36,731 nucleotides of DNA. Source: Bacteroidia bacterium (GTDB lineage: Bacteria; Bacteroidota; Bacteroidia; Flavobacteriales; Flavobacteriaceae). Below the pieces are notes generated by a model. The model saw nothing but the letters and a program-made list of their open reading frames with translations. It was not told the DNA's origin and ran no database searches. Of this stretch, positions 1 through 36,731 are shown one piece after another (the first letter of the stretch is position 1; every line of letters begins with the position of its first letter). A program made the position numbers and the translations under genes. Location: positions 1-36,731 of the forward strand of contig JAUIFC010000017.1 in assembly GCA_030429455.1 (NCBI GenBank). The letters run 5' to 3'.

Positions 1-1
1 C

Positions 2-400
2 ACAGATATTCCCTCAGGGTCTTGGGGCAATGAAGCACATGTAGGCATAAACCAAGCTGTTACAGTCGCAGAAGCTGGAAATTATCTCTTAGATTTAAAC
101 ATAACAACGAATGGAATCAATGAACTTTGGTTTGAAGTATGGGTGGGAACAGATGCTCCAACCTCCGGAATTGATTATAATGAAAATCAGGGAGGTACCA
201 GAGTACTGAATGTAAACTCTTGGGATTGCGGGAATACGGTGACCTATTCAGGGTCTATGGCCGCAACAAATTGCACTGGAGTAGATGGTACTATTTCACT
301 GGATGCCGGTACTTACTATGTTGTTATAAGAAGTGGCGGTTTCACTTTTGGCGAAGGAGGTGTCATAATTGATAATGTTTCCATGGTTAAAGTAAACTGA
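2..400 (+). CDS. 3' end of a secreted beta-sandwich surface protein (partial)
   Basis: An open frame enters from the left edge and ends at the TGA at 398-400; the start lies outside the window. The visible ~132 residues are rich in Gly, Asn, Thr and aromatic residues and end in an alternating hydrophobic pattern (VIIDNVSMVKV), as in C-terminal beta-sandwich or carbohydrate-binding modules. An internal ATG at 143 could be taken as a start, but the upstream codons continue the same fold-like pattern, so this is the tail of a longer protein. In laminarin utilisation loci of Flavobacteriaceae a PKD or SusE-like surface glycan-binding protein often sits just upstream of the hydrolases. That identity is an inference from position only. 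A strong terminator follows at 460-495. Confidence 0.6.
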   Translation, partial: TDIPSGSWGNEAHVGINQAVTVAEAGNYLLDLNITTNGINELWFEVWVGTDAPTSGIDYNENQGGTRVLNVNSWDCGNTVTYSGSMAATNCTGVDGTISLDAGTYYVVIRSGGFTFGEGGVIIDNVSMVKVN

Positions 401-459
401 TAAGATAGACTTTTATCAAATAAAAAATTAAACATACTATTTGTGTTAGTCCCTAAACT

Positions 460-495
460 GTTTTACTGGTTATATCCAGGCCAGTAAAACTTTTT
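460..495 (+). terminator. Rho-independent terminator after the surface protein gene
   Basis: A perfect 10-bp stem (GTTTTACTGG at 460-469, CCAGTAAAAC at 481-490) encloses an 11-nt loop and is followed by TTTTT. It separates the partial gene ending at 400 from the GH5 gene starting at 554. The GH5 gene therefore either has its own promoter in 496-553 or depends on read-through. Confidence 0.85.
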
Positions 496-553
496 GTACA
501 ATATGTTAAACATATGTTGATCATTAATTAATCAATATATATAAAAAATCAAA

Positions 554-3500
554 ATGAAAAGAATTACAGTACTACTTGCAATACTTTTAATGCCCTTTAC
601 AAGCTGGTGTCAGGGTCTTGTAGCGCAAGGAACAGAAATTGTCAACTCCAATGGAGATCCAGTATTATTAAGAGGATATGGTCCTGGAGGATGGCAGATT
701 ATGGAAGGCTATATGATGCAAACGTCTGGTTTTGCTGGGGCACAGCATGAAATCAAAGAAAAATTAATCGACTTGATGGGTGAAACCAATACCGAAACGT
801 TTTTTGCAAAATGGAGAGAAAATCATTTTACACAACGTGATGTAGACTCCTTGGCAGCTTGGGGATTTAATAGTATCCGTATCCCCATGCATTATAACCT
901 TTTTACCCTTCCTATTGAAGAAGAACCCATTCCTGGCGAAAATACTTGGATAGAAACTGGTTTTGAATTGATTGATGATGTCCTTGCTTGGTCTGCACCT
1001 CACAATATTTATGTTATTCTGGACATGCATGCTACACCTGGTGGACAAGGCACAGGATCTGAAATTAATGATTACGACCCTGACAAACCCTCACTATGGG
1101 AAAGTCAGGAAAATAGAGACAAACTAGTGGCTCTTTGGGAAAGAATTGCCAACAGATATAAGGATAATGAATGGATTGGCGGCTACGACCTTATAAATGA
1201 AACGCATTGGGATCTAGGACCTCAAAATACACTTCTAAGGCAAATATACGAAGACATCACAACAGCTATTAGAGGTGTTGGTGATAATCATATCTTGTAT
1301 ATTGAAGGAAACTCATATGCTAATGACCATACGGGCTTGACACCTCCTTGGGACAACAATTTGGTCTATAGTTTTCACAAATACTGGAGCACGAATAAAG
1401 AAACTGATTTAGATTGGATTTTACCTTTGAGAGATACGCACAATGTTCCACTTTGGATGGGCGAATCAGGAGAGAATTCAAATACATGGTATACCGATGC
1501 AGTAAGTCTTTTTGAAAACAATAATATTGGATGGGCTTGGTGGGCTTTTCGCAAAATTGGTGATATAGATAGCCCATATGCTATTGATATTAATCCCGGG
1601 TATCAAGCAATTCTTGACTATTGGCAAGGTAACGGACCACAACCTTCTAGTGCAGAAGCATTTAACGCCATGATGCAATTGGCCGACAATTTATTAGTAG
1701 ACAACTCTAGATATAGAAAAGATGTGCCTGATGCCTTAATTCGACAGGTTCAGACCGATCAAACTATTCCTTATCATGGGACTCCTTCGTCCATACCTGG
1801 TGTAATTTACCTTTCAGATTATGATTTAGGCAAAAACAATCATGCGTACTACGATAATGTGGTGGCAGACTACAACCTTTCAACAGGCAATTTTACCGCT
1901 TGGAACAGTGGCTGGTCATACCGAAATGACGGTGTCGATATCGAAAGAAATGACGACAGTATTAATAGCAATGGTTTTCATGTTGGATTCGTTAATCAGG
2001 GCGAATGGATGAAATACACCGTTGATATCAGCCAAACCGCTGTATATAAAGCAACTATTAGGTTGGCTAGCGAACAATCCGGAGGCGAATTCTCACTTTC
2101 TATCAATGATCAAGAAATAACTGAAAACCAAGTAGTCAGCGCGACAGGAGGATGGACACAATTTACATCTTATGAAATAAATAACATTATCCTTCCACAA
2201 GGACAACACAGTTTAAGACTCCATATTAACAACGATATTCCAGTTAACATAAGTAGTATAGAATTTGAAATGACTGGAGATGTTTCTAGTCTGGATTTTA
2301 ATGCAATTAATGGCAAAACTGGAGCGAATGAAGAGTCTGTAGAAATAGTTGTTAGCGAATCTGTACTAGCCTCTTCAATTAATGGAACACTTGGAGACTT
2401 TTCAATAAATGTAAATGGAGAAGATAGAACTGTAGTTGGAGTTGCCCCACATCCAACAAAAGATAGAACAATCGTACTATCGGTTGAAGGATATTTGATT
2501 GTTGGAGACCAAATATTAGCAAGTTATACTGGTAATGGCATTCAATCAGAATCTAACAAAACCCTAAATTCATTTACAGATTTATTTATAAACAATGCCA
2601 GTCCAAACCGATTCATAATCCCAACCCTCATTCAAGTAGAAGACTTCGACTTTATGATAGGAATGAGTATAGAAGACAGTACAGACGATGGCGGTGGACA
2701 AAATTTTGGATTTACAGATCCAGGTGATTATGCCGACTATTCGATTTATGTACCTGAAACAGGCTTATATGGTATCAAGTTTAGAGTTGCAGGCTTTAAT
2801 GAAGGCCAAATCGGACTCTATTCCGTTGATCAAAATGATGTTGAAACTGAATTAATTGTGGTTAATACAGTAATTACGAACGGATGGCAAACATGGGCAA
2901 CTGTTTCTGATAATCTTTTTATCGAAGAAGGACCACACAAATTAAGAATGCGTGTTTTGGCTGGTGGATTTAATTTTAATTGGTTTGAATTTGACTTTCC
3001 TGATAGTGATGGCGATGGTGTTTTAGACAACGTTGATCTTTGTCCAAACACACCACCTGGAGCAGTAGTCGATGTTAATGGTTGTGAAATATTTGATTTA
3101 TCTCCAGATAATTATACTATTGCTGTGTACAGTGAAACATGCAGATCTTCAAATAATGGAAGCATTGTAATTACTGCATTAGAAAACTATGAATATACAG
3201 CTGCTCTTAATGGAGAAAATGTTTCTATAACTGAAAATTTTAATTCCGAGTTTATTTTCGACAATTTATCTGCAGGCACATATGAGTTGTGTTTTACAAT
3301 AAGTGCTCAGCCCGATTATGAGCAATGTTTTACAGTTGTTGTAACAGAGCCAGACGAACTAATCGTCACCTCATCTAGAAGCATTATCGAATCTTCTAAG
3401 CTTAAAATAACGTTGAGTGGAGCAGACCTTTATTTTATAACCTTAAACCAGGAAGTTTTTGTAACCAATCAAACAGAATTTGAAGTAGAGCTCCAATCTG

Positions 3501-3808
3501 GTATCAATACGCTGAGTGTAAAAACAGACAAAGATTGCCAAGGTATTTACAAAAAAACTATTCTTCATGATTTGGAACCCCTCATCTATCCTAATCCAAT
3601 AGAGAATACACTCTTTATTTCAAGGAATGCGAATGATGTGAAAAAGGTTGAAATATATAATTTGTCAGGAAAAATAGTTCTCGAAAAAACATGGCACAAC
3701 GAGGATAGTGAAGTAAGACTAGATTTATCTGATTTGTCAAGTGGTTATTTCATTCTAAAGATACTAACTACTCAGAAAAACTATAATTATAAAATTATTA
3801 AGCAATGA
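554..3808 (+). CDS. Secreted multidomain GH5 glycoside hydrolase with CBM6-like modules and T9SS sorting domain
   Basis: This is a 1084-residue exported endoglucanase-type enzyme. Residues 1-20 form a signal peptide ending near WCQ. The GH5 barrel spans about 25-370. The acid/base is E216 in the INE motif and the nucleophile is E304 in WMGES. A CBM6-like module covers about 424-572, an Ig-like segment about 575-680, and a second CBM6-like module about 689-815. A thrombospondin type 3 calcium-binding repeat (DSDGDGVLD) lies near 817-845. A type A T9SS sorting domain starts near 1012 (YPNP, then YNLSGK, ending in YKIIKQ), so the enzyme should be secreted through the type IX system and possibly attached to the cell surface. 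The GH16 and GH30 neighbours point to beta-1,3/1,6-glucan as substrate. The GH5 subfamily was not assigned. The stop codon overlaps the next start (ATGA). Confidence 0.9.
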   Translation: MKRITVLLAILLMPFTSWCQGLVAQGTEIVNSNGDPVLLRGYGPGGWQIMEGYMMQTSGFAGAQHEIKEKLIDLMGETNTETFFAKWRENHFTQRDVDSLAAWGFNSIRIPMHYNLFTLPIEEEPIPGENTWIETGFELIDDVLAWSAPHNIYVILDMHATPGGQGTGSEINDYDPDKPSLWESQENRDKLVALWERIANRYKDNEWIGGYDLINETHWDLGPQNTLLRQIYEDITTAIRGVGDNHILYIEGNSYANDHTGLTPPWDNNLVYSFHKYWSTNKETDLDWILPLRDTHNVPLWMGESGENSNTWYTDAVSLFENNNIGWAWWAFRKIGDIDSPYAIDINPGYQAILDYWQGNGPQPSSAEAFNAMMQLADNLLVDNSRYRKDVPDALIRQVQTDQTIPYHGTPSSIPGVIYLSDYDLGKNNHAYYDNVVADYNLSTGNFTAWNSGWSYRNDGVDIERNDDSINSNGFHVGFVNQGEWMKYTVDISQTAVYKATIRLASEQSGGEFSLSINDQEITENQVVSATGGWTQFTSYEINNIILPQGQHSLRLHINNDIPVNISSIEFEMTGDVSSLDFNAINGKTGANEESVEIVVSESVLASSINGTLGDFSINVNGEDRTVVGVAPHPTKDRTIVLSVEGYLIVGDQILASYTGNGIQSESNKTLNSFTDLFINNASPNRFIIPTLIQVEDFDFMIGMSIEDSTDDGGGQNFGFTDPGDYADYSIYVPETGLYGIKFRVAGFNEGQIGLYSVDQNDVETELIVVNTVITNGWQTWATVSDNLFIEEGPHKLRMRVLAGGFNFNWFEFDFPDSDGDGVLDNVDLCPNTPPGAVVDVNGCEIFDLSPDNYTIAVYSETCRSSNNGSIVITALENYEYTAALNGENVSITENFNSEFIFDNLSAGTYELCFTISAQPDYEQCFTVVVTEPDELIVTSSRSIIESSKLKITLSGADLYFITLNQEVFVTNQTEFEVELQSGINTLSVKTDKDCQGIYKKTILHDLEPLIYPNPIENTLFISRNANDVKKVEIYNLSGKIVLEKTWHNEDSEVRLDLSDLSSGYFILKILTTQKNYNYKIIKQ

Positions 3809-4503
3809 AAAAAATAATCAAAATATTTGTTATATCTATAATAGCAGTTTTCACAACAACCTCTTGTAATGAAGACGATTCTTCAGCTGTAAATGTATTT
3901 GACCCACCTAACGCAGCAAATCTTATAATTCCAGAAAACAATACGGTTTGTAATGAAGGTACCATTATTTCTGATACAGAAACCGAAGTATTATTTCAAT
4001 GGGAAGCCAGTGAAAACACAGTATCATATGTCTTGAATATCAACAATCTGAACGATGGCAGCACAAGAAAAATAAGCACCCTCTCAACAGAGTTTTTAAT
4101 CCGTATTTTGAGAGGAACACCATACTCCTGGTCTGTGAGATCTATTGGCCTCGATGGCAATACAACTGAAGATAGCTCAGTATGGAGTTTTTACAATGCT
4201 GGGGTGCCATTAGAGAACCATACACCATTTCCCGCTTCTGCCATCAACCCAATACCTGGCTCCAGCATAGAAGCAGGTCAGGTAATCTTAGAATGGGCAG
4301 CATCGGATATTGACAACGACATATCGACGTACACTATATTGTTAGATACCTTGAACCCTCCAGTAAATGAGATTATGAGTACCGGCGGCTCATCCGTAGA
4401 AGTTTCTGTAACATCTGGCAATTTATATTACTGGCAAGTAATTACCGAAGATGAAGTTGGAAATACCTCGACATCACAGGTATTTCAATTTGCCGTAAAT
4501 TAA
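3805..4503 (+). CDS. Surface lipoprotein with two fibronectin-like domains, putative glycan-binding protein
   Basis: The 232-residue protein starts with a lipoprotein signal (MKKIIKIFVIS, lipobox TTSC). The cysteine is followed by NEDD, an acidic run resembling the lipoprotein export signal that sends Bacteroidota lipoproteins to the outer face of the outer membrane. Two tandem beta-sandwich domains of about 95 residues follow. Each has the W..Y.W pattern of FN3-like folds (FQWEASENTVSYVLNI, then YSWSVRS; later LEWAASD, then YYWQVIT). It has no catalytic motif. The start overlaps the GH5 stop by 4 nt, so the two genes are translationally coupled. By position and fold it is probably a SusE-like surface glycan-binding protein of the same locus, but it lacks a diagnostic motif. 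Confidence 0.75.
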   Translation: MKKIIKIFVISIIAVFTTTSCNEDDSSAVNVFDPPNAANLIIPENNTVCNEGTIISDTETEVLFQWEASENTVSYVLNINNLNDGSTRKISTLSTEFLIRILRGTPYSWSVRSIGLDGNTTEDSSVWSFYNAGVPLENHTPFPASAINPIPGSSIEAGQVILEWAASDIDNDISTYTILLDTLNPPVNEIMSTGGSSVEVSVTSGNLYYWQVITEDEVGNTSTSQVFQFAVN

Positions 4504-4548
4504 TTCATTTTTCAACAAAGGATAATAGCTAAACAATAATTTTAAATC

Positions 4549-5421
4549 ATGAAAATTACCAAATGCCATTCAATAGTATACATGACAATTGTAGCATTGT
4601 TTATGATATCATGTAAAACTGAAAGCGATAAAACCAACAATTCTCAAGCAACACAAGATGATATTTGGGAAATTGATTTTTTAGACGAATTTGATACCTT
4701 TAATCCTGATAATTGGCAAGATCAGCGAATTTGGGTAAATAATGAAACTCATTGTTACGTCCCTGACGGCGAATTTGGAACTAGAGAGGTGAGTGATGGC
4801 ACTTTAAAATTAAGAGTTGTTAAAATTAATGAAAAAAAAAACTGTGATAATTTTGACAAACACGGCAAACAACACCCAGATACAGAATATGTTGCTGGCA
4901 GAATCGCTTCAAAAAACAGAAAAGAATTTATAAAAGGCAAATGGACTGCCCGATTAAGATTGTCCAATAGTGGCGAACCAAGCATGTTTCCAGCTTGGTG
5001 GCTTCTGGGTGCAAGAAATAATGAACCACCTATCCAAGAAGAAGATGAAAACATCTGCTGGCCATTAACTGGGTCAGGAGAGATTGATATTTTTGAGCAC
5101 CATGGAGATCATCATAAAGATAGATTTACAACTGGCGCGATAAAGAGTCTTGAAGAATGCGACAAAGGGGATTGGTGGACATTAAGAAAAGATTTTGCTA
5201 CAATTTTAACAGAATACCATGAATATTCTGTTGAATGGGAAGAAAGTGACCTCGTATACAAGCTAGATGGAAAAGAAATATATAGAAATGTTGGTGAAGG
5301 AGATAAATATCCTGAACCTATGTTCGCCATCTTAAATTTTGCCAAAATAACAGATTCGCCAATGAAAAGTAAAGAATGGGGCATGGAAGTGGATTGGGTA
5401 AAACATGAATTTAGAAAATAA
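4549..5421 (+). CDS. GH16 family beta-glucanase (laminarinase-like) lipoprotein
   Basis: A lipoprotein signal (lipobox MISC near residue 22) is followed by a linker and a single GH16 jelly-roll domain. The family signature is visible as GEIDIFE at residues 177-183, giving catalytic E178 and E183 with D180 between them. Other GH16 features include WPAWWLLG-like aromatic residues (FPAWWLLG) before the active site and the YHEYSVEWEE strand after it. Total length (290 aa) fits a single-domain enzyme. GH16 enzymes of this type in marine flavobacteria usually cut beta-1,3-glucan (laminarin); other specificities cannot be excluded from sequence alone. The enzyme is tethered to a membrane, probably facing outward. 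It follows the FN3 lipoprotein after 45 bp. Confidence 0.9.
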   Translation: MKITKCHSIVYMTIVALFMISCKTESDKTNNSQATQDDIWEIDFLDEFDTFNPDNWQDQRIWVNNETHCYVPDGEFGTREVSDGTLKLRVVKINEKKNCDNFDKHGKQHPDTEYVAGRIASKNRKEFIKGKWTARLRLSNSGEPSMFPAWWLLGARNNEPPIQEEDENICWPLTGSGEIDIFEHHGDHHKDRFTTGAIKSLEECDKGDWWTLRKDFATILTEYHEYSVEWEESDLVYKLDGKEIYRNVGEGDKYPEPMFAILNFAKITDSPMKSKEWGMEVDWVKHEFRK

Positions 5422-5481
5422 ATAGATTAATTATATTTCTAGCATAAATTTTTAATTATAGCATTTATAATTCTATTGTAG

Positions 5482-5537
5482 ACCATTAAGAAGTTATATG
5501 GCAATCAAGACCATGATTGCCTTGATTTCCTAATGGT
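5482..5537 (+). terminator. Two-tier hairpin between the GH16 and GH30 genes
   Basis: An outer inverted repeat (ACCATTA 5482-5488, TAATGGT 5531-5537) encloses a perfect inner stem (GGCAATCA 5500-5507, TGATTGCC 5514-5521) with a 6-nt loop. No long T-run follows directly, so this may be a transcript-processing or mRNA-stabilising structure rather than a classical terminator. Confidence 0.5.
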
Positions 5538-5584
5538 TTAAATTCAAGAAAAACAAAAAATATAAACTATATTTATGCTTTTAT

Positions 5585-5594
5585 TTACCGGTAA
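5585..5594. promoter_or_regulatory. Perfect 10-bp palindrome TTACCGGTAA upstream of the GH30 gene
   Basis: TTACCGGTAA lies 36 bp upstream of the GH30 ATG. A palindrome with a GC core in this AT-rich gap could be an operator for a dimeric regulator of the glucan locus. No other copy was noticed in the window, so the role is speculative. Confidence 0.3.
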
Positions 5595-5629
5595 CATTAT
5601 ACAATAGCCATACTTTAATACATATAATT

Positions 5630-7123
5630 ATGACCATTTCAACTCAAAGGAACTACTTATTTTTTGCACTTTTAGTGTTTATGCTGTCTTGTAAAGACTC
5701 AAAAATTAGCGAAACAGAGACGACAGAAATAGCACCTGTTTTATCAACTGAAGATTTTAAAAACAAAACACTAACGGTATATACTACGGCTAGAGATACA
5801 GATTTAAGATTGACCAAAACGGCTGAACAAACCTTCGGAGATAAGGTACAAGCCTTAGAAACAGAAATTGCAGTATTCGTCAATCCTAATAAAACATTTC
5901 AAGAATTTCTAGGCATTGGAGGCGCGATTACCGATGCTTCTGCAGAAGTATTTTCAACGCTTTCAAAGGAGCAGCAAAATAGACTCTTAAATTCACTTTA
6001 TGGAAACGATGGTATTGGCTATAACATTATCCGCACAAGCATTCATAGCAGCGATTTTGGTTTAGGTAGTCATACATACATTGAAGAGGGTGACGCTGAA
6101 TTAAAAACCTTCTCCATAGAAAAAGACAAAGAAAAACGTCTACCTTTTATAAAACAGGCTATGGATATGATAGGTGAAGATTTGGTCTTTTATGCCAGTC
6201 CATGGAGTCCTCCAGCCTTTATGAAAACCAATAATAATATGCTTAGAGGTGGGAAATTACTGCCTGAATTTCGTCAAACTTGGGCTGATTATTATGTCAA
6301 GTTTATTGAAGCTTACGAAGCTGAAGGCGTGCCTGTTTGGGGACTTACCATTCAAAACGAACCGATGGCTGTACAACGCTGGGAATCTTGCATCTATACC
6401 GCTGAAGAAGAGCGAGATTTCTTGAAAAATTATTTAGGCCCAACCCTAGAAAAGGCAGGTATGGGAGACAAAAATATTGTGGTTTGGGATCATAACAGAG
6501 ATTTGATTTCAGACAGAGCAAATACCATTTTCGAAGACCCTGAGGCTTCAAAATATGCTTGGGGCATTGGTTTTCACTGGTACGAAACTTGGACTGGAGG
6601 CTTACCTAAATATGATAATCTTAAAAATATAAATGAATCGTTTCCTTCAAAGAACATGTTATTTACAGAAGGATGTCAGGAAGGTTTTGATGCAGAAAAG
6701 CTACAATTTTGGCCAAATGCAGAACGTTATGGCAATTCTATGATCAACGACTTTAACAGTGGTGTTGTAGGCTGGACAGATTGGAACATTTTGCTTGATG
6801 AACGCGGTGGCCCAAATCATGTAGAAAATTTCTGCTTTGCCCCTGTTCATGCTGATACAACAACGGGTGAGTTAATTTACACGCCCACTTATTACTATAT
6901 CGGTCACTTTTCTAAATTTATTCAACCGGGTGCAAAACGGATAAGCACAACCACCAGCCGAAGTACTGTTGAAAGCACATCGTTTCAAAATCCGGATGGC
7001 AGCAGGATCACCGTTGTCATGAACCGCACGGATAGCGAGATTGAGTATAAACTCGTGGTTGGAAACAGTCAATCTGTACTTAAAATTCAACCGAGAGCTA
7101 TGCAAACTTTAATTTATAATTAA
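5630..7123 (+). CDS. GH30 family glycoside hydrolase lipoprotein (probable beta-1,6-glucanase or beta-glucosidase)
   Basis: The 497-residue protein has a lipoprotein signal (lipobox MLSC near residue 21, followed by KDSK). The GH30 barrel and side beta-domain follow. IQNEP places the acid/base at E244 and MLFTEG places the nucleophile at E347. The stretch GWTDWNILLDERGGPNHVENFC is strongly GH30-like, as is the C-terminal beta-structure ending QTLIYN. In laminarin-degrading loci GH30_1 enzymes commonly remove beta-1,6-linked glucose side branches, which would complement the GH16 and GH5 enzymes here; this is inferred from context. A 208-bp gap with a hairpin and a palindrome separates it from the GH16 gene, so it may be expressed from its own promoter. 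Confidence 0.9.
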   Translation: MTISTQRNYLFFALLVFMLSCKDSKISETETTEIAPVLSTEDFKNKTLTVYTTARDTDLRLTKTAEQTFGDKVQALETEIAVFVNPNKTFQEFLGIGGAITDASAEVFSTLSKEQQNRLLNSLYGNDGIGYNIIRTSIHSSDFGLGSHTYIEEGDAELKTFSIEKDKEKRLPFIKQAMDMIGEDLVFYASPWSPPAFMKTNNNMLRGGKLLPEFRQTWADYYVKFIEAYEAEGVPVWGLTIQNEPMAVQRWESCIYTAEEERDFLKNYLGPTLEKAGMGDKNIVVWDHNRDLISDRANTIFEDPEASKYAWGIGFHWYETWTGGLPKYDNLKNINESFPSKNMLFTEGCQEGFDAEKLQFWPNAERYGNSMINDFNSGVVGWTDWNILLDERGGPNHVENFCFAPVHADTTTGELIYTPTYYYIGHFSKFIQPGAKRISTTTSRSTVESTSFQNPDGSRITVVMNRTDSEIEYKLVVGNSQSVLKIQPRAMQTLIYN

Positions 7124-7248
7124 TTGAAGAAGTGCCTTTAAACAAAAATCCGGACATAAATAAAACCAGTCGTGCCAGAAATCTAATTTGGCGATTTCTT
7201 GGATATTTATCAGTGAGGAGTTGATTTAAAAAGAAAAGCAGAGGAATT

Positions 7249-8217
7249 CTAAGCCTCTGCTTTCTTGCTCTTTCTTCGTTCTTGATATTTCCCAAAGATG
7301 AAGGTGATAAAAGGTATAATTATTGATCCCCAAGCCCATTCTGGGTTTTCTATAAATAACTCTTTAGTATTATAAAAAAATTGATTTGCTCTAACATTAA
7401 TATCAAACTCATAGGTCTTAGAGTCTGCATAAATTTCTTCTCCTTCTTTATTGTAAAGTGTGATTTTTAAAACAAGTTGTTGATTCTGCCCAGATACTGT
7501 TGGCGTAACTTTCCAATGCCAGTCTTTATTTTTTGATTTATAGGACCTTTTATCGCTACTGTGAATATTAGTTATCGTAAATGTTTGCCCACCTACGTTC
7601 GTCAATTCGAGCTTTATCATATCATAATAGCTCAATTGCTCGATGTAAAAATTTTCATCCTTAGTAGCTTCGGTTGTAACATCTGCGTCATGCTTTTTGA
7701 TTTCATTTATAACCATGGATTTTATTTTATCCTCAGACATGACATCGGCTATAAGGCCATAAGCGTCGTATGGTTCTCCTTTATACATTTCTGTCGGGCA
7801 ATAAAAGGCGATATTTCCATTTGTTATTCTACTAGAAGACTTTACAAGTGTATCAATTTTTGTAATGATAACGTCTTGATAAATTATTTTTTCTTTCTCT
7901 ACAACTTCAACTGAGGCTTGCGATTCAGATAGACCAGGACAACCACTGTTAGTCACATTTCCAGCTAAATCAGGACACTGATCATACTCATCTGAAACAC
8001 CATCTCCATCACTATCTTGAAATATAAAACTATTGGCAAGTTCTTTTGATTTTGAGGTTTCATAATCAAGTTGTGCCAGTAGATCCTCATTTTCTTGCCT
8101 GAAAGCTTTTAGCTCTTGGTCAAGCATTTCTATTTCGCTTTGCAACGCCGTGTAGTCCTTTTTTGAAACACACGAAAATATTATAAAAATCAAAAGGGTG
8201 AGGACTACTTTCTTCAT
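7249..8217 (-). CDS. Lipoprotein with coiled coil, thrombospondin type 3 repeat and C-terminal membrane segment; function unknown
   Basis: The 322-residue protein begins with a signal peptide and lipobox (FSC, Cys16). A heptad-rich coiled coil covers about 20-62, followed by a single TSP3-like repeat (DSDGDGVSDEYDQCPD) near 68-83. A uncharacterised globular region follows (about 115-280), with beta-rich sequence such as GGQTFTITNIH. A hydrophobic segment (WGSIIIPFITFIFG, about 294-307) precedes a strongly basic tail ending KSKKAEA. A lipid anchor plus a C-terminal transmembrane helix with a positive tail suggests inner-membrane attachment at both ends and a periplasmic middle. It is not OmpA, because no OmpA peptidoglycan-binding motif is seen. 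It converges with the GH30 gene and is probably unrelated to it. Confidence 0.7.
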   Translation of the reverse strand: MKKVVLTLLIFIIFSCVSKKDYTALQSEIEMLDQELKAFRQENEDLLAQLDYETSKSKELANSFIFQDSDGDGVSDEYDQCPDLAGNVTNSGCPGLSESQASVEVVEKEKIIYQDVIITKIDTLVKSSSRITNGNIAFYCPTEMYKGEPYDAYGLIADVMSEDKIKSMVINEIKKHDADVTTEATKDENFYIEQLSYYDMIKLELTNVGGQTFTITNIHSSDKRSYKSKNKDWHWKVTPTVSGQNQQLVLKITLYNKEGEEIYADSKTYEFDINVRANQFFYNTKELFIENPEWAWGSIIIPFITFIFGKYQERRKSKKAEA

Positions 8218-8722
8218 ATGGCTATAGTATTTAAGTTGTTGTTATTATGATGCTAGTCTCTAAAAATAACCAATTATTATCAAAATAAAAATTTAGGCCT
8301 TTTTATGAAAAAATTTTAAACCTAAAAAGCTAAGAAGATTTTTCTTAAAATAGTCGTATTGTTTACCACTAAAAGGTCTAAAAACATGTTCTGAACTGTT
8401 GATTACGAACATATACTAGCTTCGATTCTCTCTTAGGAGAAAACCAATACTAATTCAGCTGAATGGAAAGTATTAGATTTTTGCTAAACATCAGAACTGC
8501 CATTCCGAAAAAAATAACCTTAGGATCGTTTATTCAAAATCTTAGGGTACTGAAAGAAAAACCCATTTGGAGAATCGTACGTTGACAACTTTGCGAGGTG
8601 CTGAAATGAATTCAGCATGACATGGTGAAAAGCGAGAGGCATTAGTTGTTATTGAGAAATTATCAAATTAACACATTGTTACATTCATAAATGTTTAAAT
8701 TGATACTTATCCTTTTACTTCA
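8218..8722. other. 505-bp intergenic region with several palindromes, no gene seen
   Basis: No credible coding frame is visible. A hairpin at 8446-8474 has outer arms AATACT/AGTATT around the perfect 12-bp palindrome ATTCAGCTGAAT (8453-8464). A REP-like hairpin lies at 8599-8617. A short TTTAGG/CCTAAA inverted repeat near 8294-8328 is followed on the - strand by a T-rich tract and could end transcription of the gene at 8723-9331. Confidence 0.5.
8599..8617. repeat. REP-like palindrome (TGCTGAA/TTCAGCA)
   Basis: TGCTGAA (8599-8605) and TTCAGCA (8611-8617) form a 7-bp stem with a 5-nt loop, flanked by GAGG and TGACA. This matches the general form of intergenic palindromes scattered through Flavobacteriaceae genomes (TGCTGAA...TTCAGCATGAC). 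It is the only copy noticed in the window. Confidence 0.5.
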
Positions 8723-9331
8723 TCAATTCAACTTTGTCACTTTATTCCTACCTCTGTTTGTGGCTACCCAGCCGATGCTTAGACTAAGCATAGGGCCATG
8801 ACCGCTCTCTATACCGCCAATACCTTCATAATAACCGTAACCAAATTCTAGATTATAATTGAAGCCTTTATCATTCGACCTCTGGATGCCATAAACTCCA
8901 CCCCAAAACACCAACGTATTTTCTGCTGGACCATCGATGTTTGTAAACAATTGTAAAGGCTCCCAAAACATGCTTTGCGCAGCCGCAATATAGTCCGCAG
9001 AATTGTAATTTATGTTTTTGCCTTTCTTGTATCTGCTGTCAAAATTGATATAAAATCGCGCTCGGGTATTAAACGCATAACCAAAGGTATAACCATGTTC
9101 GTAAATACCGTATGCTGGCACAAAAGAACCTGATAAACTCACATTCTTTAAAATTCCAAATTCGTAGGTTAACCCAGGTGCAAAGAAGTTAAAGGTTACT
9201 TGATGCCTTTCCAAATTAGGAACACCATCATAATTTTCGACAAACTGTTGCGCATTGGTTTTAACATTAATGAAAATGAATAAAACACTAGTAAACATTG
9301 CTAATCTGAAGGAACTGTTTTTCATTTTCAT
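8723..9331 (-). CDS. Putative outer membrane beta-barrel protein
   Basis: The 202-residue protein has a signal peptide (hydrophobic FRLAMFTSVLFIFI, cleavage near TNAQQ). The rest alternates polar and aromatic residues in short amphipathic strands with many Gly, Tyr and Phe (for example LEFGYGYYEGIGG and LSLSIGWV near the end), as in small eight-stranded outer membrane barrels. No family motif was recognised. The start at 9331 gives MKMKNSS; a start two codons later is also possible. It lies 45 bp downstream of the SH3-domain protein gene on the same strand, so the two may be cotranscribed. Confidence 0.6.
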   Translation of the reverse strand: MKMKNSSFRLAMFTSVLFIFINVKTNAQQFVENYDGVPNLERHQVTFNFFAPGLTYEFGILKNVSLSGSFVPAYGIYEHGYTFGYAFNTRARFYINFDSRYKKGKNINYNSADYIAAAQSMFWEPLQLFTNIDGPAENTLVFWGGVYGIQRSNDKGFNYNLEFGYGYYEGIGGIESGHGPMLSLSIGWVATNRGRNKVTKLN

Positions 9332-9376
9332 AGAATTATTGAATTTATAATTTAATAGGTTTAAATGTAGACGTCC

Positions 9377-10204
9377 TCAAAAAACGGACCAGTAAAACTC
9401 TTCAATGGGTCCCATCAACGTTCCAGATGCCCATTTGTAGGCTCTGGTATAAATATAGGTTTTATATTCTTGATTCTTTTTGCTTATTAATTTCTTTTTA
9501 GAACTAAAATAAACCACCGCATTGGCTACCCCATCTTCTTCATCTGGAAAAACCAATTTTTGAAGGGTGGCGTATTTTTCGTCAGGACAATAGTTTTTTA
9601 ACAGTGTAACATACAATAGTTCATTTCTTTCAAGATTAAGTGATAAATATTGAGTGGTTGGTGGACCTTCACAATAAAAACTCTGAAAATTCAACGTGAG
9701 TATGTGGTCGATTCGAGGAAGTCCTCTGTTGCCTTGTAAACTGATGCTAAAGTCTAGTTTTTCATAGCTAAAAGGACCTAAATCTGTCACTACTCCATCC
9801 TCATCTAACTTATTGAAATGCAACAACGTTTCATCAACATGCCGTTGCTTTTGATACATGATGTAAACCCCGTTTGTAGTCACAAAATACCCCAAAGATA
9901 AATCTGTAGACGAAACAAAACCTTCTTTGTTATCTTTCGTTTTCACCTTCAAATATACACCTGTATTGCTTCCTCTTCCAGAAGCAACTGTTGAAATATC
10001 TATGACTTCAATTTCTTCACCTGCGGTTAAAATTTTTAACGCTTTTGAATCATATGTGGGCTTTTTATAGAGGTAAGAATCATTTTGGTAAATTAAATAC
10101 GATTGTCCAATAAGAAAATCTTTGTCCTTGGAATGGTAATTAACACCTTGAGAATAAACGGTCGTTAAACATATAAACGAAAGCAAAAGAAATTGTTTTA
10201 TCAT
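9377..10204 (-). CDS. Exported protein with bacterial SH3-like domain
   Basis: The 275-residue protein starts with a signal peptide (MIKQFLLLSFICLTTVYSQG). Residues about 40-105 resemble a bacterial SH3 domain (SYLYKKPTYDSKALKILTAG, then KVKTKDNKEGFVSSTDL), a fold often used for cell-wall or ligand binding. The remaining ~170 residues are beta-rich with no recognised family. It is divergent from the biosynthetic operon at 10281, with 76 bp between the start codons. It is the first gene of a probable two-gene - strand unit with the outer membrane protein at 8723. Confidence 0.65.
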   Translation of the reverse strand: MIKQFLLLSFICLTTVYSQGVNYHSKDKDFLIGQSYLIYQNDSYLYKKPTYDSKALKILTAGEEIEVIDISTVASGRGSNTGVYLKVKTKDNKEGFVSSTDLSLGYFVTTNGVYIMYQKQRHVDETLLHFNKLDEDGVVTDLGPFSYEKLDFSISLQGNRGLPRIDHILTLNFQSFYCEGPPTTQYLSLNLERNELLYVTLLKNYCPDEKYATLQKLVFPDEEDGVANAVVYFSSKKKLISKKNQEYKTYIYTRAYKWASGTLMGPIEEFYWSVF

Positions 10205-10280
10205 ACTTGCATGTCTTATTAATATGCCAAATATATTGACATTTATTTCTAATAGTTTTACATTTATTTAAAAATTATAA

Positions 10281-11462
10281 ATGAACGACAGTTACCCCTT
10301 AGAAGATGGCCTATCCAGCGATAAGGGATCAAAGGGGACTTCGGCTCAAGTTTGCATCATCGGTGGTGGTTTGGCAGGACTGACCTCTGCAATTCATTTG
10401 GCGAAACAGAATATTGATGTCATACTTGTTGAAAAACATCGATATCCAAGACATAAAGTTTGTGGCGAGTACATTTCGAATGAAGTGTTGACTTATTTAG
10501 AATTTCTTGGAATCGAAATTTTTAAACATAAGGCTAAAAAAATTTCAAGGTTTAGACTTACCCATCAAAACGGTGCAAGCATAGAGCAGAAACTTCCACT
10601 AGGTGGATTTGGAATCAGCAGATATGCCATCGACGAATTATTAGCAGAAAAAGCACTAGAACTTGGAGTCGAAATACGTTTTCAAGAGGCCAAATCAATA
10701 GCGTTTAAAAATGAAAAGTTTGAAGTTTATACCCAAGATGGACCGATTCAAGCAGATTTTGTAATTGCCGCTCATGGCAAAAGAGCTGTTTTAGACAAAA
10801 CCTTGGACAGAAATTTTATTTCGACCAAAACACCTTGGATAGGTATAAAAGCTCATTATAAATCGGACAATTTCGATGCTAACCTTGTTGAACTCCATAA
10901 CTTCTTAGGCGGGTATTGTGGGTTGTCCATGGTAGAAAATGGACACATCAACCTCTGTTATTTGGTTCATCAAAAGGAGTTTAAAACCTATAATTCCATT
11001 ACTGAATTTAATGAAAAAGCACTCACAATAAACCCATATTTAAGAGAATTCCTAAGGGATTCTAATCCTACGTTTGAGAAACACATTGGAATTGCTCAAA
11101 TTTTTTTTCAAAATAAACCTACTGTGGAACAACATATTCTTTTTGCAGGCGATGCTGCTGGATTAATTCATCCTCTGTGCGGCAACGGAATGGCAATGGC
11201 AATACATTCAGCAAAACTATTAAGCGAAGAAATTGAAACTTATTATTCATCAACAGGCTACTCAAGAGAAAATGTTGAAAAAAACTACGCCCAAAAATGG
11301 GAAAAGACCTTTAGAAAACGTTTGACGTATGGAAAATTTATTCAAAAAATTCTACTTAATCAACAACTCTCCTCAAATTTGATTAAACTTGTATCAAAGT
11401 CGCCCATGTTGTTAAGGCAAATCATCAAACAAACCCACGGAAAACCGATTCATGTTGATTAA
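10281..11462 (+). CDS. FAD-dependent oxidoreductase of the geranylgeranyl-reductase/monooxygenase type
   Basis: The 393-residue protein has the dinucleotide-binding motif GGGLAG (28-33), with the acidic strand end at VEK. The R-x-K-x-CGE segment (RHKVCGEYIS) is typical of the geranylgeranyl-reductase-like flavoprotein family. The second FAD motif, AGDAAGLIHPLCGNGM, has D291. It lacks a signal peptide and ends in a basic region. As first gene of the type III polyketide synthase operon it probably hydroxylates or reduces the polyketide product, like the flavoprotein that accompanies alkylresorcinol synthases in Streptomyces (srs operon). That substrate assignment is inferred. The first ~20 residues precede the FAD fold and look unstructured, so a later start cannot be excluded. 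It overlaps the possible upstream start of the methyltransferase. Confidence 0.8.
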   Translation: MNDSYPLEDGLSSDKGSKGTSAQVCIIGGGLAGLTSAIHLAKQNIDVILVEKHRYPRHKVCGEYISNEVLTYLEFLGIEIFKHKAKKISRFRLTHQNGASIEQKLPLGGFGISRYAIDELLAEKALELGVEIRFQEAKSIAFKNEKFEVYTQDGPIQADFVIAAHGKRAVLDKTLDRNFISTKTPWIGIKAHYKSDNFDANLVELHNFLGGYCGLSMVENGHINLCYLVHQKEFKTYNSITEFNEKALTINPYLREFLRDSNPTFEKHIGIAQIFFQNKPTVEQHILFAGDAAGLIHPLCGNGMAMAIHSAKLLSEEIETYYSSTGYSRENVEKNYAQKWEKTFRKRLTYGKFIQKILLNQQLSSNLIKLVSKSPMLLRQIIKQTHGKPIHVD

Positions 11463-11499
11463 ACTCCAAACAGAAATACGTTCGAATCAAGAAGAAATC

Positions 11500-12165
11500 A
11501 TGGACGATTTTAACTTAAAAGGAGAAGATTTAAAATTTGTTTTAAAGGATATAGACAATGTAAATCTAATCCTTGGCGGGCATAGAGTTACCAAAAAAGG
11601 GATTAAATCCTTACTAAAATCATCCGACAAAAAACATTTTAAGATTGCCGACATCGGTTGTGGAAGCGGTGCAACTTTGAGACATTTAAGCCAATGGGCT
11701 AAACGGAACCAGTTCAATATTCAGTTTTATGGCATCGATGCCAATACAAATATCGTGGAGCAAGCAAAAGAGCTTTCTTCAGGTTTTGAAAACATCCAAT
11801 ACTTAAACCAAAATATTTTTTCAGAAGAATTCAAATCAAATGATTTTGATATTATTACGTGTTGTTTAACGCTTCATCACTTTTCTGACAAAAGCATTTT
11901 AAACCTTATTCCTACATTGCAAGAGCAAGCAAAGTTAGGTGTTGTTGTGAATGATTTGCATCGTAACACTCTCGCCTACTGGCTGTTTAAATTGTACGCA
12001 TTCTTTTTTATGAAAAGTAAAATCGCCAAACAAGATGGAGCAATTTCAATTTTAAGAAGTTTTAAAAAAGAAGATTTGTTAAATTACAGCCAACTCTTAC
12101 ATTTAAAATCAGTTGAAATTAAATGGTGTTGGGCATTTAGATACCTTTGGTTAATTAAACGATGA
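11500..12165 (+). CDS. Class I SAM-dependent methyltransferase
   Basis: From the ATG at 11500 the product is 221 residues. The SAM-binding motif I (DIGCGSG) is at 51-57 and the post-motif acidic residue is in YGIDAN. A CCLTLHHF motif IV region follows. An in-frame ATG at 11452 would add 16 residues (MLIKLQTEIRS...) and overlap the flavoprotein gene by 11 bp. The 11500 start is preferred because the family fold begins there (MDDFNLKGEDLKF) and the extra residues look non-native. It probably O- or C-methylates the polyketide made by its neighbours. The stop overlaps the polyketide synthase start (ATGA at 12162). Confidence 0.8.
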   Translation: MDDFNLKGEDLKFVLKDIDNVNLILGGHRVTKKGIKSLLKSSDKKHFKIADIGCGSGATLRHLSQWAKRNQFNIQFYGIDANTNIVEQAKELSSGFENIQYLNQNIFSEEFKSNDFDIITCCLTLHHFSDKSILNLIPTLQEQAKLGVVVNDLHRNTLAYWLFKLYAFFFMKSKIAKQDGAISILRSFKKEDLLNYSQLLHLKSVEIKWCWAFRYLWLIKR

Positions 12166-13217
12166 CTATGGTTAGGGTAAAAACTGTTGCTACACAAACA
12201 CCAGATTTCTTTCAAGAAACACATCAAACGATACCTTTGGTTGAAAAGTGGCTTCATGATCAAGACAGTCGATTTGTTCGAAAGGCTATAAAAATCTTCG
12301 AAGGTGCCCAAGTGGACAAGCGCTACGCCATTATGCCTCCGGAAGATGTGTTTACAAAAACTTCTTTTGAAGAAAAAAACAAACTCTACGAAGCGGCAGC
12401 CAAAACCTATGGGAAAGCAGTTTTAGAAAAAGCCTTGCAACAAGCCAAGTGGCCAGCTGAAAGTTTAGACTATATTATTACTGTGAGTTGTACGGGAATT
12501 ATGATTCCATCGCTGGATGCTTATCTTATAAATGCATTGAATTTAAAACAAGACATTATTCGATTACCAATCACGGAAATGGGTTGTGTCGGAGGCGTCT
12601 CGGCAATGATTTATGCTTTTCAATTTTTGAAATCTAATCCTAATAAGCGGGCAGCAATCATCGCGTTCGAAAGCCCAACTGCTACGCTTCAACATGAGGA
12701 TAAAAGCATGACTAATATTGTGAGCAGCGCCATTTTTGGCGACGGTGCAGCATGTGTTTTAATGCATTCCGAAGAGGAAAATTCCGGAGTTGAAGTTGTA
12801 GCCGAACAGATGTATCATTTTTATAACAATACCCACATGATGGGTTTTGACCTCGCTAATTCTGGATTGAAAATGATTCTGGACATCGAAGTTCCAGACA
12901 CCATTGCAGAACATTTTCCACATATCATTTACCCCTTTTTAGAGCAACACAATTTGGGTATTGATGATATTTCACATTTGATTTTTCATCCCGGTGGCAA
13001 AAAGATCATCCAAACGGTCGAAGATTTGTTTGGCGCTTTGGGTAAGAATATAGATAATACGAAATCTGTCTTAAGGGAATATGGGAACATGAGTTCGGCA
13101 ACCGTTTTGTATGTACTAAAAGCTTTTATGGACGAACCTCAACCTAAAGATTCCTATGGCATGATGTTGAGCTTTGGCCCTGGATTCACCGCTCAAAATC
13201 TATTGCTCAAATGGTAA
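12162..13217 (+). CDS. Type III polyketide synthase (chalcone synthase-like)
   Basis: The 351-residue protein is a homodimer-type ketosynthase of the chalcone/stilbene synthase family. The full catalytic triad is visible: Cys142 in TEMGCVGG, His276 in FHPGGKK, and Asn309 in EYGNMSSATVLYVL. The C-terminal FGPGFTAQNLLLKW matches the family's GFGPG loop. Such enzymes extend an acyl starter with malonyl-CoA and cyclise the chain to a resorcinol, pyrone or phloroglucinol. Adjacent fatty-acid-synthase-like genes suggest that the starter is a specialised acyl chain, giving an alkylresorcinol or alkylpyrone; this is inference. It overlaps the methyltransferase by 4 nt and the reductase by 7 nt, so it sits in a translationally coupled operon. 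Confidence 0.92.
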   Translation: MTMVRVKTVATQTPDFFQETHQTIPLVEKWLHDQDSRFVRKAIKIFEGAQVDKRYAIMPPEDVFTKTSFEEKNKLYEAAAKTYGKAVLEKALQQAKWPAESLDYIITVSCTGIMIPSLDAYLINALNLKQDIIRLPITEMGCVGGVSAMIYAFQFLKSNPNKRAAIIAFESPTATLQHEDKSMTNIVSSAIFGDGAACVLMHSEEENSGVEVVAEQMYHFYNNTHMMGFDLANSGLKMILDIEVPDTIAEHFPHIIYPFLEQHNLGIDDISHLIFHPGGKKIIQTVEDLFGALGKNIDNTKSVLREYGNMSSATVLYVLKAFMDEPQPKDSYGMMLSFGPGFTAQNLLLKW

Positions 13218-13984
13218 AGAACACTTCATATTGGGCAATTATCATTGGTGGAAGTCAAGGCTTAGGCTTTGCGTCTGCCAAATATTTAGCCGAAGATGGC
13301 TTTAATTTGATCATCATTCATCGGGATTTTAGAACTGGACTAGAAAGCATTCAACAGAAATTTGAAAATTTAATATCAAACGGAATTGAAGTTATTTCCT
13401 TCAATAAAGACGCCACAACCACAGAAACCATACACCTCGTTTTTAACCTCGTAAAAGAAAAAGAACTAACAATAAAAGTCCTCTTACACAGTCTGGCCAA
13501 AGGCAATTTAAAACTTATGACTGGCGATAATTCACTCAAATTAAATGATTTTCAACATACCATCCATGCCATGGGCATCAATTTTTACGAATGGTCTAAA
13601 GCTTTAGTCGATTCAAAATCTTTTGCAGAACATACAAAACTCTTAGCCTTTACAAGTGAAGGCAATACAAAAGTAGGTTTGGGTTACGGAGCCGTTTCGG
13701 CAGCTAAGGTTACTTTAGAAGCCATCATGACACAAATGGCGGTTGAGTTTGCTCCTTTAGGATGTACGGCCAATTGCATACAAGCTGGAATGACAGATAC
13801 TGAAAGTTTTAGAAAGATTCCACGGGCTGAAAAATTAAAAACCTATGCCTTAAAACGAAACCCTTTTAAACGACTCACCACACCTGATGATGTTGGAAAA
13901 GTAGTTAGCCTGCTTGCCAGTGACAAAGCCAATTGGATAAATGGAAGTATAATCCCAGTGGATGGCGGAGAACGATTAAGCTAA
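13211..13984 (+). CDS. FabL-like enoyl-ACP reductase (short-chain dehydrogenase fold)
   Basis: The 257-residue protein has the Rossmann motif GGSQGLG (13-19). The catalytic pair is Tyr159 and Lys166, spaced Y-x6-K. This spacing is typical of the FabI/FabL enoyl reductase branch rather than the Y-x3-K of ordinary ketoreductases. The C-terminal half (TDTESFRKIPRAEKL, then NWINGSIIPVDGGERLS) resembles FabL. It likely reduces the 2,3-double bond of an acyl chain bound to carrier protein or CoA, after the dehydratase encoded downstream. It overlaps the polyketide synthase gene by 7 nt. A different SDR role remains possible. Confidence 0.75.
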   Translation: MVKNTSYWAIIIGGSQGLGFASAKYLAEDGFNLIIIHRDFRTGLESIQQKFENLISNGIEVISFNKDATTTETIHLVFNLVKEKELTIKVLLHSLAKGNLKLMTGDNSLKLNDFQHTIHAMGINFYEWSKALVDSKSFAEHTKLLAFTSEGNTKVGLGYGAVSAAKVTLEAIMTQMAVEFAPLGCTANCIQAGMTDTESFRKIPRAEKLKTYALKRNPFKRLTTPDDVGKVVSLLASDKANWINGSIIPVDGGERLS

Positions 13985-13986
13985 TT

Positions 13987-14433
13987 ATGAATTTCAAGAC
14001 ACACATTCTCCTCTATTTACCTTATAAGGCCCCATTCCTTTTTGTGGATGATATATTGGAATGTAATGAAGGGTATATTAAAGGAACCTATACTTTTCCA
14101 AAAGATTCGTATTTTTATAAAGGCCATTTTAAACAAAAACCTGTAACTCCAGGCGTTTTACTGACCGAATGCGCTGCTCAAATCTGTCTGGCGTGTTATG
14201 GAATTTATAAACTGAATGATTTGGCCCATAGTCCAGACATTGCCATGACATCCAACCAAATGGAATACTTCAAAATTAGTTATCCAGAAGAAAAGCTCAT
14301 CGTCACAGGGACAGAAATTTATTTCAGATTTAATAAACTCAAAATGGCAGTAGAGATTCGTAATGAAAATGACGAGCGCATTGCTAAAGGTGAAATTTCG
14401 GGAATGATCATAAATTCAAAGTCAAATGGGTAG
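13987..14433 (+). CDS. FabZ-like 3-hydroxyacyl-ACP dehydratase (hotdog fold)
   Basis: From ATG 13987 the protein has 148 residues. The hotdog dehydratase motif GHFKQKPVTPGVLLTE contains His47 and Glu61 with the same 14-residue spacing as FabZ. An upstream in-frame start at 13933 lies inside the reductase gene and would give an unrelated 18-residue N-terminus, so 13987 is chosen (2 bp after the reductase stop). It should dehydrate a 3-hydroxyacyl thioester within this operon, feeding the enoyl reductase. Its 3' end overlaps the ketosynthase start by 8 nt. Confidence 0.82.
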   Translation: MNFKTHILLYLPYKAPFLFVDDILECNEGYIKGTYTFPKDSYFYKGHFKQKPVTPGVLLTECAAQICLACYGIYKLNDLAHSPDIAMTSNQMEYFKISYPEEKLIVTGTEIYFRFNKLKMAVEIRNENDERIAKGEISGMIINSKSNG

Positions 14434-15694
14434 ACGTGTTGTTGTTACTGGGCTAGGAATAGTTTCCCCTAATGGAATCGGAATAAATGAATTCCATCAA
14501 AACCTTGTTGAACTCAAGAGTGGTATTACACATCACGAAATTTTAAACAAAAAAGGCTTCAGTTGTCAAGTGGCTGGAACACCGAAAATCGAGCAACAGC
14601 ATTTAGATGATTATTTTACCCCTTTAGAACAACGCGGACTAACGGCAAATGGCTTAATTTATGGTGGAATTGCTGGTCAAGAAGCTTGGCTCGATGCAGG
14701 CTTAACCTTTAATGAAGACACTGATTACGATTCAGGTATTGTATTCGGTACTGGAATCCTCGGTGTCGACAAGTTAAAAGAAGCTTTTGACAAAATAGAC
14801 GCCAAGAATGTACGCCGATTAGGCAGTCAGAGTGTGGTTCAAACCATGGCCAGTGGAATCAGTGCTTTCTTAGCCCAAAAAATAGGTTGTGGCAATCAGG
14901 TCACTACAAATTCATCAGCATGTGCCACCGGAACGGAAGCTTTACTCTTGGGTTTTGAACGCATACAATCGGGCAAAGCCAAACGGATGTTGGTTGGTAG
15001 CACAAGTGATTCTGGCCCCTACATTTGGGGTGGATTTGAAGCTTTACGCATTTTACCTCATCGATATAATGATAGACCTGAAGAGGCGTCGAGACCTTTT
15101 TCTGCTGAAGCCAGTGGTTTTGTTCCTTCAAGTGGCTCAGGCGCCATGGTTTTAGAAGATTACGAGTCCGCGATGAAACGTGGCGCAAACATTTACGCCA
15201 AAGTCTTAGGCGGACATGTCAATTCTGGTGGCCAACGTCAAGGCGGAACGATGACGGCTCCAAATTGACTAGCAGTCCAAAAATGCATTTCAGAAGCGAT
15301 TAAAAATGCGGGGATAGTTTCTAAAGATGTCGATGCCATTAGTGCACATTTAACAGCCACAAAAATGGACAGTACTGAGATTAAAAACTGGACTCTTGCT
15401 TTAGGCAGAACAGGGACAGATTTTCCATATATCAATAGCTTAAAAGGACTAATAGGTCATGGCTTAGCCGCTTGCGGAAGTATGGAATTGGTAGCGTCGA
15501 TACTTCAACTAAAACATGGGTTTGTGTTTGGAAATCGGAATGCTACACCTATACAATCTGAAATATTAGATTTGATAGATGTTTCAAAAGTTCCATTAAA
15601 AACACTTCAATACCAACCGCAGATTTTGGCAAAAGCCAGTTTTGGCTTTGGCGATGTGAATTGCTGTGTTATTTTAAGAAGGTATAAGGACTGA
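14426..15694 (+). pseudogene. Beta-ketoacyl-ACP synthase (KAS II type) interrupted by an in-frame TGA
   Basis: A KAS II-like reading frame of 422 codons runs from ATG 14426 to TGA 15692-15694, but codon 281 (15266-15268, after TAPN) is TGA. The frame is unbroken on both sides. Reading through restores all catalytic residues: Cys166 in SSACATGTEA, His308 in SAHLTATKMDSTE, and His345 in LKGLIGHGLAACGS. As written, the upstream product (280 aa) has only the cysteine, and a downstream ATG at 15365 would give an orphan piece. TGA is used as a normal stop elsewhere in the window (for example 3806-3808), so recoding is unlikely. A nonsense mutation or a single-base sequencing error are the main explanations. 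The intact enzyme would extend the acyl starter in this operon, overlapping the dehydratase by 8 nt. Confidence 0.85.
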
Positions 15695-15699
15695 ATTTT

Positions 15700-15735
15700 A
15701 CTAAACTAAGATTTTCAATTTTTTGTTTAGTTTTA
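15700..15735 (+). terminator. Probable terminator of the polyketide operon
   Basis: ACTAAAC (15700-15706) and GTTTAGT (15725-15731) form a 7-bp stem with a T-rich loop and a short TTTT tail. It lies 6 bp after the ketosynthase frame. The stem is AT-rich, so termination may be weak. Confidence 0.55.
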
Positions 15736-15753
15736 ATATCGGATAAATAAATT

Positions 15754-15783
15754 TTTGAGTTCAACCGATTATACGTACCTTTG
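15754..15783 (+). promoter_or_regulatory. Bacteroidota promoter of the Fic gene
   Basis: TTTG at 15754-15757 and TACCTTTG at 15776-15783 (consensus TAnnTTTG) are separated by 18 bp, close to the usual -33/-7 spacing. Transcription should begin about 5-7 nt after the -7 box, at or just next to the ATG at 15788. This rules out the TTG at 15755 as start and suggests a leaderless or nearly leaderless mRNA. Confidence 0.75.
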
Positions 15784-15787
15784 TGGG

Positions 15788-16741
15788 ATGTGGAACATCG
15801 ATTTGACATATAGAGAAAAATTGCAATCTAGCTACGACAGGCTTTACGCAAAAAGAGAGGTTTTGAATCGAAAAAGACCTCTTCCTGAAATAGCATTGCG
15901 TAAAATAAAAGAATCGCTTGCTTTGGAATGGATATACAATTCCAATAGCATTGAAGGCAATACACTTACCCTACGCGAAACACAATTGATTCTGCAAGAA
16001 GGCATTACGATTAAAGGAAAATCCTTAAGAGAACATTTTGAAGCCAAAAATCATGAACTTGCTTTAGAACACCTGTATAGTTTGGTAAAAGACGGTTATG
16101 TCCTGAATGCTAAAGACATTTTAGACATACACAGGTATGTGTTGAGGAGTATCGAAGAAGATTATGCTGGAAGACTTAGAACTGGTGGTGTTCGAATTAC
16201 TGGAGCAAATTTTATTCCACCAAATGCACGCAAAGTGCCTGAGCTTTTAGACGATCTTATTGAGTTTGTTATCGAAAACCCTTTGAACTTAAATGACGTC
16301 GAACTTGCAACAGTTTTTCATCACAAATTTGTTTGGATTCATCCCTTTTTCGATGGAAATGGACGAACCGTTAGATTGGTCATGAATTTGTTGTTGCTCA
16401 ATGTAGGATTCACTCCAGCTATAATTCTAAGTACCGATCGTAAAAAATACTACACCGCACTTAATGCTGCGAATAATGGCAATTATCATAAGCTGAGTCT
16501 TTTAATGATTCAAGCCTTGGAACGTACGATGAACATTTACCTCGGTGCTCTGCCCTATTCTGATTTGGATTTCAAAGAAATATCCAGTCTTATTAAAGAA
16601 GAAAGCTTGCCCTATGGTCAAGAATACATTAGCCTTCTTGCTAGACAAGGTAAAATAGACGCCTATAAAGAAGGTAGAGCTTGGCTAACATCCAAACAAG
16701 CTGTTTTAGATTATGTCTCTAACCGAAAAAGAAAGCGCTAA
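15788..16741 (+). CDS. Fic family protein with N-terminal inhibitory helix and C-terminal helix-turn-helix-like tail
   Basis: From ATG 15788 the protein has 317 residues. The Fic core motif HPFFDGNGRTVR begins at His185, so AMP-transferase chemistry is expected to be intact. An inhibitory motif of the S/T-x-x-x-E-G/N type (SNSIEGN, Glu56) lies N-terminal to the core, as in class II Fic proteins that keep themselves switched off. The C-terminal ~60 residues (LARQGKIDAYKEGRAWLTSK) resemble a small winged-helix or excisionase-like DNA-binding module. A TTG at 15755 in frame overlaps the promoter and is rejected. The targets are unknown. It is a single gene, unrelated in function to the operon before it, and ends 12 bp before the convergent permease gene. 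Confidence 0.88.
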   Translation: MWNIDLTYREKLQSSYDRLYAKREVLNRKRPLPEIALRKIKESLALEWIYNSNSIEGNTLTLRETQLILQEGITIKGKSLREHFEAKNHELALEHLYSLVKDGYVLNAKDILDIHRYVLRSIEEDYAGRLRTGGVRITGANFIPPNARKVPELLDDLIEFVIENPLNLNDVELATVFHHKFVWIHPFFDGNGRTVRLVMNLLLLNVGFTPAIILSTDRKKYYTALNAANNGNYHKLSLLMIQALERTMNIYLGALPYSDLDFKEISSLIKEESLPYGQEYISLLARQGKIDAYKEGRAWLTSKQAVLDYVSNRKRKR

Positions 16742-16753
16742 CAGCTCATTCTT

Positions 16754-18010
16754 TTAGACCTTATTGACATATTCATAACCTAAGCCATCAATTATGGTCT
16801 TAACTTCGGCATCTGTTATTTCACCTTTTACGGTAACTTTTTCGCCAGAAAGGTTGACTTCAACAGACTCTACTCCAGAAGCTTTTGCTAGATTTTTTTC
16901 AACATTGGCAACACAATGGTTGCACATCATTCCTTTTACGCTATATGTTTTCATAAGTTGTTGTAATTCGTTTTTAGTATTTGTTGTTTTAGAAAGCAAT
17001 CGTTTTATTTCAACATTTGCTATCAAGATAAGTAATAAAACAGTCGAACCGAAAGATAACCAATACGGCAAAAAGTGATGAACGTGTTCTATCTGTGTTG
17101 AAATATTGAAATAAGTTTGCCATGAAGAAGGCAACAGATAATCTATCAAAATCCCAAAAGACAACGCTCCTAGAATTATGGTTATCAGGTAAATGATCGT
17201 CATTCGTTTGCCGATCGCATTCCATATGACTGTAAAAGTGGCAATATTCGTTGCCGGTCCAGCCATCAAAAAGACAATAGCTGCACCGGGAGACATTCCT
17301 TTTAGCAGTAATACTGCAGCGATGGGAACGCTTCCTGTGGCACATACATACAACGGAATACTGGCTAACAATACCAAAAGCATACTTACAATAGGCTCGG
17401 ATAGAATTCCGGATTCAAAGAAATTTTCTGGAATTAGCATGCTTATTATACTTGCTAAAGCTATCCCAATTAAAAGCCATCTTGATATATCTTGTAAAAA
17501 ATCGACAAATGCATATTTGAAAATCCTATCAAACCAATGTGTACTTGGATTGTCTTTTTCGCAGGAATTACAGGTTGCCGTAGCGGTTATATCTTCCTTG
17601 TTCTTAATATTATCGACCAAATACCCTCCAAATATACCAGTAATAAATGCAATAATCGGTCTGATCACAGCATAGGCCGGTCCCATCAAACCATAAGTGA
17701 TTAAAATGCTATCTATTCCTGTTTGAGGTGTAGAAATGAGAAATGATGTTGTCGCTCCCTTCGAGGCTCCCTTTTTATACAAAGACACGCCAGTCGGAAT
17801 GACTCCACAAGAGCATAATGGCAATGGCACACCAAAAAAAGCTGCTTTCATGGAGGACATAAAACCTGGTTTTCCCAAGTGTGCATTCAACCAAGACTGG
17901 GAAAACAAACCATTTAACAATCCTGCAATTAAAAACCCTAACATTAAATAAGGCGACATTTCTAGGGTAAGTTCCCAAAAGGTTTCAAAAAATTGGCTGA
18001 TCCATTTCAT
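16754..18010 (-). CDS. SO_0444-type Cu/Zn efflux permease with C-terminal heavy-metal-associated domain
   Basis: The 418-residue protein has about 8-10 membrane segments in two halves (about 15-130 and 165-325). These contain the permease signatures PLCSCGVIPTGVSLYKKGAS and CATGSVPIAAVLLLKGMSPG. A cysteine pair in a cytoplasmic or periplasmic loop (CNSCEK) may bind metal. The last ~65 residues form an HMA domain with GMMCNHC (Cys363 and Cys366). Such permeases export copper or zinc; metal specificity cannot be read from the sequence. A TAnnTTTG box only 4 nt before the ATG suggests a leaderless message. It is a single gene, convergent with the Fic gene. Confidence 0.85.
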   Translation of the reverse strand: MKWISQFFETFWELTLEMSPYLMLGFLIAGLLNGLFSQSWLNAHLGKPGFMSSMKAAFFGVPLPLCSCGVIPTGVSLYKKGASKGATTSFLISTPQTGIDSILITYGLMGPAYAVIRPIIAFITGIFGGYLVDNIKNKEDITATATCNSCEKDNPSTHWFDRIFKYAFVDFLQDISRWLLIGIALASIISMLIPENFFESGILSEPIVSMLLVLLASIPLYVCATGSVPIAAVLLLKGMSPGAAIVFLMAGPATNIATFTVIWNAIGKRMTIIYLITIILGALSFGILIDYLLPSSWQTYFNISTQIEHVHHFLPYWLSFGSTVLLLILIANVEIKRLLSKTTNTKNELQQLMKTYSVKGMMCNHCVANVEKNLAKASGVESVEVNLSGEKVTVKGEITDAEVKTIIDGLGYEYVNKV

Positions 18011-18014
18011 TTGG

Positions 18015-18022
18015 CAAAATTA
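18015..18022 (-). promoter_or_regulatory. -7 box of the metal permease gene
   Basis: On the - strand TAATTTTG (TAnnTTTG) occupies 18022-18015, and the ATG begins at 18010. No clear -33 TTTG was found. The expected transcription start falls on the start codon. Confidence 0.55.
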
Positions 18023-18065
18023 TAAAATCTTGAATGGAGTGAATACTATTATGCAATAATTAATT

Positions 18066-18358
18066 AGGGTCTGCTGAAAAACACATATTTATATATTCTA
18101 CAATGGATGACAAGTTACAACAAACGAATAAGTGAAAGGTTTTTCAATAGAAATCAGAATATTTTCATGTCCTACTTTAATCTGAGTCACTTTCATTTAT
18201 AGTTCTTACCAATAATTATTACTAAACAAATTCTGAACTTGATTTATGTTAGTCTGTCGAATACCATCTTCTTCGTTGCCTTCAACTTGAAGTATTTTAA
18301 TACATCCGCGTCTTGTCGCCTTGAATCTGGCACACGACAGACTTTTTCAACAAACCCT
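18066..18358. mobile_element. 293-bp MITE-like element with IS1182-type ends and AATT target duplications
   Basis: The left end, AGGGTCTGCTGAAAAAC, is identical over 17 bp to the terminal repeat of the IS at 34187-35793. The right end, read outward, is AGGGTTTGTTGAAAAAG (14 of 17 matching). Both ends are flanked by AATT (18062-18065 and 18359-18362). It has no credible coding frame. An inner inverted repeat, AGTCTGTCG (18251-18259) and CGACAGACT (18335-18343), bounds a 93-bp segment. This fits a non-autonomous element moved by the IS transposase, or a heavily deleted IS remnant. Its right end supplies the stop codon of the adjacent glycosyltransferase gene. Confidence 0.75.
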
Positions 18359-19292
18359 AATTAAATGCAGATTTATAAACTCCAAACCGAATAAGTTTAG
18401 CTTGAATTTTCTTGAGAACAATCAAAACCCACGATGGTAAATTTAAAAGAAACCTTTTTTTAGAGCTTAATTGTCTTTTATCTAGCTCTTTAACAACCTC
18501 TTGGAATAACTGCTTATCCTTGGATTGTTTGGCTTGAAGAGCGAGTGAAAATCGATTAACATCCAAGTAGGTTTTTAAACTTGGATTAAATTTTTCAGAT
18601 GTTTTATGTTTTTTAATGTATTTGAATTTTTCATTTAACCCAATAGTCTTAGACAAGTTGTTTTCAGTGACGTTATTGTACCGCAAAGTGATTTTAGAAT
18701 TGTATCCTAAACAATAGCCTAAAGCAAAACGAATAAACAAATCCAAATCTTGACCTGTATTTAAGGTGACGTCAAAGCCTCCAATGTCATCAAAAATTTG
18801 TTTTTGAAAGGCAATACTAGAGGTCCAAAACAAAGAATCAACACAACTGTATTCAAAATAATCATCGACATAAAATCGTTTACTGGGAAAAGTTTTACTG
18901 TAACTGGGTTGTTTTACAAAATTGTGATGCAATTGTATTTCGTACGCATTTGAAACAACATGAGCCTTAGGCAATTGGATAATAGTTTCTTTCAACTGAA
19001 ATAAGTGATCTTTATACCAAATATCATCTGCATCGAGTAATGCTATCCAATTGGAATTAGACAATTCCACGCCATAATTTCGAGCCTGAGATGCGCCTTT
19101 GTTTGACTGATGAAAGCATTTAATTCTTTGGTCCTTAAATTGTTTTACAACTTTGATGCTATTGTCTGTTGAACCATCGTCAATAATGATGACCTCAAAA
19201 TCCTGAAAAGTTTGCCAAAGCACGCTGTCCAAAGTTTGCTGAATAAAATTCGCCTTATTGTACAGAGGTATAACGACAGAAAAGAAAGGCAT
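18357..19292 (-). CDS. Family 2 glycosyltransferase
   Basis: The 311-residue cytoplasmic enzyme has a GT-A fold typical of GT2. It starts FSVVIPLYNKANFIQQTLDS, followed by IIDDGSTDNS (about 37-46) and the metal-binding LLDADDIW near residue 90. The C-terminal third is basic and hydrophobic, suggesting membrane association. It likely transfers a sugar to a surface glycan or glycoprotein; the donor is not predictable. Its TAG stop (18357-18359) lies at the end of the MITE-like element. Without the insertion the frame would have ended at the same residue with TAA, so the protein is unchanged. It starts directly after the stop of the second glycosyltransferase gene. Confidence 0.85.
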   Translation of the reverse strand: MPFFSVVIPLYNKANFIQQTLDSVLWQTFQDFEVIIIDDGSTDNSIKVVKQFKDQRIKCFHQSNKGASQARNYGVELSNSNWIALLDADDIWYKDHLFQLKETIIQLPKAHVVSNAYEIQLHHNFVKQPSYSKTFPSKRFYVDDYFEYSCVDSLFWTSSIAFQKQIFDDIGGFDVTLNTGQDLDLFIRFALGYCLGYNSKITLRYNNVTENNLSKTIGLNEKFKYIKKHKTSEKFNPSLKTYLDVNRFSLALQAKQSKDKQLFQEVVKELDKRQLSSKKRFLLNLPSWVLIVLKKIQAKLIRFGVYKSAFN

Positions 19293-20162
19293 TTAGTAAT
19301 ATTTATTGAAATATAATAATTTATAGAGATCAAACATCCATAATGGTCTTCCTTTTCTTAAAATCGTTTTTACCAAAAATGTTTTGAAAAAAACGTATAA
19401 CAGACTCAGTGTAAAGTTTAAATAATTCTTTTTAAATCGGTTATGAATTGAAGATATTCTAGTCAAACCGCATTGAACAAATCCTTCGTTTTCAAGCTTG
19501 ATAAGGGTTTGAAGCGCTTCTTCGGTTTTTTTTAAATAGGCCAAATTTTCTTCCACATTCAAATGCAGCAATTGATTATCAATATGTTGTACAGGTATGG
19601 ATTTTTGTTTTAGTTCCTCCGCAAATACTAAATCTTCATATCCATACGTCGAAATTCTATCGTCAAATTCCTGCTGACAGTTTACAAGTAAAAGGTTTGA
19701 GGTTAGCAAAGATTTGTACGGATTTTTAGCGCGATCTTTAGCTAAAATGGCTTCACGTTTAATGCCATAATTGTAGCGTAAATTATGCTTCTCTTCCGAT
19801 TTTTCATATTGAATTCCACCAAAACATACCAATGGTCTATTGTCATTTATGAGTTGAAGATAATTGGAAACAAAAGTATTATTCTTCGGTTTCAAATCGC
19901 AGTCCAAGATGAGCATAGCCTTGAATCTTGCCAAATGAAGCAACCTGTTGATATTTCCTGCTCTGCCAAGGTTTAGCTTATTGGCTAAGTACGTAGAATT
20001 ATGGAGTGAATTTATTTGTGAATTTTGCTCAATAAACTGGTTTCCACCATCTTCGCTTACCAAAATTTCAAATTCAATGTGTTGTGTTGTGCATTGATGG
20101 TGAAGCGTAGTTACCAAATCTACACAGGAATAATTATAACAAGGTATCAGAATACTTAGCAT
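19293..20162 (-). CDS. Glycosyltransferase family 2-like protein
   Basis: The 289-residue protein opens with LSILIPCYNYSCVDLVTTL and has the nucleotide-binding strand ILVSEDGG (about 33-40). AMLILDCDLKPK (near 84-95) supplies a D-x-D motif, and YGYEDLVFAEEL, which resembles the ED motif of GT2 inverting enzymes, follows near 173. The C-terminal region (about 240-289) is hydrophobic and basic. It lies directly upstream of another GT2 gene (TAA then ATG, no gap) and 6 bp after the DUF1835 gene, so it belongs to one - strand operon with them and ftsE. The two transferases may act in sequence on the same surface glycan; this is inference. Confidence 0.8.
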   Translation of the reverse strand: MLSILIPCYNYSCVDLVTTLHHQCTTQHIEFEILVSEDGGNQFIEQNSQINSLHNSTYLANKLNLGRAGNINRLLHLARFKAMLILDCDLKPKNNTFVSNYLQLINDNRPLVCFGGIQYEKSEEKHNLRYNYGIKREAILAKDRAKNPYKSLLTSNLLLVNCQQEFDDRISTYGYEDLVFAEELKQKSIPVQHIDNQLLHLNVEENLAYLKKTEEALQTLIKLENEGFVQCGLTRISSIHNRFKKNYLNFTLSLLYVFFKTFLVKTILRKGRPLWMFDLYKLLYFNKYY

Positions 20163-20168
20163 TCGCCG

Positions 20169-20903
20169 TTAGATTAGAGATTTGTTTTCGCGAAGAATTT
20201 CATCGAACATTCTTTTGACTTGCAAATCTCCATAACCATAGATTGAGGCTTTTCTACAAAATTCTCGAAAGACTATTCCAAATTCCGATGAACCTTTCTC
20301 ATTCATTATTTGTAACAGAATTGCTTTTGGTTTTGCTTCGTCAATTAGATCTACGGCATCCAAAATAAATGGATATTGATTGCGAAAAGATTCTGCCAGC
20401 ATTTTTAAATCTGTAAACTTACTAATCTGATAAAACATCCAAAGTTTAGAGAGGTTTTCTAATTCATTTAATTCTATTTTATTTTGAAATAAACCAAACA
20501 ATTCATCCTTAGTATAAGCTGAAAACCCAAATTGGCTATGAGATTCAGGTCTAACAAGATAGATGTTTTGGCTCATATTCAAATTGAAAATAAAATTCAA
20601 GATAAACCAAAAATTCACTTGGCAAAACAAGTCGTCTTCAAACCATAAAACGATATCAGCGTCTTCTGGAATGGTCTTAATTTTATCAAATTCGGTAACA
20701 ACAGAATTGAAATAATCCGCTCTAAGTTGAGCATAGCTTGTTGAAATAAAATCTGCTCTTACCTCATAAAATTCGTCTAAAGAATCAGCCTTTACTGGAC
20801 CGTCAACTAAACATTCTCGACAGATAATCAGTTCGCCTTCAATAGTATTTGGAAATTGATTTTTAAGCGCGTCACCATTTAGTATATGAAACAGATTTTT
20901 CAA
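20169..20903 (-). CDS. DUF1835 domain protein
   Basis: The 244-residue protein has the DUF1835 N-terminal pattern HILNGDALKNQF, ECLVDGPV and, near residue 75, a DIVLWFEDDLFCQVN segment. It lacks a signal peptide or membrane segment. The molecular function of this family is not established; conserved His, Asp and Glu residues in the N-terminal half suggest an enzyme or ligand-binding protein. It lies 18 bp downstream of ftsE and 6 bp upstream of a glycosyltransferase gene in the same - strand unit. Confidence 0.75.
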   Translation of the reverse strand: MKNLFHILNGDALKNQFPNTIEGELIICRECLVDGPVKADSLDEFYEVRADFISTSYAQLRADYFNSVVTEFDKIKTIPEDADIVLWFEDDLFCQVNFWFILNFIFNLNMSQNIYLVRPESHSQFGFSAYTKDELFGLFQNKIELNELENLSKLWMFYQISKFTDLKMLAESFRNQYPFILDAVDLIDEAKPKAILLQIMNEKGSSEFGIVFREFCRKASIYGYGDLQVKRMFDEILRENKSLI

Positions 20904-20921
20904 TAAAAGCCGATTTATAAT

Positions 20922-21611
20922 TTAACGATGTGCCTGTTTCTGAACGACTTCGAAGACTTTTTGTCCATCGCATTTCAAGGTTTTTGATGGATATTTTAGT
21001 AATAACGTATAATCGTGAGTTGCCATAAGAATGGTGTGTCCATTTGAATTTAATTCTTGTAACACCTCCATCACTTCCATCGATGTTTGTGGATCAAGGT
21101 TTCCCGTTGGTTCATCGGCAAGAATCAATTCTGGATCGTTTAACAAAGCCCTAGCAATAGCAACACGCTGTTGTTCACCGCCGGAGAGTTGGTATGGATA
21201 TTTAAAATGTTTGGATTGCATGCCAACTTTGCTTAAAACTTCATCAATTTTTGAGTCCATTTTACTAGAGTCCTTCCAACCTGTGGCCTTCAATACAAAC
21301 TCAAGATTTTTCTTAATCGTTCGGTCATTCAACAACTTAAAATCCTGAAATACAACACCTAACTTTCGACGAAGTGTAGGAATTTGCTTTTCCTTCAAGG
21401 TGTTAAGATTCATTCCTACAATCTCGCCTTGCCCTTCTTTAAGAGGTATATCTGCATAAAGCGTTTTCATAAAACTACTTTTACCTGTACCAGTTTTACC
21501 TATTAAATACACAAATTCACCTTGATTTATAGAAACATTCACCTGTGAAAGAATCAATGTATCTCTTTGATAAACAGCTACATCTTGCAAAGAAAGTATT
21601 GGAGTACTCAT
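20922..21611 (-). CDS. ftsE: Cell division ABC transporter ATP-binding protein FtsE
   Basis: The 229-residue ABC ATPase has Walker A GKTGTGKS (38-45), the Q-loop VVFQDFKLL, signature [15 protein letters not shown], Walker [13 protein letters not shown] and the switch histidine in MATHD. The short single-domain form and the [13 protein letters not shown] stretch fit FtsE, which pairs with membrane protein FtsX to regulate cell-wall hydrolases at the division site. ftsX is not adjacent here. A related ATPase of the LolD/MacB type is the main alternative, but FtsE fits better. It is the first gene of a four-gene - strand operon. Confidence 0.8.
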
Positions 21612-21734
21612 TACTTATTTTCAATTAAAACGAATTGTAAATATATAAATTATCCTTTTCAATAAGTTTGGAATCTCAAGGATTATAAAATTTAATATCT
21701 TAACAAATAAATGTCATCAGATATAAAGTATCAT

Positions 21735-21742
21735 TATATTTG
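21735..21742 (+). promoter_or_regulatory. -7 box upstream of the PH-domain gene
   Basis: TATATTTG matches TAnnTTTG exactly. It places the transcription start near 21748 and therefore rules out the ATG at 21740 as start codon. No convincing -33 element was found. Confidence 0.5.
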
Positions 21743-21766
21743 CGATGGTATAAACAATTGAACGTA

Positions 21767-22144
21767 ATGGGTATATTCAGTAAGATTTTAGGAAATGCAG
21801 ACCAAGTTTCTGTTGAAAAACTGAATGAAAAGTACAAACGCCTACTTACAGATGACGAAAATGTAGAATTGGGCTTTAAACTCTTCAGAGATACTTTTAT
21901 GTTTACCAACAAGCGTTTGATTCTTATTGATGTCCAAGGCTTAACAGGAAGTAAAGTCGAATACAAATCACTGCCTTACAAAAACATATCTAGAATTTCG
22001 CTTGAAACGGCTGGCACATTTGACCTCGACGCAGAACTAAAACTATGGATTTCTAGCGAAGACACGCCGTCGGTAAGCAAGAAATTTAATAATAGCATTG
22101 ATGTCTATGAAGTTCAAAAATATTTAATTCAAAAAATAACCTGA
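21767..22144 (+). CDS. Bacterial PH-domain protein
   Basis: From ATG 21767 the protein has 125 residues and is almost entirely one bacterial pleckstrin-homology domain. Typical parts are GFKLFRDTFMFTNKRLILIDVQGLTG and VEYKSLPYKNISRISLETAG. An upstream ATG at 21740 sits on the predicted -7 box and adds only MRWYKQLNV, so it is rejected. These small soluble proteins form ring-like oligomers in known examples, but their cellular role is unclear. It is followed 32 bp later by fabG. Confidence 0.8.
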   Translation: MGIFSKILGNADQVSVEKLNEKYKRLLTDDENVELGFKLFRDTFMFTNKRLILIDVQGLTGSKVEYKSLPYKNISRISLETAGTFDLDAELKLWISSEDTPSVSKKFNNSIDVYEVQKYLIQKIT

Positions 22145-22176
22145 TCTGCACAAGATCTTAAATTGATATTTACAAC

Positions 22177-22923
22177 ATGAAATTACTTGAAAATAAAAAC
22201 ACCATAATTACTGGTGCTAGTCGTGGGATAGGTCGTGGGATAGCAATGTATTTTGCTAAACTTGGCTCAAATGTCGCTTTTACTTATAATTCCTCAGCAG
22301 GTCCAGCGGAGGAACTTCAAAAAGAATTGGAAGCAGAAGGCGTGAAAGCAAAAGCTTATCAATCAGATGCTTCAGATTTTGACCAAGCTCAAGAATTTGT
22401 AAAACAAGTGTTGGCAGACTTTGGCAATGTAGATGTATTGATTAACAATGCTGGCATAACGAAAGACAACTTGCTCATGAGGATGAGTGAAGACGATTTC
22501 AACAGAGTTATCCAAGTGAACCTAAATTCGATTTTCAACATGACAAAAGCTATTTTACGCCCGATGTTGAAACAAAGGCATGGAAGTATCATAAACATTA
22601 GTTCTGTAGTTGGTGTAAAAGGAAATGCCGGACAAGGTAATTATGCTGCATCTAAAGCTGGTGCAATTGGATTTTCTAAATCTATGGCTTTGGAATTAGG
22701 TTCCAGAAACATAAGAACAAATGTTATTGCGCCAGGATTTATAGAAACTGAAATGACTGCCAAACTGGACGAAAAAACCGTACAAGGTTGGAGAGATGCC
22801 ATTCCATTGAAAAGAGGTGGCACGCCAGAAGATGTTGCAGGTGCATGCGCTTTTCTTGCAAGCGATATGAGTGCTTATGTCACCGGACAAGTGCTTAATG
22901 TCGATGGCGGAATGTTAACCTAA
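22177..22923 (+). CDS. fabG: 3-oxoacyl-ACP reductase FabG
   Basis: The 248-residue classical SDR has the NADP-binding motif TGASRGIG (12-19), NNAG in LINNAGITKDNLLMRM, and the catalytic Ser in ISSVVG with Tyr156 and Lys160 (YAASK). The ITKDNLLMRM segment and the ending TGQVLNVDGGM are characteristic of FabG. It performs the NADPH-dependent ketoreduction step of type II fatty acid synthesis in the cytoplasm. It could also serve the polyketide operon at 10281-15694, which has no ketoreductase, but nothing in the sequence shows this. Downstream genes follow closely (16 bp). Confidence 0.92.
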   Translation: MKLLENKNTIITGASRGIGRGIAMYFAKLGSNVAFTYNSSAGPAEELQKELEAEGVKAKAYQSDASDFDQAQEFVKQVLADFGNVDVLINNAGITKDNLLMRMSEDDFNRVIQVNLNSIFNMTKAILRPMLKQRHGSIINISSVVGVKGNAGQGNYAASKAGAIGFSKSMALELGSRNIRTNVIAPGFIETEMTAKLDEKTVQGWRDAIPLKRGGTPEDVAGACAFLASDMSAYVTGQVLNVDGGMLT

Positions 22924-22939
22924 TTAAGGCTAACAAAAT

Positions 22940-24958
22940 ATGAAGGGAATGGATGTGCTTTGGATAGCACTTATCATGCTATTGAGCTTTGGATTTACTT
23001 GGTTTCAATACGCCAAACAACTTAAAACCAATACAAAAAGGGCTTTAGTCTTTGCCATTCCAAGAGCATTGGCCTATATCTGTTTGGGCTTATTGTTTTT
23101 AAACCTTGAGTTTACCCAAACAGAACTCATTACAGAAAAACCTAAGTTGATTATTGGCGTAGACAATTCGACGTCGATAATTCAACTTTCGGACACCCTT
23201 GATCTGAAGCAAAAAGTATCTGACATAACTGAAGATCAAGCGCTTAATGAGGCATTTGACATCAACAGTTATTCGTTTGGCGAGGACTTCGAACAACTCC
23301 AAGACTTGAATTTCAAAGATTCTCAAACCAACATTAATTCTTTTTTGACAGAGGTCACCAAAATTTACCGTGACGAATCCTCGCCTATTGTTGTTTTTAC
23401 AGATGGTCAACAAACACAAGGTCAAGATTATAGTTACAATAGCAGATTAAAAAACAGAACTGTCATTCCCGTAATTGTTGGAGATACAACCAATTATATG
23501 GATTTAAAAATTGACAGGATAAACGCAAACTCATATGCCTTTCTAAACAATCAATTTCCGGTTGAAGTATTTTTAAGCTACAATGGTAAATCAAATGTTC
23601 AATCAGAATTTGTTTTAAAATCCAATGGCAGAATACTTGCTAAAAAACCAGTTCAGTTTTCTGATGAAAATAAAACGCAAAACTTCAAAATTTACACTAA
23701 AGCCTCAAAATTAGGTGTAAACACGTTTGAAGCTGAATTAGTTCCAAAAGCTGAAAAAAACACCCAAAACAATACGCAAAAATTCGCCGTCGAAGTTATA
23801 GATGAAAGAACCAAAATTCTAATGGTTTATGACAATTTGCATCCTGATATTGGCATGTTTAAAAAAAGTATTGCTTCCAACTCTCAAAGGGATTTTACGT
23901 TGAGAAGTATTAATGAAAATCTTACCGATATTGCAGGTTTTAACTTGGTCATATTATATCAACCTAATTATAAATTTGATAAACTTTTTAAAACCATACA
24001 AACTCAAAACGTAAATTATATTGCCGTTTGTGGCACACAAACAGATTATAATTTTTTAAACAGCATTCAATCTCATTTTAAAAAGACTGTATCTGCCTCA
24101 ACCGAAGATTATTACGCCTTAGACAACAAATCTTTTGGCAGTTACCAACAAGAAGATATCGACATCAAAGATTTTCCGCCCCTCAAAAACATTTTCGGCG
24201 ATATCGAACTGCTTAGCGAAGTTGATATTTTGTATTACCAAAGCATAAGTGGATTCGCCACAGAACAGCCACTTATCATGACCTTGACTGAAAATCAAAC
24301 AAAATCTGCTTATATTTTTGGTGAAAATACTTGGCGTTGGCGAATGAAATCTCACGTAAAAGAAGGCGATTTTAAACGCTTTGACCGCTTTTTAGACCAA
24401 TTGATACAATTTACAAGTTCTACAGAAACAAAAAAACGACTAGTTTCCAATGTAAAATCTTTTTACAATCAAGGAGAAAACAACACCATCAATGTTCAGT
24501 ATTTTGATCGCAATTATGTGTTTGACCCCAATAAAAAAATCACACTTAATCTTACAGAGAAAGAGAGTAAACAAAAGTTTTCTTATGGTTTTGTGTTAAA
24601 AGATAACCGGTACAGCTTAAAAATCAACGATCTAAAAGGTGGTGATTATGACTATAAAATCGAAGTAGAAGATGAAAATGTTTCAGAAAACGGACAATTG
24701 AAAGTCATCGATTTTATGATTGAAAAGACGTTTTACAGGGCTAACAAGGAGAAACTAGAAGTGTTGTCGGATACATTTTTTTACGAAGACAATACCTCGG
24801 GCTTAAAAGCATATTTAAGCTCTCAACAAAAGTTTAAACCATTGCAAAAAAGTATAGAAAAAAAAGAATCTTTAATCAATTGGGAAATGCTATTAATCCT
24901 AATTATCGTATTTTTGAGCATCGAATGGTTTAGTAGAAAATACTTCGGTTTAATCTAA
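22940..24958 (+). CDS. Membrane protein with von Willebrand factor A-like domain
   Basis: The 672-residue protein has two N-terminal membrane helices (about 6-22 and 36-54). A periplasmic VWA-like domain follows, with a metal-ion site DNSTS (DxSxS) near residue 75 and VVFTDGQQT near 150. The rest is a long beta-rich region and a single C-terminal membrane helix (about 648-667, WEMLLILIIVFLSIEWF). The architecture resembles BatA/BatB-like and related aerotolerance or surface proteins of Bacteroidota, but the exact function is unknown. It lies between fabG and the SPFH gene in a tightly spaced + strand unit. Confidence 0.75.
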   Translation: MKGMDVLWIALIMLLSFGFTWFQYAKQLKTNTKRALVFAIPRALAYICLGLLFLNLEFTQTELITEKPKLIIGVDNSTSIIQLSDTLDLKQKVSDITEDQALNEAFDINSYSFGEDFEQLQDLNFKDSQTNINSFLTEVTKIYRDESSPIVVFTDGQQTQGQDYSYNSRLKNRTVIPVIVGDTTNYMDLKIDRINANSYAFLNNQFPVEVFLSYNGKSNVQSEFVLKSNGRILAKKPVQFSDENKTQNFKIYTKASKLGVNTFEAELVPKAEKNTQNNTQKFAVEVIDERTKILMVYDNLHPDIGMFKKSIASNSQRDFTLRSINENLTDIAGFNLVILYQPNYKFDKLFKTIQTQNVNYIAVCGTQTDYNFLNSIQSHFKKTVSASTEDYYALDNKSFGSYQQEDIDIKDFPPLKNIFGDIELLSEVDILYYQSISGFATEQPLIMTLTENQTKSAYIFGENTWRWRMKSHVKEGDFKRFDRFLDQLIQFTSSTETKKRLVSNVKSFYNQGENNTINVQYFDRNYVFDPNKKITLNLTEKESKQKFSYGFVLKDNRYSLKINDLKGGDYDYKIEVEDENVSENGQLKVIDFMIEKTFYRANKEKLEVLSDTFFYEDNTSGLKAYLSSQQKFKPLQKSIEKKESLINWEMLLILIIVFLSIEWFSRKYFGLI

Positions 24959-24976
24959 AAAAATAAATAAAAAATA

Positions 24977-25792
24977 ATGGAAAATTTATCAAAATCACTA
25001 GTTGGTTTAATAGTCGTTGGAGTTATCGTTGTAATTGTGTTGGTCAATTCGGCAATAACAATTGGTTCGGGTGAAGCTGGAGTGCTTTACCGTACATTTG
25101 GAGGTGGTGTTGTAACAGACGAACCACCATTAGGTGAAGGATTTCATATTGTCGCGCCTTGGAATAGAGTGTACGTTTATGAAGTAAGACGCCAAGAGAT
25201 TTTTGAAAAAATGAAAGTTTTATCTTCAAATGGTCTTGACATTCAATTAGATGCATCTGTCTGGTACCAGCCTGATGCTATTAACCTTGGCAAATTGCAC
25301 CAAGAAATCGGCGAAAATTACCTCAACAGAATTATTTTGCCAACGATACGTTCGGCTGCAAGAAGTGTTGTAGGACGTTATACGCCTGAGCAATTATATT
25401 CTAGCAAGCGAGATGCAATACAAAAAGAAATTTTTGAAGAATCTAAAAAAATTGTTGATGACCAATACATTGTTTTGGACGAAATTCTGGTAAGAGACGT
25501 CACCTTACCACCTACAATCAAACAAGCCATCGAACGTAAATTAAAGCAAGAGCAAGAGTCTTTAGAGTACGAATTTAGATTGGTAACTGCTCAAAAAGAG
25601 GCTGAACGTCAAATTATCGAAGCACAAGGTAAAGCAGATGCCAATAAAATTTTAAGTGCATCGCTTACCGACAAAATATTGCAAGACAAAGGGATTGAAG
25701 CCACCAACAAATTAGCAGAGTCACCAAACTCCAAAGTGGTAGTGATCGGTTCTGGAGAAAGCGGACTGCCACTGATTTTAGGTGGAAATTAA
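24977..25792 (+). CDS. SPFH/prohibitin family membrane protein
   Basis: The 271-residue protein has one N-terminal membrane helix (about 8-28). An SPFH (band 7) domain follows at about 30-200, with VLYRTFGGGV, GFHIVAPWNRVYVYEVRRQE and the helical EFRLVTAQKEAERQIIEAQGKADANKIL region that forms the coiled coil. It is most like prohibitin homologues, which form large ring assemblies in the membrane and act as scaffolds or modulate FtsH-type proteases. It is the last gene of the fabG-VWA-SPFH unit and is followed by a strong terminator. Confidence 0.88.
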   Translation: MENLSKSLVGLIVVGVIVVIVLVNSAITIGSGEAGVLYRTFGGGVVTDEPPLGEGFHIVAPWNRVYVYEVRRQEIFEKMKVLSSNGLDIQLDASVWYQPDAINLGKLHQEIGENYLNRIILPTIRSAARSVVGRYTPEQLYSSKRDAIQKEIFEESKKIVDDQYIVLDEILVRDVTLPPTIKQAIERKLKQEQESLEYEFRLVTAQKEAERQIIEAQGKADANKILSASLTDKILQDKGIEATNKLAESPNSKVVVIGSGESGLPLILGGN

Positions 25793-25814
25793 GCAAAAGA
25801 CATATGACATACTG

Positions 25815-25847
25815 AACTCCAAGGCTTTATGGCTTTGGAGTTTTTTT
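25815..25847 (+). terminator. Rho-independent terminator after the SPFH gene
   Basis: AACTCCAAGGC (25815-25825) pairs with GCTTTGGAGTT (25832-25842) through an 11-bp stem with one G-T wobble and a 6-nt loop, followed by a seven-T run. It also borders the stop codon of the convergent gene at 25846. Confidence 0.9.
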
Positions 25848-26355
25848 ATGTCGTAATGGCTGAATAGATTGGATTTACCACTTCGGAAATAATTGGATTA
25901 ACGACATCAGATATAAATCCAAACTTGAATAAAACAACATAAAAGCCGACGCCTGCGGTTATCGGCAATAACTTTCTGTAAATACTCCCTTTGATCGAAA
26001 TGTTTTGCCAAACTGACAATAGCACTAAAACAACGGCTAAAACATCAAAACTTAGCTGATAGGTTAAAGAATATATCCTCGGCGTTCCATCACAATTTAC
26101 ATTATCCGAACTATTTACATTTACCAACAATACCATCAAAATGGTGTATATGGCAATCAAAAAACTCGACTTTAGGATGTCAACCTTTTTGAAAAGATAG
26201 CATATATAAAAATATACAGCTAAAATCAGGAAATAAATACCACTAAAATATTCCATACTTGGTTCAAATTTCGTGAGGATGTATAAGCCCAGAATATCTA
26301 CGGCAATAACTAAACCCAAACCCAAGACTATAGAAAGAATAAAGAAAAACACCAT
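25846..26355 (-). CDS. Small integral membrane protein, function unknown
   Basis: The 169-residue protein has about four to five hydrophobic segments (near 4-24, 38-55, 65-82, 103-118 and 130-150) with a short polar loop (NVNSSDNVNCDGTPRIY) in the middle. No family motif was recognised. A C-terminal tail carries a short repeat (VNPIISEVVNPIYS). Its 3' end abuts the terminator of the convergent SPFH gene. It stands alone on the - strand, separated from the Spy-like gene at 26466 by a terminator. Confidence 0.55.
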   Translation of the reverse strand: MVFFFILSIVLGLGLVIAVDILGLYILTKFEPSMEYFSGIYFLILAVYFYICYLFKKVDILKSSFLIAIYTILMVLLVNVNSSDNVNCDGTPRIYSLTYQLSFDVLAVVLVLLSVWQNISIKGSIYRKLLPITAGVGFYVVLFKFGFISDVVNPIISEVVNPIYSAITT

Positions 26356-26395
26356 GCAAATTTTAAGTTGATTTAAAATTATAAAATTTATCTCA

Positions 26396-26434
26396 ATAAA
26401 AAAACCTCACAAGCCTTTCAATCCTGTGAGGTTT
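26396..26434 (-). terminator. Rho-independent terminator after the Spy-like gene
   Basis: AAACCTCACA (26402-26411) and TGTGAGGTTT (26425-26434) form a perfect 10-bp stem. On the - strand the stem is followed by a T-run (26404-26398). It ends the transcript of the gene at 26466-27167. Confidence 0.85.
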
Positions 26435-26465
26435 AAATATTGTAGCCAGACCAGCTTACAAAACA

Positions 26466-27167
26466 CTAGTTATGTTTACTTCCATGTTTTCTTTTCATGT
26501 GTTCATGACGCTTTTCTTGCATCTCCAGATAGACTTTAAATTGTTCGTCGTTCAGGATTTCTTTTACTTCTTCATTTTGTGCTTTTCTTAGTTCTTCTAA
26601 TTTCTTACGAGTCTCTTGAGAACGGCCGAGTGCTCTAACAGCCTCATGCTTTTCTTTGTAAGCTTCTCTGATGGTTTTAAGCTGTTGTTTTTGCTCATCG
26701 CTAAGGTTTAACTCTTTCATCATTGCTTTGTGCTCCTCGATTCTCATGCGCTTTTTCTTGTTCGCTTTATGTTTAGCTTCTATGCGTTTCTCTTTCATTT
26801 TCATCTTCATTCGCTCATGCATTCTCTTTTTTAGAACCAAGTATTTTTCAAAGTCATCTTTTTCTAAAATTTCTTGGACTTCTTCATTTTGTGCATGATT
26901 GAGCGCTTCAAATTTTTGCCTAGTTTCTCTAGAGCGTCCTTCTTCACGAAGAGCTTTCATCTCGGTAGCATACTTGAGATTAATCTCTTTTAGGCGTTTG
27001 GACTCATTTTCAGACAATGCTAATTTTTCTGAAATTAAAGCCGTTTGCTTTTCGGAAATTTCCTCAGGAGAAACATCATTAAACTTTTTGTGCTGTGCAT
27101 TGGACTGATAACCTAGTAAGAGTACAAATACTAAGGCAATTTTAATTGTGGTGAGTGGTGATTTCAT
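26466..27167 (-). CDS. Exported Spy/CpxP-like protein with an internal duplication
   Basis: The 233-residue protein has a signal peptide (MKSPLTTIKIALVFVLLLGY, cleavage near SNAQ). It is then almost entirely helical, very rich in Lys, Glu, Arg, Met and His. Two homologous units of about 75 residues follow each other. Unit 1 has LALSENESKRLKEI, GRSRETRQKFEAL and AQNEEVQEIL. Unit 2 has LNLSDEQKQQLKTI, GRSQETRKKLEEL and AQNEEVKEIL. Each unit has the LxLSxxQ-type motif of the Spy/CpxP family, periplasmic chaperone-like proteins that may bind metals or unfolded proteins. The Met- and His-rich linker (HERMKMKMKEK, HEHMKRKHG) suggests possible metal binding. It is a single gene with its own terminator. 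Confidence 0.75.
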   Translation of the reverse strand: MKSPLTTIKIALVFVLLLGYQSNAQHKKFNDVSPEEISEKQTALISEKLALSENESKRLKEINLKYATEMKALREEGRSRETRQKFEALNHAQNEEVQEILEKDDFEKYLVLKKRMHERMKMKMKEKRIEAKHKANKKKRMRIEEHKAMMKELNLSDEQKQQLKTIREAYKEKHEAVRALGRSQETRKKLEELRKAQNEEVKEILNDEQFKVYLEMQEKRHEHMKRKHGSKHN

Positions 27168-27310
27168 TGTAATAAAGTTTTAATATGGTAATTATCGACA
27201 ATATATGTACGTAGGCAATTTTCTAGTGTTACGCCCGATTTCACTTTTATCCAACATTTTCAACAAATATTAATATTTCGTTAGTCTCTAATTGTTTTGA
27301 AAATAATATT

Positions 27311-27318
27311 TAAATTTG
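27311..27318 (+). promoter_or_regulatory. -7 box of the his operon
   Basis: TAAATTTG matches TAnnTTTG. The predicted start of transcription (about 27323-27325) coincides with the leader peptide ATG at 27323, so the leader peptide may be translated from a leaderless RNA. A TTTG at 27296-27299 is too close to be an ideal -33 element. Confidence 0.6.
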
Positions 27319-27322
27319 TGTC

Positions 27323-27373
27323 ATGATTTATATTTGGTTACATCATAGTAAAGTAAAACCTGTCAAACGGTAA
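27323..27373 (+). CDS. his operon leader peptide (16 aa)
   Basis: The small frame encodes MIYIWLHHSKVKPVKR and ends with TAA at 27371-27373. Two consecutive histidine codons (CAT CAT, 27341-27346) sit 24 nt before the stop codon. The frame ends directly after the CAAACGG segment that can form the antiterminator. Ribosome stalling at the His codons would leave that segment free, whereas completion of the peptide would cover it. This arrangement is what identifies a 16-codon frame as a real regulatory peptide. Confidence 0.8.
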   Translation: MIYIWLHHSKVKPVKR

Positions 27374-27430
27374 TAAATGAACTATTGACGTCATAACATC
27401 CCGTTTGGTTTCAAGCGGGATTTTTATTTT
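27364..27430 (+). promoter_or_regulatory. his attenuator: antiterminator pairing and intrinsic terminator
   Basis: A terminator stem is formed by ATCCCGTTTG (27398-27407) and CAAGCGGGAT (27412-27421), with a GTTT loop and one T-G wobble, followed by a T-rich tail (27421-27430). The upstream segment CAAACGG (27364-27370), at the end of the leader peptide frame, is exactly complementary to CCGTTTG (27401-27407) in the 5' arm. The two pairings are mutually exclusive. A second inverted repeat, GTCAA (27362-27366) with TTGAC (27385-27389), could also compete. This is a transcription attenuator controlling hisGDCBH by histidyl-tRNA supply. Confidence 0.85.
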
Positions 27431-27453
27431 AAATGAAATTTTAAAAACCTTAA

Positions 27454-28311
27454 ATGAAAAATTTAAAAATTGGCATTCAAAAATCTGGACGATTAAATGA
27501 AGATTCTATAAAACTTTTAAAAACATGTGGCATTTCTGTCAAAAATGGAAAAGACCAACTGAAAGTTACAGCCTCTAATTTTCCATTGGAAATCTATTAT
27601 TTAAGAAACGGAGATTTGCCACAATATTTAAAAGATGGTGTAGTCGATTGCGCCATAATTGGCGACAACCTTTTGGTCGAAAAAGGAGAAAACATTAAAT
27701 CGAATATGCCATTAGGATTTTCAAAATGTCGAGTTTCGCTCGCTATACCAAATAGAGCAACTTATAACTCAATAAGAGATCTTCAAGGCAAAAAAATAGC
27801 GACTTCTTACCCAAATACTGTCAATAAATTTTTAAAGAAAAATGACATTTCAGCAGAAATTCATATCATTAATGGTTCTGTAGAAATCGCTCCAAATATT
27901 GGTCTCGCCGATGCCATTTGCGACATCGTTTCCTCGGGAAGCACCCTTTTTAAAAACAACCTTAAAGAAGTTGAAGTCATTCTAAAAAGCCAAGCCGTAT
28001 TGGCAGTTTCACCAAAAATTGAAGCCGAACAGCAACAAATCTTAGACAAACTGAGCTTTAGAATCGAATCTGTATTAAAAGCCAAAACCTCCAAATACAT
28101 CCTAATGAATGTTCCAAATGAAAAAGTGGAACATGTGGTTCAACTTTTGCCTGGCATGAAGAGTCCAACCATTATGCCGCTAAGTGACGAAGGTTGGTCT
28201 TCTGTGCATACCGTAATCGACGAAAATGATTTTTGGGAAGTGATAGACCAGCTGAAAGATGCTGGAGCCGAAGGAATTTTAGTGGCACCAATTGAAAAAA
28301 TGATATTGTAA
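27454..28311 (+). CDS. hisG: ATP phosphoribosyltransferase HisG (long form)
   Basis: The 285-residue enzyme catalyses the first committed step of histidine synthesis, joining ATP and PRPP. Family features are IGIQKSGRLNEDS at the start, the DCAIIGDNLL segment, and the phosphate-binding loop IVSSGSTL (near 158). The length and the C-terminal ACT-like domain (about 212-285, YILMNVPNEKVEHVV to GAEGILVAPIEKMIL) mark the long form, which is feedback-inhibited by histidine and does not need HisZ. It lies 23 bp after the attenuator terminator. Its stop and the hisD start share one base (TAATG). Confidence 0.95.
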   Translation: MKNLKIGIQKSGRLNEDSIKLLKTCGISVKNGKDQLKVTASNFPLEIYYLRNGDLPQYLKDGVVDCAIIGDNLLVEKGENIKSNMPLGFSKCRVSLAIPNRATYNSIRDLQGKKIATSYPNTVNKFLKKNDISAEIHIINGSVEIAPNIGLADAICDIVSSGSTLFKNNLKEVEVILKSQAVLAVSPKIEAEQQQILDKLSFRIESVLKAKTSKYILMNVPNEKVEHVVQLLPGMKSPTIMPLSDEGWSSVHTVIDENDFWEVIDQLKDAGAEGILVAPIEKMIL

Positions 28312-29606
28312 TGAAAATTATTCAACAGCCTGACGAAAAAAATTGGGAAGAATTATTAAAAAGACCAACACAAGACTTTGCGAGTTTAGAATCTGATGTT
28401 AAAGCCATTTTTGAAGACATCAAACATAATGGTGATTCTGCAATAAAAAAATACACTCAAATTTTCGATGGTATTTCAATTGAAGATTTTAGTGTAAATC
28501 CTGAAGCGATAGAACATTCAACCGATAACATTTCAGCGGCATTAAAAGAGGCTATTGATGTTGCCTACGACAACATTTTTAAATTTCACCTTGCTCAAGA
28601 ACAAGTTACAATAAAGGTTGAAACTCTGCCAGGTGTGAAGTGTTGGCAAGCCACCAAGCCCATCGAAAAAGTAGGCTTATACATTCCAGGTGGAAGTGCT
28701 CCATTGTTTTCAAGCATTTTGATGTTGGGAATTCCAGCAAAAATAGCAGGTTGTAGAGAAGTTGTTCTCGTCACGCCACCACAACAAACTGGCGTTGTTC
28801 ATCCTGCGATGCTGTATGCAGCCAAAAAATGTGACATAAAAAGCATCTATCAAGTTGGTGGTATTCAAGCCATTGGCGGATTGACTTTTGGCACAGAACG
28901 TATTCCGAAAGTCTATAAAATATTTGGCCCTGGCAATCAGTATGTCACGGTTGCAAAACAAGTCGCCACCACATACGATGTTGCCATCGATATGCCAGCA
29001 GGTCCTTCTGAATTATTAGTCTTAGCAGACGATAGCGCAAACCCCACGTATGTGGCCGCAGATCTTTTGAGCCAAGCTGAACATGGCGCTGACAGTCAGG
29101 TGATTTTGGTCACAACATCCAACGATTTGGCCGAAAAAACAAAAGATGAAATCTATGCACAATTAGAGCTTTTACCTCGAAAAGACATTGCCGTCAAAGC
29201 CATTGAGAACTCCAAACTTATCGTTGTTCAAAATATCAAAACCGCTTTGAGGCTTACTAATCAATACAGTCCTGAACACCTCATCATTTGTTTGAATGCT
29301 GAAGACGAAGCGATAGACCAAATTTACAATGCTGGCTCTGTATTTATTGGAAATTATACACCAGAAAGCGCTGGCGATTATGCCTCTGGCACCAATCATA
29401 CCTTACCAACAAATGCTTTTGCAAGGCAATACAGTGGGGTGAATTTGGATGCCTTTACCAAAAAAATGACTTATCAAAAAATAAGTAAAGAAGGTTTACT
29501 GCATCTTGGAAGACACATCGAAGTAATGGCTGAAGCCGAAGAACTTCAAGCGCACAAAAATGCTGTAAGTTTAAGACTAAAGGATTTAAATACGCCTGAC
29601 TCATGA
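28311..29606 (+). CDS. hisD: Histidinol dehydrogenase HisD
   Basis: The 431-residue enzyme carries out the last two NAD-dependent oxidations from histidinol to histidine. Diagnostic segments are GLYIPGGSAPLFSSILMLGIPA, GPGNQYVTVAKQ, the PAGPSELLVLAD loop, and SQAEHGADSQ with zinc ligands Q255 and H258. YASGTNHTLPT lies near the C-terminus. The length is normal. It is translationally coupled to hisG by a one-base overlap. An 85-bp gap to hisC contains TACTTTAG (29673-29680), one base off the -7 consensus, so a secondary promoter for hisCBH is possible but weakly supported. Confidence 0.95.
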   Translation: MKIIQQPDEKNWEELLKRPTQDFASLESDVKAIFEDIKHNGDSAIKKYTQIFDGISIEDFSVNPEAIEHSTDNISAALKEAIDVAYDNIFKFHLAQEQVTIKVETLPGVKCWQATKPIEKVGLYIPGGSAPLFSSILMLGIPAKIAGCREVVLVTPPQQTGVVHPAMLYAAKKCDIKSIYQVGGIQAIGGLTFGTERIPKVYKIFGPGNQYVTVAKQVATTYDVAIDMPAGPSELLVLADDSANPTYVAADLLSQAEHGADSQVILVTTSNDLAEKTKDEIYAQLELLPRKDIAVKAIENSKLIVVQNIKTALRLTNQYSPEHLIICLNAEDEAIDQIYNAGSVFIGNYTPESAGDYASGTNHTLPTNAFARQYSGVNLDAFTKKMTYQKISKEGLLHLGRHIEVMAEAEELQAHKNAVSLRLKDLNTPDS

Positions 29607-29691
29607 TTTGTGATTTCTGGTTAAAAATTGTTTTCTTTTTTGAAACAGAAGTATAGAAATTTTCATCTGTAGTACTTTAGCACCATTATTT

Positions 29692-30735
29692 ATGAACAAA
29701 CGAATAGACATAGCCTCTTTAATTAGACCTGAACTTTTGGACATCAAGGCCTATTCTTCTGCTAGAGATGAATTTTCGACTGAAGAAGAAATGATTTTTT
29801 TGGATGCCAATGAAAATCCTTTCAATACAAAACTTAATCGATATCCAGATCCGTATCAATCCAAATTGAAATCAAGAATCTCTGAACTGAAAAACGTTGA
29901 TTCCAAAAACATTGTTTTAGGCAATGGCAGTGATGAAATCATTGATTTATTGATACGCTTATTTTGCGTGCCTTATACCGACAAAATCATGACTTTTCCA
30001 CCAACTTACGGCATGTACAAAGTCACCGCAGATTTGAATGCTATTGGGATTCAAGAAGTTTTGCTTGATGAAAATTTTCAGCTAAAAGTTGATGAAATTC
30101 TGGAACGCATCACAAAAGAAACTAAACTAATTTTCTTTTGTTCGCCAAACAATCCTTCGGGAAATACTTTATACAGAGAAGATGTTATTCGCATACTCCA
30201 TCAATTTGATGGCATCGTTGTTATCGATGAAGCTTATAGCGATTTTTCTACCGAATCTTCGTTTTCAGAATTAGTAGAAGACTACAACAACTTGGTGGTC
30301 ATGCAAACTTTCTCTAAAGCCTATGGCTTGGCCGGAGCAAGACTTGGCATGTGTTTTACAAATCCTTTTATAGTGGATTACCTTAACAAAATTAAACCGC
30401 CTTACAACGTCAACAGTTTGAGTCAAAACATTGCGCTTGAAAAACTTTCATCCATAGAAAAGGTTGAAAGTCAAATCAAATCAATTATTTCTGAACGCAT
30501 AAAATTAGAAGGCGATTTAAAGCACATCGATTGGATAACACACATTTATCCAAGTCAGGCAAATTTTTTATTAGTAAAAGTAGATGACGCCAACAAGAGG
30601 TACAAACAATTTTTAGACCACCGCATTGTTGTAAGAAACAGAACAACTCAACCCAATTGTGAAAACTGTTTGCGCTTTACGATAGGTACACCAGAAGAAA
30701 ATTCGACTTTTCTTGAAACCATAAAAACATTTTAA
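29692..30735 (+). CDS. hisC: Histidinol-phosphate aminotransferase HisC
   Basis: The 347-residue fold type I PLP enzyme makes histidinol phosphate from imidazole acetol phosphate and glutamate. Motifs include LDANENPFN near the start, GNGSDEIIDLLIR, CSPNNPSGN, VVIDEAYSDFS, and the PLP-binding Lys209 in TFSKAYGLAGARLG. The C-terminal arginine for phosphate binding lies in CLRFTIGTPEEN. It is followed after 3 bp by hisB, so the two genes are coupled. Confidence 0.95.
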   Translation: MNKRIDIASLIRPELLDIKAYSSARDEFSTEEEMIFLDANENPFNTKLNRYPDPYQSKLKSRISELKNVDSKNIVLGNGSDEIIDLLIRLFCVPYTDKIMTFPPTYGMYKVTADLNAIGIQEVLLDENFQLKVDEILERITKETKLIFFCSPNNPSGNTLYREDVIRILHQFDGIVVIDEAYSDFSTESSFSELVEDYNNLVVMQTFSKAYGLAGARLGMCFTNPFIVDYLNKIKPPYNVNSLSQNIALEKLSSIEKVESQIKSIISERIKLEGDLKHIDWITHIYPSQANFLLVKVDDANKRYKQFLDHRIVVRNRTTQPNCENCLRFTIGTPEENSTFLETIKTF

Positions 30736-30738
30736 GAC

Positions 30739-31872
30739 GTGAAAAAACTACTGCTTATAGACAGAGACGGCACCTTGATCCGAGAACCCGAAGACGAACA
30801 AATAGATAGTTTTGAAAAACTCGATTTTTACCCAGAAGTATTTAAGTATTTAGGCAAAATTGCAGAAAAAGGTGATTTTGAGCTTATCATGATTACCAAT
30901 CAGGATGGACTAGGCACCGATGCTTTTCCTGAAGACACCTTTTGGCCAGTTCAAAATTTTATAGTCAAAACCTTTGAAAATGAAGGCATAGTCTTTAAAG
31001 ATATTTTAATCGACCGAACATTTCCTCATGAGAATGCCGAAACAAGAAAACCTAAAACTGGTCTCGTAAAACCTTACCTTTCTGGTGATTATGATATCGA
31101 AAATTCATTGGTTATTGGCGATCGTTTAACGGATATTGAGTTGGCCAAAAACATGGGATGCAAAGGTATTTTTATAAATCAACATCGAGGATTAGGCGAT
31201 AGCGAACTGGAATCAAGCCAAAGCGAATTGAACGCATACATTCAACTTGAGACTCAGTCTTGGAAGGAGATTCATGATTTTTTGGTTTTAAGCAATAGAC
31301 AAATCTCACATTCTCGACATACCAAAGAAACACAAATCGACATTAATTTAAATCTTGATGGTTCGGGCAAATTTAGAGCTAAAACAGGCTTAGCTTTTTT
31401 TGATCATATGTTGGAACAAATTGCCAGACATGCCCTTGTGGATTTGGATATTCACGTCAATGGCGACCTCGACGTGGACGAACACCATACGATTGAAGAT
31501 ACAGCGATTGCTCTTGGAGAAGCCTTCAAAAAAGCAATAGGCAATAAGTTAGGAATGGAACGCTACGGGTTTTATTTACCAATGGACGATGCTCTCGCCA
31601 AAGTTGCCATCGATTTTGGAGGAAGAGCATGGTTAGTTTGGGATGCCAAATTTAAAAGAGAATACGTCGGCGATATGCCCACAGAAATGTTCATGCATTT
31701 CTTTAAATCGTTTTCCGATGCTGCGCATGCCAACCTGAACATAAAGGCAAAAGGCAAAAACGAACACCATAAAATCGAAAGTATTTTTAAAGGTTTTGCA
31801 AGAGCAATAAAAGCAGCTGTAAAAAGAGACCCTGATAAGGTTATTCTTCCAAGCACAAAAGGAACATTATGA
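30739..31872 (+). CDS. hisB: Bifunctional histidinol-phosphatase / imidazoleglycerol-phosphate dehydratase HisB
   Basis: The 377-residue fusion starts with GTG. The N-terminal HAD phosphatase domain (about 1-165) has the nucleophile motif LIDRDGTLI and [16 protein letters not shown]. The C-terminal dehydratase domain (about 185-377) has [12 protein letters not shown], the manganese-binding [16 protein letters not shown] and a second [12 protein letters not shown] motif. It therefore catalyses two separated steps of the pathway. The stop overlaps the hisH start (ATGA at 31869). Confidence 0.95.
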
Positions 31873-32453
31873 GCAAATTGGTGATTATTGATTATGGCGC
31901 TGGAAATATACAAAGCATCCAATTTGCCTTAGATCGATTAGGCTATCAATCTGTTTTGAGCCGAAATCCAACAGAAATAGAAAATGCTGAAAGAGTCATT
32001 TTTCCTGGCGTTGGTCATGCAGAAACCGCAATGCAAAAGTTGAAGGAAACAGGCCTTGAACAGTTGATTCCAAATCTGAAACAGCCTGTTCTAGGGATTT
32101 GCTTAGGCATGCAATTAATGTGCAATTATTCCGAGGAAGGACAAACTGAAGGCTTAGGAATTTTTGATGTGGATGTCAAACATTTTGACATTAAAGAAAA
32201 AGTACCTCATATGGGTTGGAATGTGATATCCCAATTAAAATCCAAACTGTTTCAAAACATTCCTGAACGCGCTTATATGTATTTTGTACATAGCTACTTT
32301 GTCCCAGAAAATCCTGAAAGCATCGCCACAACTGATTACTCGATTTCATTTTGCAGTGCTTTGGCTAAAAACAACTTCTATGGAGTTCAGTTTCACCCTG
32401 AAAAAAGCGGAGAATTTGGCGAGAAAATACTAGATAATTTTCTTAATCTGTAA
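31869..32453 (+). CDS. hisH: Imidazole glycerol phosphate synthase glutaminase subunit HisH
   Basis: The 194-residue class I glutamine amidotransferase has the triad Cys78 ([10 protein letters not shown]), His176 and Glu178 (QFHPEKSG). It supplies ammonia to HisF, with which it forms the IGP synthase complex. HisF is not encoded nearby. The gene ends the his operon here, where hisA, hisF and hisIE would usually follow in Flavobacteriaceae. Its last 11 bp overlap the 3' end of the convergent VOC gene. Confidence 0.95.
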
Positions 32454-32865
32454 CATTTCCACTTTCATCCAAGTTGAGAAATGGATTGTAGGCGATTTCC
32501 CATAAATTACCTTCAATATCGCAGACATAGCCACTATAACCACCCCAAAACGCATTTTGTGGCGGTTTAATAATTTGTACTCCTTTTTGCTTTAAATCTT
32601 CAAACAATTCATTGACCTCTTGAATAGAATTTACATTAAACGCCATTGCAAATCCATTAAATCCACTTCCTTCAGAAGAGACTTCCGCATCGAGAGCAAG
32701 GTCTTCTTTTGGATAAAGTGAGAGAAGGATGCCATTTAGCTTAAAAAAGGAAATTTGTTCATTACTCGAGCTTAAGGTTTTCCAACCAAAAGCTGTTTCG
32801 TAGAACGTGGTCATGGCTTTTAAATCCTCGACACCGATGGTTATAATTGTAAGTCTCTGATCCAT
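32443..32865 (-). CDS. VOC (glyoxalase/bleomycin-resistance) superfamily protein
   Basis: The 140-residue protein is a single VOC domain with two beta-alpha-beta-beta-beta modules. Features are TIGVEDLKAMTTFYETAFGWK at the start, MAFNVNSIQEVNELFEDLKQKG, and FWGGYSGYVCDIEGNLWEIAYNP near the end, where Glu of LWEIAYNP is the usual metal-ligand position. The substrate is unknown. It is convergent with hisH, overlapping it by 11 bp, and lies 7 bp downstream of the DUF1905 gene on the same strand, so they are probably cotranscribed. Confidence 0.85.
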   Translation of the reverse strand: MDQRLTIITIGVEDLKAMTTFYETAFGWKTLSSSNEQISFFKLNGILLSLYPKEDLALDAEVSSEGSGFNGFAMAFNVNSIQEVNELFEDLKQKGVQIIKPPQNAFWGGYSGYVCDIEGNLWEIAYNPFLNLDESGNVTD

Positions 32866-32872
32866 ATACTTA

Positions 32873-33166
32873 TTATATCGAAAGTTTAATCGTTACCTCA
32901 TCTCCAATGCTTAAGGCTCTTTTTTTTCGAATGCTAGCTTTAAGCGGCAAAAGATAAGTATTACGTTTGGTATCGAACCAAATGGCTGTTTGCCAAATTA
33001 TGTCATCTAGCTGAGCTGTTACCTTCAACCTACCCCAACCTTCTTCAAATTCTTTGAGGTGCTCACGAATATCAGCTGAAATATCTGTTGGTAAAGACAC
33101 AAAATGCCAACCACCGTCCGCATTGTGTTTCCATATCACCGATTTAAAACTGTAGTTTATGTTCAC
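32873..33166 (-). CDS. DUF1905 domain protein
   Basis: The 97-residue protein is a compact DUF1905 domain. Signs are SFKSVIWKHNADGGWHFVSLPTD (a W..GGW.FV.LP pattern), GWGRLKVTAQL, TYLLPLKASIRKKRAL and IGDEVTIKL at the end. The small double-psi barrel-like fold has no firmly established function. It appears to be cotranscribed with the VOC gene downstream. Confidence 0.8.
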   Translation of the reverse strand: MNINYSFKSVIWKHNADGGWHFVSLPTDISADIREHLKEFEEGWGRLKVTAQLDDIIWQTAIWFDTKRNTYLLPLKASIRKKRALSIGDEVTIKLSI

Positions 33167-33258
33167 AAGGATATCTTTTAACCTATAAAACTCTGCAAGA
33201 ATTCAGGCTGATATTTTAGGTAATGATACTAAAAATCCATAAAAACCAAAAAAGCTTT

Positions 33259-33294
33259 GAGAAAAAAAGCATGATTTTATTTGCTTTTTAGCTC
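33259..33294 (-). terminator. Probable terminator of the lipoprotein gene at 33311
   Basis: On the - strand GAGCTAAAAAGCA pairs with TGCTTTTTTTCTC (11 of 13 positions), and the 3' arm is itself a T-run. It is 16 bp beyond the stop of the gene at 33311. Confidence 0.6.
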
Positions 33295-33310
33295 AGTCCA
33301 TTTTTAGTTG

Positions 33311-33904
33311 CTATTTTTTATATTTCTTTTCAATACGTCCATTATCTAAAACTCGATACTCGACTTTTCCTGCTGTCATTTTCAGGCTTCCTTTGATAAT
33401 GTCTGTTTCATCTTGATTAAAGTCCCAACGTTTTACCGTGTCAAGGACGGTGATTGTTCGATCAGTGTTAAAAGTCACATGTTCTATTGCTTCATATCCC
33501 ATATCTTGACCGCTCTTGTCATAAAAACCTGTAGAGTCAATTTTATTTCCTTTTAGGTCATAAGTAGTCAAAAAGGGTACAAGTCCCCAATCTCCTATTC
33601 CACAGTCAATAATTCCAATTGTATTGCCATCCCGATAATAGATTCCTAAGGGTTGGCTCGTCCAAGTGTGCTTATATTTTCCGAAAGTATTTTTGTCAAA
33701 GTTTTTTGAAGTCTCAGGAAGTTGTCCAAATGGATTAGTTTCCAAGGGAAGAGGAATTTGGTCGAGTGTGGAAATGTAATTTTCAAAGTTTGAGTACGAT
33801 TGTTCACTTCCTTTTACTATTTCAGTTGAATGTTCCTTTTTTGTCGGACTATTACAACTCCACAAAGTGATGAATAAAATCATGGATATGATTAGTTGTT
33901 GCAT
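33311..33904 (-). CDS. Lipoprotein of unknown function
   Basis: From the ATG at 33904 the protein has 197 residues, with a lipoprotein signal MQQLIISMILFITLWSC (Cys17). The mature part is hydrophilic and beta-rich (for example WTSQPLGIYYRDGNTIGIID and TITVLDTVKRWDFNQDE) with no recognised family. An in-frame ATG at 33964 would add 20 residues (MKLPLVSSITK...), but they are encoded by a decayed group II intron end and precede the true signal peptide, so the later start is chosen. No partner gene is evident. Confidence 0.7.
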   Translation of the reverse strand: MQQLIISMILFITLWSCNSPTKKEHSTEIVKGSEQSYSNFENYISTLDQIPLPLETNPFGQLPETSKNFDKNTFGKYKHTWTSQPLGIYYRDGNTIGIIDCGIGDWGLVPFLTTYDLKGNKIDSTGFYDKSGQDMGYEAIEHVTFNTDRTITVLDTVKRWDFNQDETDIIKGSLKMTAGKVEYRVLDNGRIEKKYKK

Positions 33905-33938
33905 TGTCGTTGTCTTGCTTGCAGGTAATATTTTTGTA

Positions 33939-34042
33939 ATAGAACTGACTAAGGGAAGTTTCACCCTAAACCTCTTTTAGAACCCTGCTTGAAAGTCTCC
34001 CATCACACGATGGCTCTAACTGCTCAAATCTAAGCAATTACA
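33939..34042 (-). mobile_element. Decayed 3' end of a group II intron (domains V and VI)
   Basis: Read on the - strand, this stretch aligns along its length with the intron end at 36620-36731. The shared parts are TGTAAT-GCTTAGATTTG before domain V, a domain V-like hairpin (GAGCC at 34016-34012, TGGGAGAC, GGTTC at 33984-33980), and a domain VI-like arm (GAGGTTTAGGGTGAAAC then TTCCCTTAGTC). Domain V is 37 nt instead of 34 and its stem has several mismatches, so it is probably inactive. No reverse transcriptase frame is present upstream, where the IS begins at 34187. Confidence 0.7.
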
Positions 34043-34203
34043 ATGATTTGGAAAAAGTTCCAGTGGTAAAACGTTGTAGACTATTGTTTCCGTCGAAAAG
34101 AGGATATAGGCTGTCCAGATGTATATCGGGAAAAACTTGGTTGTTGGCAGTAGCAATTTTACGCTAGTGCTAGATTGTCATTAATTAGGGTCTGCTGAAA
34201 AAC

Positions 34204-35715
34204 TCAGCCGACCCTTAAATTCTGTCTAAATCTATTAGATATATCTAAATTAGAGAAAGACTCAAAACCTTTTATATACTCGTAAATAAGATGCATCAAT
34301 TTTCTCCATAGCAGTGCTACCTCCGCCAAATGGACGAGGTTAAGCACTAATACTATGCATGCCACCCAAGATTCACTTGTTTTTGCAAGCCTTGCTTTTA
34401 TACGGTCTAATCCATATGCTGTTTTAGCTTGTCCAAACTTACCTTCAATTGGGTTTCTTTCTCCAGGTCTTACATGATTTGACAATGCCTTTTTCTTAGG
34501 TGGTCTCCCTAAAGGTTTTGCCCTGAGTATTATCCCTTTTTTCTTCAAATAGGCTCTGTTCTCCCTATTGCAGTAGATTTTATCTGCCATAACTTCCTTT
34601 GGATAATAGCCTGATCGTTTTTTATATTTTTCAACACTATCCTTTAATCTTGTTCCCTCGTTGAAAGCATCCCAACTAAAATCGTCTAAAAAAGTTAGGC
34701 CACTGACCAAGGAAGCATTAATCTTTGCGCCAAATTCTACCTTTGAATTAGATTTACCTCTAACAATTGGTCTGACATGGGGCTGGTGAATACTTACAAT
34801 TCTATCTGCGATACTTTTAGTTTTGGTGTCATACATTGTTTTTTGTTGCACATAAAGTTGTTGTATGACTAGTAGATATTTGTACTGCGTTTTGTTCAAA
34901 GGAATTACTTTCAAAGTATCCAATATTTTATCAATTGAGCGCAAATTTCTACCCAAATAGCCTAGCTGTTGTCTTAATGCTGTGCGAATATTTTTTCTTG
35001 TTTTAGTTTTCTTTTGAGCCACTTTTAGATAGTCTTTTCTTGCTTTCTGACGATAATTGCGTGGCTTTTTTTTCAAAGTAGATTTGGCATAAAGAACATC
35101 TAACAGCTCTTCTGATTTTTCCCGGGCATCATTAAGCAAATCAATATCAGTAGGGTATGCAATATCCTGAGGACAAGCTGTTGCATCGATTATTAGCGAT
35201 CCTTTATGGGTAACCTCTTGTGTGTCTTGGTTCTCATCATCATTGTCTTTAGACTTGTCTTTCTTTTTGTCTTCAAGATCTTGCTTTATCTTGGCTATTC
35301 GCTCATTAATGGCCTTTATTTCTGTTAAACCTAATCGTTTTCTAAACTCGACAAATAATGAAGCATCAAAAGGGGGAACATCACAAAAAGAAGTGTAACC
35401 TAAAAAGTATTGCATGTAGATGTTTTCGCTGATTTGGTCTACAGTCTCTCGGTCATCTAAATTACACAAATGTTTGATTATAATGGATCCTAAAACAATC
35501 CTTGGATTTAATGCTGGACGACCTGTTGATTTTTCTGGTAGATGCTTCCAGTAAATGGAACATAACTCATCCCAAGGTAATAGCTTAGATAATTGAACCC
35601 AGCGGTTATTAGGATTCAATTCTCTTTCAAATGGACTTTCAAAACCAGATATGGTAAGTTGATTTGTACTCACATATTTGGGTGAAGGTGCACGACTTTT
35701 TAATGCGTTTTTCAT
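34204..35715 (-). CDS. IS1182 family DDE transposase
   Basis: From the ATG at 35715 the protein has 503 residues. An in-frame ATG at 35769 would add 18 residues but lies upstream of the element's own -7 box (TATATTTG, 35745-35738). The N-terminal region has the DUF772-type segment STGRPALNPRIVLGSIIIK. The catalytic triad is suggested by Asp in LIIDATACPQDI, Asp in VMADKIYCN and Glu in NPIEGKFGQAKTAYGLDRIKA. A charged Lys- and Asp-rich linker (KDKSKDNDDENQDT) lies between. The C-terminal stop overlaps the left terminal repeat. The frame is complete, so the enzyme may be functional and could also move the element at 18066-18358. Confidence 0.9.
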   Translation of the reverse strand: MKNALKSRAPSPKYVSTNQLTISGFESPFERELNPNNRWVQLSKLLPWDELCSIYWKHLPEKSTGRPALNPRIVLGSIIIKHLCNLDDRETVDQISENIYMQYFLGYTSFCDVPPFDASLFVEFRKRLGLTEIKAINERIAKIKQDLEDKKKDKSKDNDDENQDTQEVTHKGSLIIDATACPQDIAYPTDIDLLNDAREKSEELLDVLYAKSTLKKKPRNYRQKARKDYLKVAQKKTKTRKNIRTALRQQLGYLGRNLRSIDKILDTLKVIPLNKTQYKYLLVIQQLYVQQKTMYDTKTKSIADRIVSIHQPHVRPIVRGKSNSKVEFGAKINASLVSGLTFLDDFSWDAFNEGTRLKDSVEKYKKRSGYYPKEVMADKIYCNRENRAYLKKKGIILRAKPLGRPPKKKALSNHVRPGERNPIEGKFGQAKTAYGLDRIKARLAKTSESWVACIVLVLNLVHLAEVALLWRKLMHLIYEYIKGFESFSNLDISNRFRQNLRVG

Positions 35716-35737
35716 GGTTTCCTTGCACTTGATGACA

Positions 35738-35745
35738 CAAATATA
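35738..35745 (-). promoter_or_regulatory. Transposase promoter -7 box within the IS
   Basis: TATATTTG on the - strand matches TAnnTTTG, with a TTG 21 bp upstream (35769-35767). It would drive the transposase from ATG 35715. Confidence 0.6.
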
Positions 35746-35906
35746 AGCCGTATACCTTATAAATAACAACTTTGTAGTTTTTCAGCAGACCCTAATTAGT
35801 TCAGTTTTGCTCTTCCAATTATTATCGCTAAAATGCTTTATAAGTTTAAATATACCAAATCGTCCCACATTACATATGTACTATTGCTTTGGGTAATTCT
35901 CACATT

Positions 35907-36290
35907 CTATATACTCTCTTTTTCAAATTTGTCGATTAATGTGAGATCAATGAGAAGTCCAAATAGAACTCCTGTGGCATACATAGCTATATCCAAAATA
36001 TCATAAGTACTACCAAGAAATCTTATTTCATAAAATTGTAACATTTCAACAGTCAACCCAAATAAAAATGTAAACACGCCTCCGAGAATCCTACTGTTAT
36101 TTATCGATAATTTCTTACGAAATGATATTTGCAATAACAAATAAAGATTCATAGGAAGTAATATGTCCATTAAGTAACCTGAGACGAAATTTGGAAAAAT
36201 GCCATTATAATTAGGCCCTATAAGAAAATGTAACAATCCTACAAATACAGAAATCCCTACGATAACATATTTACTTTTAGTATTTTTCAT
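35907..36290 (-). CDS. VanZ-like small membrane protein
   Basis: The 127-residue protein has four hydrophobic segments (about 8-24, 38-54, 70-84 and 101-117). The pattern VEMLQFYEIRFLGSTYDILDIAMYATG resembles the E.xQ...R..D..D...N..G core of VanZ-like proteins, though with Tyr-Ala in place of the usual Asn. No function is established. It lies between the IS and a gene fragment. Confidence 0.55.
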   Translation of the reverse strand: MKNTKSKYVIVGISVFVGLLHFLIGPNYNGIFPNFVSGYLMDILLPMNLYLLLQISFRKKLSINNSRILGGVFTFLFGLTVEMLQFYEIRFLGSTYDILDIAMYATGVLFGLLIDLTLIDKFEKESI

Positions 36291-36390
36291 TTCAATCTTT
36301 AATTAAAGGGTAATACCATTTATAACTTGAAATTATCGTAATAAATCGCCCTTATTTACTTTTTTGCTCAGTTTTTTATTCTAAAACACC

Positions 36391-36579
36391 TTATTCCTTT
36401 TTCAAGTTAAGTTCATGTCCAAATCCGCCGTCCAGATTTCGGTAAGCATAAACTGCATGAAAAACACCCTTTTTATCTCCATTTGCAAAATGAAATTCAA
36501 ACAAACGCCTTTCTATCATTCTTGCATTTGTCAATATAAAGTCTCTTGCTTTTAGAAAGTCATTTTTTTGTAAGACCAT
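36391..36579 (-). pseudogene. 5' fragment of a squalene-cyclase/prenyltransferase-repeat-like protein
   Basis: The 62-residue frame contains MIERRLFEFHFANG, GVFHAVYAYRNLDGGFGHEL. This matches the N-terminal part of proteins of several hundred residues whose prenyltransferase-like alpha-alpha repeats begin with the same A-Y-R-N-x-D-G-G-F-G-H motif. The frame then stops, and no continuation is seen in the next 90 bp before the VanZ-like gene. The remainder has probably been lost by deletion. The start lies 40 bp downstream of the group II intron 3' end. Confidence 0.6.
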
Positions 36580-36619
36580 TTTTTAAGGATTATTTGAATT
36601 AGAAACAACGGTCCTCGGC

Positions 36620-36731
36620 ATCGAGTAGACAAGGGGAATTTCGCCCCAAGTCTCTCACAGAACCGTACGTGATAGTCTCCCATCATACGGCTCTTCTTAT
36701 ACAAATCTAAGCTATTACATTTATTTGTGAA
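36620..36731 (-). mobile_element. 3' end of a group II intron (domains V and VI), continuing beyond the window
   Basis: On the - strand, positions 36693-36660 form a canonical 34-nt domain V: GAGCCGTATGATGG, a GGGAGAC apical part, and CACGTACGGTTC. This includes the catalytic AGC triad. Domain VI (36654-36625) follows with GAGACTTGGGG pairing to CCCCTTGTCTAC. The intron should end in CTCGAT at 36620, consistent with the AY 3'-end rule, with the 3' exon on the left starting at 36619. The 5' part and any reverse transcriptase gene lie outside the window. Confidence 0.85.

Follow-up and report, generated by a model that had tools for sequence, protein, structure and literature searches.

Tandem His codons in a leader peptide and an antiterminator opposed to a terminator are the classical features of his attenuation. 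Some attenuators in Bacteroidetes/Chlorobi were reportedly predicted by Vitreschak et al. in 2004. Bacteroidota is a phylum without Shine-Dalgarno sequences.

Among described systems, the proteobacterial His_leader (Rfam RF00514) has a tandem-His leader peptide before hisG and alternative antiterminator and terminator structures, according to the available parts of PMC9413887, a paper on his regulation in Firmicutes that mentions the proteobacterial attenuators. The candidate his attenuators of Firmicutes given in the same parts were predicted comparatively and also consist of a His-rich leader with a terminator and an antiterminator; they belong to other lineages, and the string 'Bacteroid-' is absent from the main text of that paper as available. 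PMC8305728 reviews the his genes of Bacteroidota, and the word 'leader' is absent from its main text as available. Leader-peptide attenuation in operons of F. psychrophilum is reported in the available parts of Guerin et al. (PMC9723704), and Bacteroid-trp (RF01692) is a leader-peptide RNA in the same bacterial family. In other phyla, the available portions of two papers describe leaders that begin, or are treated as beginning, at their start codon: the attenuator RNA of S. meliloti trpL (rnTrpL) begins at the leader AUG (PMC7298713), and the leaderless leader peptide of C. glutamicum ilvBNC is treated as starting at AUG (PMC11857589). In the literature covered, which was mostly outside subscription journals and seen through partial listings, we found no flavobacterial his leader and no leaderless leader peptide in the phylum.

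The window, by which we mean the whole 36,731-nt stretch of DNA analysed here, carries hisGDCBH, very probably preceded by a ribosome-mediated transcription attenuator. Unlike the proteobacterial His_leader, the leaders found here have two to six His codons and an antiterminator strand in the last leader codons, and the RF00514 model matched neither the window nor any of five scanned his loci. Bacteroid-trp differs in its Trp codons; it matched three of five scanned trp loci and neither the window nor the five his loci. The S. meliloti and C. glutamicum leaders serve other amino acids, and the ATG start is stated for S. meliloti, whereas we infer it for the flavobacterium. Because published work already covers leader-peptide attenuation in flavobacteria, a trp leader in Bacteroidetes and leaderless leaders in other bacteria, the his leader joins a known class. 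As judged from sequence comparison, it is a genuine his attenuator whose mechanism is ordinary for the family and whose uncommon feature is its predicted start at AUG. For Bacteroidota it offers a conserved example of coupled transcription and translation that can be tested, one that the Rfam search passed over. If the RNA does start at AUG, it would show how a ribosome can be loaded in time for attenuation when there is no leader.

The his leader of the window

Re-reading of the sequence confirmed the coordinates given in the preliminary description for the 16-codon leader, its tandem CAT codons, the terminator and the complementary segments CAAACGG (27364-27370) and CCGTTTG (27401-27407, within the terminator 5' arm). 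These and the other features of the locus are collected in Table 1.

Table 1. Features of the his leader and operon in the window
Feature	Position	Strand	Basis or remark
-7 promoter box TAAATTTG	27311-27318	+	exact match to consensus TAnnTTTG
Predicted transcription start, A of leader ATG	27323	+	placed by its position 4 nt 3' of the box
Leader ORF MIYIWLHHSKVKPVKR, 16 codons, stop TAA at 27371-27373	27323-27373	+	sequence; His-rich counterparts in relatives
Tandem regulatory His codons CAT CAT	27341-27346	+	sequence; HH in 157/160 leaders
Candidate region 1, AUAGU, pairing with ACUAU 27381-27385	27345-27349	+	by eye; weak in window
Region 2, antiterminator 5' strand UCAAACGG, final leader codons	27363-27370	+	pairs with 27401-27408 in antiterminator-state fold
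Nested hairpin P2, AUGA 27377-27380 / UCAU 27391-27394	27377-27394	+	fold; weak in window
Intrinsic terminator; 5' arm = region 3 (27401-27408), 3' arm = region 4	27398-27430	+	
hisG, first structural gene	27454-28311	+	TIGR00070 (E 3.3e-54), TIGR03455
hisD, hisC, hisB, hisH, rest of operon in window	28311-32453	+	NCBIfam equivalogs

A single terminator-like site lies in the 80 nt that separate the stop codon of the leader from hisG, with a stem (27398-27421) of 10 pairs, five of them G-C, a loop of 4 and a T-rich tail. It was the one such site that the terminator scan found in 1001 nt, and because shuffles expect 0.5 (sd 0.8), the scan by itself is weak proof. The antiterminator helix has 8 pairs, counting a flanking U-G. 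The leader RNA as a whole was modestly more stable than its shuffles (z -1.63, equalled by 17 of 200). At gathering thresholds, the sole Rfam match in the whole window was a group II intron and no leader RNA was found; up to E 10, every match to positions 27200-27480 lay far below its cut-off, the best of leader type being Trp_leader (E 0.78).

We propose that RNA polymerase would start on the leader AUG or beside it and that a ribosome would translate the 16-codon leader. With charged His-tRNA, the ribosome would reach the stop codon and cover region 2, the terminator 3:4 would form, and transcription would stop after ~105 nt. With His-tRNA scarce, the ribosome would stall on the His codons, which in the window lie 19-22 nt before region 2, and would leave that strand free to pair with region 3, so that the terminator would be blocked and hisG transcribed. 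Given the size of a ribosome footprint, a ribosome stalled there should leave region 2 free and one at the stop codon would cover it, and the spacing fits this geometry as the preliminary description had drawn it. In relatives, a predicted 1:2 hairpin should hold region 2 when no ribosome is present. The three alternative states so predicted are those of a classical attenuator.

In the window leader a Trp codon (27335-27337) stands ahead of the first His codon; here and in the leaders of loci L003-L005 and L011, Trp precedes the first His by one to three residues, and it is absent there from the other tabulated genus leaders. Shortage of Trp might also trigger the switch.

Related his loci

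Of 60 relatives, 40 had a HisG match, as did 335 of 397 genomes of the family and 21 of 27 of the genus, which we take to be probably Psychroflexus for the window and its close relatives. A first set of 130 upstream regions came from the best loci (at most 30) per search plus 80 named contigs. The 29 regions of the second set comprised 20 family members, mostly the lowest among the matches listed, and nine full-length matches, two from the same family and seven from the same order. With L016, which was parsed by hand, the total was 160 regions, drawn from Flavobacteriaceae and neighbouring families. Six loci were left out for having identical upstream strings, and certain genomes are present twice through two collections (e.g., L008 and L104). 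The 159 leaders besides L016 represent 135 distinct ORFs, and a terminator between leader and hisG was parsed in all 159 of these loci except L264.

Promoter geometry and the start of the leader RNA

The -7 box of the window ends 4 nt before the ATG, and the same distance was found in the nearest relatives L003, L004 and L005 (L003 with GTG). Because this matches the spacing published for flavobacteria, the RNA is expected to start at the leader AUG. Of 434 candidate -7 boxes in F. johnsoniae, the 241 that lie 4 or 5 nt upstream of the start were regarded as probable promoters, with the consensus TAHHTTTG (PMC6847099); the available parts of PMC9723704 place the box of F. psychrophilum at -12 to -5. 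All 20 tabulated loci of the genus have a box-to-start spacing of 4-7 nt (4 nt in four loci, 5 in one, 6 in two and 7 in 13), and the twenty-first, L016, has 7 nt. Over all 160 loci, a strict box stood 2-30 nt upstream in 78 (within 9 nt in 54), a weak box was found in 55 and none in 27; a strict box at 2-9 nt occurred in 1.2% of 3200 randomised upstream regions. In other family members the ATG follows the box at a distance of 17-35 nt; a near-leaderless start is thus a trait of the lineage and no requirement.

The his leaders of L003 and L117 begin with GTG, in both cases at exactly 4 nt from the -7 box, so GTG may be in use as a leaderless start.

Similar spacing was seen at the trp operon of the same genus. 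A WWW leader was present at all 24 fetched trpE loci that strongly match the family, and in 20 of them the strict box ends 4 or 5 nt short of the ATG; the trp leader of the window's own genome, MKRIFNNTWWWTCDN, has a spacing of 5 nt. The family-wide trp sample had a WWW or WW leader in 30 of 30 loci and a strict box at 4-5 nt in five.

Could the same attenuator have an ordinary 5' UTR, with transcription from another promoter further upstream? The promoter and start of the window come from reading the sequence, and most published flavobacterial 5' UTRs are well above zero: 87% of predicted F. johnsoniae transcripts have a 5' UTR of >10 nt (PMC6847099), and leaderless mRNAs make up 5.5% in F. 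psychrophilum in the available parts of PMC9723704. In B. thetaiotaomicron, ~3.7% of 5' UTRs are <10 nt (PMC7366714, available parts). The family members with the box 17-35 nt away and the loci in which no box was recognised point the same way. However, the exact box at 4 nt in the window and its three nearest relatives, the narrow range across the genus, the rarity of such boxes in randomised upstream regions and the parallel spacing at the genus trp leaders all speak against a longer 5' UTR, which we regard as unlikely. From the promoter geometry, transcription seems to start at the leader AUG.

It is about evenly balanced whether the his and trp operons of the genus share one design, in which the first codon would lie at the 5' end of the attenuator RNA or within about 3 nt of it and the ribosome would load onto the nascent RNA without a ribosome-binding leader; such loading would be how ribosome and polymerase are coupled for attenuation. 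Read by eye, the end of the ORF and the stop codon (GTCGTGA) of most genus trp leaders (L139-L162) are complementary to the terminator loop and 3' arm (TCACGAC), unlike the his pairing, which involves the 5' arm. For other operons, a crude test of nine ilvD starts, two of them mis-set, recognised no leader-plus-terminator pattern; ten thrA stretches consisted of six inside the gene, one directly after another gene and three without a start. The genome to which the window belongs (4.1 Mb in 310 contigs, 86% complete) gave no match to either the ilvD or the thrA family.

Antiterminator and terminator helices

The duplex of region 2 and region 3 in the window (UCAAACGG/CCGUUUGG) has an energy of -10.3 kcal/mol, reached by two of 200 shuffles. 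Over 100 distinct region 2/3 pairs, which include the mis-parsed terminator of at least L063, the mean was -13.3 versus -6.6 kcal/mol in shuffles, and for 89 of them at most 10 of 200 shuffles were as good; the apex of L088 was mis-set in a later parse. When segments were folded in the antiterminator state, 103 of 107 held the 2:3 helix together with the nested hairpin; seven loci (L019, L029, L043, L045, L046, L051 and L061) were left out of these folds for want of a region-3 motif.

Covariation was counted in alignment A1, which holds 92 of the 159 loci and leaves out near-identical spacers and 21 loci of other layout, among which are the lineages that diverge most. MAFFT displaced some genus rows, the window's among them, which lowers the covariation counts for the 2:3 and nested helices. 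In these 92 sequences the 2:3 helix was paired in 91.6% of cells, with both-sided changes in two of 11 pairs and one pair invariant; pairing is kept within the family through A-U/G-U/G-C exchange. Both-sided changes are few there because the terminator arm CCCGUUUGA hardly varies. The terminator helix itself was paired in 99.5% of cells, with both-sided changes in three of nine pairs.

Between lineages both strands diverge and still match. Three other families have CACCACGGC/GCUGUGGUG (L267), GCGGUAGGC/GCUUACCGC (L270) and GCGACCGGA/UCUGGUCGC (L268), and the distant family member L263 has UUCAGGCG/CGUCUGAG. In seven divergent lineages, two of the family and five of other families, hand-picked from 15 rows, pairing with the own partner gave -16.0 kcal/mol versus -9.6 with swapped partners. 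When all 15 rows of the swap table are counted, the own partner came first in four rows and second or third in six; it was fifth in one row and between sixth and tenth in the remaining four. The low ranks belong to L002 (6th), L027 (8th, its region 2 falling outside the stretch used) and L019 and L271 (both 10th). GC-rich arms bind any partner in this table, and L019 has no convincing one. RNAalifold, run on all 114 segments, gave no consensus structure. By these comparisons, the predicted antiterminator is exclusive with the terminator and kept by covariation, with the strongest support between lineages and thin support within the family. The compensatory changes looked for in the CAAACGG/CCGTTTG pairing are thus present, as A-U/G-U/G-C exchanges in the family and as divergent, matching strands elsewhere.

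The Salinimicrobium-type leaders (L007, L041, L052, L060, L069 and L079) have two U-U mismatches in the antiterminator. Their region 2 is self-complementary (TTCGC-TCTT-GCGAG), as if it formed a small hairpin of its own.

A predicted 1:2 hairpin and the nested hairpin

In relatives, three successive codons, the first of them for His, form the 5' strand of the 1:2 hairpin (P1), and its 3' strand spans the stop codon. P1 was assessed in alignment A2, which comprises 93 distinct segments of one layout; duplicates and the 35 leaders with another layout were left out of it. Pairing was found in 77.5% of cells versus 38.6-58.8% in slid registers. There were 61 both-sided cell changes versus 27 in shuffles (0/500), and the tally of pairs changed on both sides was not unusual (199/500 shuffles). 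The clearest sign of P1 is a match between the second base of the stop codon and its partner, the combinations being T-A in 35 segments, C-G in 29, T-G in 6 and C-A in 8 (Fisher 1.4e-8 on these 78 pairs, uncorrected for relatedness; in the other 15 of the 93 the partner is A or G). At the partner site, leaders with a TAA or TAG stop tend towards TAC or TAT, and TGA goes with CAT. The identity of a stop codon that covaries with an upstream codon is an example of RNA structure moulding a peptide sequence. We had also considered a leader without a 1:2 hairpin and dropped it, since this covariation supports one in relatives.

The candidate P1 of the window, read by eye, is weak; it has 5 bp in another register than that of the family and is the counterpart of the 8-bp CAUAACUA/UAGUUGUG in L003. 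The nested hairpin P2 showed both-sided changes in seven of seven pairs in relatives, with 69.4% of cells paired; in the window it is weak, with 4 bp. Region 2 was paired upstream by at least 5 pairs in 66 of 135 leaders; a higher tally of 130 of 135 was discarded, having taken in pairing within region 2. Taken alone, the leader ORFs barely exceeded their shuffles in stability (mean z -0.5; 3 of 135 below -2), and the stretch from the stop codon to region 3 was mildly stable alone (mean z -1.3; 32 of 107 at no more than 5 of 100 shuffles).

Another reading, compatible with attenuation, is that the attenuated RNA of ~105 nt or its peptide acts elsewhere in trans, like rnTrpL/peTrpL. The layout is the same as in S. 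meliloti, where the trpL RNA has its first nucleotides in the ATG of a leader of 14 aa, according to the available parts of PMC7298713. Nothing noticed in these comparisons points to a target, however, and the conservation of the peptide C-terminus is accounted for by the RNA pairing, so we think a trans-acting product very improbable.

Conservation of the His-rich leader

A His-rich leader ORF of 14-26 aa preceded hisG in all 160 parsed regions; because the parser itself sought His-rich ORFs, randomised regions served as the control. The 160 leaders held two His codons in seven cases, three in 55, four in 40 and five or six in 58, so that each had at least two, in line with the conservation proposed from the window. 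HH was found in 157, H-F-H in L003 and L004, and H-T-H in L258. At least three His in four codons were found in 121 of 130 regions versus 0.46% of 1300 randomised regions and six of 1454 overlapping tiles of the window. The looser pattern, in which an ATG ORF 7-30 aa long has two or more His within four codons, occurred in 6.4% of 1300 Markov-randomised 400-nt regions and in 116 of the tiles. A His-His pair alone is weak evidence for this reason; the His-His leader of the window is secure because it is conserved in relatives. That the window has a plain intergenic terminator and a chance short ORF with no translational regulation, as these background rates might allow, is scarcely credible, given that every region keeps the His codons, the length of the leader and its place ahead of hisG, and that region 2/region 3 pairing is kept across lineages.

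The leaders of the nearest relatives are IIQWQHFHNYFRAVKR (L003, with GTG), MKKQWLHFHNFLNAVKR (L004) and MKKTWTLHHSVFTLKR (L005), to be compared with MIYIWLHHSKVKPVKR; the two-His state is therefore a feature of the clade of the window. The preliminary description's remark on just two His codons holds for the window and is amended here, in that the low number is, as far as the sequences indicate, a reduction in this clade from the three to five found mostly in relatives.

A phylum-wide sample, which had no randomised control, contained clusters of at least three His in 16 of 16 family loci (two of whose leaders duplicate earlier ones), 15 of 15 loci of other families of the class, the one order locus (G053, counted earlier) and nine of 14 loci in the rest of the phylum. 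By eye, several class and phylum loci of this sample were without a T-tailed terminator, and some of their His clusters may be due to chance. Judging from all these sequences, a his leader attenuator is the usual state in the Flavobacteriaceae sampled, and similar leaders occur in other families. Attenuation of the proteobacterial kind, which the earlier reading had proposed for this flavobacterium, thus stands, and the notion of an isolated import does not.

In four loci of more distant families of the class (L302, L305, L308 and L310), a His-rich ORF precedes hisG with no evident T-tailed terminator 3' of it. These ORFs could reflect either chance or a different type of control.

The his operon and its surroundings

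The genes of the window run in the order hisG-hisD-hisC-hisB-hisH on the plus strand, and none of hisA, hisF or hisI was identified within the window. The his operon may be split at the region past hisH.

Within positions 31869-36731 of the window, a gene on the opposite strand follows hisH. Beyond hisH lie an IS5-family transposase (34204-35769, minus strand) and the group II intron match (36620-36695, minus strand).
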